This document shows, piece after piece, positions 1-64,000 of a DNA stretch of 64,000 nucleotides. The stretch is from Ferruginibacter sp. (GTDB taxonomy: Bacteria; Bacteroidota; Bacteroidia; Chitinophagales; Chitinophagaceae), in NCBI GenBank assembly GCA_028288705.1, contig JAQBNH010000007.1, positions 372,001-436,000 on the forward strand. Direction: 5' to 3'. The notes beneath the pieces are model-generated. The model did no database searches, had not been told where the DNA came from, and was given only the letters and a program-made list of their open reading frames with translations. The first letter of the stretch is position 1; every line of letters starts with the position of its first letter. A program made the position numbers and the translations under genes.

Positions 1-86
1 AGGTTGGCAGGCAATGGCAAAAGCGTTTGGGCAGATGCCAGCAAAAAGCAGCATGAGCCAATGATTGACGCAATGATATGTTTCAT
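1..86 (-). CDS. N-terminus of a secreted protein, truncated by the window edge
   Basis: Minus-strand ATG at 86 reads MKHIIASIIGSCCFLLASAQTLLPLPAN..., a signal-peptide-like start with no stop before the edge. Confidence 0.55.
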   Translation of the reverse strand, partial: MKHIIASIIGSCCFLLASAQTLLPLPAN

Positions 87-161
87 GTAAATGTTTTTTC
101 AGCAATAAGATCTGCAAACCTTCATCGGAATGGACGTTAATCATCCCCGCAACTTTACCAG

Positions 162-674
162 TTAATTACTCTCCTTTTCTTCTTCCTCGCGGTTGAGGAT
201 ATCCATTTTCATTTTGCAGCGGTCGATATCTTCCTGGTAAGTTTTTATTTTATCGTCATTCACGCAACAGAGAATGGCGAGTTCGTACTGCCGGATAGCA
301 GCAGGAATATTCATCTGCAATTCCTGGCGGATCGCCTGTTTGCCGTAGATCCAGCTTTTTTCCAGCGTAACTACAGTCATGCATTTTTGCAGGTGGCGAT
401 CGAGATCATCATAGCGTTCCAGATCAGTGAGAAACGTAGCATAATGAAAATACGGATGCGGATACAACGGATCGCTTTTGATCGCCGTCACGAAATGGTT
501 TTCGGCCCGTTCGTAATCATCAAACTGCGTTTTAAACAACCAGCCCAGGGAATTATGCGCAGGTGCATGCCGCGGGTCTTCATACAAAATAGACTCACAT
601 TTACGGAATGCATCTACATACATACTGTTCTTAATGTCTGCTTCCGATTCCAGGTATAGTTCGTCGATATTCAT
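162..674 (-). CDS. TPR-like repeat protein
   Basis: 170-aa ORF; 'HAPAHNSLGWLFKTQFDDYERAENHFVTAIKSDPLYPHPYFHYATFL' looks like TPR. Confidence 0.75.
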   Translation of the reverse strand: MNIDELYLESEADIKNSMYVDAFRKCESILYEDPRHAPAHNSLGWLFKTQFDDYERAENHFVTAIKSDPLYPHPYFHYATFLTDLERYDDLDRHLQKCMTVVTLEKSWIYGKQAIRQELQMNIPAAIRQYELAILCCVNDDKIKTYQEDIDRCKMKMDILNREEEEKESN

Positions 675-699
675 GTAAGCTTTTTAAAAGCATGATGCA

Positions 700-1674
700 T
701 TACCAGCCCAGGATCCATGCGAAAATGAGCGGGCACACGATCGTCGCATCGCTTTCAACAATAAATTTGGGTGTACTGATATCCAGTTTGCCCCAGGTGA
801 TTTTTTCATTCGGTACGGCGCCGCTGTAGGAGCCATACGAAGTTGTAGAATCCGACACCTGGCAGAAATAACTCCAGAACGGTACATCATGCCATTCCAG
901 GTCCTGGTACATCATCGGCACCACGCATATCGGGAAATCTCCGGCGATACCACCACCAATCTGGAAAAAACCAACGCCTTTTCCGGAAGAATTATTCCTG
1001 TACCAGTCCGCCAGCCAAACCATATACTCTATTCCACTTTTCATCGTGGTGGCCTTCATTTCATTTTTTATAATATACGAAGCGAAAATATTTCCCATCG
1101 TGCTGTCTTCCCAGCCCGGTACTACGATCGGGATATTCTTCTTTGCTGCTGCGAGCATCCAGCTGTTCTTTGGATCGATCTCGTAGTATTGTTCGAGCAC
1201 ACCGCTTAACAACATTTTGTACATGTATTCGTGCGGAAAATAACGCTCGCCTTTATCATCGGCAACTTTCCATATTTTATGAATATGCTGCTGCAACCGG
1301 CGAAAAGCTTCTTCTTCCGGGATACAGGTATCTGTTACGCGGTTGTAATGATTTTCTAAAAGGTCCCATTCTTCCTGCGGACTAAGATCGCGGTAATTAG
1401 GAACGCGTTTGTAATGGCTATGCGCCACAAGGTTCATAATATCTTCTTCGAGGTTCGCTCCCGTGCAACTGATGATACTTACTTTATCCTGGCGGATCAT
1501 TTCCGCGAGGCTCAGGCCCAGCTCGGCCGTACTCATGGCTCCGGCAAGCGTGATCATCATCTTTCCACCTTCATCGAGGTGCGTCACGTATCCTTTTGCA
1601 GCATCCATCAAAGCAGCTGCATTAAAATGGCGATAGTGATGTTCTATAAAATTAGAAACGGGTCCCTGGCTCAT
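700..1674 (-). CDS. deoxyhypusine synthase family protein
   Basis: 324-aa ORF with DHS-like segments (SCTGANLEEDIMNLVAHSHYKR, GVGFFQIGGGIAGDFPICVVPM, STPKFIVESDATIVCPLIFAWIL). Confidence 0.85.
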   Translation of the reverse strand: MSQGPVSNFIEHHYRHFNAAALMDAAKGYVTHLDEGGKMMITLAGAMSTAELGLSLAEMIRQDKVSIISCTGANLEEDIMNLVAHSHYKRVPNYRDLSPQEEWDLLENHYNRVTDTCIPEEEAFRRLQQHIHKIWKVADDKGERYFPHEYMYKMLLSGVLEQYYEIDPKNSWMLAAAKKNIPIVVPGWEDSTMGNIFASYIIKNEMKATTMKSGIEYMVWLADWYRNNSSGKGVGFFQIGGGIAGDFPICVVPMMYQDLEWHDVPFWSYFCQVSDSTTSYGSYSGAVPNEKITWGKLDISTPKFIVESDATIVCPLIFAWILGW

Positions 1675-1775
1675 GATTGTCGTGTTTAAGAGAACAAAAA
1701 TATGGCTTTTCGCTTAAGCAGAACGTACGCTCCGCAAAGGCTGATTTTTAATGCTAACTTTATTAAAATCTTTGT

Positions 1776-3209
1776 ATGAAAAATTTAATGGTGTTGCTCG
1801 GTTTTCTATCTGCGGCAACATGCACGCGGGCTCAGCAATTAAACGGTACATGGGAAGGAAATATCAGTGTAAAAGAGCAGTTGATCCCGATCATCTTTCA
1901 TCTCAAAACGGACAGTAAAATTTACAAAGCAAGTTTTGATAGTCCTTCACAAAAAGCATTTAATATTCCATGCTCGGGAGTTGAAACAAGAAATGACAGC
2001 ATCATCATTTCAATGGCATCTATCAATGGCAGTTATGCGGGCAAAATAAGCGCTGATGAGCAATCCATGGAAGGCACCTGGAAACAGGGAAATGCAGCCC
2101 TGCCATTAAATATCAGGAAAACATCTGATCAGGCAAACATGCTAACAGCGAAACGGCCGCAAACACCGAAGCCGCCATTCCCTTATACAAGTGAAAACAT
2201 CGAATACAGCAATGCTGATCATACAATTCGTTTTGGTGCGACGATTACCGTGCCGCCGGTAAATAAACCGGGAGAGAAATTCCCGGCCATACTGTTGATC
2301 ACAGGAAGTGGCCAGCAGGACCGTGATGAAAATATCATGGAACACAAACCCTTTGCGATTCTTGCCGACGAGTTCACAAAAAAAGGAATGATCGTTTTGC
2401 GGGTAGATGATCGTGGCATGGGCAAAACGACCGGTAGCTTCAATAAATCTACTTCTGCAGATTTTGCCAATGATGTGGAAGCGGGAATCAACTATTTAAA
2501 AACAAGAACGGATGTGAACCTCCAAAAGATCGGGCTTCTCGGCCACAGCGAAGGCGGGATGATCGCACCAATGGTGGCAGCAAGAAGAAACGATATTGAT
2601 TTTATTATTTTACTGGCAGGCCCGGGTATCCCCATCAACAACCTGATGACGGAACAATATGCTGCAGTGGCAGCAGGGCAAACTTCTTCAAAACTGCTGG
2701 TTAAAGCGGCTTCAGATCTCTATCATACCATTACTACAACCGTGATCAACAATCCCGATTCGGCAGAGATCTATCAGAGAGCGTTGCTGGCAACAGAGGC
2801 CTGGGCCGATACGACGCCGAAAACAATTCTTTCGGCGTTACAACTAACGGACAAGCCTGCCCGCGCGAAATATGTGGCCTCGATGTTGCAAACTTTCATG
2901 GCGCCCTGGTTTCGTTACTTCCTGGCTTACGACCCCCAGGCTAACCTGCGCAAACTACAGAGCAAGGTGCTTGCATTAAATGGCAGCCGCGATATCCAGG
3001 TATTGGCCACTTCCAACCTTGCAGGAATCAAAGCCGCCCTTGAGAAAAGTAAGAGCCCGGCTTATGAAGTGCACGAGATGGCTGGGATGAATCATCTTTT
3101 TCAAACCTGCAAAAAATGTACGGTAACAGAATATGGAGAACTGGAAGAAAGTTTTTCTCCGGAAGCATTGGCATTGATCAGCACCTGGCTTACGAAAAAT
3201 GTATTATAA
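1776..3209 (+). CDS. secreted alpha/beta hydrolase (serine aminopeptidase-like)
   Basis: 477 aa; signal peptide; ITGSGQQDRDE, GHSEGG nucleophile elbow, C-terminal MNHLFQ. Confidence 0.85.
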   Translation: MKNLMVLLGFLSAATCTRAQQLNGTWEGNISVKEQLIPIIFHLKTDSKIYKASFDSPSQKAFNIPCSGVETRNDSIIISMASINGSYAGKISADEQSMEGTWKQGNAALPLNIRKTSDQANMLTAKRPQTPKPPFPYTSENIEYSNADHTIRFGATITVPPVNKPGEKFPAILLITGSGQQDRDENIMEHKPFAILADEFTKKGMIVLRVDDRGMGKTTGSFNKSTSADFANDVEAGINYLKTRTDVNLQKIGLLGHSEGGMIAPMVAARRNDIDFIILLAGPGIPINNLMTEQYAAVAAGQTSSKLLVKAASDLYHTITTTVINNPDSAEIYQRALLATEAWADTTPKTILSALQLTDKPARAKYVASMLQTFMAPWFRYFLAYDPQANLRKLQSKVLALNGSRDIQVLATSNLAGIKAALEKSKSPAYEVHEMAGMNHLFQTCKKCTVTEYGELEESFSPEALALISTWLTKNVL

Positions 3210-3210
3210 A

Positions 3211-3239
3211 AAAAGATCCCGGCCGGGCCGGGATCTTTT
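3211..3239. terminator. bidirectional intrinsic terminator between convergent genes
   Basis: Near-perfect inverted repeat AAAAGATCCCGG-CCGGG-CCGGGATCTTTT. Confidence 0.8.
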
Positions 3240-3242
3240 GTC

Positions 3243-3761
3243 CTAGTAAACGGATCCTACCAATTGTTTTTTCTTAATCCTGTTTTCCACAGCGATATCG
3301 CCGGAAGGTGAACATTTCAGTTGCAGGATTTTCGTTTTGCCTTCGGCATTGAGGTAATAATTTGTTTGCCCTTCGAAGATCAGTTCTGTAACGGAATTTT
3401 CGAGGTTATAGCCCGCCATTTTTTCACTCAGCGCCTGCATCACTTTCAACGGAAGTTGGGAAATATCGAGGCGGCGTGACAAGCCGAGTAATTCTCCCTC
3501 CGGAGAATAAGCTGCGAAAAAATCGTTGTTATTCACTTTAAAATAAGCGAAATACAACCCTTCCTTTTCTTTCCAGGTAATGGCGTCTGCTGTTGAAAAG
3601 TCTTTTAACAGCGATGCGTTGATGGAGTTGGAAACCACGATCCCAACCGTTGGCCTGCTGGGGCTGGTTAGTTCTTCCACGGCTTTATCGCCCGGACCGG
3701 TGAATGCGCTTGCGCTGAATACGATCGCCAATCCGGCGATGATGCTACTGATTTTTTTCAT
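3243..3761 (-). CDS. secreted hypothetical protein
   Basis: 172 aa, signal peptide MKKISSIIAGLAIVFSASAFT; no recognised domain. Confidence 0.65.
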   Translation of the reverse strand: MKKISSIIAGLAIVFSASAFTGPGDKAVEELTSPSRPTVGIVVSNSINASLLKDFSTADAITWKEKEGLYFAYFKVNNNDFFAAYSPEGELLGLSRRLDISQLPLKVMQALSEKMAGYNLENSVTELIFEGQTNYYLNAEGKTKILQLKCSPSGDIAVENRIKKKQLVGSVY

Positions 3762-4053
3762 GACTATACTTTTTACTTTTTTTGGAGAACCACGGCATGG
3801 CGTCTGTGGCTGTTAACGAAGTAAAACTAGTCTGCGCCCCGCCCTTCATCAAGGAAACTATGATGAGATACATCATCTATGAAAGGATTCGTAGATGAAC
3901 GGTAAGCAGACATATATGTATAGTTGATTATAGATAATGTAGCTGCCTGTCAGCAACAGATGGTGAATTTTTCTTAAAGAAATTGTAAAAGAGGTGATGC
4001 TCCTGTTAAAAATTAGCAATGGCGGAAGGTTGCTGATAAAGTTATCTTTAAGC

Positions 4054-4650
4054 ATGAATTATCTCGCCCATGCTTACCTTTCTTTTGCTGATCCGCAGAT
4101 CCTCGTGGGGAATATGATCAGTGATTTTGTAAAAGGAAAAAAGCAATATGACTACCCGGCAAAAATTCATGCGGGAATCAAATTACACCGGGAGATAGAC
4201 AATTTTACAGACAGTCATCCCTCAACAGCCGCGATAAAAGCCTATTTCCGCCCGCAATACCGGCTGTACTCCGGGGCGTTTGCAGATATCGTGTATGATT
4301 ATTTCCTGGCAAATGATGATCAGGAGTTTTTGGAAGTAACGGAATTAATGGATTTTACCCAGGCAACATTTGACCATCTGGAAAAATATCCCGAATGGCT
4401 GGGAGAAAAATTTGGCGGAATGTTTCCTTACATGAAATCGCAGAACTGGCTTTACCATTACCGGGAAGAGCAAGGTATCCAAAAAAGTTTTGAAGGAATG
4501 CGCAGGCGTGCCGCTTACCTGCCCGAAACAACAATCGCATTTGACCTGTTTCGAAAACATAAAAATGAAATGAGCCTGCATTACCGGGAATTTTTTCCTT
4601 CTGTTAAAACTTTCGCCGCTCACACTTTAAACGAGTTGCTGAAAACATGA
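4054..4650 (+). CDS. acyl-carrier-protein phosphodiesterase family (AcpH/DUF479-like)
   Basis: Start moved to ATG 4054: MNYLAHAYLSFADPQILVGNMISDFVKGKK...HREIDNFTDSHP, characteristic AcpH-like N-terminus. Confidence 0.85.
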   Translation: MNYLAHAYLSFADPQILVGNMISDFVKGKKQYDYPAKIHAGIKLHREIDNFTDSHPSTAAIKAYFRPQYRLYSGAFADIVYDYFLANDDQEFLEVTELMDFTQATFDHLEKYPEWLGEKFGGMFPYMKSQNWLYHYREEQGIQKSFEGMRRRAAYLPETTIAFDLFRKHKNEMSLHYREFFPSVKTFAAHTLNELLKT

Positions 4651-4664
4651 TGCACTTATCTTTG
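4636..4664 (+). promoter_or_regulatory. Bacteroidota-type promoter for 4679 CDS
   Basis: TTG (4636-4638), 18 nt, TATCTTTG (4657-4664); matches TTG-N17-23-TAnnTTTG. Confidence 0.55.
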
Positions 4665-4678
4665 AAAAAAAATCATAC

Positions 4679-5242
4679 ATGAAAAATTTGTCGGTGCTTC
4701 TTGTCCTCGCTTTTTGCAGTATTCAATCCGTGTTCGCGCAACCAAAATTGCCCGCCCTGGACAAATCTCCAATGGACATCAGTTTTTACCCGGCCAACTA
4801 CCCTTTATTGAAAATACAGGATAAAGCTTCAGAACCGTTGGTGGCACGCGTGATTTATAGCCGCCCGCAAAAAAACAACCGCGTGATTTTTGGGGACCTG
4901 GTAGAATATGGAAAAGTATGGCGACTGGGCGCCAACGAAGCAACAGAAATTGAATTCTTTCAGAATGTAACCATCAACAACACGAAGGTTAAAAAAGGAC
5001 GTTATACCATCTACACCATTCCAACAGCAGAGAGCTGGACGATCATTTTCAACAAAGAGCTGGAGACCTGGGGTTCATTTAAATATGATGAAAAGAAAGA
5101 CCTGCTGCGTGTTGTAGTGCCGGTAATAAAGCAACCAGAGATCGCAGAAACCTTTTCGATCTATTTCGAAAAAACGGCCGGCGGCTTTACGATGAACAGT
5201 GTTTGGGATGATGTAAAAGTGAGCTTACCCATATCTTTGTAA
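4679..5242 (+). CDS. DUF2911 family secreted protein
   Basis: 187 aa; signal peptide; SPMDISFYPANYP...ARVIYSRPQKNNRVIFGDLVEYGKVWRLGANEATEIEF. Confidence 0.85.
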   Translation: MKNLSVLLVLAFCSIQSVFAQPKLPALDKSPMDISFYPANYPLLKIQDKASEPLVARVIYSRPQKNNRVIFGDLVEYGKVWRLGANEATEIEFFQNVTINNTKVKKGRYTIYTIPTAESWTIIFNKELETWGSFKYDEKKDLLRVVVPVIKQPEIAETFSIYFEKTAGGFTMNSVWDDVKVSLPISL

Positions 5243-5246
5243 TACG

Positions 5247-5894
5247 ATGTTGCCAGTTACCAAAATTTATCGCGCTGCTATATTGTTCAGCTGTTGTGCG
5301 GCACTATACTGCTGTACGCAGAAAAATAGGGCAACCACTACCAATATTATCCCGGATACGATTTCGGCAGCTGCAAAAAATCCTTACGTTGTTTACGATC
5401 AGTCGCCGATGGATATGAGTTATTTCCCGGTGGATTTTCCTTTGCAAAAAATGAATAAGGCAGATACAGGAGAATTGGTCGTTCGCCTGATGTATAGCCG
5501 GCCGCATAAAAAGAACCGCAGTATTTTCGGTAACACAGAAAAAAGCTTGTGCCAGTATGGTAAGGAATGGCGGCTCGGTGCCAATGAAGCTACTGAGATC
5601 GAATTCTTTAAGAACGTGAGCATTGAAGGGCATAACCTGCCAAAAGGTAGTTATGTGTTATACTGCATTCCCTTCCCGGATAAATGGACGATCGTCTTCA
5701 ACAGCAACCTGCACACCTGGGGTTTGCATATGGATAGTTCCAAAGATATTTTTCGGGTAGATATTCCCGTAATGGACCAATCTCCGGCCATCGAAGATTT
5801 TACGATGGTGTTTCAGCCTGCGGCTTACGGCGCTAACCTCGTGATGGCCTGGGATAATACAAAAGCCGAATTGCCCATCGGCTTCGCTAAATAA
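5247..5894 (+). CDS. DUF2911 family lipoprotein-like paralog
   Basis: 215 aa; shares SPMDMSYFPVDFPL...RLMYSRPHKKNRSIFGN...GKEWRLGANEATEIEF with the preceding gene. Confidence 0.85.
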   Translation: MLPVTKIYRAAILFSCCAALYCCTQKNRATTTNIIPDTISAAAKNPYVVYDQSPMDMSYFPVDFPLQKMNKADTGELVVRLMYSRPHKKNRSIFGNTEKSLCQYGKEWRLGANEATEIEFFKNVSIEGHNLPKGSYVLYCIPFPDKWTIVFNSNLHTWGLHMDSSKDIFRVDIPVMDQSPAIEDFTMVFQPAAYGANLVMAWDNTKAELPIGFAK

Positions 5895-5972
5895 CCGCGG
5901 TTTTTAAATTTTCTTTATTCAGTCGCATTGCGGTATTCTAGCTATTTTTGCTGCTCAAATACGCCATATAAA

Positions 5973-7136
5973 ATGAGTGCAGAAAATAATATTTACAAAA
6001 AAGCCGGCACCAGATTCGTTCACGCAGGAGCAACGCCTGACCCAAGTACCGGTGCGATCATGACACCGATTTACCAAACCTCCACTTACGTACAGGAAGC
6101 GCCTGGCGTAAATAAAGGGTATGAATATGCCCGCAGCCAAAACCCTACGCGTAAAGCATTGGAAGATGCACTAGCCATTATTGAAAACGGGAAATTTGGA
6201 CTGGCGTTCAGCAGCGGTGTTGCCGCCACTGATGCGGTCATCAAATTATTAAATCCCGGAGACGAAGTGATCGCTGCCAACGATATGTATGGCGGAACTT
6301 ATCGCTTATTCACAAAAGTTTTCGCTAAGTACGGCATCAAATTTATTTATGTAGATACAACTGATGTGGCCAATATTGAAGCCGCCGTTACTGTTAATAC
6401 AAAATTGATCTGGATAGAAACGCCAACCAACCCGTTGATGAATATCACCGATATTCATGCCGTATCTAAGATCTCAAGGAAAGCGGGCGCCACTTTGTGT
6501 GTTGATAATACTTTCGCTTCACCTTATTTTCAAAATCCCTTGGATCTTGGTGCTGATATCGTGATGCATTCGTCTACAAAATACTTGGGCGGGCATAGCG
6601 ATGTGATTCAGGGTGCATTGGTGATGAATGATGCAAATCTCCGGGAGCAATTATACTTTATTCAGAAAAGCTGCGGCGCTGTTCCCGGCCCGATGGATTG
6701 CTTTCTCGTGTTGCGTGGTATCAAAACCTTGCATGTGCGCATGAAACAACATAATGAAAATGGTTACATGGTCGCGCATTTCCTCCGTAAGCATCCGAAT
6801 GTTGAAAAGGTTTACTGGTGCGGCTTTGCAGATCATCCCAATCACGATATTGCGAAGATCCAGATGCTGGGCTTTGGCGGCATGATGAGCTTCACATTAA
6901 AGGATAACAGTACAGAAGCGGCGAACCGCGTGCTGTCGTCCACCAAACTGTTTGCGTTAGCAGAAAGCCTGGGCGGTGTGGAATCACTGATCAATCATCC
7001 GGCAACCATGACGCATGCAAGTATTCCGCGTGAAGAGCGGATCAAAAACGGCCTGACGGATGGTTTGATTCGTTTAAGTGTTGGGATCGAAGATGCAGAT
7101 GACCTGATCGAAGACCTGAAACAGGCGATCGGCTAA
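5973..7136 (+). CDS. cystathionine gamma-synthase/lyase family PLP enzyme
   Basis: MSAENNIYKKAGTRFVHAGATPDPSTGAIMTPIYQTSTY...HSSTKYLGGHSDVIQGA PLP-lysine motif. Confidence 0.93.
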   Translation: MSAENNIYKKAGTRFVHAGATPDPSTGAIMTPIYQTSTYVQEAPGVNKGYEYARSQNPTRKALEDALAIIENGKFGLAFSSGVAATDAVIKLLNPGDEVIAANDMYGGTYRLFTKVFAKYGIKFIYVDTTDVANIEAAVTVNTKLIWIETPTNPLMNITDIHAVSKISRKAGATLCVDNTFASPYFQNPLDLGADIVMHSSTKYLGGHSDVIQGALVMNDANLREQLYFIQKSCGAVPGPMDCFLVLRGIKTLHVRMKQHNENGYMVAHFLRKHPNVEKVYWCGFADHPNHDIAKIQMLGFGGMMSFTLKDNSTEAANRVLSSTKLFALAESLGGVESLINHPATMTHASIPREERIKNGLTDGLIRLSVGIEDADDLIEDLKQAIG

Positions 7137-7153
7137 GCTTAACCGTTACGCTG

Positions 7154-7927
7154 ATGGATATAAAAAAACTGAAACAATTTTTAGACGAAAAGGTTGATGC
7201 TTATGATCAACCTTTTTTCATTGAGGCAGATCCCGTTTGCATTCCACACCGTTTCACGAAGAAACAGGATATCGAGATCGCAGGTTTTTTTGCCGCTATT
7301 TTTGCCTGGGGAAACCGCACTACCATCATCAATAAGTGTACAGAGCTGATGGCATTGATGGATAATGAACCACATAAATTCTGTTTGACTTATGCTGACG
7401 AAGGGCTGAAGAGACTTATTGGTTTTAAACACCGGACGTTCAATGCAACAGACCTGCTGTATTTCGTGGATTTCTTTCACCGGCATTACCGCGAACATGA
7501 ATCGCTGGAAACGGCGTTTACACAATGGATGAAGCCCGGCGATACGAATACAGAAAATGCGCTCAATGGCTTCTACCAGTATTTTTTTTCGTTGCCCGAC
7601 GTTCCTTCGAGAACGCTCAAACATATCGCGTCGCCGCAAAGGAAATCTGGTTGTAAACGCATTAATATGTTCCTGCGGTGGATGGTGCGGAACGATAATC
7701 GGGGCGTGGATTTCGGCCTCTGGAAAAATATTTCACCGGCACAACTGGTAATCCCGTTAGACCTGCACGTTGCCCGCGTAGCAAGACATTTCAAATTACT
7801 GGAGCGAAAGCAAAACGACTGGATCGCTGCTGTGGAACTCACAGAAAAACTTAAAATATTTGATCCGGCGGATCCGGCAAAATATGATTATGCCTTATTC
7901 GGGTTGGGTGTGTTGGAAAAATATTAA
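7154..7927 (+). CDS. TIGR02757/DUF2400-like family protein
   Basis: 257 aa; DPVCIPHRFTKKQDIEIAGFFAAIFAWGNRTTIINKC...VIPLDLHVARVAR. Confidence 0.75.
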   Translation: MDIKKLKQFLDEKVDAYDQPFFIEADPVCIPHRFTKKQDIEIAGFFAAIFAWGNRTTIINKCTELMALMDNEPHKFCLTYADEGLKRLIGFKHRTFNATDLLYFVDFFHRHYREHESLETAFTQWMKPGDTNTENALNGFYQYFFSLPDVPSRTLKHIASPQRKSGCKRINMFLRWMVRNDNRGVDFGLWKNISPAQLVIPLDLHVARVARHFKLLERKQNDWIAAVELTEKLKIFDPADPAKYDYALFGLGVLEKY

Positions 7928-8189
7928 TTTAGAAAAAACTTCAATGACAAATACAGCCGCATGCTATAGTGGCCTTACCAGCTTACAAAAGTTAGGTTTT
8001 ATGTGGCTAATCAACCTTATAGTCATTCGTGGTATTTATGAATTGATTGCCTGGCTGACACGCGAACGGGGAGAAAAACATCTTTGGCTAAAACGATGAT
8101 CAGTGCAGTAATTTTTACGACAATCTATACCAGCTTCATGTCCTGGAAATTAATCAAACAGCTTTTTAGAACAACGCAAACTGACACTG

Positions 8190-8507
8190 ATGGAACCATT
8201 TGACTGGACGCCCGCGAATATCCTGGAATTTAAGGAAGCAGGGATATTGGTAGATCCACATTTCAGAAGTCAACTTGCGGCTTTTGTAAATGACCTGATC
8301 CTTCATCATTTCGACCAGCTTGTCTGGCTTTTGTATCGCATAGATGTCAGCGAAAAAAAACTGACGACACTCCTGGCATCCACGCCGAAAGAAGATGCGG
8401 GCCAGCTGATCGCGGACATGATCATCAGCCGGCAACTGGAAAAAATAAAATCCCGGCAGGAAAACCGCCGGGATACAAATAATATTAGTGAAGAAGAAAG
8501 CTGGTGA
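8190..8507 (+). CDS. small hypothetical protein
   Basis: 105-aa ORF abutting the convergent gene; soluble, charged C-terminus. Confidence 0.6.
   Translation: MEPFDWTPANILEFKEAGILVDPHFRSQLAAFVNDLILHHFDQLVWLLYRIDVSEKKLTTLLASTPKEDAGQLIADMIISRQLEKIKSRQENRRDTNNISEEESW
8440..8473 (-). terminator. putative intrinsic terminator for the 8508-9167 gene, inside the 3' end of the opposing CDS
   Basis: Minus strand reads TCCCGGC-loop-GCCGGGA then TTTTATTTTTT. Confidence 0.55.
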
Positions 8508-9167
8508 TTATTTGAACATCAATTTTTTCACCTCTTCCTGGTTATCTTTTTCTTTTTTGAGATCGAACATCGTTCCAAATACATGATCCCATAAAGTACT
8601 GCTGACACCGAAGCCCATATCGGTATGTTTGTAATGGTGCAGATGATGATTGCGCCATAATCCTTTCATCCATTTAAACGGCGGGTTCCAGGCGTGGATC
8701 GCATAATGCATACTTCCATATACAAGATATCCCAGCATAAAGCCCGGGAAAAAAGGGAAGGCAAAATCTCCCAGGATCAATGTAAAAACTAAAAAGAAAA
8801 GCGACGCGATGATCAGGCTGGGCACTGCAGGCATAAATAAACGCTCTTTATCCCGCGGATATTCGTGGTGATTGCCATGCAAAACATAATTGATCCGTTT
8901 GCCACGCTCAGTTTCCGGGTGATGATGGAATGCGAAACGATGTAAAATATATTCCATCAGTGTCCAGAAAAATACACCCCCTAAAAATATCAGGCCTGTA
9001 TTAAGCGTACTGTATCCTTTTACAGAAACACTGTAGTAAGGCAGTAAAATCAATACCGGCAGGTACATCCCCCAGATTACCAGCGGATGTGTTTTAGTGA
9101 GATATTCCAGGTAATTGTTCTTAAACAACTGCGCCTGACCTTTATTATGAATTTTTTGAAATTCCAT
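8508..9167 (-). CDS. fatty acid hydroxylase / sterol desaturase family membrane protein
   Basis: 219 aa; histidine boxes HRFAFHHH, HGNHHEYP, HHLHHY; several TM segments. Confidence 0.88.
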   Translation of the reverse strand: MEFQKIHNKGQAQLFKNNYLEYLTKTHPLVIWGMYLPVLILLPYYSVSVKGYSTLNTGLIFLGGVFFWTLMEYILHRFAFHHHPETERGKRINYVLHGNHHEYPRDKERLFMPAVPSLIIASLFFLVFTLILGDFAFPFFPGFMLGYLVYGSMHYAIHAWNPPFKWMKGLWRNHHLHHYKHTDMGFGVSSTLWDHVFGTMFDLKKEKDNQEEVKKLMFK

Positions 9168-9251
9168 GAAGCCTCAATTTGTATTACAAATATACTAAAT
9201 CATTTTTTTTAGCTGTTAGTGTAATGCTAAATTTGCCAGATAACGCGACAC

Positions 9252-10268
9252 ATGAAATTAGTTACTTATTTAAAAGAAGACAGGGATCAACTGGCTATAC
9301 TCGTAAATGACCTCTTGTATGACACCGATATGCTGCATCCAGACCTCCCCGTGAGTATGGCTTTGTTTCTGAATTACTGGGATGATGTGATGCCATTGGC
9401 GCGCGCTGTCGAACAACGGATCAAAGAAGGATTGGTGAGAAATGTGATGGCCCATCCATTTGTAGATGCCAATATTCTCGCACCGGTGCCTCATCCAACG
9501 AGCTGTCGCGACGGATATGCCTTTCGCCAGCATGTGGCAGCCGCGAGGCGTAACCGCAAGGTGGAGATGATCCCGGAATTCGATCAATACCCGATCTTTT
9601 ATTTTACCAACCACAATAGTATCCAGGGCCCTGGAAACGTGTATTGCATGCCCGACCATTTTCAAAAACTTGATTTTGAACTGGAGGCTGCCATCGTTAT
9701 TAATAAGCCCGGCAGGAATATCAAGGCTGCTGAGGCCGATGATTATATCGGTGGATTAATGATCATGAACGACATCAGTGCGCGTCGCCTGCAAATGGAA
9801 GAAATGCTGTTAAACCTGGGGCCGGCAAAAGGAAAGGATTTCTCTACCGCGATCGGGCCGATGCTCGTAACACTGGATGAATTGGAACCATATGAGGTCC
9901 GTGCGAAGGAGAATCATGTAGGCAAAGCCTGGAATCTTAATATGTCCTGCAAGGTAAATGGCGTAGAAGTGAGTAAAGGGAATCTGGCCGATATGGACTG
10001 GACATTTGCGGAAATCATTGAACGTTGCAGTTACGGCGTAACCCTTTATCCCGGTGACGTTATTGGCAGCGGAACGGTTGGCACGGGCTGCTTTTTAGAA
10101 TTAAACGGAACCGGCAAGCTGAATAATCCAGCGTTCCAGGAACAGTGGCTGCAACCAGATGATGTGGTGGAAATGGAAATTGACGGACTTGGGACGTTGA
10201 CCAATACCATGATCCGGGAAGAAGATGATTTTAGTATTTTGGAATTGAAGAAAGGACTCAAAGTTTAA
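9252..10268 (+). CDS. fumarylacetoacetate hydrolase family protein
   Basis: 338 aa; FYFTNHNSIQGPG...LDFELEAAIVI...DISARRLQ...IGSGTVGTGCFLELNGT. Confidence 0.88.
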   Translation: MKLVTYLKEDRDQLAILVNDLLYDTDMLHPDLPVSMALFLNYWDDVMPLARAVEQRIKEGLVRNVMAHPFVDANILAPVPHPTSCRDGYAFRQHVAAARRNRKVEMIPEFDQYPIFYFTNHNSIQGPGNVYCMPDHFQKLDFELEAAIVINKPGRNIKAAEADDYIGGLMIMNDISARRLQMEEMLLNLGPAKGKDFSTAIGPMLVTLDELEPYEVRAKENHVGKAWNLNMSCKVNGVEVSKGNLADMDWTFAEIIERCSYGVTLYPGDVIGSGTVGTGCFLELNGTGKLNNPAFQEQWLQPDDVVEMEIDGLGTLTNTMIREEDDFSILELKKGLKV

Positions 10269-10294
10269 ATTGAACATTACACTATTCCACGCTC

Positions 10295-11176
10295 ATGTAT
10301 ATTGAACTGAAAGATCTTGCTGCAGCAGATGCTCAAAATTATCTGCAGCATGCTGTGGCGCCAAGGCCGATTTGTTTTGCATCCACCATTGACGCGGCAG
10401 GAAATGTGAACCTCAGCCCTTTTAGTTTTTTCAATCTGTTTTCCAGTAACCCACCGATCGTCATTTTTTCTCCGGCAAGACGGGTGCGGGATAATACGAC
10501 AAAACACACTCTGCAAAATGTGGAAGAAGTGAAAGAGGTCGTGATCAATATCGTGGATTTCGATATGGTGCATCAGGCTTCTCTGGCCAGTTGCGAATTT
10601 CCGAAAGGCAGCAATGAATTTGTGAAAGCAGGCTTTACGGCTGAAAAGGCAACATTGGTTCGGCCCCCGATGGTGAAAGAAAGTAAGATCAAACTCGAAT
10701 GCCGCGTGATCGAAATAAAACCATTAGGAACGGAAGGCGGCGCGGGCAACCTCGTGATCGCTGAAGTGCTTTGCATGCACATCGACGACAGCATCCTGGA
10801 TGAAAATAATAAAATCGACCAGCTGAAAATAAACCACGTTGCGCGCCTTGGCGGCGATTGGTATTGTAAGGTTGATGAAAACAATCTGTTCAAAGTTGCT
10901 AAACCAAATACCCGGTTGGGGATAGGAATTGATGCATTGCCGGAAGGGATGCGCAACAGCAGCATTCTCTCGGGCAATCACCTGGGGCAATTGGCGAACG
11001 TGCATGAAATGCCCGTCATACAACCTTCTTTTGAAGACGATAAATTGAAAAATATTATTCAGTATTATTCGATCAATCCCACCGACATGGAAACTGAACT
11101 TCACCGCTACGCTGCTGAACTGCTGAACAACGGCAAAGTGCAGGAAGCATGGCAGGTATTGCTCTCCGTTAACTGA
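10295..11176 (+). CDS. flavin reductase family protein
   Basis: 293 aa; AVAPRPICFASTIDAAGNVNLSPFSFFNLFSSNPPIVIFSP. Confidence 0.88.
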   Translation: MYIELKDLAAADAQNYLQHAVAPRPICFASTIDAAGNVNLSPFSFFNLFSSNPPIVIFSPARRVRDNTTKHTLQNVEEVKEVVINIVDFDMVHQASLASCEFPKGSNEFVKAGFTAEKATLVRPPMVKESKIKLECRVIEIKPLGTEGGAGNLVIAEVLCMHIDDSILDENNKIDQLKINHVARLGGDWYCKVDENNLFKVAKPNTRLGIGIDALPEGMRNSSILSGNHLGQLANVHEMPVIQPSFEDDKLKNIIQYYSINPTDMETELHRYAAELLNNGKVQEAWQVLLSVN

Positions 11177-11401
11177 TACCATAGTACGACCGAAGCTTGG
11201 AAAAAATTAAAAAAAATAATAAAATAAAATTCCGATCTTACTCTACCACTCGTCGTTTTTCCCCGTGCTAACCATTAGCAACTCCGTTACAAGACCGTCA
11301 AACCTTTTTACCAGGCGGTCATAAATTCAATCTGTGAATTACCTGGATATCCCTGCGTTTGATACATGCTAATAAGTATTTCATGTTTAAAAACAACGGT
11401 T

Positions 11402-11812
11402 ATGAGGTCATTGCTTTTGGTTGTATTTTATATTTCCTTCGTTACGGTATCCTTCTGCCAGGAACCTGTAAAGCCGCCAAAAAATACCGCTGCCTATTAC
11501 ATGCAAAAAAGCCGTACTAAAAAAGCCACCGGCTGGGTATTGACAGGAGTAGGCATAGGATTTCTCATTGGTGCAGCCACACATGATTATGACCAGATCC
11601 TGACGGATAAAAAACCGCCGACTGCAGTGTATATAACAGGCGCCGTTTTAATTGCAACGGGCATCGCAATTTTGGTAAGTGGTTCCCGCGATCGTAAAAA
11701 AGCAGAAACGCTTTTGGTAAGGGTTTACCATGAACCAATCCAGGGTTTTGCTTTTTCGGGTAAAGCACCCGGCGCTATTACCGCTCTGGGATTACGTTTC
11801 AATTTGCATTGA
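11402..11812 (+). CDS. small secreted/membrane hypothetical protein
   Basis: Signal-like MRSLLLVVFYISFVTVSFCQ then two hydrophobic segments; start 11402 chosen over 11366. Confidence 0.6.
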   Translation: MRSLLLVVFYISFVTVSFCQEPVKPPKNTAAYYMQKSRTKKATGWVLTGVGIGFLIGAATHDYDQILTDKKPPTAVYITGAVLIATGIAILVSGSRDRKKAETLLVRVYHEPIQGFAFSGKAPGAITALGLRFNLH

Positions 11813-11863
11813 ACATTGCATTCTCTTCGATCTGATCAGATTTTAACGATTAAAAATAATCCC

Positions 11864-13534
11864 ATGTCGTACTTCCAACAATACAGCACACGATTGCTGG
11901 CAGGATTTTTCCTGGCCACATCCGCTTTTGCCTGTCACAATTATTATAAGGTGGCCGGAAAATCAGCTTTGAATAACCAACAAAAATCAGCCACCGTTGA
12001 CAGCCTGAACGGACAGTCGAAGTATTTTGTCCTGCGTAATGGCGACCAGTCTTTCCATATTAGAAACCTGCTGATCTCGGAGGATAAAAAAAATCTCAGC
12101 TTCCAGTTAGATTCCCTGCAGGTCTCCCATCAGCTCCATTTAAACAATGGCAGAAAGGGAAGGCAGATGTTTAAGCTGAATAATGAACTGGATGCAGGGG
12201 TGATCAGGGAAGTCCATTTTTATATCAGCCCGGATAGTAGCATTGCCAGGCTACAATCCTATACGATCCCGCTGGAAAAAATCCAGAAGATAGAGATCCT
12301 GGAAAAAGACAAACGACGCACAACCAACAGTTATGTTATTGGCGCAATTGGCTATACGTTGGGCGCTGCGGTTTTAGTTGGGATCATCGTTGCGGCAACC
12401 AAAAGCTCCTGCCCGTTTGTGAGCGCCTATGATGGAAATGAATTTACACTGCAGGGCGAAATTTATGGCGGTGCCATCTACCCGCAACTCGCCAGGCATG
12501 ATTACATCCCGTTACGAATGGTAGCGCGATCAGGCGGCACGCTTCAATTAAAAATCAGCAATGAATTACAGGAGAAACAATTTACAGATATTGCCGAGTT
12601 ATGGGTGATCAGTCACCCAAAAAACGTCAGGGTTTTCTCAGATGAAAAAGGAAATCTATTTAGTATCAGCCAGGCAGAAACGCCGCTTTCCGCAAGGTTG
12701 AATCAACATACCGACGTAACCAAATCGCTCTTACAGGCAAACGACAATGATATTTTGCATATGGATGATACAACTGCCGTTCAGGCGAAGAACGAGATCG
12801 CACTTGCTTTTAAAAAACCGGCAGATGCGGTAGCGGGCAGGCTGGTGTTAACGCTCAAAAATTCTTATTTCCTCGACCTGTTATATAGTGAACTCGCTAA
12901 AGGCTTTGGCTCGTACTATGATAATTATTTAAGGCAGCAGAAAAGCAAACCCGCGGGAGAATTGATAAAATGGACGAGGGAGCAACAGATTCCGTTGGAT
13001 GTTTCTGTACGGATCAATCATGAATGGAAAAGAATTTCCGACATCAGTACGATTGGTCCGCTCGCCAGCCGCACGATCGTTGTGCCGCTCGAATTGGAGC
13101 CCGGAACAGCAGTTGCCGAGGTTAAATTGTCCAGCGGATTTATGTTTTGGGAAATCGATTATGCTGCGATGGATTATTCCGGGGGAAATGAATTCAGCCT
13201 GAAAAAATTACAGCCGCAGGTTGCTACAGATGAGGCCGGAAACGATGTTCTTCCTTCACTGCTTAAAGATGACCTGCAGTATTTGGCTCAACCCAATATC
13301 GGGAATACCGCCACGATCAGTTACCAATATATTCCTACAACAACCAGCGCAGAGACAGAAACATTTATTCTTCATACCAAAGGCTATTACGAACATATCC
13401 GCAACTTCAAAAACAAACCCGATATCGGTTTCCTGCAACAATTTAAAAAGCCAAATGCCTTTCCCTTATTTGGAATGGAGCTGTATAAGAAAATGCAAAA
13501 GGAACAACTGCAAACATTAGCGAAAGCAGAATAG
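11864..13534 (+). CDS. large exported hypothetical protein
   Basis: Likely start MSYFQQYSTRLLAGFFLATSAFACHNYYK; internal TM then CPFVSAYDGNEFTLQGEIYGGAIYPQLARHDYIPL. Confidence 0.65.
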   Translation: MSYFQQYSTRLLAGFFLATSAFACHNYYKVAGKSALNNQQKSATVDSLNGQSKYFVLRNGDQSFHIRNLLISEDKKNLSFQLDSLQVSHQLHLNNGRKGRQMFKLNNELDAGVIREVHFYISPDSSIARLQSYTIPLEKIQKIEILEKDKRRTTNSYVIGAIGYTLGAAVLVGIIVAATKSSCPFVSAYDGNEFTLQGEIYGGAIYPQLARHDYIPLRMVARSGGTLQLKISNELQEKQFTDIAELWVISHPKNVRVFSDEKGNLFSISQAETPLSARLNQHTDVTKSLLQANDNDILHMDDTTAVQAKNEIALAFKKPADAVAGRLVLTLKNSYFLDLLYSELAKGFGSYYDNYLRQQKSKPAGELIKWTREQQIPLDVSVRINHEWKRISDISTIGPLASRTIVVPLELEPGTAVAEVKLSSGFMFWEIDYAAMDYSGGNEFSLKKLQPQVATDEAGNDVLPSLLKDDLQYLAQPNIGNTATISYQYIPTTTSAETETFILHTKGYYEHIRNFKNKPDIGFLQQFKKPNAFPLFGMELYKKMQKEQLQTLAKAE

Positions 13535-13570
13535 AAACCAATCATCAACGTAAACGTATAAACGAACAAT

Positions 13571-14794
13571 ATGGAAACCGTAGCAAAAACCTCAGTTGTT
13601 TTCATTCCGACTAAGCAAACCCCTGCAGTAACACAAATTAAAGCTGCTGCCCCCAACTATAAGCCCGGCAGATTCGAAACAGCCATCACGTGGTGGCGAA
13701 TTAAAACGCGCATATTTTTCTTTGCCTGCATCATCCTGAAAAAGCCTCAAACCGTGATCGCAACATTTAAAAAGATGATCTCCCTTCGGAACAATGTGTG
13801 GGGAGGAGACCTCAAAAAATTACATAAGATCGACGGTAAATATTATTTCAACCAATATACACCAGGCTGGCCATCCAGGGCATACGATGAGCTCATCAAA
13901 GGCGAACTGCGCCGGCAGGCTGATGGCAACCGTTCCGAAAAATTGTCCTTCATCTTTTTAGCGATCACCCGAAAATGCCCGATGCGTTGCGAGCACTGTT
14001 TTGAATGGGATAACCTTAATCAAAAAGAATCTTTTACAAAGGAGGATCTTTTTACCGTTGTAGATATGTATCAGCGTGAGGGCGTGCTGCAAATTCATTT
14101 TAGCGGAGGTGAGCCAATGGCAAGATTTAAGGATTTACTTCCGCTGATCCGCCACGCGTCAAAAAAGACCGAATGCTGGGTACTGAGTTCAGGATTTAAT
14201 TTCACTGAAAAGAATGCCGGCCTATTAAAAGAAGCCGGTTGCAAAGGTGTCGTGATCAGCATCGACCATTATATCGAAGAACTGCACAATTTATTCCGTG
14301 GCAACCCGGGTGCGTTTGCCGGCGCCGTACAGGCCGTTGCTGCTGCGCGGAAAGCCGGTATGGTAACATCGCTGAGCGTTTGTGTAACCAAAGCGTTTCT
14401 TGATGGCCACCATCTCGATCCGTATATGGCATTTGCTAAAAATCTCGGCGTACAGTTCGTGCAGGTGCTGGAACCCAGGTCTGTCGGCCATTATGAAGGC
14501 CAGGCTGTACAACTGGAAGAAAAACATATCAGTATGCTGGAAACAGCATTTAAAAAATTCAATCACTCAGCCGGGTATACAGATTATCCAACGATGTTGT
14601 ATCACGGTTATCACCAAAGACGCGTTGGCTGTTTTTCCGGCAGCCGAAGTGTGTATATTGATTCTGGAGGCGATGTGCATGCCTGCCCGTTTTGCCACAC
14701 AAAGTCATACAATATTATAGACCTGATCAGGAAGCAGGTGACGGCTTTGCCTGTGAAGGAAAACAGTTGCCCTCAGTTCAGCAGGATTGCATGA
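13571..14794 (+). CDS. radical SAM enzyme with SPASM/twitch-like C-terminus
   Basis: CPMRCEHC (CxxxCxxC), HFSGGEPMARF, C-terminal GCFSG...GGDVHACPFC...C cysteine cluster. Confidence 0.88.
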   Translation: METVAKTSVVFIPTKQTPAVTQIKAAAPNYKPGRFETAITWWRIKTRIFFFACIILKKPQTVIATFKKMISLRNNVWGGDLKKLHKIDGKYYFNQYTPGWPSRAYDELIKGELRRQADGNRSEKLSFIFLAITRKCPMRCEHCFEWDNLNQKESFTKEDLFTVVDMYQREGVLQIHFSGGEPMARFKDLLPLIRHASKKTECWVLSSGFNFTEKNAGLLKEAGCKGVVISIDHYIEELHNLFRGNPGAFAGAVQAVAAARKAGMVTSLSVCVTKAFLDGHHLDPYMAFAKNLGVQFVQVLEPRSVGHYEGQAVQLEEKHISMLETAFKKFNHSAGYTDYPTMLYHGYHQRRVGCFSGSRSVYIDSGGDVHACPFCHTKSYNIIDLIRKQVTALPVKENSCPQFSRIA

Positions 14795-14806
14795 GGATCA
14801 AATAAG

Positions 14807-14842
14807 AAAGTGCAGCAGGATTTCCCAACTGCACTTTTTTTT
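14807..14842. terminator. bidirectional terminator between convergent genes
   Basis: AAAGTGCAG ... CTGCACTTT followed by a T tract. Confidence 0.65.
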
Positions 14843-14856
14843 AATTCAATACCCAA

Positions 14857-15573
14857 TTATTTATACGCGCCGCCAAAAACTTTTCGCAGAATATCAGAAG
14901 TTCTTGCCGCGAGGTTTGTCCGGATATTTACCTCTTCTTTTGCCACGAGGTCAAACAACGCTGCAGTCGCCCGTTCCGTAACAAACCCCGCCAGATCCGG
15001 ATTCAATTTCTTAATGGTTGTTGGAAAATTATTGTAACGGGAAATCAGGTCGCCATAATATTTTGTTGCATCAGCGCGATCTAAAGACGATTGAATAACC
15101 GGGAGAAATGCTGCATATAATTGCTGCGTTGTTTTCACGCGGAAAAAATGCGTGGCACTTGTATCCCCGTTTCTTACGAGCCCGATCGCATCACTAAGTG
15201 TCATATTTTTAATCGCATTGATAAAGATCGGCTTGGCATATCCCGCGGCATCTTCAGCTCCGCGGTTGATCTGTAGAATCGCCTTATCTACCAGGCTGTT
15301 TAAACCGAGGCTGCGTAAAGTGTTTTCAATTTTCTTTGCTTCCGGTGGGAGTAATATTTTGTATAAGGCATCTTTAAAAAAGCCATCTGTGGTGTTCAAC
15401 TGCAAAACAGCCTTTCCGAGGCCTTGTCCTAACGCTTCTTTAATCCCGAGTGCCGCTTCAGATTGTGAAACGCCGGTGCCAACACCTGGTGTAACGCCCG
15501 GAATGTTATTCAGAACTTCGCAGGATGTCATCATCACGGCGAACAGCAGGAAGGGTGCAAACTTTTTAATCAT
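14857..15573 (-). CDS. DUF4197 family lipoprotein
   Basis: 238 aa; lipoprotein-like start; 'LGIKEALGQGLGKAVLQLNTTDGFFKDALYKILLPPEA'. Confidence 0.8.
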   Translation of the reverse strand: MIKKFAPFLLFAVMMTSCEVLNNIPGVTPGVGTGVSQSEAALGIKEALGQGLGKAVLQLNTTDGFFKDALYKILLPPEAKKIENTLRSLGLNSLVDKAILQINRGAEDAAGYAKPIFINAIKNMTLSDAIGLVRNGDTSATHFFRVKTTQQLYAAFLPVIQSSLDRADATKYYGDLISRYNNFPTTIKKLNPDLAGFVTERATAALFDLVAKEEVNIRTNLAARTSDILRKVFGGAYK

Positions 15574-15650
15574 AGTATATTTTTCTATTGAACTGCAAGT
15601 ATGCTGCCAATTAACTGCTATCCTCTTCCTTTGGTTTGACAGGATTGCTA

Positions 15651-17537
15651 TCAGGAAGTCCTTTTAAATGCCGACACGAGCTTCTGCCCGCGGATCAATA
15701 TCTTCAAACCCTGCCTGCGTAAAGAAATATGCGTTCCTTTTTGCTCATGATCGTCGAGGCGATGCTGGTATGCAGAAAGGACATCTTTATAACTCAGTAC
15801 ACCAATGATCGTTTGCTCTGCAGAAACAATCGGCAGCATATCCAGGTTTTCCTTCGACATCTTTTCCACTGCGTGGCGCAGGCTATCACTAACCGATATG
15901 GAAATATCTTTCCGGCGAATTAAACTGCCCACCGGTAAGTCCGTTTCATGGTGATTGCTCAAAATGTTGGACACGCTAACGATGCCGCGAAATACATTGT
16001 CCCCGTTTACTATCACAAAATAATTCGCTGATCGCAATCCCTCTTCATCGATCAGGTCACGCACGTCTGCGATGCTCGCGTCTTCACGCAATAAAATCGC
16101 ATCCTCTTTCATTACATCCGCCACCGTCTTTTTTTCCAGGATATCCGGTTCATAAGAGTCGGGTGTTTTAATACCCCGGCGCACGATTTTTTCTGTCATG
16201 ATCGTATTTTTCATTAGGAGGAATGACACAAAATAACTCGCTGTACATGCGGCTAATAAAGGCAACAATGCATTTGGCTGCCCGGTTGTCTCAATCGCGA
16301 AAATGATCGATGTAAGTAAGGCACGCGATGCCCCGGCGAACATTGCCGACATACCGATCAATGCGCCCATCGATATACTGATCCCCGAATCCGGGAAAAA
16401 ATGAAGAACGACCGCCGAGAGTAGCGCGCCTGTTGCGGCACCAATTGTAAGTAGCGGCGCCAGCGTTCCCCCTGATGTTCCGCTACCGAGTGCAATCGCC
16501 CACGAAATAAATTTCAGCAGGCATAAAGAGAGGACCAGCTTTAACGCCATATTCCCTGAAAGCAGGTTCGTGATATTTTCATAACCCACACCTAATGTTG
16601 CCGGGTTGAAATACCCGACCAGTCCGACAGCAATGCCGCCCAAGGCCGGCCACCACATCCAGTGAATGGGCAGTTTCTCAAACATATCTTCGATAAAATA
16701 AACCGCTTTAGTAATGGCTACAGACAGTAACCCGATCAGCAGCCCCACAACGCTATAACCAAAAAGCGCTGTATTCAAGGCTGCGGGTAAAACTGCAGGC
16801 ATCGCGAATACATATCCAGATTCAAATAGAAAATGATGAAACGCGGCACCTGTGATACAGGCCAGCGCAACAGGAATAATGGAGCGTGGTGAAAATTCAA
16901 ACAGCAATAACTCGATCGCCAGGAAGATTGCCGCGACCGGGCTTCCAAAGATTGCAGCCATACCCGCTGTTGCACCGGAGGCCAGCAATATTTTTCTTTC
17001 GTAATGAGAGATTTTCAGCAACTGCCCGATCGTTGAACCAAGTGCACCGCCTGTTGCGATGATCGGACCTTCTGCACCAAACGGTCCGCCGGTACCGATA
17101 GCAATCGCAGAAGACAAGGGTTTTAAATAACTTATGGTTGGCTTGATCTTACTCTGGTTGGTCAGGATTTGTTCCATCGCTTCCGGGATGCCATGGCCGC
17201 GTATCGCCTTTGAACCATAGAGCGCCATCAGCCCAACCAACACGCCACCGACCGCCGGTACAACGATAACGAGTAAACCCAGGGAATGCCCAAGCGGAGT
17301 GGCATGTTCCAAAGAAAATTTGCCGTAAAATGAAATGTTGGTCGCGAGGTTGATCAACAGCACCAGGACTTTTGCTATCACGCTAATGAATATCGCGATA
17401 GCAATTGCCAGGGCAGCAATCGTGAGGAGCCGGCTTTTATCGCGGCGATTATCCGGGTGGATATTTTCTGCTTCAAGTGTGTCTGTGAGGGATGTCGAAA
17501 TAGGAATAAACTTTGCCGACCTGTTTTGCTTTGCCAT
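15651..17537 (-). CDS. ClC-family chloride channel/transporter with C-terminal CBS pair
   Basis: 628 aa; GTGGPFGAEGPII, GSGTSGGTLAPLLTIGA, CBS-like C-terminus. Confidence 0.93.
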   Translation of the reverse strand: MAKQNRSAKFIPISTSLTDTLEAENIHPDNRRDKSRLLTIAALAIAIAIFISVIAKVLVLLINLATNISFYGKFSLEHATPLGHSLGLLVIVVPAVGGVLVGLMALYGSKAIRGHGIPEAMEQILTNQSKIKPTISYLKPLSSAIAIGTGGPFGAEGPIIATGGALGSTIGQLLKISHYERKILLASGATAGMAAIFGSPVAAIFLAIELLLFEFSPRSIIPVALACITGAAFHHFLFESGYVFAMPAVLPAALNTALFGYSVVGLLIGLLSVAITKAVYFIEDMFEKLPIHWMWWPALGGIAVGLVGYFNPATLGVGYENITNLLSGNMALKLVLSLCLLKFISWAIALGSGTSGGTLAPLLTIGAATGALLSAVVLHFFPDSGISISMGALIGMSAMFAGASRALLTSIIFAIETTGQPNALLPLLAACTASYFVSFLLMKNTIMTEKIVRRGIKTPDSYEPDILEKKTVADVMKEDAILLREDASIADVRDLIDEEGLRSANYFVIVNGDNVFRGIVSVSNILSNHHETDLPVGSLIRRKDISISVSDSLRHAVEKMSKENLDMLPIVSAEQTIIGVLSYKDVLSAYQHRLDDHEQKGTHISLRRQGLKILIRGQKLVSAFKRTS

Positions 17538-17598
17538 GACTAATAATTAGCCGGCAAAGGTCGATCACAATACCCGCATCAGCATTGCCATTTGGCAA

Positions 17599-18201
17599 CT
17601 AATCAGCATTGGGTTTGCTAATCTCTTTCCGGATACGGCTGAGGGAGGTATTGGTGATGCCAAGGTAGGAAGCGATATCTTTCAGCGATGCATGCTGGAA
17701 AATATCCGGGCTGGAGATGATCAGGTTGTTATAGCGTTCTTCGGCAGTAAGGTGTAACATGGAGAGCATCCGTTCTTTCAGATCTGCATAAGCGCCTACC
17801 AGCATCGCCCGCCCGAATTCCCGGAACTCCGGCATCGAATGAAAGGCTACCTGTAAATCTTCAAAACGAATTCGCCACGCCTGGCAATCGGTAAGCGCCT
17901 GGAAGTTTTCTTTCGCAGGAACACGTTTGAAAAACGAAAACAATTCCCCCACCATCTGGTTGCCTGAATAAAAATGAGTAGTAGTGTCCTTGCCCTTCAG
18001 ATCGTAGGTATAAGCCCTTACAAAACCTTTGAGGAGGAAATAATAAGCTTCCGATGTTTTTCCCTCCGTAACGATCAGGTCTTGTTTTTTTATCCCAACG
18101 GGCTCAAAGCGCCCCGCAATCTCCCGTGCTTTGTCCTGCAACATCGGAAGTTGTGCGCTGATAAAATCGATCAGGGGTTGGGCATCTGTAATCAAATACA
18201 A
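17599..18201 (-). CDS. Crp/Fnr-family cyclic-nucleotide-binding-domain regulator
   Basis: 200 aa; cNMP-binding-like core and HTH 'LKDIASYLGITNTSLSRIRKEI'. Confidence 0.85.
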   Translation of the reverse strand: MYLITDAQPLIDFISAQLPMLQDKAREIAGRFEPVGIKKQDLIVTEGKTSEAYYFLLKGFVRAYTYDLKGKDTTTHFYSGNQMVGELFSFFKRVPAKENFQALTDCQAWRIRFEDLQVAFHSMPEFREFGRAMLVGAYADLKERMLSMLHLTAEERYNNLIISSPDIFQHASLKDIASYLGITNTSLSRIRKEISKPNAD

Positions 18202-18303
18202 TCATTTAAGTCGGACACAAAGTTGCAACTTAAATTGCAAGATTGTTGAAACCGTTTGTCAGCCAGAAATTTTACCTCGCGGCGCACTCTTATTAAACAC
18301 GTC

Positions 18304-18334
18304 TTTGCCGCCTGCCCCTGAAGATTTACCTTTG
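18304..18334 (+). promoter_or_regulatory. lysS promoter
   Basis: TTTG (18304-18307), 19 nt, TACCTTTG (18327-18334). Confidence 0.6.
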
Positions 18335-18340
18335 CAACCC

Positions 18341-18359
18341 GCTGCTTTAAAAAAGCAGC
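18341..18359 (+). promoter_or_regulatory. 5'-UTR stem-loop of lysS
   Basis: Perfect inverted repeat GCTGCTTT-AAA-AAAGCAGC just downstream of the promoter and 9 nt before ATG 18369. Confidence 0.6.
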
Positions 18360-18368
18360 CATGAATGT

Positions 18369-19892
18369 ATGAGCACACAACATCTATCTGAACAGGAAAT
18401 CATCCGCCGCGAAAAACTTGCTGAATTGACTAAATTAGGCATTGATGCATATCCTGCTGTCCTTTACCCGGTGAACAGCAGCGCTGCCTTTATCAAAGAA
18501 AATTATAAAGGGGAAGAGAATAAAGCGGACTTCGCTGATGTATGCCTGGCCGGCAGGATTATGAGTGTTCGGGACATGGGGAAAGCAAATTTTGCCGTGT
18601 TACAGGATGGATCAGGAAAGATCCAGTTTTATATTAAGCAGGACGATATCTGCCCCGGCGAGGATAAATCCCAATACCAGACCGTTTGGAAAAAACTCGT
18701 TGATATGGGTGATATCGTGGGTATTAAAGGCTATGTTTTTACAACTAAGACCGGTGAAACCTCGGTGCACGTAAAAGAATTTACGATCCTGAGTAAGGCA
18801 CTTCGCCCGATGCCGATCGTGAAGGAAAAAGACGGCGAATCATTTGATGAAGTAACCGATCCTGAATTTCGTTATCGCCAGCGGTATGCCGATCTCATCG
18901 TAAATCCGGGCGTGAAGGAAGTCTTTATAAAACGCACCAAAATGGTGAATGCCATCCGCGCATTTCTAAATGAACGGGGCGCTTTAGAAGTAGATACACC
19001 GGTATTGCAAAGTATTCCGGGCGGGGCAGCGGCAAGGCCTTTTACCACACATCATAATGCCCTGGATGTACCAATGTACATGCGTATTGCAAACGAATTA
19101 TATTTAAAACGACTGATCGTTGGTGGATTTGAATGGGTGTATGAATTCAGCCGCAACTTCCGCAATGAAGGCATGGACCGCACGCATAATCCGGAATTTA
19201 CCGTATTGGAATTTTACACAGCTTACAAAGATTATGAATGGATGATGGACACGACGGAACAATTGCTGGAAAAAGCAGCGATCGCTACCAACGGCATTGC
19301 CACAGTTCCGTTCGGTGAACAGGAGATCAGTTTTAAAGCACCGTACAAAAGGATCAGTATGTACGATGCGATCAAAGAACATACAGGAATCGATATCAGC
19401 GAAATGGATGAAGAGGGTATCCGTGCTGCCTGCCAGCAATTGGGCATTCATGCAGATGCAAAATGGGGTAAAGGAAAACTGATCGATGAGATCTTCGGAA
19501 GCAAATGTGAATCTCATTATCTACAGCCCACATTCATTACAGACTATCCTGTTGAAATGAGCCCGCTTACAAAAAAGCATCGCAGCAAACCCGGACTTGT
19601 AGAGCGTTTCGAGCTGATCGTAAATGGTAAAGAAATTGCCAACGCATACAGTGAGTTAAACGACCCGATCGAACAACGTGAACGTTTTGAAGAACAGGTG
19701 AAACTGATGGAGCGTGGCGATGATGAAGCCATGTTCATTGATCATGATTTCCTCAGAGCACTGGAATATGGCATGCCGCCAACCAGTGGCATCGGTTTCG
19801 GAATTGATCGTTTATGTATGTTACTGACCGGCCAGGTTTCTATCCAGGATGTATTATTTTTCCCAATGATGCGTCCCGAGAAAACAGATTAA
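18369..19892 (+). CDS. lysS: lysine--tRNA ligase (class II)
   Basis: 507 aa; [36 protein letters not shown]. Confidence 0.97.
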
Positions 19893-19906
19893 TTATCTAT
19901 AAAAAC

Positions 19907-20659
19907 TTAGAACGCAATACCAATGGAGATGCCGGCTCTAACGCCGCCCCATGGACCGTCGAGGTTTACCGTAGCACCAGTTGAATTTACATTCACCGTC
20001 TTTTTCGTAAGCGGAATGTCATAATCTTCCAGTTCCTGGCGCAGGTTATTTTGTTCAATCGCATTGAGCGGACGGGAAGAAACGCCGACAAAATCGCCTT
20101 TTCCTGATCCGTAATGCGGGCCTAATATCCACCAGTCGAGCGCAATGTTTTTAGATAACATCCATTGTGCACCAAACAAAACTCCGGCTGTATTGGAATT
20201 GAGGTTTCCCGAAAGATTAATCGTACTCTTTGCTGAAAGGGCATCATCATAAGATACACGGATATCGCTGATCTTATTGGTTGTATACCGGTAGAAAGGA
20301 GCAATATAAAACCCGCGGCCATACCCTTTTTTCCCAACGTACCAGCGAACTTCCGGCGTGATGGCGAAACTGCTCAGCTTCATGGTTTTAATGCCCTCTT
20401 CAATATACGGATCACCATCTCCCACGATATCAGCGAACTTGTTTTTAAACGGTAGTTCGGTATTGGGCATCGTGCGGAATGAGATCGCCGCCGAAAATGA
20501 CTTTTTTATGATTCGTTCATATTGCACCGAAATTGTTTTAAATGCCAGCGACGTAACATTCAATTTTACAATATTGGAACGGAGATCTTTTTCCATTTCC
20601 TGGGCTGATGCGGCAGCAACGCCAAAAACGAAACTTAGTGCTAAGAGGATTTTTTTCAT
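19907..20659 (-). CDS. outer-membrane/secreted beta-barrel-like protein (DUF3575-like)
   Basis: 250 aa; signal peptide; 'NIVKLNVTSLAFKTISVQYERIIKKSFSAAISFRTMP', 'GFYIAPFYRY'. Confidence 0.65.
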   Translation of the reverse strand: MKKILLALSFVFGVAAASAQEMEKDLRSNIVKLNVTSLAFKTISVQYERIIKKSFSAAISFRTMPNTELPFKNKFADIVGDGDPYIEEGIKTMKLSSFAITPEVRWYVGKKGYGRGFYIAPFYRYTTNKISDIRVSYDDALSAKSTINLSGNLNSNTAGVLFGAQWMLSKNIALDWWILGPHYGSGKGDFVGVSSRPLNAIEQNNLRQELEDYDIPLTKKTVNVNSTGATVNLDGPWGGVRAGISIGIAF

Positions 20660-20691
20660 AGTATCAATTTTTCAACGTTAATGAACGAAGA

Positions 20692-22731
20692 TCAGGCTTT
20701 CATGGTTTCCAGTTCTTTCTGCATTTTAAACATTTCATCACGCAACCGCGCAGCTTCCATAAAGTCCAGATCCCGCGCCGCTTTTTCCATATCCTTTTTT
20801 ATTTTCCCGATGCCCTTCTCCATTTGCGGAATGGTTTTGTAAACGGCCTGCTCATCTGCTGCTACATTTACCAGTTCTTCATCAGGCCCCACTGCATATG
20901 GATTTGACGGATCGTAACCTTTTACATCGAGTACACTTCCTTGCGCAAACACCTGTTCTTTTGTTTTGATAATGGTTTGGGGAGTGATGCCGTGTATCGT
21001 ATTATATTCAATTTGCTTTTCACGGCGGCGGGTTGTTTCGTCGATGGTGCGTTGCATACTTTCCGTCATTTTATCTGCGTAAAAAATAACGAGCCCGTTT
21101 ACATTTCTCGCAGCGCGGCCAGCCGTTTGCGTCAGGCTGCGTTCGTTCCGTAAAAAGCCTTCCTTATCTGCATCCAGGATAGCAACCAGCGACACTTCCG
21201 GCAAATCGAGTCCTTCACGCAGCAGGTTTACGCCAACCAGTACATCGATGATACCCAATCTCAGTTCGCGTAAAATTTCAATCCTGTCCAGCGTCTGCAC
21301 TTCACTATGGATGTATTTACTTTTCACATTGATGCGCTGCAGGTATTTGTCCATTTCTTCCGCCATGCGTTTTGTTAGCGTAGTCACCAGGATACGATCG
21401 CCCATTTTAATGCGGTTATCGATTTCCTCCAGCAAATCATCGATCTGGTTAACAGAAGGACGTATTTCGATTGGCGGATCCAGCAGGCCGGTCGGGCGCA
21501 CGACTTGTTCCACCACAACGCCACCTGTTTTTTCCAGTTCATATTCTCCCGGCGTGGCAGAAACGAACACCGTTTGGTTGGTGAGGTTTTCAAACTCGTG
21601 AAAATTTTGCGGGCGGTTATCCATGGCAGATGGCAGGCGAAAACCATAATCTACCAGCACTAATTTCCTGCTGCGATCTCCACCATACATGCCACTTACC
21701 TGGGGCACCGTTTGATGGCTTTCATCAATGATCGTAAGAAAATCTTTGGGGAAATAATCCAGCAGGCAGAATGGCCTTGCGCCTGGTTTGCGCCGATCGA
21801 AGAACCGCGAATAATTTTCGATGCCATTACAAAAACCCAGTTCACGGATCATTTCCAGATCGTAGTTCACCCGCTCGCCGATCCGTTGCGCTTCAATATA
21901 TTTACCAACATTTTTAAAATATTCAACCTGTGCCGCACACTCGTCCTGGATCTCGTGGATCACCTGTGTAAGCATATCTTTTGGTGCGAGGTAAAGATTG
22001 GCGGGAAAGATGGCAGCGTTTTCTACAGTTCCGATCCGCTTGCCTGTCGCTAATTCCAGCGTCTCAATGCTTTCAATCTCATCACCAAAAAAACTAATGC
22101 GATAACCAAAATCAACGTAAGGCAAATTGATGTCCACAGTATCGCCTTTCACCCGAAAAGTTCCGCGGGTAAAATCTCCCTGGCTGCGATGATAAAGCGA
22201 ATTTACCAGCGCATGTAAAAATCCCTGTCGCGAAACCACCTGTTTTTGTTTGATGCGGATGATGCCGTTTTCATATTCTGTTGGGTTGCCCATACCATAA
22301 ATACAACTCACGCTGGCCACAACAATAATATCCCGCCGTCCGCTTAATAACTGGGCGGTCGCCTGTAACCGTAGTTTGTCGAGCTCTTCATTAATGCTCA
22401 GATCTTTTTCTATATAAGTATTGCTTACGGGCATATACGCTTCCGGCTGATAATAGTCGTAGTAGGAAACAAAATAGCCAACCGCATTATCCGGGAAAAA
22501 TTGTTTGAATTCCCCGTACAATTGCGCCACGAGCGTTTTGTTATGTGTGAGTACCAATGTCGGGCGCTGAACATTTTGGATGACGTTGGCCATCGTAAAC
22601 GTTTTACCACTGCCGGTTACGCCCAATAAAGTCTGGTAGCGCTCACCGCTCAGAATCCCGTCAGTTAATTGTTGAATTGCGCCGGGTTGGTCGCCGGCTG
22701 GTGAATATGGTGCTTGAAGTTGAAACGGCAA
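20692..22731 (-). CDS. uvrB: excinuclease ABC subunit B
   Basis: 679 aa; LLGVTGSGKTFTMANVI, YYDYYQPEAY, DEDKEGFLRNERSLTQTAGRAARN-like motif, C-terminal UVR motif. Confidence 0.97.
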   Translation of the reverse strand: MPFQLQAPYSPAGDQPGAIQQLTDGILSGERYQTLLGVTGSGKTFTMANVIQNVQRPTLVLTHNKTLVAQLYGEFKQFFPDNAVGYFVSYYDYYQPEAYMPVSNTYIEKDLSINEELDKLRLQATAQLLSGRRDIIVVASVSCIYGMGNPTEYENGIIRIKQKQVVSRQGFLHALVNSLYHRSQGDFTRGTFRVKGDTVDINLPYVDFGYRISFFGDEIESIETLELATGKRIGTVENAAIFPANLYLAPKDMLTQVIHEIQDECAAQVEYFKNVGKYIEAQRIGERVNYDLEMIRELGFCNGIENYSRFFDRRKPGARPFCLLDYFPKDFLTIIDESHQTVPQVSGMYGGDRSRKLVLVDYGFRLPSAMDNRPQNFHEFENLTNQTVFVSATPGEYELEKTGGVVVEQVVRPTGLLDPPIEIRPSVNQIDDLLEEIDNRIKMGDRILVTTLTKRMAEEMDKYLQRINVKSKYIHSEVQTLDRIEILRELRLGIIDVLVGVNLLREGLDLPEVSLVAILDADKEGFLRNERSLTQTAGRAARNVNGLVIFYADKMTESMQRTIDETTRRREKQIEYNTIHGITPQTIIKTKEQVFAQGSVLDVKGYDPSNPYAVGPDEELVNVAADEQAVYKTIPQMEKGIGKIKKDMEKAARDLDFMEAARLRDEMFKMQKELETMKA

Positions 22732-22746
22732 TGATCTGGTTTTTTA

Positions 22747-22780
22747 CAAATTTAAAAAAGCGCTTACGGATTACAGGCAA
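22747..22780 (-). promoter_or_regulatory. uvrB promoter
   Basis: Minus strand TTG, 23 nt, TAAATTTG; 15 nt upstream of the uvrB ATG. Confidence 0.5.
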
Positions 22781-22842
22781 AAACAATGCAGAAAAAAAAT
22801 GAGCCCGTTAAGGCCCATTATTTAAAAAATATTTCATTAGGT

Positions 22843-24747
22843 TTATTTTGAGGCCAGCTCGATCATCGTCGCGATCTCATCAACCAGACCGTCTTCGCTG
22901 CCCATGTAACCGATCGCTTTAAAACGGATCTTGCCATCTTTGTCGATCACGAATTTTGTGGGAATTCCGCTTACGCCAAAATCACTGACCATCTTATCCT
23001 CGTTATCCATCAGCACATAAAACGGGTATTGCTTTTTCTGCATAAAATCTTTCGCATTTTGCAATTTATTCTCCACTGTTTCCCAGGTGTCCACGAACAG
23101 GAATTTCACATTGTCATCATCTTTATACTTGGCAAGCGCTTTGTTCATGCCCGGCATTGAAGCAATACAGGGCCCGCACCAGGTTGCCCAAAAATCCACG
23201 ATCACTACTTTCCCTTTCAGATCAGCGAGGCTGACTTGCCTGCCCTCAAAATCTTTCAGACTGAATTTTGGCGACGCCTCGTTGATCATAGTTTTAGCGA
23301 TCTCTGCACGACGTTTCATTTTCGCCGCAGATTCCAGTTTTACGAGATATGCTTCAAACCCATCCGCTGATTTTTTTTCAGCTACATATAAATTTTTCAG
23401 CGCCTCTTTGGTTTTGCTGGTTGCGGCACCATCTTCCACCATTTTTTCTATGAGCTTTTTTGCTTCCGGAGCCGGCAAGGCTTTTTCTGCCAGTAAAGCG
23501 TAGCGTTCGTTGTATTCCGCATCTTTCAGTTTCCTGATCGTAGCTGCATCTTTTGCATAAGGTAAACCTGTTTTGTATTCTCCCTGTTTGTACAGGATGA
23601 AGGCGTATGTATCCGCAAACATGGAGTAAGTAGCCTGTCGGTTATCAAGCCATTGCTTGCTGGTAAAGCCATCCGGACGTTTGCCTGATGGTTTTTGCAT
23701 TTCTGCTTTTGCATAACTGGTAGCCTGCCATGACATTTTTTTGGCAACGGCGATATCTCCGTCTGCTTCAGCCATATTCCAGGAAATATCGTTGTTATTG
23801 GCAGCTATATCTGCAGGAAGTAAACTTCCGTTCCATTTTTCGTAGGCGCTATAATTTTTTTCTGTGGCATAAGCGCTGGCAATCTGCCGGCGGAGATAAT
23901 TGTCCATCGCTTTATCCTTTTCCGTCACAGGATATTTTTCGATGTAGTTCTTGTACAACGCCAGTTTTTTGTCAGCATTTTTTTCTGTGTAGAAGGGCTG
24001 TAACAGCTCATTCTTCACCCAATCGCCATGAGGATAGGCGATTTTCATCGCTGCCAGAAGGCTATCTGCTTTTGCCTTTTTCTTATCGCGCGTGTACCAT
24101 TGAGCGAGCGTCGCGTAACCGGCTTCCGGCAAATCTGACTGTGATTCGTAAGTTGCCAATTCTGCCGCGATCAATTCCGGCGCTTCCTTCTTCTTTGCAC
24201 GATTGATGCCTCCTAAATAAGCATTGAAATACCGGGGATCTTTTTTTAGTGCGGGATATTCTTTGATACCATCTTCTAAGTATCTGAGCGCAGCTGTCGC
24301 ATCGTTTGGCATCCCAAACAAATATTCACCGTAACCAGCCTGAATTTGCGAAGCCCAGGTGTAGTAGCCTTCGAGCGGCCGGTTGTTGGGGCCGTAAACC
24401 GGGCTGATATAACCTTTCCCGGCATTGATGTCTTTCTCTTCACCCGAGGAGAAGCCAAACGCGATCGCCGTTGTATTGCTGTCGATCATCACGCTGCCCT
24501 GGTAAATCGTCCCTGCTTTTTTTACAACAGGTTCAGAAACTTTCAGGCCTTTGTCTGAAAATTGGTACACCGTCACTTCCAGTGTCGGCTTTTTTATCAG
24601 CGACCCGAAATTTTTGTTGTAAAGGAATTTAAGCTCCTTATTGGGTTTTGGATAGGCAGGATTGAGTTTAAGTGCGGTAAAGTCTGGCTGAGCCTGCGCG
24701 CTCAGAAAAAAGGTTGCAGCGAACAACGCGATAAATATATTTTTCAT
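22843..24747 (-). CDS. TlpA-like thioredoxin-fold protein with long helical N-terminal region
   Basis: 634 aa; signal peptide; C-terminal VVIVDFWATWCGPCIASMPGMNKA. Confidence 0.88.
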   Translation of the reverse strand: MKNIFIALFAATFFLSAQAQPDFTALKLNPAYPKPNKELKFLYNKNFGSLIKKPTLEVTVYQFSDKGLKVSEPVVKKAGTIYQGSVMIDSNTTAIAFGFSSGEEKDINAGKGYISPVYGPNNRPLEGYYTWASQIQAGYGEYLFGMPNDATAALRYLEDGIKEYPALKKDPRYFNAYLGGINRAKKKEAPELIAAELATYESQSDLPEAGYATLAQWYTRDKKKAKADSLLAAMKIAYPHGDWVKNELLQPFYTEKNADKKLALYKNYIEKYPVTEKDKAMDNYLRRQIASAYATEKNYSAYEKWNGSLLPADIAANNNDISWNMAEADGDIAVAKKMSWQATSYAKAEMQKPSGKRPDGFTSKQWLDNRQATYSMFADTYAFILYKQGEYKTGLPYAKDAATIRKLKDAEYNERYALLAEKALPAPEAKKLIEKMVEDGAATSKTKEALKNLYVAEKKSADGFEAYLVKLESAAKMKRRAEIAKTMINEASPKFSLKDFEGRQVSLADLKGKVVIVDFWATWCGPCIASMPGMNKALAKYKDDDNVKFLFVDTWETVENKLQNAKDFMQKKQYPFYVLMDNEDKMVSDFGVSGIPTKFVIDKDGKIRFKAIGYMGSEDGLVDEIATMIELASK

Positions 24748-24822
24748 AACGGGAGTTTTATCCCTTAAATATATTTAATATATCTGAAGGCTGCCGGGGA
24801 AAAACGCAGTAATCCCCGGGGT

Positions 24823-25140
24823 TTACCGCTCTATAAGGACCATTTTGTTTCTTTCCTTATCCAGGGCGCGTGATTTCAGGAACCAGGAGATCGTAAAAGT
24901 GGGTATAATATCGGAAAAGGGTAGGAGTTCTTCCAGGAAACTGAATGCACCCCCGAAGATGCCCATCTTTCCGCCAAACATCCTTAAATAGATGAAACCA
25001 GACAATGGCGCCCAGATCACATCGGAAAATTCCCCGATCAGGGGCAGGGTAAAGCTCATACAGCCAATTGCATCAAAAAGAATACAGAGCGCCAGGCTGG
25101 GTAAAGGTTTCGTTTGGCTTTTAATGAGTTGTTTTTTCAT
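24823..25140 (-). CDS. conserved small membrane protein
   Basis: MKKQLIKSQTKPLPSLALCILFDAIGCMSFTLPLIGEFSDVIWAPLSGFI; internal start at 25140 preferred to 25167. Confidence 0.65.
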   Translation of the reverse strand: MKKQLIKSQTKPLPSLALCILFDAIGCMSFTLPLIGEFSDVIWAPLSGFIYLRMFGGKMGIFGGAFSFLEELLPFSDIIPTFTISWFLKSRALDKERNKMVLIER

Positions 25141-25340
25141 GCCGGCATATGGACAAATAGCGTGCATAACTGTTCATTTGACAGTTTGGCTTAGATGAAT
25201 TATTGTTAATGTTTTCTCAGGCACAGATCTTTTTTGAGCGGAAGCCGGGGCATGATATATGAAATGGTTTTTATGGGTTGCCGGATTGATCACGGTGCCG
25301 GGCGATATCGCGGTATAAATGTTATAATTTCAAAACCGGC

Positions 25341-25370
25341 TTGCCATCCCGTTGAAAAGGCGTACATTTG
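25341..25370 (+). promoter_or_regulatory. typA promoter
   Basis: TTG (25341-25343), 19 nt, TACATTTG (25363-25370). Confidence 0.6.
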
Positions 25371-25379
25371 CGCCTCAAA

Positions 25380-25398
25380 AAACAGCTATTGGCTGTTT
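25380..25398 (+). promoter_or_regulatory. 5'-UTR stem-loop of typA
   Basis: AAACAGC-TATTG-GCTGTTT, starting 10 nt after the -7 element. Confidence 0.5.
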
Positions 25399-25467
25399 AG
25401 CCGTAAGCACAGTTTACCTCTGTTTTTGCTCGATACCGCTAAACAACAGCAGCAAAATACATTAACA

Positions 25468-27279
25468 ATGAACATTCGCAACATCGCCATTATCGCTCAC
25501 GTTGATCATGGAAAAACAACACTGGTAGATAAAATCTTACATGCTACCAAAGTATTCAGAGAAAACCAGGATGCAGGTGAACTTATCATGGATAGCAACG
25601 ATCTTGAAAGAGAAAGAGGTATTACCATTTTTAGTAAAAACGTATCGGTTACTTATAAAGACGTTAAGATTAACGTTATTGATACCCCGGGGCATAGTGA
25701 CTTTGGCGGTGAAGTAGAAAGGGTATTGAAAATGGCGGATGGTGTTTTATTGCTGGTAGATGCGTTTGAAGGCCCGATGCCGCAAACACGTTTCGTACTG
25801 CAAAAAGCTCTTGCACTTGGCTTGCACCCGATCGTTGTGATCAATAAAGTAGATAAGCCAAATTGTCGGCCTGATGAAGTTCATGACGCAGTTTTTGAAC
25901 TCTTCTTTAACCTGGATGCAACAGAAGAGCAGCTGGATTTTCCTACAATCTACGGCAGTAGCAAGAACGGCTGGATGAATACATCTTTAACTGAAACAGA
26001 AAATATTTTGCCTTTGCTGGACGCGATCCTGGAACATGTTCCTGAGCCGAAAGTAAATGAAGGTTTTACGCAGATGCAAATCACTTCACTGGATTACTCT
26101 TCTTTCCTTGGCCGTATTGCTGTAGGTAAAGTTGCCCGTGGCAGTATCAAAGAAAACCAGCAGATCGCTTTAATGCAGGCTGATGGCACCGTAAAGAAAA
26201 TGAAGATCAAAGAGCTTTACGTGTTTGAAGGTATGGGCAAAAAGAAAGTAGCGGAAGTTTTCGCCGGTGATATTTGCGCAGTGGTTGGTTTGGAAACATT
26301 CAATATCGGTGATACCATCGCTGATGTGGAAAATCCTGAAGCCCTTCCGGTGATTAGTGTGGATGAACCAACGATGAGCATGTTATTCGGTATTAACAAT
26401 TCACCCTTCTTCGGTAAAGAAGGTAAGTTCGTTACCAGCCGTCACCTTCGTGACCGCCTGATGAAAGAAACGGAAAAAAACCTGGCACTTCGTGTGGAAG
26501 ACAGTGACAGTGCTGATAGCTTTAACGTATTTGGTCGTGGTATCCTTCACTTAGGTATCCTGATCGAAACGATGCGCAGGGAAGGTTTTGAATTAACGAT
26601 CGGCCAGCCGCAGGTGTTGGTAAAACACATCGACGGCGTTAAGAGCGAGCCTTTCGAGATCCTCGTTGTTGATGTTCCTTCTGAATACTCAGGTAAAGTA
26701 ATTGACCTCGTTACCCAGAAAAAAGGCGAAATGCTGGTTATGGAAACTAAAGGTGAAATGCAGCATCTTGAATTCGATATACCTTCAAGAGGGTTGATCG
26801 GTTTAAGAAGTAACATGCTGACAAACACTGCAGGTGAAGCTGTAATGGCACATCGTTTCAATGCTTACAAACCATGGAAAGGACCCATTCCTGGCCGTAA
26901 CAATGGTGTATTGCTGAGCAAAACAACAGAAAAAACAACGGGTTATTCTATCGATAAATTACAGGATCGCGGACGTTTCTTCGTTGATCCGGGTGAAGAT
27001 GTTTACGCAGGCCAGATCATCGCGGAACATATTAAGCCAGGAGATCTGGTTGTAAATGCAACAGAACCGAAGAAATTGACGAATCACCGTGCAAGCGGAT
27101 CTGATGATGCATCGAAAGCTGCGCCAAAGATCTTAATGTCACTGGAAGAATGTATGGAGTATATCCAGCAGGATGAGTGTATCGAGGTTACACCTAAAAG
27201 TGTTCGTCTGCGTAAAACGATCCTGAATGAAGACGATCGCAAACGCGTAAGCAAGTCGATGGCTTCTGAAGCAGTATAA
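25468..27279 (+). CDS. typA: translational GTPase TypA/BipA
   Basis: [24 protein letters not shown]...[14 protein letters not shown]; the ORF-track start at 25234 lies upstream of the promoter. Confidence 0.96.
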
Positions 27280-27300
27280 TCAACGATTTTAATCATACTT

Positions 27301-27329
27301 AATCCGCTCCGAAACGAGCGGATTTTTTT
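27301..27329 (+). terminator. typA terminator
   Basis: AATCCGCTC-CGAAAC-GAGCGGATT followed by T run. Confidence 0.8.
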
Positions 27330-27382
27330 ATTCTGTCGGGTTTTATACCGATTCTTTTACACGGAAGGCGTATTTTTGCAGC

Positions 27383-27616
27383 ATGAAAAAATACATGGTT
27401 TTCCTGGTTGTTTTTACCCTGGCTTTTTTGCTGGCGGCTGACGCCGGGGCTCAATGCGCGATGTGTACAAAAACAGCTTCGCAATTGGGTGAAAAACCTG
27501 CGCTGGGCCTCAACAATGGCATCCTGTACCTGATGCTGGCGCCATTTAGCATTGTGGGTTTTATCGCTTTCCGTTGGTGGAAAGGCCAGTCTGCCGCTGA
27601 TGATGCCGGGGAATAA
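27383..27616 (+). CDS. small exported CxxC membrane protein
   Basis: 77 aa; signal peptide ...ADAGAQ then CAMC, then a TM helix. Confidence 0.7.
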   Translation: MKKYMVFLVVFTLAFLLAADAGAQCAMCTKTASQLGEKPALGLNNGILYLMLAPFSIVGFIAFRWWKGQSAADDAGE

Positions 27617-27708
27617 CAACGGGCTCGTGAGTTGTTTCTCCCAAAAATATCGAAGTTTTTTAGGCTATATTGCCAGCCTAAATTAACTGTTCATTCAATT
27701 ACTTAAAG

Positions 27709-28479
27709 ATGTCGAGCCGGTTACCCGCATTTATTAAAAACTATGGCTTTTTAAATGGCCTTAAGTTATACCGCCATATTAAATCAAAATCAAATGCTGC
27801 CATTCGCCTGCCGGGCTTACAGCATCCACTTTACCTCCGCGGCAAACCAGATTCTACCGACGCATTTATCTTCGAACAGATCTTTATAGAAAAACAATAC
27901 GACGTGAGCATTCCGCTGACGCCAAAATTCATCATCGATCTCGGCGCAAATGTTGGCTTCGCAAGCGTGCTTTTCGCAAACCTTTATCCCAACGCGAAAA
28001 TATTGGCCATTGAGCCAGACGCCGGCAATTATGAAGCTGCAAAAAAAAATCTGGCGCCTTATAAAAATGTGACGTTGATAAAGGGCGCTGTCTGGCACAA
28101 ATCGGAAATGATCAATCTTGTTGACGATGGTTTTGGGGAGGCGGCATTTATGATTAAACCGGGACAAGGATCAAACATGGTGCAGGGCTATACGATAAAA
28201 GAATTGATGGAGCAACTCGGCACCAATCATATCGACTTATTAAAAATGGATGTGGAAGGCGCCGAAAAAGAATTGTTTGAATATGACGCCAAGAGCTGGA
28301 TCCCTTTTACCAAAATGATGCTGGTGGAAACGCATGACCGCTACAAGAAAAACTCCAGTACGGCTGTCTTCCAGGAGATGGCGCATTATGATTTTTCGCT
28401 GGAATTAAAAGGCGAGAATATGGTGTTGTATAATAATCTCCTGATCAATCCTTATCCGAAACACAATACGAACGATTAA
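27709..28479 (+). CDS. FkbM family methyltransferase
   Basis: FIIDLGANVGFASVLFANLYPNAKILAIEPDAGNYEAAKKN; LLKMDVEGAEKELF. Confidence 0.9.
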   Translation: MSSRLPAFIKNYGFLNGLKLYRHIKSKSNAAIRLPGLQHPLYLRGKPDSTDAFIFEQIFIEKQYDVSIPLTPKFIIDLGANVGFASVLFANLYPNAKILAIEPDAGNYEAAKKNLAPYKNVTLIKGAVWHKSEMINLVDDGFGEAAFMIKPGQGSNMVQGYTIKELMEQLGTNHIDLLKMDVEGAEKELFEYDAKSWIPFTKMMLVETHDRYKKNSSTAVFQEMAHYDFSLELKGENMVLYNNLLINPYPKHNTND

Positions 28480-29390
28480 TAGTTTGGCTTGAAAAACATT
28501 TTCAGGCTGTAAAGGATCTTCCGGTATGCCGGCTTGTTTTTTATTACGAGCAGGTTATTAATATTTTTAAAAAAGAACAGGCTGCGCTTTGCACTGGGCT
28601 TTTTATGAAAAAGCAAAATCATTTGCCGCAACAGTTTTTTCGTCGCCTCATCCTTTACCGGCGCATTTTCCATCGCCTTTAATTCAGAGAGCTTGATCGT
28701 AAATTTTTGCGCGGAAGTTTTTCGGTTCTTTTTATTTTTCGTTTTGCCCGTGCCCACTGTATTTGTATCGTGCTGCCGGTATTTCACCAATGCGCGATCC
28801 AGGAACCGAATGCCATTGCTGGCAGCTGCGCAAAAACTTATCCAGCGGTCAAACATGATCTCCGCAGGAAATGGCGAAATCTTTCTGACGAAATCTGCCC
28901 TCATCAGAATAGTATGACCCGGAACACAATTGCCCATTAAAAAAGGGGCACCAGAGTAATACGACTGCAGGTTCATCATCGACTTGAATGTTTTGTTCAT
29001 CGACCTGCCTTCTTTATCCACCAGCGCAGAATCAGAATACACGGCATCTGCATCCCCAATTTCATTAATAAGCAAAGCTATTTTATCCAGTTCCCAAATA
29101 TCGTCCTGGTCGGCAATCGCGATAAATTCACCCCTGCAATGTTGGAAAGAATGCTCAAATGTTTTCGTCACGCCCTGGTTGGCTTCATTAAAAAAAAGTT
29201 TGATCCGGCTATCGCGCTGCTGCCAATCTTTTAGCAAGGAAATAGTTTGATCCGCAGAACAATCATCGGTGATAATCAGCTCCAGGTTCTTATAAGTCTG
29301 GCTGAGGATCGTTTCCAGTTGTTCAGCCAGATAAGCTGCCCCATTATAGGTTGCCATCGCAACTGAAACCAATGAACCGTACCGCTCCAT
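28476..29390 (-). CDS. glycosyltransferase family 2
   Basis: VSVAMATYNGAAYLAEQLETILSQTYKNLELIITDDCSADQT. Confidence 0.92.
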   Translation of the reverse strand: MERYGSLVSVAMATYNGAAYLAEQLETILSQTYKNLELIITDDCSADQTISLLKDWQQRDSRIKLFFNEANQGVTKTFEHSFQHCRGEFIAIADQDDIWELDKIALLINEIGDADAVYSDSALVDKEGRSMNKTFKSMMNLQSYYSGAPFLMGNCVPGHTILMRADFVRKISPFPAEIMFDRWISFCAAASNGIRFLDRALVKYRQHDTNTVGTGKTKNKKNRKTSAQKFTIKLSELKAMENAPVKDEATKKLLRQMILLFHKKPSAKRSLFFFKNINNLLVIKNKPAYRKILYSLKMFFKPNY

Positions 29391-29419
29391 ACCTGTATTA
29401 TTATGCCTGATAAATAAAA

Positions 29420-30316
29420 TTAGTTTTTTAGCCGCGCCACAAACTGATAAAGATTAAAAGTGCCCTTGCCCGCAGCCGCTTCAATAGCTTCTTTAAGTGC
29501 AGGCTTACTCACGTCTTTCATCCTTTTTGCCTGGATAAGCTGGTAAGCTTTTTCTGCCAGTAACCAAAAGCGCTTTTCATTCCTGCCCGTTTTTATTTTT
29601 TCCAGCGCCGTGTACAATTCTGCGACGCCTTCTTTTTTAGAAGCGACGGTTTTGATCACCGGAATCTCTTCAGACTTATGATGGAAAGCCGGTGCCAGCA
29701 TCATGCGCAGGTTTCTGACAAAAAGATCAGCGCCCGGCCTGTCGGATTTATTGACGACAAACATATCCGCAATTTCCATCAATCCCGCTTTCATCGTTTG
29801 AATTTCGTCGCCGGCTTCGGGAACCAGCACAACGATCGTGGTATCTGCCAGGCCTGCAATTTCAATTTCACTCTGACCAACACCAACTGTTTCAACAATA
29901 ATATAATCGAAGCCTGCCGCGTTCATCAGTTCATTGATCTCGATAATTTTGGGATGCAAACCACCCATTGCACCGCGGGTGGCGAGTGACCGGATGAAAA
30001 CATTCGGATCATTGTACCAGTTGCTCATCCTGATCCTGTCGCCCAATAAAGCACCTGCATTAAACGGTGAAGACGGATCTACACAAAGCACACCGACTTT
30101 TTTACCGGCATCGAGCATTTGCCCGATCAGCGCGTCTGTGAGCGTGCTCTTTCCCGCACCGGGTGGGCCAGTAATACCAATTACGGTTGTATGCCCGGAG
30201 GGAATTGACTCCAGCAGTGTTTCATAACCGGGCACTTCGTTTTCTACCAGCGAAATACAGCGTGCCAGCGTTTTAAAATTTCCAGATTGAATTTCCTGTA
30301 ACCGTTGCGCCCACAT
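29420..30316 (-). CDS. meaB: methylmalonyl-CoA mutase-associated GTPase MeaB/ArgK family
   Basis: GITGPPGAGKSTLTDALIGQMLDAGKKVGVLCVDPSSPFNAGALLGDRIRM. Confidence 0.93.
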   Translation of the reverse strand: MWAQRLQEIQSGNFKTLARCISLVENEVPGYETLLESIPSGHTTVIGITGPPGAGKSTLTDALIGQMLDAGKKVGVLCVDPSSPFNAGALLGDRIRMSNWYNDPNVFIRSLATRGAMGGLHPKIIEINELMNAAGFDYIIVETVGVGQSEIEIAGLADTTIVVLVPEAGDEIQTMKAGLMEIADMFVVNKSDRPGADLFVRNLRMMLAPAFHHKSEEIPVIKTVASKKEGVAELYTALEKIKTGRNEKRFWLLAEKAYQLIQAKRMKDVSKPALKEAIEAAAGKGTFNLYQFVARLKN

Positions 30317-30334
30317 AGGGATGATTAAATTTTA

Positions 30335-31210
30335 TCAGCGTATGACTGTATGATTACGAAAGGCAAATAGTCTTTTTCCCGTGATCTTTTCAATATAGTA
30401 CATCAGCTTGTCTTTTGCCGAAAGCTTTTTCTTTGTTGTATCTAACTCGATGTTCCAGTTTTTTTCGGCGATCCGCTTTTGCATAACCATTGGATGGCTG
30501 CCTTTGAATTTTTTAATCGAATCAAATTCATTAAAATCAAAAATTGCCGAAGCTTTTTGAAATTGTGCTACAGCGGCATCATCATCCGACCAATACCGAC
30601 ACACATTATTTTGTTTCGCCTTCATATTCTCCGGGCTTTTCACCCAGCCATAATGATAAACAAATGCATCAATCGCCGCGACATTTATCTTAGCGCCTTC
30701 TCTCCGGAAGCCCTGTGCATCTAAATGCGAACGAATGCTTTTATCATTCCGAATGATCCGCGTTTCACAGTTATACCATTTCCTGCTATCGCCAATGTAA
30801 TCGTACGTACCATAAAAATGCAGGTACTTAAATAGAAGGCCATCTACTTTTTTGTCGGGTAAATATTTATTTGCAGCCTTTAGAATTTCAGCGTGGGAAG
30901 AATCGGGAACAACCTCGTCTGCCTGGATATAAAAAATCCAGTCTGTGTCCGCGGAAACCTCGTCCAGGGCCTTATTCGTTTCTGCTGCCAGCACGCGGCC
31001 ATCTTTTCTCAGACTCATATCCCAGGAAGAAAGCATGATGCGGATCTTGGGTGAATTGATCGAACGAATCAGGTCCAGTGTATTGTCTTCGCCGGGATCA
31101 ACACTTACCAGCATTTCATCAACAACCGGCAGGATGGAGCTGATCGCTTCAACGATAGGATAATCGTTGATGATCGCGTTCCGAATAATCGTGAGGCCGG
31201 TAATTTTCAT
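30335..31210 (-). CDS. glycosyltransferase family 2-like protein
   Basis: MKITGLTIIRNAI...VDEMLVSVDPGEDNT...IFYIQADEVV. Confidence 0.8.
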   Translation of the reverse strand: MKITGLTIIRNAIINDYPIVEAISSILPVVDEMLVSVDPGEDNTLDLIRSINSPKIRIMLSSWDMSLRKDGRVLAAETNKALDEVSADTDWIFYIQADEVVPDSSHAEILKAANKYLPDKKVDGLLFKYLHFYGTYDYIGDSRKWYNCETRIIRNDKSIRSHLDAQGFRREGAKINVAAIDAFVYHYGWVKSPENMKAKQNNVCRYWSDDDAAVAQFQKASAIFDFNEFDSIKKFKGSHPMVMQKRIAEKNWNIELDTTKKKLSAKDKLMYYIEKITGKRLFAFRNHTVIR

Positions 31211-31303
31211 CCGAACATGTACATTTAGATCGGTAAAATTAATGCTTTTGTGCGCGTCAACAGAAATCTGCCACAGCTTGCGGCATTATAAATAAATTGC
31301 AGC

Positions 31304-32077
31304 ATGAAGTTATCCGCCGTCATCATCACAAAAAATGAAGCGCATATCATTGGAAAAACATTGGCCGCTTTAAAAAACCTGGCAGATGAGGTGATCATTG
31401 TGGATAGCGGCAGCACGGACGAAACGCTGTCGATCTGCCGGCAGATGAATGCCAGGATCATTGAAACCAATTGGGAAGGTTATGGCGTCACGAAGAATAA
31501 GGGGATTGCTGCGGCAACAAATGACTGGATCCTGAGCCTCGATGCCGATGAGGTTCCGGATGAAAAGGTTCAGCAACAATTGCAGCAATTACCGGAAGGC
31601 GATGCGCGAAATGTTTACCGGTTCAACTATCTTAATATATTTTGTAATAAGCCGATCCGCCATGGCGTTTGGGGCGGCGATAAACATATCCGGTTGTTCA
31701 ACCGAAGGCTTGTAAAATGGAACGACGTGCCTGTTCACGAAAACCTGATCTTTCCCGCCGATATTAACGTTATCCCGCTGCCGGGTTATATCCGGCACTA
31801 TACCGTTAACAGTGTGGAAGACTATATGCAAAAAACGCTGGCATATGCAAAAGCAAATGCGCATAAGTATTTCCTGCAGGGAAAATCTGCCGGCTTCATT
31901 AAACTTCGCGTCGCCCCGGCATTTAATTTTTTCAAAAATTACCTGCTGAGGCTGGGATTTTTAGATGGGCGGGAAGGTTACCTGGTGTGCAAAACAACGG
32001 CCTGGTACACTTTTATGAAATATGTGTATTTACAGGAGATGATAGACAATAGGAATGCGGGCCCATCCCGATCCTGA
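31304..32077 (+). CDS. glycosyltransferase family 2 (WaaE/KdtX-like)
   Basis: LSAVIITKNEAHIIGKTLAALKNLADEVIIVDSGSTDETLSIC...NDWILSLDADEVP. Confidence 0.9.
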   Translation: MKLSAVIITKNEAHIIGKTLAALKNLADEVIIVDSGSTDETLSICRQMNARIIETNWEGYGVTKNKGIAAATNDWILSLDADEVPDEKVQQQLQQLPEGDARNVYRFNYLNIFCNKPIRHGVWGGDKHIRLFNRRLVKWNDVPVHENLIFPADINVIPLPGYIRHYTVNSVEDYMQKTLAYAKANAHKYFLQGKSAGFIKLRVAPAFNFFKNYLLRLGFLDGREGYLVCKTTAWYTFMKYVYLQEMIDNRNAGPSRS

Positions 32078-32147
32078 GCTGCAGGCGTTCATTTTAAAAG
32101 TAGTTACTTTGCATGCTCAATACTGATATTACCTTTTATCCTTTTGC

Positions 32148-33980
32148 ATGAAGAGTTTACAAACTATTTTTAAGTATATAAAAAAATACCCCAGCCTCGT
32201 AGCTACTTATTTCACTTTCAATGTGCTGTCTGCGATTTTTGGCGTGATTTCGCTGGGTTTATTGAGCCCGTTTTTAATGCTGATCTTCAAACAGGGTGAT
32301 GCTTTTAAAGCGGTAACGGGAACGGGTTTCTTTAACCGCATCAACCCCATCAATTATTTTAAGGAATGGTTATATGAAATGATTCAAACGCCCGGTGGCA
32401 GCATTAAAGCGCTGATGGTGATCTGTATCGTTGTGTTTATTTCAATTCTGTTGAAGAATTTATTTGCTTATTTAAGCATGTATTTTTTGAACCCGATCCG
32501 GAACCGCATTCTCAACGATATGCGCAGCAGCATGTATCATAAAATCCTGCAACTTCCGGTTGGTTATTTCAGCGAGCAACGCAAAGGTGATATCATGAGC
32601 AAACTCTCCAACGACCTCGGCGATGTGGAAGGTTCAACGATCAGCGTGCTGGAAAGTATCTTTCGCGAACCCATCACGATCATCTTGTTCTTTGTATATA
32701 TGATCATCCTTAGCCCGCAACTCACGTTGTTTTTACTGATCTTCCTGCCGGTTTCCGGCTTCATCCTGGGCCGTATCGGCCGCTCATTGAAAAAAGAAAA
32801 CAAACTGGTATTGCAACAATTCGGCACTTTGTTTTCAACAATTGAAGAAACGCTTGGCGGGATCCGTATCATCAAGGCTTTTAATGCAGAAGATAAGATC
32901 CGCAACAAGTTTGAGGCAGAAAATACAGCGATGTATGACCTGAAAAATAAAGCCAACAGGCGGCGCGACCTGGCCTCCCCGGTTTCAGAAGCATTGGGCA
33001 TTACGGCGGTCCTTTGTATTTTATGGTATGGGGGAAGAATGGTATTAAGCGGTGATAAAGGATTCACGTTGAGCGCCGGTGATTTTCTTGCCTACATCGC
33101 CATTTTCACCCAATTGATTCAACCATTGAAAGGTTTGTCTAATGCCTCTTACAACCTACAAAAAGGTGCGGCAAGTATTGAAAGAATCGAAGGGTTGATC
33201 AACGAAGATGTAGACATTAAAGAACTGCCGGATGCAAAAGTGCTGGAAAATTTTAATCATTCGATCGAACTCAAAAACGTCAGTTTTGGTTATGAAGGCG
33301 TTCCGGTTTTAAAGAACATCAACCTGCTGATCGAAAAAGGAAAAACAATCGCATTGGTAGGCAGCAGTGGCGCAGGAAAAAGCACGCTGGCAGATCTGAT
33401 CCCACGTTTTATTGACGCCAGTGGCGGCGAAGTGCTGATCGACGGAGTGAACATAAAAAATTACACGCTGGCATCTGTGCGCCATCAAATGGGCATCGTA
33501 ACACAGGAAGCCATCCTGTTCAATACAAGTATTGAAGAAAATATTTCATTGGGCAAAGATGGTGCTGCCGCTGCTGAAATTGCAGAAGCTGCGCGGATCG
33601 CTAACGCACACAATTTTATTGAGAAAAAAGAAGATGGCTATGCGACCAATATCGGCGACCGCGGCATGAAACTCAGTGGGGGCGAACGTCAGCGGCTAAC
33701 CATCGCGCGTGCTGTTCTTAAAAATCCGCCGATCCTTATTTTAGATGAAGCTACTTCTTCCCTGGATACGGAGAGTGAGCGCCTCGTGCAGGATGCGATC
33801 AATAACCTGATGAATAACCGCACGTCGATCGTTATCGCACATCGCCTGAGTACGATCCGCCACGCCAACGAAATTGTTGTATTGCAAAAAGGGGAAATCG
33901 TTGAACGGGGCACTCACGACAGCCTGATTCAACAGGATGGTTTTTATAAACGGCTGGTAGATATGCAGGAAGTGAAATAA
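32148..33980 (+). CDS. ABC exporter, fused TM and ATPase domains (MsbA-like)
   Basis: 610 aa; GSSGAGKSTLADLIPRF Walker A, LSGGERQRLTIARA signature, LILDEATSSLD. Confidence 0.95.
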   Translation: MKSLQTIFKYIKKYPSLVATYFTFNVLSAIFGVISLGLLSPFLMLIFKQGDAFKAVTGTGFFNRINPINYFKEWLYEMIQTPGGSIKALMVICIVVFISILLKNLFAYLSMYFLNPIRNRILNDMRSSMYHKILQLPVGYFSEQRKGDIMSKLSNDLGDVEGSTISVLESIFREPITIILFFVYMIILSPQLTLFLLIFLPVSGFILGRIGRSLKKENKLVLQQFGTLFSTIEETLGGIRIIKAFNAEDKIRNKFEAENTAMYDLKNKANRRRDLASPVSEALGITAVLCILWYGGRMVLSGDKGFTLSAGDFLAYIAIFTQLIQPLKGLSNASYNLQKGAASIERIEGLINEDVDIKELPDAKVLENFNHSIELKNVSFGYEGVPVLKNINLLIEKGKTIALVGSSGAGKSTLADLIPRFIDASGGEVLIDGVNIKNYTLASVRHQMGIVTQEAILFNTSIEENISLGKDGAAAAEIAEAARIANAHNFIEKKEDGYATNIGDRGMKLSGGERQRLTIARAVLKNPPILILDEATSSLDTESERLVQDAINNLMNNRTSIVIAHRLSTIRHANEIVVLQKGEIVERGTHDSLIQQDGFYKRLVDMQEVK

Positions 33981-34032
33981 TATTTTTTTCGCCATAGAAT
34001 CCTGAGTAATTTGTCTACCCAAAATATTTTCT

Positions 34033-34671
34033 ATGACGAATTTCATTCCCATATTTCCGTTGGGCCTCGTGCTATACCCCGGCGAGCAATTGAACCTGCA
34101 CATATTTGAGCCCCGCTATAAACAACTCATCAAAGAATGTTTTGAAGCCAAAAAACCATTTGGCCTTCCGGCGGTCATCAATGATAAAGTGTCTGAATTG
34201 GGAACGCTGGTGAATGTGCTGGAGATCACCCAAACTTATGATGATGGTAAAATGGATATCCGCACGGAAGGCACTGAAGTTTTTAAGATCCTGGAAATCG
34301 TAAAGGAAATTCCGGATAAATTATACAGCGGCGCGATCGTCACCTATCCTAAAATCACGATGCGGGGCAGCGCCGGCCTGATGAAAAAATTGCTTGCCGG
34401 TGTACGCGCCATTCACAAACAGTTGCAGGTTGATAAAGATTTTAAAAAGCCAGATGAAGAATTGCTGAGCTACGATATCGCCCATCATGCCGGCCTGTCA
34501 CTTGAAGACGAATATCATTTGCTCGAACTGGAGCAGGAACTTCACCGCCAGGAATTTTTAAAAAGGCATCTCGCCAAAGTCGTTCCAATGATGGCTGAAA
34601 TGGAACTTTTGAAAAACAAAATCAAATTGAACGGGCATTTTAAAAACCTCGAAGGCTTTTCTTTTAAATAA
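34033..34671 (+). CDS. stand-alone LON-substrate-binding-domain protein
   Basis: IPIFPLGLVLYPGEQLNLHIFEPRYKQLIKE; no AAA or protease domain. Confidence 0.88.
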   Translation: MTNFIPIFPLGLVLYPGEQLNLHIFEPRYKQLIKECFEAKKPFGLPAVINDKVSELGTLVNVLEITQTYDDGKMDIRTEGTEVFKILEIVKEIPDKLYSGAIVTYPKITMRGSAGLMKKLLAGVRAIHKQLQVDKDFKKPDEELLSYDIAHHAGLSLEDEYHLLELEQELHRQEFLKRHLAKVVPMMAEMELLKNKIKLNGHFKNLEGFSFK

Positions 34672-34677
34672 CTCATC

Positions 34678-35409
34678 ATGATCACACTTTGCCTGGACTT
34701 TGGAAATACGCGCCTTAAAGCGGCAATCTTTGATCATGATAACATGGTCGCCGAAAACTACCTGGACGACGACTCTGTCGGCAGCGTTGAAAAACTATTG
34801 CAGCAATATCACCCGCAAAAGATCATCCTGTCTTCTGTGATCAACCATAACCCTGCAATTGAAGACGTTCTTGCTGCTCATGCTCCTTTTCATAAATTAT
34901 CTGCCGCTACAAGAATAAATTTTACTACGCCCGTGGGTAAGCCAGAGACGATCGGCGCAGATCGTCTGGCTTTAGTGGCAGCAGCGGTTCATTTTTTTTC
35001 TGGTCATAATAACCTCGTCATTGGACTTGGAAGTTGTATCACGTACAATTTTGTGAACCAGTACCACCAGTTTCTCGGTGGTGGAATTTCGCCCGGAATG
35101 GATATGCGTTTTCGCGCGATGCACGAATTTACCGCGAAGTTGCCCTTGGTAGCAGCAGACTGGAATTTTCCGCTGATCGGTTATGACACGAAAACCAATA
35201 TGCAAAGTGGGGTTTTAAACGGCATGGCAAGCGAGATCGATGGTGTCATAGAAAAATATGCTGATAAGTATGGCAACTTTAACGTGGTTTTAACCGGGGG
35301 TAATTCGGCCTATTTTGCCAGTCAACTTAAAAAAGAGATATTTGCCGACCATAATTTTTTATTTAAAGGACTGTATGCGCTTAGTGAACTTAACAACTGC
35401 CCGGCTTAA
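34678..35409 (+). CDS. coaX: type III pantothenate kinase
   Basis: LCLDFGNTRLKAAIFD; GADRLALVAAA; GGGISPGMDMRFRAM. Confidence 0.93.
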   Translation: MITLCLDFGNTRLKAAIFDHDNMVAENYLDDDSVGSVEKLLQQYHPQKIILSSVINHNPAIEDVLAAHAPFHKLSAATRINFTTPVGKPETIGADRLALVAAAVHFFSGHNNLVIGLGSCITYNFVNQYHQFLGGGISPGMDMRFRAMHEFTAKLPLVAADWNFPLIGYDTKTNMQSGVLNGMASEIDGVIEKYADKYGNFNVVLTGGNSAYFASQLKKEIFADHNFLFKGLYALSELNNCPA

Positions 35410-36739
35410 GAGAATTTTTTTACTGGTTTCCACCGTATCTATTTGCTCCGCTTCGTTTGCCCAGGAAAATTCTCCTTATTCCAGGTATGGCATGGGCGAC
35501 CTGGTTCCGAATCAAAACATGGCCAATCGCGCACTTGGCGGAATAGCGGCCGGTTATTCTTACGATTACTCTTATCCCGGTGCACCGGTGAACAATATTA
35601 ACCTATCTAATCCGGCGGCTTTAGGCGTTTTATCTTCTACGATTTTTGATGTGGGTGGAGAGATCGACCGCCGTACGTTGAAAAGCAATATCTCCCCAAA
35701 TAAATATACAGCTACCAATACACTGATCTCTTATATCCAACTTGGATTCCCGATCGCATCTCAAAAAATGTTGCGCCGTGGAAATTCGTGGGGACTGAGT
35801 TTTGGTTTGCGCCCTGTCAGCAGGATCAATTACAAAATTCAAACGAACGAGCGACTCACCAATATTGACAGCCTGACGACCATCTATGAAGGTTCCGGTG
35901 GTATCAACCAGGTGAATGTTAGCACGGGTATCAAATTAAAGCGGCTAAGCCTGGGCGTTAGCAGCGGCTACACTTTCGGAAATAAGGATTACAGTACTAA
36001 CCTCACGTTCATCAATGATTCTGTTTTCTATTACAAATCTAATACAGCGGCTCAAACCCGCTTCGGTGGTGTTTTTGTAAATGCAGGCATCCAGTATGAC
36101 ATACCGATGAAAAATGCGAACCAGCATTTACAGATCGGTGCGTATATGAAATTTCAACAGAACCTGAAGGCGAAGAAAGATAATGTGAACCAAACGATCG
36201 GGTATGACGGTAATGGTGGTATTATCGGTATCGACACGATCAATTCCAGTAAGGATATTGCAGGAACGATCAAACTTCCGGCTTCTTACAGCGCTGGATT
36301 CGTTTATAATAATCGTCACTGGCTACTTGGCGCAGACCTTGATCTCTCCCAGTGGGCAGACTACCGCAATTACGGCCAGAAAGACGCCACACAAAATACT
36401 TATACCATTCGCGCAGGGGCACAGTATTTTCCAGCAAAGGATAATACATCTGCCAGTAAATACTGGAGTTTTGTAAAATACCGCGCGGGTGTTTATTATG
36501 GCTCTGATTATATTAAGCTGAATACAAGCCGCCCGGATTATGGCGTAACACTTGGCGCCGCGCTTCCGCTCACATCCTTTAACCGCCTGCGTTTCGGCGA
36601 ATTTGTTACATTGAACACCGGTGTTGAAATTGGCGGACGTGGAAACAAAAACAGTCAGAGTATTCGTGAGAACATAATGCGCTTTAACTTTGGTATTTCA
36701 ATGAATGCCAGCTGGTTTGTGAAACCAAAATATAACTAA
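35375..36739 (+). CDS. outer-membrane beta-barrel protein
   Basis: Likely start MRLVNLTTARLKRIFLLVSTVSICSASFAQENSPYSRYGMGDLVPNQNMANRALGG; overlaps coaX by 35 nt. Confidence 0.8.
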   Translation: MRLVNLTTARLKRIFLLVSTVSICSASFAQENSPYSRYGMGDLVPNQNMANRALGGIAAGYSYDYSYPGAPVNNINLSNPAALGVLSSTIFDVGGEIDRRTLKSNISPNKYTATNTLISYIQLGFPIASQKMLRRGNSWGLSFGLRPVSRINYKIQTNERLTNIDSLTTIYEGSGGINQVNVSTGIKLKRLSLGVSSGYTFGNKDYSTNLTFINDSVFYYKSNTAAQTRFGGVFVNAGIQYDIPMKNANQHLQIGAYMKFQQNLKAKKDNVNQTIGYDGNGGIIGIDTINSSKDIAGTIKLPASYSAGFVYNNRHWLLGADLDLSQWADYRNYGQKDATQNTYTIRAGAQYFPAKDNTSASKYWSFVKYRAGVYYGSDYIKLNTSRPDYGVTLGAALPLTSFNRLRFGEFVTLNTGVEIGGRGNKNSQSIRENIMRFNFGISMNASWFVKPKYN

Positions 36740-36745
36740 GTCAAG

Positions 36746-37318
36746 ATGACCTTATTGTTTTATAGAAAAATATCAGCGGCCCTTTTACTGGGCTGCTTTT
36801 TTTTTGCCGGCTGTGAGAATGACGAGAACGAAGTGAACAATCTGTACAAGAAAAAACTTGGCGTAGAAGAAGCAAAGGATGTACGCGTGATCTATACCAC
36901 CACCGGTAAAACAAAGGCCATCCTTACTTCGCCCTTGATGCTGCGCGTCCAGGATACAGTTCCTTATTATGAATTTCCAAAAACTTTGAAGGCAGATTTT
37001 TACAATGAAGCCGGGAAACCGGAAAGCAAACTCTCCGCTTTCTACGCGAAATACCGGGAAACGCAAAGCGTAATTTTTTTACGGGATAGTGTAAAGGTGA
37101 TCAATATGGAACGCGGCGATACTTTGTATTGTGCCGAACTTTACTGGGACCGCAATCGGAACGGCGCCGAGTTTTATACCGACAAGCCCGTGCGCATTCG
37201 CACCCGTGAGCAGATCATCAATGGTATCGGCATGGAAGCCAGCCAGGATTTTAAAAACTGGTATATCAAAAAACCGCTCGGCACGATCAACGTTCCTGCA
37301 GCGCAATTCCCTCAGTAG
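36746..37318 (+). CDS. lptC: LptC-like LPS export periplasmic/lipoprotein
   Basis: Lipoprotein-like start ...FFFAGCEND; 'LMLRVQDTVPYYEFPKTLKADFYNEAGKPESKLSAFYAKY'. Confidence 0.8.
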   Translation: MTLLFYRKISAALLLGCFFFAGCENDENEVNNLYKKKLGVEEAKDVRVIYTTTGKTKAILTSPLMLRVQDTVPYYEFPKTLKADFYNEAGKPESKLSAFYAKYRETQSVIFLRDSVKVINMERGDTLYCAELYWDRNRNGAEFYTDKPVRIRTREQIINGIGMEASQDFKNWYIKKPLGTINVPAAQFPQ

Positions 37319-37367
37319 CGGTTTTATCTTGCACCTGAAGTTGTAACTTCAAACTAAAAATCATTTT

Positions 37368-38357
37368 ATGGAATATCGCCGTTTGGGCAGATCAGGCCTG
37401 CAGGTAAGTGCCCTCTCTTTTGGAAGCTGGGTAAGTTTCAGCAAACAGATTAATGATAAACTGGCAGAAGAACTGATGGGCATCGCGTACGACAATGGCA
37501 TTAATTTTTTCGACAACGCGGAAGGGTACGCGCTCGGGGAAAGTGAAAAAATGATGGGTCGTATCCTCAAAAAGAAAAAATGGGATCGCACTTCGTACAT
37601 CGTTTCATCCAAAGCATTCTGGGGCTGGCGCGGAGATGATAACAAGCCGAACCAAACCGGTTGCAGCCGCAAGCACCTGATGGAAGCCTGTAACGAAGCG
37701 TTACAAAGGTTGCAGGTAGATTATCTCGATCTTTATTTCTGTCATCGCCCGGATAAACTAACACCAATAGAAGAAACGGTTTGGGCCATGAATCACCTGA
37801 TGCAGCAAGGGAAAATCTTGTACTGGGGAACAAGTGAATGGAGTGGCGTGGAAATTATGGAAGCGCATCGCGTAGCTCAACAGTACAGGCTGATTGGCCC
37901 AACGATGGAACAATCTCAATACAATTTATTTGAGCGCGATAAAATTGACCGGGAATTCCTGGATATTTTCCGAACGGTTGGTATGGGCACGACTATTTTT
38001 AGTCCGCTGGCCTCTGGTTTATTGAGCGGAAAATACAATGATGGCATTCCGAAAGGCAGCAGGTTTTCTTTGGAAGGATTTGGCTGGTTAAAAGACAAAT
38101 GGATGGAAGAAGATCATCTGAAAAAAATCAGGAAACTCGGAGACCTGGCCGTAAAATTTGATACCAGTCTGGCTGCATTAAGCATCGCCTGGTGTATTAA
38201 AAACCCCAACGTTAGCACCGCGATTTTAGGGGCGAGTAAAAAAGCACAATTGACAGAAAATCTCAAAGCGCTGGAAACCTTGCCAAAGCTAACTCCCGAG
38301 GTAATGGAAAAAATTGAATCGATCGTAAAATCCAAACCCAAACTTCCCGATTATTAA
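37368..38357 (+). CDS. aldo/keto reductase, Kv-channel beta-subunit-like family
   Basis: [23 protein letters not shown]...[46 protein letters not shown]...[15 protein letters not shown]...[19 protein letters not shown]. Confidence 0.93.
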
Positions 38358-38358
38358 A

Positions 38359-38718
38359 ATGGCAGCAATTCATATGTATGGCATTCCCAATTGCGATGCT
38401 GTAAAGAAAGCAAAGGACTGGTTTAAGCTTAACAACATCGATGTTCAATTTCATAATTTCCGCGAGGAACCGATCAGCGCTGCAATAATAAAAAACTGGA
38501 TCACTGTTGTTGGCCCTGGAATATTGCTCAATAAAAACAGCAGCACCTGGAGAAATTTGCCGCAGGAAATAAAGAATAAATCCCTTTCCAAAAATGCAGC
38601 TGTGAAAATCATGGAGGAATATCCAACCCTGATCAAAAGGCCGGTAGTAGCAACAAATGGCACTATAGTAGCAGGGTTTAAAGAAGACATCTATCAAAGC
38701 ATATTTTTAAACCCCTAG
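38359..38718 (+). CDS. ArsC/Spx/YffB-like thioredoxin-fold protein
   Basis: AAIHMYGIPNCDAVKKAKDWFKLNNIDVQFHNFREEPIS. Confidence 0.88.
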   Translation: MAAIHMYGIPNCDAVKKAKDWFKLNNIDVQFHNFREEPISAAIIKNWITVVGPGILLNKNSSTWRNLPQEIKNKSLSKNAAVKIMEEYPTLIKRPVVATNGTIVAGFKEDIYQSIFLNP

Positions 38719-38723
38719 CCTTT

Positions 38724-39362
38724 ATGGCGCGCAACTTCTATATTTCTACCACAAGGATCGAAGCATTCAGTGATGGCGTTTTCGCAATTGTGATTACCCT
38801 GCTCGCCTTCCAGTTTAAAGTGCCCAAATTCACGTCGGACGCGAGCCTGGGCCAAAACTATCATGAGCTTTTAAAGATCTCGCCCAACCTGATCGGCTTC
38901 GTATTTAGTTTCCTGTTTGTCGCGGTATTTTGGGTCAATCATCACCAGCTATATCATTCCATCAAAGAAGCGAACAGCCGCCTGCTGTGGTATAATATTC
39001 ACCTGCTGTTTTGGATCACGATGCTGCCCTTTCCCATCGCAATCGTGGGTGATCACCCGCATATGGCCATTGCGCCAATCAGCCTGGGAATCGTGTTGAT
39101 GATGTGTTGCGTTGCAGCCTATATCGTGCGCCGCTATTCCTATTTCAAAGCCAAACTGGTAAATGAAGAATTGTCGGAAGATTCGATTAATGATGGGTTA
39201 AATAAAAATATTATTGCGATCATTTTAAATGTGATTGCAATTTTTACAGCCGTATATTCTGTGTATATTGCTTATTCAATTTTCTTCATCGTGCTGGGCT
39301 TGTTCATTATCCCGCAGAAGCTGGAAAGAAGATCCCGCACATCCATAAATAAAAAATCATGA
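38724..39362 (+). CDS. TMEM175 (DUF1211) family potassium channel
   Basis: STTRIEAFSDGVFAIVITLLAFQFKVP; FWVNHHQLYHSI; about six hydrophobic segments. Confidence 0.92.
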   Translation: MARNFYISTTRIEAFSDGVFAIVITLLAFQFKVPKFTSDASLGQNYHELLKISPNLIGFVFSFLFVAVFWVNHHQLYHSIKEANSRLLWYNIHLLFWITMLPFPIAIVGDHPHMAIAPISLGIVLMMCCVAAYIVRRYSYFKAKLVNEELSEDSINDGLNKNIIAIILNVIAIFTAVYSVYIAYSIFFIVLGLFIIPQKLERRSRTSINKKS

Positions 39363-39769
39363 AAAGATTTGCAACAGCCGTTTGGCAGGGCACAGGCAAA
39401 GAAGGCAAAGGCCATCTTTCCACACAAAGCACTACGCTTGATAAAACCCAATACTCCTTCAGCAGCCGTTTTGAAGATGGCGTAGGAACAAATCCTGAAG
39501 AACTGGTTGCAGCCGCGCATGCAGGCTGTTTTACGATGAAGCTGAGTTTCGTGTTGAATGCGGCCGGATTTACCGCGGATAGTATCGAAACCCGTTGTGA
39601 TATCACGCTGGCTGACGGCGCTATTACTGAATCGCATTTGAATGTAAAGGCAACCGTTCCAGGTATAACGCAGGAACAATTTGATGCCGCTGTGGCAGAT
39701 GCTAAAGAAAATTGCCCTATTTCCAAATTATACAAAACCAACATAACGCACGAAGCGGTGTTGGCTTAA
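39359..39769 (+). CDS. OsmC family peroxiredoxin-like protein
   Basis: FSSRFEDGVGTNPEELVAAAHAGCFTMKLSFVL...AKENCPISKLY. Confidence 0.93.
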   Translation: MKRFATAVWQGTGKEGKGHLSTQSTTLDKTQYSFSSRFEDGVGTNPEELVAAAHAGCFTMKLSFVLNAAGFTADSIETRCDITLADGAITESHLNVKATVPGITQEQFDAAVADAKENCPISKLYKTNITHEAVLA

Positions 39770-39833
39770 ATAAAAATGGCGCTGCAGAATCCATCTGGCG
39801 GCGCCATTATTCTCCTTCTATATAAATCTGCTC

Positions 39834-40655
39834 ATGAGCTTCAGCAACAAAACCGTTTTTATTACCGGTGCCTCCCGCGGTATTGGAAAGGCAATCGCCT
39901 TAAAACTTGCAGCCGAAGGTGCCCAAATTGTCGTTGCTGCTAAGTCAACAGAAGAAAATCCTAAACTCGGCGGTACGATCTATTCTGCCGCAAAGGAAAT
40001 TGAAGAGGCAGGCGGTAAAGCCCTCGCAGTGCAATGCGATATTCGCGATGAGGCGCAGATCCAGGATGCCGTAAGCAAGGCGGTCGCCCATTTTGGTGGG
40101 ATCGATATTCTGATTAACAACGCTTCTGCCATTTCTTTAACTCCAACTGAACAAACCGAAGCGAAACGTTTCGACCTGATGCATGATATAAATGTGCGCG
40201 GTACTTTCCTTGTTAGTAAGGCCTGTATCCCCCATTTAAAAAAAGGCAATAATGCACATATCCTCACGCTGTCTCCGCCTTTAAACCTGGACATGAAATG
40301 GTTCGCCAACCATATTGCCTATACCTTGAGCAAATACAATATGACTATGATCACGCTTGGGCTGGCGGCCGAGCTAAAAAAGTTCAACATCGCCGCCAAT
40401 GCACTTTGGCCACGGACCACGATCGCTACGGCTGCTGTACAAAATCTACTCGGGGGTGATATGCTGATGAAGATGAGCAGAACGACCGACATCATCGCTG
40501 ATGCTGCGTTTTATATTCTATCCCGTCCGTCTGCCACCTGCACCGGTAATAGTTTTATTGATGAACAAGTGCTTGCCGAAGAAGGAATTACTGATCTGGA
40601 GAAATACTCTGTTACAGCAGGTGGTAAATTATACAATGACCTGTTCATTGGATAA
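39834..40655 (+). CDS. short-chain dehydrogenase/reductase
   Basis: VFITGASRGIGKAIALKLAAEGA; NNASAIS; YTLSKYNMT. Confidence 0.92.
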   Translation: MSFSNKTVFITGASRGIGKAIALKLAAEGAQIVVAAKSTEENPKLGGTIYSAAKEIEEAGGKALAVQCDIRDEAQIQDAVSKAVAHFGGIDILINNASAISLTPTEQTEAKRFDLMHDINVRGTFLVSKACIPHLKKGNNAHILTLSPPLNLDMKWFANHIAYTLSKYNMTMITLGLAAELKKFNIAANALWPRTTIATAAVQNLLGGDMLMKMSRTTDIIADAAFYILSRPSATCTGNSFIDEQVLAEEGITDLEKYSVTAGGKLYNDLFIG

Positions 40656-40811
40656 ATACATATCCGTTTTTTTATCATACCCGAATCCTGTTAATATATT
40701 CCCAATAAAATTTTGTTTTGATGAGCGGTAACTTTCCGCAAGGTTCTACGTTTAATTTCGTATTACCGTTATCTGCCATGAATAACGGATTACGTTTTAA
40801 AAAGTATAGCC

Positions 40812-43295
40812 ATGAATTTTTTAAGAATTAAAGGGGTATTCCTCTGTTTACTATTTTATGCCACAACCTCGGCGCAGGTTGAAAAAAGGTCTATAGACAT
40901 TAAGCGAACGACCGACAAAATTAAGATCGACGGATTGCTGGATGATGCCGCCTGGAAAAATGCCCCCGTCGCCAATAAATTCACTTCGTTGCGGCCAACA
41001 CCGTTTTTATTGGAGAGTCCGGACAATGCTTCCGAGGTGTTTTTCCTTTATGATAACGACGGCATCTATGTGGGCGGCTACTTTCACGAAAAATTTAAAG
41101 ATAGTATTGCTGCAGAACTTTCCGGAAGAGATGGGATGGGCAACAATGATTTTGCCGGGATCATCTTTGATACCTATAACGACAAGTTGAACGGCTTCGA
41201 ATATTTCGTAACACCACTGGGCGAACAATGGGATGCGAAATCCAGCAACAGCAATGAAGATTTTAGCTGGAATGCTGTTTGGCAAAGTAGTGCTAAAATG
41301 CATAATGATGGATGGAGTTTTGAGATGTTCCTTCCTTACTCCTGTATCCGTTTTGGTAAAAAGAATATCCAGGACTGGGGAATGAACATCGTAAGAAAGC
41401 GGCAAAAGAGTGGTCAGCAATTATTCTGGCAGTCGATTGATCCGAATAAAAATGGGTTCCTTACGCAATCAGGATTGATAAAGGGTTTTGAGAACATCAA
41501 GCCACCCCTGCGTTTGCAATTCTCACCTTACCTCTCCACTTATCTTAATCACGATGGAAGTGCGATTGCGACAGACAAAACAAAAACCCTTGTGAATGGC
41601 GGCATGGATGTGAAATACGGCATCAACCAGGCATTCACGCTGGATATGACATTGGTTCCCGATTTTGGCCAGGTGCAAACTGATAACCGCGTTTTAAACT
41701 TGTCGCCATTTGAATTACGCTTCGCAGAAAACCGTACTTTTTTTACAGAGGGAACGGAACTCTTTAACAAAGGAAATCTTTTTTACAGCCGCAATATCGG
41801 GCGTGTGGGTGGTAAGCCTTTGCATTACTATGAGGCCGGGGACGATGTGAAGCAGGGAGAACGCCTGGATAAAAATCCCGACCAAATAAAATTACTAAAC
41901 GCCACCAAGATCAGCGGCCGTACGCAAAAAGGCCTCGGTATTGGTGTCCTTAATGCGATTACTAAAATCCAGTACGCTAATATTTACGATAGCAGCTCAG
42001 GGAGCCTGCGCAAGTTTGAAACAGAGCCGCTGACGAATTACAGTGTGTTTGTGCTGGATCAAACTTTAAAACATAACAGCAGCGTTTCGCTGGTAAACAC
42101 AAATGTATTGCGCAGCGGGAAAGAATATGATGCGAATGTAACCTCGGCCTTGTTTGATTTATTTGATAAAAAGAATACGTACAACGTCGGCGGTAATATC
42201 AGCATCAGCAATCTTGTTGGAAAATATGGGAAAGGAACAACAACGGGTTATGCGCATAACCTATACATCGGAAAAGCAAGCGGCCGTTTTGGTTTCAGCC
42301 TTTACCAGGATTTGTACAATGACAAATATGACAAGAGCGATCTTGGCTTCTTTACCAATAACAACTACATGGAAGAAGGGATTTGGATGGGCTACAATTG
42401 GTTGAAACCTAAAAAGTGGCATAACCAGATGCGCATCAATGTAAACGCCTGGCATAACCGCCTGGTGACTGCGATAGATCCGTTAAAACGAAAAGAATTT
42501 ATGCTGCAGAATGTGGGGGGAAATATAAACGGGAATGCGCAGACGAAAAAGCTCTGGTATCTGGGATTCAACTTTTCAGTTAACGGCAAATCGAATGATT
42601 ATTACGAGCCGCGCCATTACGGACGATTCTTTACAAATAGCGGCAATGCTGCACTGAATTTGTGGTACGAAGGAAATTCAGCTAAAAAATTATCCTTTTC
42701 AGCATCGCTATACAATAAACTTGGTGGTGTATTCAACGCCCATACGGCTGAATACTTTGGATCAGCAAAATTGCGGTTTAGCAAGAAATTCTCGATAGAT
42801 AACTCTGTTGATGTCTATGATATCAGGAACCAGGCCGGATGGGCCAGCGAGAAAAATGATACAACCATCTTCTCGCGCCGAAATGTAAAAAGCGTGGAGA
42901 ATACGCTGAACTTTAAGTACAATTTCAGTAATAAGATGGGACTTACTTTCCGTGTGAGGCATTACTGGAGTAAAGTAGATCCGCAACAGTTTTATGCACT
43001 GAATGAAAATGGAAAACTAGTTACGCCTTCTTCTCCTTTTACCGGCAATGTGAACCAGAACTACAATTTTATGAGCGCAGATATGGTGTACAACTGGCAG
43101 TTTGCGCAGGGAAGTTTTTTCAGCATTGTATGGAAAGATATTGCTGACGACTTTGATCGCCATTTTGAAAGGAATTACATCAAGAACTTTTCAAAAACGA
43201 TTAAGGGCGACCAGTTTAATAGTTTATCGGTGCGGGTAATTTATTTCATCGATTACCTTACGACGAAAAAGAACCTCAAAAAGAAATCGATCTGA
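40812..43295 (+). CDS. DUF5916-type outer-membrane protein with N-terminal carbohydrate-binding-like domain
   Basis: 827 aa; IKIDGLLDDAAWKNAPVANKF...VPDFGQVQTDNRVLNLSPFELRFAENRTFFTEGTELF. Confidence 0.88.
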   Translation: MNFLRIKGVFLCLLFYATTSAQVEKRSIDIKRTTDKIKIDGLLDDAAWKNAPVANKFTSLRPTPFLLESPDNASEVFFLYDNDGIYVGGYFHEKFKDSIAAELSGRDGMGNNDFAGIIFDTYNDKLNGFEYFVTPLGEQWDAKSSNSNEDFSWNAVWQSSAKMHNDGWSFEMFLPYSCIRFGKKNIQDWGMNIVRKRQKSGQQLFWQSIDPNKNGFLTQSGLIKGFENIKPPLRLQFSPYLSTYLNHDGSAIATDKTKTLVNGGMDVKYGINQAFTLDMTLVPDFGQVQTDNRVLNLSPFELRFAENRTFFTEGTELFNKGNLFYSRNIGRVGGKPLHYYEAGDDVKQGERLDKNPDQIKLLNATKISGRTQKGLGIGVLNAITKIQYANIYDSSSGSLRKFETEPLTNYSVFVLDQTLKHNSSVSLVNTNVLRSGKEYDANVTSALFDLFDKKNTYNVGGNISISNLVGKYGKGTTTGYAHNLYIGKASGRFGFSLYQDLYNDKYDKSDLGFFTNNNYMEEGIWMGYNWLKPKKWHNQMRINVNAWHNRLVTAIDPLKRKEFMLQNVGGNINGNAQTKKLWYLGFNFSVNGKSNDYYEPRHYGRFFTNSGNAALNLWYEGNSAKKLSFSASLYNKLGGVFNAHTAEYFGSAKLRFSKKFSIDNSVDVYDIRNQAGWASEKNDTTIFSRRNVKSVENTLNFKYNFSNKMGLTFRVRHYWSKVDPQQFYALNENGKLVTPSSPFTGNVNQNYNFMSADMVYNWQFAQGSFFSIVWKDIADDFDRHFERNYIKNFSKTIKGDQFNSLSVRVIYFIDYLTTKKNLKKKSI

Positions 43296-43300
43296 TAAAA

Positions 43301-43335
43301 AAAATCCTGCTTCAAATGAAGCAGGATTTTTTTTA
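43301..43335. terminator. bidirectional terminator
   Basis: AAAAATCCTGCTTC-AAAT-GAAGCAGGATTTTTTTT between convergent genes. Confidence 0.85.
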
Positions 43336-43346
43336 TTTCATTAAGC

Positions 43347-45500
43347 CTAGCGAAGCAAGCCAGCCGGCACTTCTTTCTGCAACAAATTCTTGTAAATGAA
43401 TTTTGTTTTTAGGTTTTGAAAATGCAACCCTTTGTTTCCACCCCAGCCGTGACGGCCGCCCGGATACATCATAAACTCAAAATCTTTTTTCTGGTCTTGT
43501 AATTTGCTGATGAGCTGGATACTATTTTGCAAATGCACATTATCGTCGATCACCCCATGAACTATCTGTAATCCGCCTTTATATCTATCTACATAAGACA
43601 GCACAGAGCTTGTTTTATACCCTTCCGGGTTATTCGCCGGCGTTCCCATAAAACGTTCTGTGTAATGAGAATCATACAGCGTCCAGTCGATCACGCTTCC
43701 GCCCGCCATGCCGTATGTAAATACATCCGAGGCGTAAGTGAGTGCATAACTGCTCATATAGCCGCCGTAACTAAAACCAGTGATGGCAACACGTTTCGGG
43801 TCTACGCTGCCGTTAGCGATCAGCCATTTCACCATCGTGCTGTAATCTTTCATTTCCCAGTAACCAAGGTTATGGTACATATAATTCACCCCTTCTTTTC
43901 CAAAATGGCCACTTGCCCGGTGATCCATCGCCACCTGGATCAATCCTTCTTTCGCATAAAATTGTTGGTTGCCACTAATGCCCCATGTATCCATCACAGT
44001 TCCGGCATTTGGTCCGCCGTAAATGGAGATCAGCACCGGGTATTTTTTTGACGGATCCATATTTAAAGGCCAGGTAACGCGCATTGGCAGATCGTATAAA
44101 CCGTCGTCGCTTTTAACGCGGATCAGTTCTGTTTTTGCTAACTGGTAATTACCAAAATCTTCTCCTTTACTATCGCCCAGTTCTTTAATAATCTTTCCTT
44201 TGTTATCAACAAGGCTCATTTTAGTAGGCGTAGCAACGTTATTATAAGCAGTTATGAAATAGCTGCCATCAGGTGACACATTGATCATTCCGTGGTTGAA
44301 ATCACCGAAGCTTAAGCGCTGTAGTTTCTTACCATCGATATTCACACGATAATAATCGCGGTGCGCCGTGTTTTCCCGGCTGCGGGCGGTGAAGTAAACG
44401 ATGCCTTTTTGTTCGTCGACATAATTCACATCGGTAACCGTGTATTTGCCGCTGGTTACGGCATTCAGCAATTTACCATTCATATCATACCGGTAAATAT
44501 GTTTCCATCCGGTGGCGTCGCTCATTAGCAGGAAGCCTTTACCGCTGTTTAAAAAACTAATACGATCATTATCATCCAGGTCGATCCAGGTCTTCTGGGT
44601 TTCTTTATAAAATTCTTTTTTGGCACCAGTTGCCGGGTTTACTTCATAGATCACCAGGTTATCCTGCAGCCTGTTCATCCATTGTACCAATAATGCGGAA
44701 CCGTCGGGCTTCCAGTAAGGCATACCAAAGTACTGATCGTCGTTCGCATGAAAATCGCTCCAGGTTGTAGCGCCGCCATCAGGAGAAACAATACCAACGC
44801 GCACTTCGGGGTTCGGATCGCCTACTTTTGGATAACGCTCCTGTTCTACCAGTCCGTGCTGGCCAGTGCCGTCGGTAATCGTAAATACCGGAACCTTTGT
44901 ATCGTCAGACCTGAAATAAGCAATTTTTTTACTGTCGGGGCTCCACCAAAATGCTTTATGAGCTGTGGCGCGGCCCAGTATCTCTTCCATATACACCCAA
45001 CTGGAATAACCGTTCAGGATCACATCGCTTCCGTCATTCGTTAACCGGGTTTCCTTTTTAGTTGCAATATTTACAGTGTACAAATCATTCAGCTTCGTAT
45101 ACGCGACATAGTTGCCATCCGGGCTAAGCGTTGGGTTTACTTCCGCAAGCGTATCCGTTGTTAATTGAATCTCTTTGTCATCAATCTTAATAAAAAGGTC
45201 TTTAGCTTTTGTGAAAGGCCTCGCTGTAACTTTCACTTTTTCCACTTTCAGGTCTGCTTCTGTTGCTTCTTTTTCAAGACCTGTTTTAGCGTCGAGCAAA
45301 AATGATTTGCCGTTTCTTAGCAGGATCACATGACTGTTGTCGATCCAACGGGTAGCAGTTGGCAGTGGCTGAATTATTCCTTTTAATGCCCCGCCCTTAA
45401 AATACTGGTCATCTGTTAACTGCTTTTGTTGCGCGGTTGCAGTACTGCAGAACGCGAAAAAGGCAAGTGATGCCAGGCTTGTTTTTACAATTTGTATCAT
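43347..45500 (-). CDS. S9 family (DPP-IV-like) dipeptidyl peptidase
   Basis: 717 aa; DPP-IV-type propeller N-terminus; GFSYGGYMSSYAL catalytic serine; GVIDDNVHLQNS. Confidence 0.93.
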   Translation of the reverse strand: MIQIVKTSLASLAFFAFCSTATAQQKQLTDDQYFKGGALKGIIQPLPTATRWIDNSHVILLRNGKSFLLDAKTGLEKEATEADLKVEKVKVTARPFTKAKDLFIKIDDKEIQLTTDTLAEVNPTLSPDGNYVAYTKLNDLYTVNIATKKETRLTNDGSDVILNGYSSWVYMEEILGRATAHKAFWWSPDSKKIAYFRSDDTKVPVFTITDGTGQHGLVEQERYPKVGDPNPEVRVGIVSPDGGATTWSDFHANDDQYFGMPYWKPDGSALLVQWMNRLQDNLVIYEVNPATGAKKEFYKETQKTWIDLDDNDRISFLNSGKGFLLMSDATGWKHIYRYDMNGKLLNAVTSGKYTVTDVNYVDEQKGIVYFTARSRENTAHRDYYRVNIDGKKLQRLSFGDFNHGMINVSPDGSYFITAYNNVATPTKMSLVDNKGKIIKELGDSKGEDFGNYQLAKTELIRVKSDDGLYDLPMRVTWPLNMDPSKKYPVLISIYGGPNAGTVMDTWGISGNQQFYAKEGLIQVAMDHRASGHFGKEGVNYMYHNLGYWEMKDYSTMVKWLIANGSVDPKRVAITGFSYGGYMSSYALTYASDVFTYGMAGGSVIDWTLYDSHYTERFMGTPANNPEGYKTSSVLSYVDRYKGGLQIVHGVIDDNVHLQNSIQLISKLQDQKKDFEFMMYPGGRHGWGGNKGLHFQNLKTKFIYKNLLQKEVPAGLLR

Positions 45501-45659
45501 GCTTTATTTTTTATTAGAATTACAAGATAGTTTTTTTGGCCTAACAGGTTCTATCAAATTGATAAGCGGGTAATGAAAAAACAACTGAAATATTTACCGT
45601 CGTTTTGCATCATAAAATAATTTCATATCTTCCCTATCCATCAAAATAAACCTTAGGAT

Positions 45660-46403
45660 ATGATCGTGATCGCATTATATAATCTAAAGGGCGGGGTAGG
45701 AAAAACAGCCTCTTGCGTAAATTTTGCTTACCTGGCGGCGAAAGAAGGTTATAAAACTTTATTGTGGGATATTGATCCGCAGGGATCCACTTCTTTTTAT
45801 TATAAAGCCAAACCAAAGACACATCCGGGGATAAAGAAGCTGATCAGCAAAGATGCCAACCTGGAAAATGTGATCATGGCAACGGAATTTGATCACCTCG
45901 ATATTATTCCTGCCGATAATTCGGCCCGCAGTTTTGATGTGATGGTAGAAGAAATGAAAAGCTCTAAAAACCGCCTGAAGTCTGTATTGAAACAATTTGA
46001 TGGGGAATATGATTTCGTGTTTATTGATTGCCCACCGGGATTTTCCGCCCTCAGTGAAAATATTTTCAGTGCCGCCGATATCGTGCTGATGCCAATCATT
46101 CCTACGACGTTATCCGTTCGAACCTATAATATGGTGAAAGATTATTTTAAAGAAAAAGATATTGACAGCAACAAAATGATGTGCTTTTTTACCATGACCG
46201 ACCTGCGCAAGAATATGCATAACGAGATCATGGAACAATTGTATAAAGACAAAAAATTCTTCCAGAATTATATTCCCTATTTATCAGATGTAGAAAAAAT
46301 GGGTATTCACCGGCAGCCAATCGAAGCGTTTGCCCGTAGCAGTTACGCTGCCAATTGTTACCGCGAGTTATGGACAGAAATTACAGAAGGCGTTTTGGAA
46401 TAG
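45660..46403 (+). CDS. ParA-family ATPase
   Basis: MIVIALYNLKGGVGKTASCVNFAYLAA deviant Walker A; FIDCPPG. Confidence 0.9.
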   Translation: MIVIALYNLKGGVGKTASCVNFAYLAAKEGYKTLLWDIDPQGSTSFYYKAKPKTHPGIKKLISKDANLENVIMATEFDHLDIIPADNSARSFDVMVEEMKSSKNRLKSVLKQFDGEYDFVFIDCPPGFSALSENIFSAADIVLMPIIPTTLSVRTYNMVKDYFKEKDIDSNKMMCFFTMTDLRKNMHNEIMEQLYKDKKFFQNYIPYLSDVEKMGIHRQPIEAFARSSYAANCYRELWTEITEGVLE

Positions 46404-46454
46404 GGCATTGTTTATGGAGTTACATTTACAGGGAATACACATAAAATCATTGAT

Positions 46455-47186
46455 ATGAAAAGAGAACTTTCCGGCTGGTTTAGTCCGAACTTACAAAAAG
46501 ATATGCCCATCGCCGGCTACGGTGATTACGGCTTCGCGTTACTGCTCGTTCCTACGGCTGCTGCAGATTACCTGGAATATGAACGCTTCCAATTAATGGA
46601 TGCATTGGCGCCGTACATCAACAGCGGAAAGGTGCGCGTATTTTCGGTGAACAGTATCAACAATGAAAGCTGGCTCAACAACGAGATGCAGGGCGAACAC
46701 AAGGCGATCCGTCAAAACCAGTTTAACCGTTATATTTTTGAAGAAGTGATTCCTTTTATCAAGACAAATACTTCTGCCGAAACACCGGTTATTACATGCG
46801 GTGCCTCTTTTGGGGCTTTACACAGTATGAATTTGTTTTTAAAACGACCTGATCTGATCAATGGTGTAATCGCGATGAGCGGCGTGTATGATCTGACAGA
46901 ATACACAAAAGGCTTTTATGATGACCAGGTATATTTTAATTCGCCTGCTCATTATATCCCAAACCTCAACGATGACTGGTACCTGGATCATATCCGCAGG
47001 AGCAATCATATTCATATCCTTACGGGAAGCGGGGATTATGAGGACCCGCAGGCATCAAAGAATTTTTCCGGCATCCTGTCAAATAAAGGTATCCCGCACG
47101 ACCTGGATGTTTGGGGCGAAGAATGGAAACACGACTGGCCAACATGGCGAGCGATGTTACCGCTCTATCTCGAGACGAAGTTTTAA
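46455..47186 (+). CDS. esterase-D-like alpha/beta hydrolase
   Basis: 243 aa; TCGASFGALHSMN, MSGVYDL, GSGDYEDP. Confidence 0.8.
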   Translation: MKRELSGWFSPNLQKDMPIAGYGDYGFALLLVPTAAADYLEYERFQLMDALAPYINSGKVRVFSVNSINNESWLNNEMQGEHKAIRQNQFNRYIFEEVIPFIKTNTSAETPVITCGASFGALHSMNLFLKRPDLINGVIAMSGVYDLTEYTKGFYDDQVYFNSPAHYIPNLNDDWYLDHIRRSNHIHILTGSGDYEDPQASKNFSGILSNKGIPHDLDVWGEEWKHDWPTWRAMLPLYLETKF

Positions 47187-47201
47187 AATATCGGTATATA
47201 A

Positions 47202-47228
47202 AAAAAGGAAGCTAAACGCTTCCTTTTT
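47202..47228. terminator. bidirectional terminator
   Basis: AAAAAGGAAGC-TAAAC-GCTTCCTTTTT. Confidence 0.75.
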
Positions 47229-47246
47229 CATTGGTTGTTTTTGTTG

Positions 47247-50200
47247 CTAGTTTTTAATCAGCTTATGAATTGTTTTTGTGCCTGTTGCCACGTGAACAAT
47301 TTGTAAAATATATGTACCGCCAGGCAGACTGGAAACATTGATGTCTTCCACGATCGAACCTTCTGGTTTTACAACTCTTTTGTAAAATACTCTCTGGCCC
47401 GCTGTATTGGAAATGATAAGTGCGTATTCACCGGAAAGTTTGTTATTCACCTGAACTTTAAATGAACCAACAAAAGGATTTGGATAGACGGACACGCTGT
47501 TTGTGCCTGACTCAAAGATCGTTTCGCCTTTGTACACTTGAGGCTGCGCAACAATTTCCGGCGTTGTTTCCGTCGTCATGCTGCGTCCTGCAGTTGCCGG
47601 CTGTTCAATGATGCTGAAACCTGCGATATAATTCCAAACACCGATCCTGTTCATTACGACCTCTATTTTGCCAGAAGCGTCAGGACTGATCCCTTTAAAG
47701 TTTGCGTAATCATTGATGTTGTTATCTGTACTGATGGTATCTTTTAAATTACCGATCGCATACTCTGTTTTGTTACCTGTGCTTGCACGGCTTGCGTAAA
47801 ATTCCAGGTTGTATACTTTCCCAGGTGTTAGACCTGTTAATGTAACAGTGCGCATGCTCGTGTTTGCCGAATTATAACGTAATACATTTCCTGGTTGTAC
47901 CGTTGCAGAACTGGCATAGTTCGATCCATTATCAACGATCCTGTTATCCCCGCTCAACAATGCTTTTACAGTGCTTGGCGTTCTGTCTTCGTAAAGGAAT
48001 GTTGCGCTGGTAACATTGGCTGCCACATTCCAGTTGTTCCATTTTACATCTGAATAACCATTGGAACCGCCGTAAATATTTACGCGTATAGCCTTCCCTG
48101 TTGTGGTTACCGTTGCCGCATTTACAGTGACCTGAGTTGTGGCTGTTGCAGTTGCCCCTGCGTTATCTGTAACCTGCAATTGGAAATTGTAAACTCCGGC
48201 AACCAGGCCTGTAACTGTTGTTCCGGCTGCAGTTGCAGTAGTAATTGTTCCTGCCGATGGGCCGGAAATTTTGGTCCAGAGGTAAGCAGTGATTGTTCCG
48301 TCGGTATCAGTTCCGGTACCCGTTAAGCTAACTGCGCTTGTTGGTAATGTAATTGTTTGGGCTGAACCCGCGTTCGCTGTTGGAATACTGTTCGACGCGC
48401 CGTTAACTGTAATCTGAACAGTGGCTTTGCCTGTTAAGCCGGTATTGTCTGTGACCGTAAGCTCGAATACATAAACACCCTGTTGCAATCCGCTAACCTG
48501 CGTGGAAGCTGTTGCCGCATTCGCAATAGCTCCTCCGGCCGGACCTGAAGCTTTCACCCATTGGTAAGAAACTACAGTTCCATCAGCATCTGTACCGCTA
48601 CCACTTAAAGTAACCGCACTTACAGGAAGCGTGATACTTTGCGCAGCTCCTGCATTTGCAATCGGCGCAATGGTTGTAGCGCCTCCGCATGACAAAATAT
48701 TATTTGAGCTCGTACTTCCTGCAACGTAAGATTTCAGATAGGTATTCAGCCAGTTTGAAGTTGCGCCTGGAATACAGAAAGTGTTATTATAAACTGATGA
48801 AGGGAAAGAGTTGAAATAATAACCCGCGATGAAAATACCGCCCGCTGTTTTCGGATGATTCACAGCATTGCCATACACGTTCATTGTTTGTTTAGGGTTG
48901 TTATCCGTCGTGATCAGGAAATCACTTGCATAAATTGTTTGCTGACCATTTGCCGTTCCGTCATAACCACAACTATCGAGCGTATTGTTATATACATTGA
49001 TCACGCCATAACCAAATGCTTCGATGCCATTGCCCGGGCCTTTAAATACGGTGTTTCCGTAAATATCACCTGTAGTATTGCTACCCAAAATGATCCCGGC
49101 TTCCTGGCTGCTCATATTGATCATACCATAGTTACGAACAGTATTGTTGAAGATCTTGTTCCCGGCACGTGCGTTACTTAATTGAATTCCATCCCAGTTT
49201 GTCCTTTCCACCAGGCAATTAGAAATTTCTACACTGTCTAACCGGATTGGAACGATCATCGTGTCCTGCCCGTTTGGTTTTGTGCGTGGCACGCCATCCG
49301 GTTGTGTAATACCAACATACATTCCTTCGCCATCGATATCGTGAATCCAGAGATTGGTGAATTTCATATTACTCATGATATAGCCACTCGCTGCCCATGT
49401 TGTCGGATCGTTATAATCAGGATCTTGTTTGCAATACACACCTGTGCTACCACCGCTGGCTTCCACATTGTTTATTTCGATATGATCCGCCATCGTTATA
49501 GCGATTGGCCCGCCAACAACTTTTAAACCGTATTGTGTGGTACCGCCCCAGATTTTAATATGGTGCGACTTTCCTTTGATTCGGAATACTGGAGTGGATA
49601 CGGTCGTCAGTGGCATGATTACCAATGGACGGCAGGCATCACCGCCAACGTTATAAAATTCGATAACGCTATAATTTGTCCCGGTTATTTTAATGGTGTC
49701 ACCGCCTTTCCACAGGCTGCCGTTCGGACGATAGATTTCACCCGGACCGGTTTGGGTCAGCATATAAACTTTTGGCGCAGCGGTATTACAAGTTGTTGTT
49801 CCGCCTTGTTGTGCAGCTGCATTTACGGTAATCTGAACCTGTGCTACAGAACTTGCACCGCTATTATCTTTTGCTGTAAGAGTAAATTTATAAACGCCCT
49901 GTGCTAATCCTGTAATGCTTGTTGATGCCGCTGTTGGATTTACGATTGTGCCTCCGGCAGGGCCTAACAATTTAGCCCACAAGTAAGAAACGATCGTTCC
50001 ATCAGGATCAGATGCGTTACCATTTAAGGTGATGCTATTTACAGGAAGGGTGATAGATGTATTCGGGCCAGCACTTACGATCGGTAACTGGTTTACCGGT
50101 GCCCCGCCATTTACTACAATTTGCATATTGCCCGATCCTGTGGCACCTGCGTTATCTGTTACCGTTAACTTAAATACATAAGTCCCGGGAAGCAAATTCC

Positions 50201-51788
50201 CTGCTGATGTTTCCGGGTAATCGGGGTTGGAAATAGTTGCCGGGGATGGGCCTGAAACCTGGGTCCACGCGTAGGCTGAGATGTTGCCATCGGGATCTGC
50301 TCCACTACCATCCAGGCTGCTATAATTTGTTGGAAGCGTGATGTTTTTATCCGCGCCAGGATTTGCAGTTGGCGCCTGATTTACCAGCGTTGCCGGATTC
50401 ACTGTCACTTGCATATCGTCATACTTTGAGCCACCTGAGTTATCAACTACGGTTAACCGATAGGTATAGGTTCCTGCAACAAGGCTGCTGACTGAAGTTT
50501 GTGCTATTGCCGGATTTGTAATTACTCCTGCAGCAGGTCCTGAGATTTTTGTCCAGGAATAACTGCTGATCGTACCGTCCGAATCTGTAGCAGATCCATC
50601 GAGGCTTACAATACTTACCGGAAGCGTGATCGTTTTATCCTGGCCGGCATTAACCGTTGGTAAAATATTCACTACCAATGCCGGGTTCACCGTAATCTGC
50701 ATGTCATCCGCTTTCGTTCCGCCGGAATTATCAGTAACGGTTAAACGATAAGTGTACGTGCCGGCAACCAGGTTTGAGACGGCTGTTTGCGCGTATGTTG
50801 AATTAGCAATAAGACCTGTTGAGGGGCCAGACACCTGCGTCCATGCATAACCGGTAACTGTTCCGTCTGAATCTGTACCACTTCCATCAAGTGTTGTGCT
50901 GTTAACAGGCAGTGTAATTGTTTTATCCGGACCGGCATTCGCCGTTGGTAATACGTTTGGAGGAGGAAGTGTTACACCCGACATTGACTGTCGCGCCAGC
51001 CATTGGTAAAGGTTTTGCGATACACCGCCGAGGTTAAATATGCCCGGTTGAGCACCACCACCGCCATAAAATGAACTCCAGCAACAATGCCCACCGCCAC
51101 CAAAATTTGTAAGTACATGGATAGCAGAATTTGGTTTTGCCGCGTTCATCCTGTCTACTACACGCTTTGTATCGCGGCCATCAAGTGCTTGTTCAAAACC
51201 AAGATATTTACCGCCCACTGCGGCATAATTATCGAAAAGATTTGGGTAAGGAGAATTATCATCCGGGATCACACCCTCTACTGTAACAACGGCGGCGATC
51301 TGCGAAGCATACGTGTAAGGGCCACCGTAAGGATCGCCCGTTACAAATGTAGTACCGCACCATCCACCATGAGAAAGACCCGTCAGGTATATCCGGTTTA
51401 GATCTACACGGTAACTGCTTTTGATTGTCTGGAGTCGTTGGTTCATCGCAAATTCACTGGGATAACCAGTTGGAGGCTGCAGACTGATCACGATAAATTC
51501 TACCGTGCTGCCATCAACAACTACATTTCCATTCCAGCCCTGCGCGATGTATGCGCCTGGCCCATTGGAAATAACTCTCGAAGCGGTAGTTCCAATTTCA
51601 CCAATCCCCGGAAAAAAAATAATGGTAGGATAATTGGTAGAAGTACTACTGTAACTGGCAGGAAGATGAACATAAGCGTTCCAGCCATTGATCTGAGTGA
51701 GTGTTTGCTGGGCTTTTGCGAGATTGCCCGCCAATAAGAACATAACAATACATAGGGGAGCCCACAGGCGCCGAAGCGTTTTTTTCAT
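47247..51788 (-). CDS. large T9SS-secreted protein: alpha/beta-hydrolase + 4 PKD-like + parallel beta-helix + 2 PKD-like + C-terminal module + type A sorting domain
   Basis: 1513 aa; signal peptide; GLSHGGWCG; repeats of ANAGxDKTITLP...DGSGTDSDG...SGP...AGTYTYRLTVTDNSG; NNTVRNYG-type beta-helix; ends with VYPNPFVGSFKV...GGTYILQI. Confidence 0.88.
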   Translation of the reverse strand: MKKTLRRLWAPLCIVMFLLAGNLAKAQQTLTQINGWNAYVHLPASYSSTSTNYPTIIFFPGIGEIGTTASRVISNGPGAYIAQGWNGNVVVDGSTVEFIVISLQPPTGYPSEFAMNQRLQTIKSSYRVDLNRIYLTGLSHGGWCGTTFVTGDPYGGPYTYASQIAAVVTVEGVIPDDNSPYPNLFDNYAAVGGKYLGFEQALDGRDTKRVVDRMNAAKPNSAIHVLTNFGGGGHCCWSSFYGGGGAQPGIFNLGGVSQNLYQWLARQSMSGVTLPPPNVLPTANAGPDKTITLPVNSTTLDGSGTDSDGTVTGYAWTQVSGPSTGLIANSTYAQTAVSNLVAGTYTYRLTVTDNSGGTKADDMQITVNPALVVNILPTVNAGQDKTITLPVSIVSLDGSATDSDGTISSYSWTKISGPAAGVITNPAIAQTSVSSLVAGTYTYRLTVVDNSGGSKYDDMQVTVNPATLVNQAPTANPGADKNITLPTNYSSLDGSGADPDGNISAYAWTQVSGPSPATISNPDYPETSAGNLLPGTYVFKLTVTDNAGATGSGNMQIVVNGGAPVNQLPIVSAGPNTSITLPVNSITLNGNASDPDGTIVSYLWAKLLGPAGGTIVNPTAASTSITGLAQGVYKFTLTAKDNSGASSVAQVQITVNAAAQQGGTTTCNTAAPKVYMLTQTGPGEIYRPNGSLWKGGDTIKITGTNYSVIEFYNVGGDACRPLVIMPLTTVSTPVFRIKGKSHHIKIWGGTTQYGLKVVGGPIAITMADHIEINNVEASGGSTGVYCKQDPDYNDPTTWAASGYIMSNMKFTNLWIHDIDGEGMYVGITQPDGVPRTKPNGQDTMIVPIRLDSVEISNCLVERTNWDGIQLSNARAGNKIFNNTVRNYGMINMSSQEAGIILGSNTTGDIYGNTVFKGPGNGIEAFGYGVINVYNNTLDSCGYDGTANGQQTIYASDFLITTDNNPKQTMNVYGNAVNHPKTAGGIFIAGYYFNSFPSSVYNNTFCIPGATSNWLNTYLKSYVAGSTSSNNILSCGGATTIAPIANAGAAQSITLPVSAVTLSGSGTDADGTVVSYQWVKASGPAGGAIANAATASTQVSGLQQGVYVFELTVTDNTGLTGKATVQITVNGASNSIPTANAGSAQTITLPTSAVSLTGTGTDTDGTITAYLWTKISGPSAGTITTATAAGTTVTGLVAGVYNFQLQVTDNAGATATATTQVTVNAATVTTTGKAIRVNIYGGSNGYSDVKWNNWNVAANVTSATFLYEDRTPSTVKALLSGDNRIVDNGSNYASSATVQPGNVLRYNSANTSMRTVTLTGLTPGKVYNLEFYASRASTGNKTEYAIGNLKDTISTDNNINDYANFKGISPDASGKIEVVMNRIGVWNYIAGFSIIEQPATAGRSMTTETTPEIVAQPQVYKGETIFESGTNSVSVYPNPFVGSFKVQVNNKLSGEYALIISNTAGQRVFYKRVVKPEGSIVEDINVSSLPGGTYILQIVHVATGTKTIHKLIKN

Positions 51789-52311
51789 TTACGGTGTTTT
51801 TCTTAAGTATTAGACTTACATTTTAAAATTGCACAAATGATCAGATCTTAGGGAGACGGAGGCTTATAGTTCTCATATAGCAATAGTAGCAGGTTGGCCT
51901 TTCTTTTAAATTTAAGGCCGAAAAATTATTCAATCAAAGTGCTTGGTAAAATGAAACACGGGAAGATTGCTCTTCACAGGATCTCTGGATTTTTTCCACC
52001 GCACATTAACAATAACCGGTCCACGAACGAAATTTTTTCCTGTTGGGTAGTTAATAATATCCTAAACCAACACATGGCAACCCATCATCATAAAATGTTT
52101 CTGGTGCGTCTTTGAACACTCTCTGCTTGTAAAACTCATCTATTCCGATATGATCAAATGTAGCTGTTGATACTATTCATTTGTAGTACAATCAACGGCA
52201 TACATACTTAAAACTTAACTTATTCAAATTAATGCTATTAAGTTCGGCAGCTTCAATTAAACGGCAAATTTTTAGAACTCCATTAACAAAACGTTTAAAA
52301 AAATTTAGCAG

Positions 52312-55300
52312 TTATTGGCGGATAATTTTCCTCACTATTGCCGAGCGGCTCGTCTTAACCGTTAGAATATACATTCCTCTTTTAAGTTTCGACGTATTCG
52401 CTGTCACTGAAAACCGGCCGGCTTGCTTCTGTCCCGAATTTTTCCAAAGCACATTTCCTGAGACATCTTTTAATTCGACGAAGTATTGCCCGATCGCCAG
52501 CGGATCGATTTGAATACTGATACTGCTATTGAATGGATTCGGATAAACCTCTACGGCAGACACTGGTTCCGGCAATGCTGTGGCCAGGTTTTGCGGTGGT
52601 TCCATACTGGCAGATCTGCCTGCAAATGCAATGGGAGCAACAGTTTGCGGCTCAGAGATCAGGAAACCGGAGAGATAATTCCACGTTCCAATCCTCGAAA
52701 TAACTACGGCGATCTTACCGGTATTATCCGGCGTGATGCTGGAAAAAAGGGCAAAGTCGTTAATGTTGCTGTCCGTTTCAATCGTATCGGTCAGGACACC
52801 TGCCTGGTAAACTGTTTTGTTACCTGTATTCGACCTGCTTCCGTAAAATTCCAGGCGATATTGTTTTGCCGGGTTTAATCCACGCAATGTCAGCGTACGG
52901 AAACTTGTAGCGGCGGAAGTGTATCTCAGGACAGCAGGCGGACAGGAAACTGCGGCGGCAGCATAACTGGCACCGTTATCCGCTATCAGTCCGTAGTCTG
53001 TGATTGTTGCACTTACACCACTGGACGTCGCATCTTCATATAAGAAATTAGCGCTGGTTAAACTTCCGGCCACGTTCCAGTTATTCCATTGGGTATTTGT
53101 ATAGGGATTTGTTCCGCCATAAACATTTACTTTTATCGCTTTGCTCGTCACCGGAGATGCAGTAACAGTTACTAAAACATCGTCTGTTGCAGAAAGTCCA
53201 CCGTTGTCGGTAACTGTTAACCGGAAAGTATATACGCCGGAATTTGTAAAGCTGATACTGGTGGTATCTTTTGTTGCAGTATTGATTACAGCACCTGTTG
53301 GCCCATTTATGTATGACCAATTGTATCCCGTGATCGTGCCGCCGGGATCATTGGAAGCACGGCCATCAACAAACACTTTATTCACCGGCAACTGGATAGC
53401 TTTGTCGGCACCCGCATTGGAAACCGGTGGAGTATTGGGATCAGGATTAACCAAAATGATGATTGAATCCAGCCCGGCTGCGCCCCTGTTGTCCGTCACT
53501 TTCAATTCAAAAACATAACTACCGGTATAGGTGAAGCCTATGGCAGTTTGCATTGAAGTTGCTGCAGCAATCGTTCCTCCGGTGGGGCCGGAAACTTTTC
53601 GCCATGCATACGAAACAATTGATCCATCTGAATCGTTCGAGCTACTTCCGCTAACTGTTACATTATTGGCAGGCAGCGTTATAGCCTGATCTGTCCCTGC
53701 ATTCGATACCGGCGGTTGATTTACCAGCATTTGTACGAGGTCTGTATGGGTCGCTGATGAATCATCTGTGACCGTTAATTTAAAAGTATAAGCACCCGCT
53801 GAAAGATTGCTCACGGTTGTTTGTGCCAGGCCTGCATTGCTGATCGTTGCAGCATTTCCGGAAACCTGTTCCCACAAGAACTGCAGGTTGCTGCCATCGG
53901 GGTCGTACGAAGCGCTACCATTCAAAGAAGCTGCGCTTGCCGGCGCGTTAATGAATATGTCTGCTCCGGCATTGGCAACCGGAGGTACATTGGGCGTCGT
54001 CACCCTGATTGTCACCGTATCTTTTCCTTGTTTGTTCAGATTATCACTTACCGTTAATTCAATCGTATAAATTCCGGAAACGTTCGTACTAAAACCTGGC
54101 TGAGCAGTAGTTGCATTGCTTAAAATAGCCGTGTTGCTATTGATAATCCGCCAGTTAAAGGTTAACGCACTTCCTTCGGGATCATACGACGTGCTCCCAT
54201 TCAACAGCACATTCACCGAAGTTCCCGAAACGGATACATCGTTGCCGGCAATGGCCACCGGCGAAAGATTGCGCCTGTTACAGATCGAATCCCAGATTTT
54301 TTCTTCTACAATTCGCGTAAATAGTACGTGGTGCCCGTAGTTATTTAGATGTACGCTATCGTTTGCACTATAAAATTCGTTAATTCGGCCGTCTGCCAGG
54401 GAAACTGTTGAAAAGAAATCCACGGCTTTATTCCCATAACGCTGCAGGATCCAGTCACGTAACAGCATCTGGCTGTTTCTTTCCGATGAGCTCAGGCCAT
54501 TTCGTGGCTGCGTTGTCGTTACCCAAACTGGAATCTGGTTTGCATCTGCTGCCGCAACGATCCTGTCTAGATTAGTTTCCGCTTCTGAAACCGGAATGCC
54601 CATCGCGATATCATTGGAAGGCAGGCTCAAAATTATCGCGTCCGGATGGAGGCTGATAGCCCTGGTAATATTCCGCTCTTCATCAACCGGGAAAGGGCGA
54701 TTCGCAGGGATAACAGTTCCTGTTGGCGAAACATGATAAGAATTCAATCCAAGCGTTGCGAGGTTCACGATCGTGGCTTGCGCATGTTGATTCTGTATGT
54801 ATAACTTGAATTTATTGACCCATGAACTGTCGATCGGGTTCGCGCCCGTACCATAAGCGGTGGACGAACCTACCACCACAATCTTGTATGGCGCAGTACA
54901 TGAGGCCAGGTATGCAGGCGGCCATGGTGTGGGAGTAAGATTATTCACGAGAACCGCAACCGTGTCTTTATTTGCTAAAAAGCCCGTATCGGTTACTAAT
55001 AATTCGAACGTATAATTTCCTGCTGAGAGATTTTTGATCTTAGGTGCGCAAGCTGTGTCTGCAAGGATTGTTGCAGCAGCAGGCCCGGTTAACTGGCGCC
55101 ATTTAAATTTTAATACGGCTCCTTCGGGATCAGTAGAACTGCAACCATTGAGGCTTACAGAGTCAACAGGTAAACTGATGCTGAGATCAGTTCCTGCCCG
55201 GGCAACCGGTGGTTGGTTCACAGGCGGTTGAGCGGTTCCGGCATCAAACGTAATGTCGATTACATTGATACAGGAGAAATCGCTGCCGGCTTTTACGCGG

Positions 55301-56931
55301 ATATCAAAATCCATCTCTGTTTTGCCGGTAACATTAAACACTGCTGCATTATTGTAATTGGTATTACCTGTGGCATTGTAAGTCTTCCAAACGTTGTCAT
55401 CGATTCTTTTTATTTCTATACTTCTTGCAGCTGTGGTATTGGTCCGCGCGCCCCAAAACTTGATTACATATACTCTTGCGGGATCCATGCCTTTGATACG
55501 CCACCTGCCGTTTACTGCGCTCGTATGTGCCAATGCATGATCCGTAGTGGCACTGCCTGGATAATCACCCACTGTAACAGAATTGTTCCCATTGCCCATG
55601 CCCGTTGAGGAAGTGCTGTAGGTTCCATCAATCCGGTTAATCACCTCAAGCCCAATCGTTGAAATTAAATTTGAGATGGTCATGGCATTCGTGATCCGTA
55701 CGCCCGGCCTGGCATCCGTCATATTGTTCCAGACATTTCCATTGAGGTTTGGCGAATTGGTGATCACGCCGCCATTTGCTGCCGATGATCCAACGTCGAT
55801 CAATATTCTTTGTGCCGCACCAGGAGGAAGATTGGCATACACATTCACCGTTACCTGGTCTTTACTGGTGGCTCCCAGGTTATCGGTTACCGTTAGCTCA
55901 AAAACATACACACCAGCTGCGAGGTTTTGAACCGTAGCATTTGCAACCGTGGAGTCCACAAAGTTGTATGGAGCAGGGCCACTCAGTTTCTTCCAGCTGT
56001 AAGAAACCAGCACACCATCCGGGTCGTTGGAGGCGGATCCATCCAGTAAAAGATTATTTGGTATCACCAGACCCTGATCCGGGCCGGCACTGGATTGTGG
56101 AATCGCGTTTGCCACAACAACTCTTCTTTTATATTGCAACAACCATTCGTATATGTTGATACCATCAGGTTTGTAAGTTGGCAACGTAGCCAGGCTCCAG
56201 GATTCGTGTGCGATCACCGGATCGTTACTTCGGGTAGGGAATTCCGTTAGACGTGCTCTTGGATTATTAGCCGGAACGTAAGCATTGATATAATTCACCC
56301 AATCCCGTGATTTTTGCACAGGTACTGTTCCATCGTAAGTGTTATGAAAAGCCCAAACCGGCAAATTGCTGGAAGCGAGGATATTTGCTCTTGCAACCGT
56401 TGGATCAAATGTTCCGCAGAACGGAATCAACGCCGCAATTTTAGCGCTATTGGCTGAACTGTTACTGGCATATTCCCAGGCAGCACCACCGCCTGCACTA
56501 ATCCCGATCACATAGATCCTATCCGGGTCTACCCGGTAATTCGCCATCGCATACGTTACCATCGCTGCTACATTTGTTCCACTTGGCCAGCCGGTGAATT
56601 GCGGTGACAAAACAATAAAAGAGAAATCAGTGGTATTCACTCGAAAGCTTGGAGGAAAAGTTCCTTCGCTGATGATCTTTGGTAAACCATATTCAAGCAC
56701 TTTTGGCAAGTCCGCCGCATTGCCATTTCCAACCTGGCCGGCGCCATGCAACCATATAATTAACGGATAGTTTTTTACCGTACTGCTGTAATCACCCGGC
56801 AGGTATTGATAAAAGCCCCTGACGCTTGCACCGGAGATCGCCGAATTCAGGTATACAGGAGTTTGTGTTTGGGCATTAGCCGTGTTGATACAGAGTAATA
56901 CCAGTATCGTGCTGAGTAGATTCTTGAACAT
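52312..56931 (-). CDS. large T9SS-secreted protein: alpha/beta-hydrolase + PKD-like repeats + malectin-like + SGNH hydrolase + C-terminal module + type A sorting domain
   Basis: 1539 aa; GISAGGGAAWEY; six PKD-like repeats; SGNH blocks IVVVGSSTAYGTG and DSVHLNNYGH; VYPNPFNSSISIQ C-terminus. Confidence 0.88.
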   Translation of the reverse strand: MFKNLLSTILVLLCINTANAQTQTPVYLNSAISGASVRGFYQYLPGDYSSTVKNYPLIIWLHGAGQVGNGNAADLPKVLEYGLPKIISEGTFPPSFRVNTTDFSFIVLSPQFTGWPSGTNVAAMVTYAMANYRVDPDRIYVIGISAGGGAAWEYASNSSANSAKIAALIPFCGTFDPTVARANILASSNLPVWAFHNTYDGTVPVQKSRDWVNYINAYVPANNPRARLTEFPTRSNDPVIAHESWSLATLPTYKPDGINIYEWLLQYKRRVVVANAIPQSSAGPDQGLVIPNNLLLDGSASNDPDGVLVSYSWKKLSGPAPYNFVDSTVANATVQNLAAGVYVFELTVTDNLGATSKDQVTVNVYANLPPGAAQRILIDVGSSAANGGVITNSPNLNGNVWNNMTDARPGVRITNAMTISNLISTIGLEVINRIDGTYSTSSTGMGNGNNSVTVGDYPGSATTDHALAHTSAVNGRWRIKGMDPARVYVIKFWGARTNTTAARSIEIKRIDDNVWKTYNATGNTNYNNAAVFNVTGKTEMDFDIRVKAGSDFSCINVIDITFDAGTAQPPVNQPPVARAGTDLSISLPVDSVSLNGCSSTDPEGAVLKFKWRQLTGPAAATILADTACAPKIKNLSAGNYTFELLVTDTGFLANKDTVAVLVNNLTPTPWPPAYLASCTAPYKIVVVGSSTAYGTGANPIDSSWVNKFKLYIQNQHAQATIVNLATLGLNSYHVSPTGTVIPANRPFPVDEERNITRAISLHPDAIILSLPSNDIAMGIPVSEAETNLDRIVAAADANQIPVWVTTTQPRNGLSSSERNSQMLLRDWILQRYGNKAVDFFSTVSLADGRINEFYSANDSVHLNNYGHHVLFTRIVEEKIWDSICNRRNLSPVAIAGNDVSVSGTSVNVLLNGSTSYDPEGSALTFNWRIINSNTAILSNATTAQPGFSTNVSGIYTIELTVSDNLNKQGKDTVTIRVTTPNVPPVANAGADIFINAPASAASLNGSASYDPDGSNLQFLWEQVSGNAATISNAGLAQTTVSNLSAGAYTFKLTVTDDSSATHTDLVQMLVNQPPVSNAGTDQAITLPANNVTVSGSSSNDSDGSIVSYAWRKVSGPTGGTIAAATSMQTAIGFTYTGSYVFELKVTDNRGAAGLDSIIILVNPDPNTPPVSNAGADKAIQLPVNKVFVDGRASNDPGGTITGYNWSYINGPTGAVINTATKDTTSISFTNSGVYTFRLTVTDNGGLSATDDVLVTVTASPVTSKAIKVNVYGGTNPYTNTQWNNWNVAGSLTSANFLYEDATSSGVSATITDYGLIADNGASYAAAAVSCPPAVLRYTSAATSFRTLTLRGLNPAKQYRLEFYGSRSNTGNKTVYQAGVLTDTIETDSNINDFALFSSITPDNTGKIAVVISRIGTWNYLSGFLISEPQTVAPIAFAGRSASMEPPQNLATALPEPVSAVEVYPNPFNSSISIQIDPLAIGQYFVELKDVSGNVLWKNSGQKQAGRFSVTANTSKLKRGMYILTVKTSRSAIVRKIIRQ

Positions 56932-57158
56932 TCGCTTCGTATTAAAAGTCAGATTAACGTATTGGGTACGTCAGATAATGGATGAAGCTTTAATCAGGAG
57001 GTATGGATCGGGTATAGGCTGGCTAAGATAGTGTAAATGCGTTACTGTATATAGATTTTAGTCGATAATAACCATATATTAAAATCGGGAAAAACCACAA
57101 TTTTTACGCCAACAGTTACAAAGTTGATTCACAAAACAGATTGCTTTACTTTTACGGC

Positions 57159-59981
57159 ATGCAAAAAAAATTGTTCCTGCTCGATGCCATGGCCCTTGTT
57201 TTTCGTGCTTATTACGCCCTGGTGCGCAGCCCGCGGATAACCAGCAAAGGCCGCAATACCAATGCTCAATTCGGTTTTACCAATACGCTGATCGAACTCA
57301 TCAATAACCAAAAGCCAACACATATGGCGGTATGCTTCGATACACATGCCCCTACGGAACGTCATACGGATTTTGCTGATTACAAAGCGAACCGCCAGGA
57401 AGCCCCGGAAGATATTTTATCCGCCATCCCCGATATCAAAAAGATCATTGAAGGATTCAATATTCCCGTGATCGAACTGGATGGTTACGAAGCCGATGAT
57501 ATCATCGGTGCGCTGGCAAAAAAAGCAGAGAAAGAAGGCTACGAAGTTTTTATGGTAACGCCTGACAAGGATTACGGCCAGCTGGTTTCTCCCAACATCA
57601 AAATTTATAAGCCGGGATACCAGGGCGGAAGGGTCGAGATCATGGGCCCCGAGGAAGTCTGTGCCAAATGGGATATCGCTGAAGTTAGCCAGGTAATTGA
57701 TATCCTCGGGTTAATGGGTGATGCCGTGGACAACATCCCGGGTATAGCAGGTGTAGGAGAAAAAACGGCCGCCAAATTATTAAAGGAATATCATAGCCTG
57801 GAAAATATCCTGGCTAATGCAGATAACATTAAAGGTGCGCTCGGCGAAAAAGTGCGCAACGGAAAAGAGTTGGCCGTGATCAGCAAAAAACTTGCAACGA
57901 TTATTTTAGATGTGCCCGTAGAATTTCATGAAGAAAATTTCTGCCTGAAAAGCTGGGACCGCGAATCGCTGAAAGAAATCTTCGCGCAACTCGAATTCAA
58001 ATCAATGGGTCAACGCATTCTCGGTGAAGAAATCAAAAACAGTGAAGGCGAAACAACTGCGCTCTCCGGCGGACAAATGGATCTTTTTGGAAACGCAACT
58101 GCTACACTTCCCGCCGGACCTGCTTTTCCTGCAGATGAAGAAGCAAACGTGGCTGTCGTGGATAAACATATCAATAACACGCCGCACGATTATCAACTGG
58201 TAGCTACAAAAGAAGAAATGACAGCACTGGTGGAAAAACTCAGGCACGAACTCGAGATCAGTTTCGATACGGAAACAACCAATATTGATGCAAACCTGGC
58301 TGAACTGGTCGGACTAAGCTTTTCGATCAATCCCGGTGAAGGATACTATGTTCCCTGCCCGGCAAACCGCGATCTAACCCTCGAAATACTTGAAATATTC
58401 AACCCATTATTTGATGATGGCAACAAAACCTGGATAGGCCAAAACCTGAAATACGATATGCTCGTGTTGAAATGGTATGACACCGAGCTAAAAGGAAATA
58501 TTTTTGATACGATGCTGGCGCATTATGTGATCGAACCTGATGGTAAGCGAAGCATGGACCTGCTGAGCGCGAAATATTTGGGTTACGAACCGATCCATAT
58601 TGAAGAACTCATCGGCAAGAAAGGCAAGAGCCAGGGAAATATGCGCGATGTGGACATCGAAAAGGCAAAAGAATATGCCGTTGAAGATGCCGATATAACA
58701 TTGCAGCTACGAAATATGTTCCTCCCGCAACTTTCGGCAAACGATGTAGAAAAGGTGTTTACAGAAGTAGAAAATCCATTGGTAAAAGTGCTGACCGCGA
58801 TGGAGTTTGAAGGCATCCGCGTGGATACTGATTTTTTAAACGCTTATTCCAAAGAACTGGAAACTGATGCGAAGATTGCCGAAGAATTGGTGTACGAACA
58901 GGCAGGCGTGCGGTTCAACCTGGCATCACCGAAACAATTGGGCGAAGTGTTGTTCGATAAACTGCAACTGGATCCAAAAGCAAAAAAGACCAAGACCGGT
59001 CAATATGCTACTGGTGAAGATGTACTCACTAAACTGGCAGTTCAGCATAAAATATGTGATGATATTCTTGCCTTCCGGGAACTCACCAAATTAAAATCAA
59101 CCTACGTAGACGCGCTGCCGCAGTTGATCAATCCCAAGACCGGGCGTGTGCATACCAGTTACGCGCAGGCTGTGGCTGTAACAGGAAGATTAAGCAGTAA
59201 CAACCCGAACCTTCAAAATATACCGATCCGTACAGAAAAAGGAAGAGAGATCCGCAAAGCATTTATTCCGCGGGATGAAAATCATGTACTGGTTTCTGCC
59301 GATTATTCTCAAATCGAATTAAGGATTGTCGCAGCCATCAGTGCGGATGAAAATATGTGCGCGGCATTTAAGACAGGAAAAGACATTCATACAGCTACTG
59401 CCGCAAAAGTATTCAATGTGGAGGAAACTGCTGTTACAAAAGAAATGCGTTACAAAGCCAAAAGTGTAAACTTCGGCATCATCTACGGGCAGGGCGCTTT
59501 CGGACTGGCAGAAAATCTCGGTATACCAAGGGCTGAGGCAAAAGAAATCATTGATAACTATAAAAAGCAGTTCCCCAATATCCAGAAGTACATGGATGAC
59601 ACGATCAATTTCTGCAAAGAAAATGGCTATGTACAAACGTTGATGGGCCGTAAGCGCTGGCTGAAAGACATCAACAGCGCCAACTTTACTGTTCGTGGAT
59701 TTGCAGAAAGAAATGCTATTAATTCTCCGATACAGGGAACAGCTGCAGATATGATCAAACTGGCGATGATAAAAATCGACGCGCAGTTAAAAGCAGGTGG
59801 TTTTAAAAGCAAAATGTTATTGCAGGTACATGATGAATTGGTGTTTGATGTATTAAAAGAGGAACTCGACGCCATCCAGCCTGTGATTATTAATGCGATG
59901 AAAGAGGCGTTGCTGTTGCCCAATGATGTTCCGGCCGATGCTGAGATCGGCTTTGGCGACAATTGGTTGCAGGCACATTAA
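57159..59981 (+). CDS. polA: DNA polymerase I (5' nuclease, 3'-5' exonuclease, polymerase)
   Basis: MQKKLFLLDAMALVFRAYYALVRSP; ISFDTETT exo motif; VSADYSQIELRI; LQVHDELVFDV. Confidence 0.97.
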   Translation: MQKKLFLLDAMALVFRAYYALVRSPRITSKGRNTNAQFGFTNTLIELINNQKPTHMAVCFDTHAPTERHTDFADYKANRQEAPEDILSAIPDIKKIIEGFNIPVIELDGYEADDIIGALAKKAEKEGYEVFMVTPDKDYGQLVSPNIKIYKPGYQGGRVEIMGPEEVCAKWDIAEVSQVIDILGLMGDAVDNIPGIAGVGEKTAAKLLKEYHSLENILANADNIKGALGEKVRNGKELAVISKKLATIILDVPVEFHEENFCLKSWDRESLKEIFAQLEFKSMGQRILGEEIKNSEGETTALSGGQMDLFGNATATLPAGPAFPADEEANVAVVDKHINNTPHDYQLVATKEEMTALVEKLRHELEISFDTETTNIDANLAELVGLSFSINPGEGYYVPCPANRDLTLEILEIFNPLFDDGNKTWIGQNLKYDMLVLKWYDTELKGNIFDTMLAHYVIEPDGKRSMDLLSAKYLGYEPIHIEELIGKKGKSQGNMRDVDIEKAKEYAVEDADITLQLRNMFLPQLSANDVEKVFTEVENPLVKVLTAMEFEGIRVDTDFLNAYSKELETDAKIAEELVYEQAGVRFNLASPKQLGEVLFDKLQLDPKAKKTKTGQYATGEDVLTKLAVQHKICDDILAFRELTKLKSTYVDALPQLINPKTGRVHTSYAQAVAVTGRLSSNNPNLQNIPIRTEKGREIRKAFIPRDENHVLVSADYSQIELRIVAAISADENMCAAFKTGKDIHTATAAKVFNVEETAVTKEMRYKAKSVNFGIIYGQGAFGLAENLGIPRAEAKEIIDNYKKQFPNIQKYMDDTINFCKENGYVQTLMGRKRWLKDINSANFTVRGFAERNAINSPIQGTAADMIKLAMIKIDAQLKAGGFKSKMLLQVHDELVFDVLKEELDAIQPVIINAMKEALLLPNDVPADAEIGFGDNWLQAH

Positions 59982-60044
59982 TCGGCTAGTATTTTCTTGC
60001 ATTTTCACAGGAGAATATATATTTTGTTTTTAAAAAAATTGCAT

Positions 60045-60716
60045 ATGAAAAAAATATTCCCGGCACTCGCATTGCTCGGCTTGTTGTCCTGCAATAATGC
60101 TGACACGAAAGAAGCAACAACGACAACAACAGTTGATACCATGGCCACGAGCGGCACGGCATCAACAGGCACCACAACAGAGGCAACTCCGGCAGCTCCT
60201 GTAGATTCTGCAACCATGATGAAGAACTGGCAGGCTTACATGACACCTGGAGACGTGCATAAAATGATGGCTTCCTGGAATGGCAGCTGGAACGGGACTA
60301 TGCAAATGTGGCATATGCCAAATACTCCCCCGGAAACCAGCAAGGTAAACACAGTAAACAGGATGATCATGGGCGGGCGTTACCAGGTAAATACACATAC
60401 CGGCACGATGATGGGCATGCCTTTCGAAGGTACAGGAACACTGGCCTACGACAACGCCAAGAAGAAATTCATCAGCACCTGGATCGATAATATGGGCACC
60501 GGCATCATGTTATTGGAAGGTGGCTGGGACGAAGGCACCAAGTCGATGACACTTACCGGAAAGTGTGTAGACCCATCCGCAGGCAATGGAAAAGAAACAC
60601 CTGTTCGTGAAACCTTTACATCCATAGATGCCAATACGCAATTGATGGAAATGTACGGACCAGCACCAGACGGGAAAGAATTTAAAATGATGGAAATTAA
60701 ATTTACCCGTAAATAA
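60045..60716 (+). CDS. DUF1579 family lipoprotein
   Basis: Lipobox-like LLGLLSCNN, Thr-rich linker, then GSWNGTMQMWHMPNTPPETSKVNTVNRMIMGGRY. Confidence 0.85.
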   Translation: MKKIFPALALLGLLSCNNADTKEATTTTTVDTMATSGTASTGTTTEATPAAPVDSATMMKNWQAYMTPGDVHKMMASWNGSWNGTMQMWHMPNTPPETSKVNTVNRMIMGGRYQVNTHTGTMMGMPFEGTGTLAYDNAKKKFISTWIDNMGTGIMLLEGGWDEGTKSMTLTGKCVDPSAGNGKETPVRETFTSIDANTQLMEMYGPAPDGKEFKMMEIKFTRK

Positions 60717-60737
60717 ACCGAACTGAATTAATTTTGC

Positions 60738-60770
60738 CGTTGCTGCTAAAAACAGCAACGATTTTTTTTT
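60738..60770 (+). terminator. intrinsic terminator of the DUF1579 gene
   Basis: CGTTGCTG-CTAAAAA-CAGCAACG followed by nine T. Confidence 0.8.
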
Positions 60771-60783
60771 GAAAACACCTGAT

Positions 60784-61452
60784 ATGGAATTACCTGTGCT
60801 CATTTACTGTTACGATGCTTATTGCGGCTGGTGTTACGGATTCAGTCCCGTAATCACCAAAATTGCTGAAGAATACCAGGGCCGGCTCGATACGGATGTG
60901 TTAAGTGGTGGGATGATTCTCCCGGAAAAGCCGACGCATATCGGCCTTTCTGCGGGTTATATCGCCAAGGCTTATAAGAATGTAGAGGAACTTACAGGGA
61001 TCAAGTTTGGCAAAGATTATCTCTGGCATATCATGAACCCGGATGAAAGTGACTGGTATCCGAACTCAGAAAAGCCGGCTATTGCCATGTGCATTTTTAA
61101 AGAATTTTACCCCGCCCGTGCAATTGAATTTGCTTCTGATCTGCAATACGCCTTGCATTATGAAGGCCGTGATCTTACCGACAATGAAGCTTATCTCCAC
61201 CTGCTGGAAAAATACAGCATCAATTCAGAAACATTTTTTGAAAAACTCGCGTCGGAAGAATATAAGGAAATGGCTTATTACGAATTTTCGCTGATGGCAC
61301 AACTCCAGGTCACCGGTTATCCCTGCGTTTTTATACAAACCGGCGATTTAAAATTTACGATGGTTGCACGCGGATATACAGATTATGAAACGCTGAAACA
61401 GCGGATCGACGCCGTTCTTGAGGATATTGAAAAGCCTGCGCCAGGAAAATAA
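60784..61452 (+). CDS. DsbA/FrnE-like thioredoxin-fold protein
   Basis: LPVLIYCYDAYCGWCYGFSPVI (CGWC); QVTGYPCVFIQ. Confidence 0.85.
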   Translation: MELPVLIYCYDAYCGWCYGFSPVITKIAEEYQGRLDTDVLSGGMILPEKPTHIGLSAGYIAKAYKNVEELTGIKFGKDYLWHIMNPDESDWYPNSEKPAIAMCIFKEFYPARAIEFASDLQYALHYEGRDLTDNEAYLHLLEKYSINSETFFEKLASEEYKEMAYYEFSLMAQLQVTGYPCVFIQTGDLKFTMVARGYTDYETLKQRIDAVLEDIEKPAPGK

Positions 61453-61476
61453 AAAAGCAGCATCGCTGCTGCTTTT
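61453..61476. terminator. bidirectional terminator
   Basis: AAAAGCAGCA-TCGC-TGCTGCTTTT between convergent genes. Confidence 0.7.
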
Positions 61477-61485
61477 AATGATGAT

Positions 61486-61860
61486 TTATTGTTGTTTGCG
61501 TTGCGGACGCAAAGATGGTTCAATCTCTTCTTTCCATTTTTTCAGTTGATCTTCAGTCAAAACTGCTTTCAGTTTCCCGTCACGTGCATCTGATAATTCT
61601 TTGTTTTTTGCTGTCATCGCTTCGCGGTCAAAACTTCCGGCAGCACGCATTTCTTCCATTGATTTTTGACGGGCCGTGTAAAACTCCAGGAATGCGGTGT
61701 TCACTTTCACAGACTGGTCAGCAGTTAAACTCAGTGGTGCCAGTTTTTCCATCGTCGCCTTTGTTCTTTCTTCCGGCGTTTGACGTTGCATGTCCTGGGC
61801 AAATACAGATCCAAGACTGAAAATAATGGCCAACGCAGCAAGTACGATTTGTTTTTTCAT
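61486..61860 (-). CDS. Spy/LTXXQ-like periplasmic protein
   Basis: 124 aa; signal peptide; TMEKLAPLSLTADQSVKVNTAFLEFYTAR...VLTEDQLKKWKEE. Confidence 0.75.
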   Translation of the reverse strand: MKKQIVLAALAIIFSLGSVFAQDMQRQTPEERTKATMEKLAPLSLTADQSVKVNTAFLEFYTARQKSMEEMRAAGSFDREAMTAKNKELSDARDGKLKAVLTEDQLKKWKEEIEPSLRPQRKQQ

Positions 61861-61886
61861 TTGTTGCTTTTTATAATGATTAAAAA

Positions 61887-62363
61887 TTAATGCTCTTTGG
61901 GTTTGTTGTCATTCTTTCCCCGAATCATCACTTTATAAAATCCGGTATCGAATTTGGCTTTTTGTTCGGGCGTTCCAACATTCCTGATATCGCGCAGGTG
62001 ACTTAACATTTTTATCTCCAGGGCTTGTTGCTGGCTGGCAGAATAAGTAGCAGCACTGTTGATGGCACTGTCGCTAAAGCCATTTTTTCCCAATGCTTTA
62101 AACGCCTGTTCCTTATCGTTACGCATATTGTCGAATAGTAGCTTCACATCACGGCGATGACGGCTCTTGATAGAATCTACCGCTACAAGTTGCGCAGGTG
62201 AAAATCCAACTTCGCTTTTCAGGTAAGCAGACATTGGACTTTTTCTTTCCGGGCGTTTGTCCTGCGGCTTACCGGAAAGCATCATCCAGACCAGGACAAT
62301 GTTCGTCAGTAACAAAATACCGATGATAAATAATAAGGTTTTGTTTTTTGATTGGTTGATCAT
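61887..62363 (-). CDS. CpxP/CnrX-like periplasmic heavy-metal-sensor-type protein
   Basis: 158 aa; one N-terminal TM; YLKSEVGFSPAQLVAVDSIKSRHRRDVKLLFDNMR...TPEQKAKFD. Confidence 0.75.
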   Translation of the reverse strand: MINQSKNKTLLFIIGILLLTNIVLVWMMLSGKPQDKRPERKSPMSAYLKSEVGFSPAQLVAVDSIKSRHRRDVKLLFDNMRNDKEQAFKALGKNGFSDSAINSAATYSASQQQALEIKMLSHLRDIRNVGTPEQKAKFDTGFYKVMIRGKNDNKPKEH

Positions 62364-62698
62364 TATGGCTCCTGATTTTCTATATCATATAAACTAGATA
62401 CCTGTATGGCGAATTCGTAGTTGGAAACAGTAGTTGTTGCCATACTGGCCGGTGTTTTAGGATTCGGATTGTTGGCCAGAACGAAAATATTTACCAGGAT
62501 AAAGACAAATAACCCCAACCCGGCTACGATCGGCCGCGAAAGGAATGCGCTGGTCTTACCCCAAAAACCTGCCGTCGCCCGCGCGTTTAAACGCGACTGG
62601 ATCCTGGTCAAGATGTAGGGTTGCGGCTTTGCTTTTTCAGCTCCGTCAAAACTATTCAACACCCGGTCAATTGAAGGATCTAATTCTTCCTGGTTCAT
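62363..62698 (-). CDS. single-TM protein, candidate anti-sigma factor
   Basis: 111 aa; cytoplasmic N-terminus, one TM (PIVAGLGLFVFILVNIFVLA); overlaps the next gene by 1 nt and follows the sigma factor. Confidence 0.6.
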   Translation of the reverse strand: MNQEELDPSIDRVLNSFDGAEKAKPQPYILTRIQSRLNARATAGFWGKTSAFLSRPIVAGLGLFVFILVNIFVLANNPNPKTPASMATTTVSNYEFAIQVSSLYDIENQEP

Positions 62699-62705
62699 GG
62701 CAAGC

Positions 62706-63275
62706 TTATTTAAAATGTGTTGTATAATATGTTTTCAGCAATTCTTTTAACCTGTTCTTCGCCCTTACCTGCAAGGATTCTACCGCCATCAGGCTCAGGT
62801 GCATCACATCCGCGATCTCCTGGTAGTTCAATCCTTCCAGTTTATGCAGCATGAAAGCGATGCGCTGCTTTTCAGGAAGTTTATTCATTGCCGCAAACAG
62901 GATCCTCGCATCATCCTTCTTATCGAGTAAAATTCCGGGATGATTAAAAGACACCGCTTCCTCTTCTGCCGCACCGGAAAATATTTTTTTTAAGAACCCG
63001 CCATTCTTCTGCCGCTTTTTCTTTTTTTCAAAATCCAGCGCTTTGCTGATGGCGATCCTGTAAATCCAGGTACTTAATTTCGATTCGTTCCGAAATTCAT
63101 CCAAACCTTCATACACCTGCACAAAAACATCCTGTGTAATATCTTCCGCCTCTGTTTCATTTTGAATGATCCCCAACACCGCATTATATACCATATCCTG
63201 GCAGCCGGTGACGATATCGCTAAAAACGAGCGGCTCCAGTATTACGCTGAGTGGAATGGAATCGGGATGGTTCAA
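62706..63275 (-). CDS. ECF-type RNA polymerase sigma factor
   Basis: QNETEAEDITQDVFVQVYEGLDEFRNESKLSTWIYRIAISKALDF; LNYQEIADVMHLSLMAVESLQVRAKNRLKEL. Confidence 0.92.
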   Translation of the reverse strand: MNHPDSIPLSVILEPLVFSDIVTGCQDMVYNAVLGIIQNETEAEDITQDVFVQVYEGLDEFRNESKLSTWIYRIAISKALDFEKKKKRQKNGGFLKKIFSGAAEEEAVSFNHPGILLDKKDDARILFAAMNKLPEKQRIAFMLHKLEGLNYQEIADVMHLSLMAVESLQVRAKNRLKELLKTYYTTHFK

Positions 63276-63329
63276 AAAAAATGAAGGTTAGATACATTTT
63301 AAAGTTATGATTTTACTTCACTCCATAAA

Positions 63330-64000
63330 TTAAAAACCCATTCCGCCCGGACCGCCCATTGGTGGCCTGTTTTCCGTGTTTTGTTTCGCTGCACCTGCTT
63401 TGGCTGTACCAAAATTTTTCAGGTTATATGTAAACGTCAGCATAAAATATTGTTGTAACACGTCATTTTGTGAATCGATGATCTCTGTTGAATTCACAGT
63501 TCTGGTGATACTCTGATTTTGTTTCAGCAGATCGAACACTGATAATTTTAACTCACCCGCATTGTTCTTCAGGAATTTTTTCCCAAGGGCTGCATTCCAT
63601 AACCAATACGATTGATTCAATCCCCCTGTTAAACCACTATATGTTTGGTTGTTCACATCGTTCTGAACAAACCAACCTTTCTTATTTAATAAATTCAGCT
63701 GCAAACCAGCTGTTTGATTCACATATTTATTCACCTGGCTCGTCTTGCCGGTTGTACGTGCATCATTAAAATTCGCATTGTAAGAAATATTGAAATCAAC
63801 AAACTCACTGATGTTACTTGCCAGTACAACACCGGTTGTGTACACGTAATTATTGGTTACGGTTGAAATATAATTTAATAAACCTGGCAGGCGGGAGTAG
63901 TTAAATCCAGCACTCAGGTTAACGGTAGTTTTAATAGATTTCACAGGCATGCTGTAAGTGAAGAAAGTATTCAAACTCCTGTATCCATCAAGGTTTACAG
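63330..64000 (-). CDS. outer-membrane beta-barrel protein (TonB-dependent-receptor-like), C-terminal part only
   Basis: ORF stays open to the window edge (VNLDGYRSLNTFFTYSM...); C-terminus FMLTFTYNLKNFG. The listed start is an internal TTG. Confidence 0.75.
   Translation of the reverse strand, partial: VNLDGYRSLNTFFTYSMPVKSIKTTVNLSAGFNYSRLPGLLNYISTVTNNYVYTTGVVLASNISEFVDFNISYNANFNDARTTGKTSQVNKYVNQTAGLQLNLLNKKGWFVQNDVNNQTYSGLTGGLNQSYWLWNAALGKKFLKNNAGELKLSVFDLLKQNQSITRTVNSTEIIDSQNDVLQQYFMLTFTYNLKNFGTAKAGAAKQNTENRPPMGGPGGMGF

Follow-up and report, generated by a model that had tools for sequence, protein, structure and literature searches.

Two adjacent genes in a Ferruginibacter genome, one encoding a predicted lipoprotein (P0002) and the other a radical SAM enzyme (P0003), form a conserved pair that is tentatively interpreted here as a lipid-tailoring module. 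The pair is found across Bacteroidota, although no curated family accommodates either protein. The two genes travel together and often lie beside lipid-modifying genes, which points to a probably undescribed two-gene system for membrane lipids rather than for peptides. If this reading is true, the pair would represent a new enzyme class together with a carrier for bacterial membrane lipid chemistry. If P0002 is instead the substrate of P0003, the pair would represent a case in which a large lipoprotein carries a modification installed by radical chemistry. No description of the pair was found in the literature on radical SAM enzymes with lipoproteins, sphingolipids, sulfonolipids, or fatty-acid hydroxylases.

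Locus organization

Three co-oriented ORFs (P0001, P0002, and P0003) are present at positions 11402-14794 of the window, the whole analyzed stretch of 64,000 nucleotides from contig JAQBNH010000007.1. A preliminary description of this DNA, made from its letters and ORFs, had treated them as an uncharacterised three-gene unit. The uncharacterised combination of an enzyme with an exported protein does exist, but P0001 has no part in it. P0001 (11402..11812, + strand) is a small protein of 136 aa with two TM-like stretches and is probably a bystander. A blastp search among the fetched loci recovered a single homolog (L059; 3.7e-6), and L053 encodes a protein resembling it. Upstream of the pair, the slot is taken by small envelope proteins that are unrelated and vary by lineage. 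As P0001 is not conserved, a three-gene unit was rejected. A conserved genomic island was likewise rejected, since the genes outside P0002-P0003 vary by lineage. The conserved unit thus consists of two genes, P0002 and P0003, each present in one copy in the host genome. FAA-hydrolase and flavin-reductase-like genes lie upstream of the unit at 9252-11176 of the window, as they do in several other Chitinophagaceae loci.

Pairing and distribution

When P0003 was used to scan 84,980 species genomes, 79 loci were recovered, nearly all of them in Bacteroidota and spread over Chitinophagaceae, Hymenobacter, Cyclobacteriaceae, Saprospiraceae, Flavobacteriales, and others. Cultured isolates with the pair include members of Flavisolibacter, Hymenobacter, Niastella, and Saonia. 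A P0002 homolog occurs in 75 of the 79 enzyme loci, almost always directly upstream, with an intergenic gap mostly between -17 and +20 nt (negative values denoting overlap). The preliminary description had held that enzymes routinely occurring without their upstream partner would speak against the unit. This is not the case for P0002, as the remaining four loci are at a contig end or carry a truncated or frame-split enzyme: L112 lies at a contig edge, L134 is a short contig that ends within the enzyme, the enzyme of L133 is truncated to 199 aa, and that of L128 (L128:5212-6564), from a MAG labeled Gammaproteobacteria, is split over two frames. Smaller samples agree with the scan. A strong full-length enzyme match was obtained in 11 of 200 genomes of the host family, all 11 with P0002, and a strong match in nine of 396 sampled Bacteroidota genomes, with an adjacent P0002 in every one.

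The reverse situation, an exported protein common in genomes lacking the enzyme, had also been named as evidence against the unit. Strong P0002 homologs are almost confined to enzyme-bearing genomes, the exceptions being G198 and G333, but the P0002 superfamily also has a more distant branch that lacks the enzyme and is fairly common. The existence of this branch indicates that the C-terminal domain of P0002 does not itself depend on the enzyme. P0002 and P0003 are nonetheless conserved together far beyond chance. Across 74 loci, pairwise distances among P0002 homologs and among enzyme homologs have a correlation of 0.88, against a maximum of 0.11 in 1000 permutations, though part of this correlation is due to shared descent. 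In L055-L057 the two genes stand in the opposite order, and in L051 and L053 they are separated by additional genes. What is left in G050 (L059:9677-10363) is a P0001-type gene and, after it, a 61-aa remainder of the enzyme tail; P0002 and all other parts of the enzyme are missing.

Several variants of the locus were also noted. The pair occurs twice in tandem at L122:8261-15979, the copies being separated by a small gene of about 98 aa. Partial P0002-like ORFs lie 3′ of complete pairs at L062:11610-12158 (182 aa) and L106:5312-5671 (120 aa). Distant relatives of the enzyme stand directly 5′ of a KAS III-like gene and without P0002 in L187 and L188, while those of L194 and L202 stand three genes 5′ of a 'GTGAGGATAAKEL' oxidoreductase-like gene; a small gene (about 180-200 aa) lies between them.

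The radical SAM enzyme

P0003 (13571..14794, + strand) is an enzyme of 407 aa characterized here through Pfam, alignment, and an AF2 model. It matches the Pfam family Radical_SAM (PF04055) with 73.6 bits against a cut-off of 29.5 (2.8e-20), and its 74 NCBIfam matches are weak superfamily matches, the best reaching 82.7 bits against a cut-off of 400. P0003 is therefore a member of the radical SAM superfamily without any fitting curated family. The preliminary description had looked to such a profile search for a subfamily, and only the superfamily level was reached, no subfamily scoring above its cut-off.

In an alignment of 82 enzyme sequences, the CxxxCxxC cluster motif (C136, C140, and C143; 13976..13999, + strand), a GGEP motif, and C372 are invariant, while C271, C354, C375, and C400 are near-invariant. 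SPASM domains contain seven Cys and two auxiliary clusters, whereas the twitch domain is a truncated SPASM with one auxiliary 4Fe-4S cluster. The C-terminal Cys of P0003 (C354, C372, C375, and C400; 14630..14770, + strand) are 99-100% conserved and are spaced as C354-x12-G-x4-C372-x2-C375...C400. This pattern fits twitch, with a predicted single, fully Cys-ligated auxiliary cluster, rather than the seven-Cys SPASM. The SPASM profile (PF13186) scores 15.7 bits, below its cut-off of 21.5. Of the SPASM/twitch-like assignment made at first, the CxxxCxxC motif and the twitch-like Cys thus stand, and the full SPASM does not.

The AF2 model of P0003 (pLDDT 89.4) has its best fold match in SkfB (E 9e-15), with BlsE and MoaA also among the best and further matches to SuiB, PqqE, viperin, and AnSME (4k38, 7e-9). 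The radical SAM superfamily is marked by the CxxxCxxC motif and a partial TIM barrel, and these fold matches agree with the membership of P0003. Since the matches span peptide maturases and small-molecule enzymes, the substrate cannot be deduced from the fold.

The N-terminus of P0003 forms a predicted basic amphipathic helical hairpin at residues 34-77 (13670..13801, + strand), with helices at 34-56 and 59-77 modeled at a pLDDT of about 95. The hairpin has 100% occupancy across homologs and carries a charge of about +0.2 per residue. The N-terminus is moderately hydrophobic, with a median best 19-aa KD of 1.27 among homologs. Judging from these features, the hairpin is probably an interfacial membrane anchor, or 'membrane foot'. 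The basic N-terminus, which the preliminary description had considered as a possible part of an unusual maturation system, is not supported as a substrate, being a confidently modeled, charged hairpin present in all homologs.

The lipoprotein partner

P0002 (11864..13534, + strand) is a predicted lipoprotein of 556 aa, defined by its ORF, an alignment of 79 sequences, its pairing with the enzyme, and an AF2 model (pLDDT 91.9). The weak lipobox remarked upon in the preliminary description is present as SAFAC, and its Cys (Cys24; 11933..11935, + strand) is invariant in 79/79 homologs and in 19/19 enzyme-less relatives, preceded by G, S, or A in nearly all homologs. With a signal peptide, a lipobox, and an invariant +1 Cys, P0002 has the predicted features of a lipoprotein. 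Surface-exported lipoproteins of Bacteroidota carry an acidic export signal after the +1 Cys. Homologs of P0002 average 0.19 acidic residues at positions +2 to +8 and so lack this signal, making surface export unlikely.

The internal TM segment reported at the outset is likewise found, as a TM-like, glycine-rich segment at residues 158-176 (12335..12391, + strand; 19-aa mean KD 2.33). In 98.7% of enzyme-linked homologs this segment has a KD of at least 1.6, and it is missing in L096. There, the P0002 homolog (L096:7676-9220) has its N-terminal part and TM-like segment swapped for another domain but keeps the lipobox and the C-terminal domain. This swap suggests that the C-terminal domain lies outside the cytoplasm.

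The C-terminal domain itself is a predicted beta-sandwich 'CPF..DG' domain at residues about 183-511 (12410..13396, + strand), delimited by alignment and the AF2 model. It carries a CPFVSAYDG...GGAIYP block in which Cys183-Pro184 is 99-100% conserved over the 79 sequences. The domain is shared with an enzyme-less lipoprotein family of about 530 aa, and parts of it are also found in FG-GAP proteins such as that of L166. Searches of P0002 against Pfam and NCBIfam returned no relevant match. A Foldseek comparison of the model with the PDB gave no whole-length match and recognized no lipid-binding fold. The partial beta-sandwich matches had a TM below 0.2 by query length, and no function was adopted from them.

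Lipid genes beside the pair

The 98 operonic neighbors of the pair were compared with 150 control genes taken from these loci. Two Pfam families, FA_hydroxylase and FA_desaturase, top the neighbor counts with six hits each. Four of the 12 hits are in genes added by hand at L114 and L195, and without those genes the counts drop to five and three, respectively. Both families fall outside the top 25 Pfam families of the controls. A whole-genome background was drawn from 15 pair-bearing genomes, which together hold 69 FA_hydroxylase and 70 FA_desaturase copies. Eight of these copies are found no more than 3 kb from the pair, against 0.24 expected (Poisson about 2e-10), distributed over six genomes (one each in G000, G046, G064, and G175, and two each in G312 and G350). 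The count leaves out G376 and G562, which also bear the pair; the stretches read in these two genomes contain neither family next to it.

Other neighbors are also consistent with lipid chemistry in particular lineages. In L053, the order is a P0001-type gene, P0002, a fatty-acid desaturase, an oxoamine synthase, a 398-aa protein, a sulfotransferase, and the enzyme. Assignment of the oxoamine synthase as serine palmitoyltransferase was rejected at 306 bits against a cut-off of 640, and it is called an oxoamine synthase only. A KAS III-like protein is encoded near the pair in L096 and L100. In L080 and L093, a fusion of AMP-ligase, class III aminotransferase, and dehydrogenase-like parts (about 1470-1510 aa) lies 3′ of the enzyme and is followed by a DUF3419 protein. 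The lipid enzymes differ by lineage, and about 60 of the 75 pair loci have none directly attached. In the window, the nearest FA_hydroxylase (8508-9167, - strand; Pfam 67 bits) is encoded on the strand opposite P0002, at a distance of 2.7 kb. Its homologs in L061 and L062 are located further away.

Proposed function and alternatives

A lipid-tailoring function for the pair is favored here, if tentatively. This reading builds on features taken from the sequence, namely the obligate pairing, the invariant lipobox, the conserved membrane hairpin, the cluster motifs, and the enrichment of lipid genes. P0003 would be held at the cytoplasmic face of the inner membrane by its basic amphipathic N-terminal hairpin. 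SAM and the C136/C140/C143 cluster would generate a 5′-deoxyadenosyl radical, which would abstract hydrogen from a lipid of the acyl or sphingoid type, a substrate suggested by the neighbor-gene statistics. The auxiliary cluster (C354/C372/C375/C400) may then accept a second electron, giving a two-electron oxidation as in BtrN, either a dehydrogenation or an alcohol oxidation; this reaction is suggested by the Cys pattern of the cluster. In several lineages, the same lipid might also be acted on by fatty-acid hydroxylases, desaturases, an oxoamine synthase, or sulfotransferases. P0002 would be exported, lipidated at Cys24, and retained at the envelope, where its beta-sandwich domain may bind, place, or move the modified lipid. 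The fuller proposal, that the pair constitutes a new Bacteroidota pathway of radical SAM lipid oxidation in which an obligate lipoprotein receives the modified lipid at the envelope, the modification itself being undescribed, is more doubtful still. Several points count against a lipid-tailoring function: the peptide maturases SkfB and SuiB are among the closest fold matches of P0003, next to small-molecule enzymes; most pair loci, the window included, lack a directly attached lipid enzyme; those lipid enzymes that do occur are not the same in every lineage; and the search with P0002 recognized no lipid-binding fold.

The main rival is that P0003 modifies P0002 in the cytoplasm prior to Sec export, in the manner of AnSME and sulfatases, the modified residue being needed for function in the envelope. 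The near-obligate 1:1 pairing, translational coupling, coevolution, and co-loss in G050 would all agree with an enzyme and its protein substrate, and AnSME (4k38) is among the structural matches of P0003. The residues of P0002 are less accommodating. Relative to 19 enzyme-less relatives, G203, R211, Q239, Q359, R403, G425, F428, and E430 are near-invariant only in enzyme-linked P0002, Q239 being replaced by His in 17/19 of the relatives. A target could be included among G203, R211, Q239, R403, G425, F428, and E430, but Cys, Ser, Thr, and Tyr are absent from the linked-only positions, and R211, Q239, R403, and E430 would more readily make up a binding site than a modification site. Cys183 was rejected as the radical target because it is equally conserved in the 19 enzyme-less relatives. 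In addition, the P0002 model is confidently folded throughout, without an exposed conserved tail, and modification of P0002 leaves the enrichment of lipid genes unexplained. On balance, P0002 as the substrate is considered unlikely.

It is less probable again that the pair tailors some other small molecule of the envelope, such as a polyketide, sugar, or cofactor, with lipid genes attached as fellow envelope functions. Enzymes of the MoaA, BlsE, and PqqE type have small-molecule substrates, and the neighbors vary from lineage to lineage as such a role would allow, but the enrichment is specific to fatty-acid hydroxylases, desaturases, and acyl enzymes. Least of all is P0003 expected to be a RiPP-like peptide maturase with a precursor encoded elsewhere or too short and variable to detect: SkfB, its best fold match, is a RiPP maturase and many peptide maturases appear among its distant NCBIfam matches, but every one of those scores is far under cut-off, the conserved partner is a protein of 556 aa, and neither a peptidase nor an exporter is conserved nearby. 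A RiPP cassette was rejected, as none of the 1053 candidate short ORFs near the pair is conserved across loci. The preliminary description had itself remarked that no RiPP precursor, peptidase, or exporter was evident, which agrees with the wider set of loci, and its suggestion of peptide maturation gives way before neighbors that are lipid enzymes.

Comparison with known systems

The nearest named arrangement to the proposed lipid-tailoring pair is the rSAM/lipoprotein system of NCBIfam (TIGR04133/TIGR04134), which likewise combines a radical SAM enzyme with a lipoprotein. P0003 is only a distant superfamily match to TIGR04133 (56.8 bits, cut-off 425), and P0002, at 556 aa, has no match to the TIGR04134 model of 150 positions. 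A TIGR04134 search of the host genome gave no match, and the same search also gave none in any control genome.

BtrN-type twitch dehydrogenases combine a radical SAM core with one four-Cys auxiliary site, an arrangement predicted for P0003 as well. In BtrN, the twitch auxiliary cluster is fully ligated by four Cys and the reaction is a two-electron oxidation (PMC9012708). P0003 differs from BtrN, a soluble enzyme with an aminocyclitol as substrate, in its predicted membrane hairpin and its obligate lipoprotein partner. The RiPP maturases SkfB and SuiB, as well as AnSME, share the fold of the catalytic domain with P0003. In contrast to them, the pair has no precursor gene, and P0003 lacks the seven-Cys SPASM and begins with a basic helical hairpin.

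The tetraether synthase Tes and the GMGT synthase Gms are established examples of radical chemistry on lipid chains (PMC9433317; PMC11186832). Both are archaeal enzymes and, to our knowledge, neither has a lipoprotein partner.

For P0002, the comparison lies with FG-GAP/UnbV_ASPIC proteins of Bacteroidota, which share parts of its C-terminal domain in the form of a C-terminal 'CPFLYTWDG' domain. Unlike P0002, these proteins are about 1150 aa long, contain FG-GAP repeats, and have no linked enzyme. One FG-GAP protein, at L166:1-2817, carries a 'CPFLYTWNG' domain as in P0002, and many Bacteroidota proteins about 1150 aa long contain this domain too.
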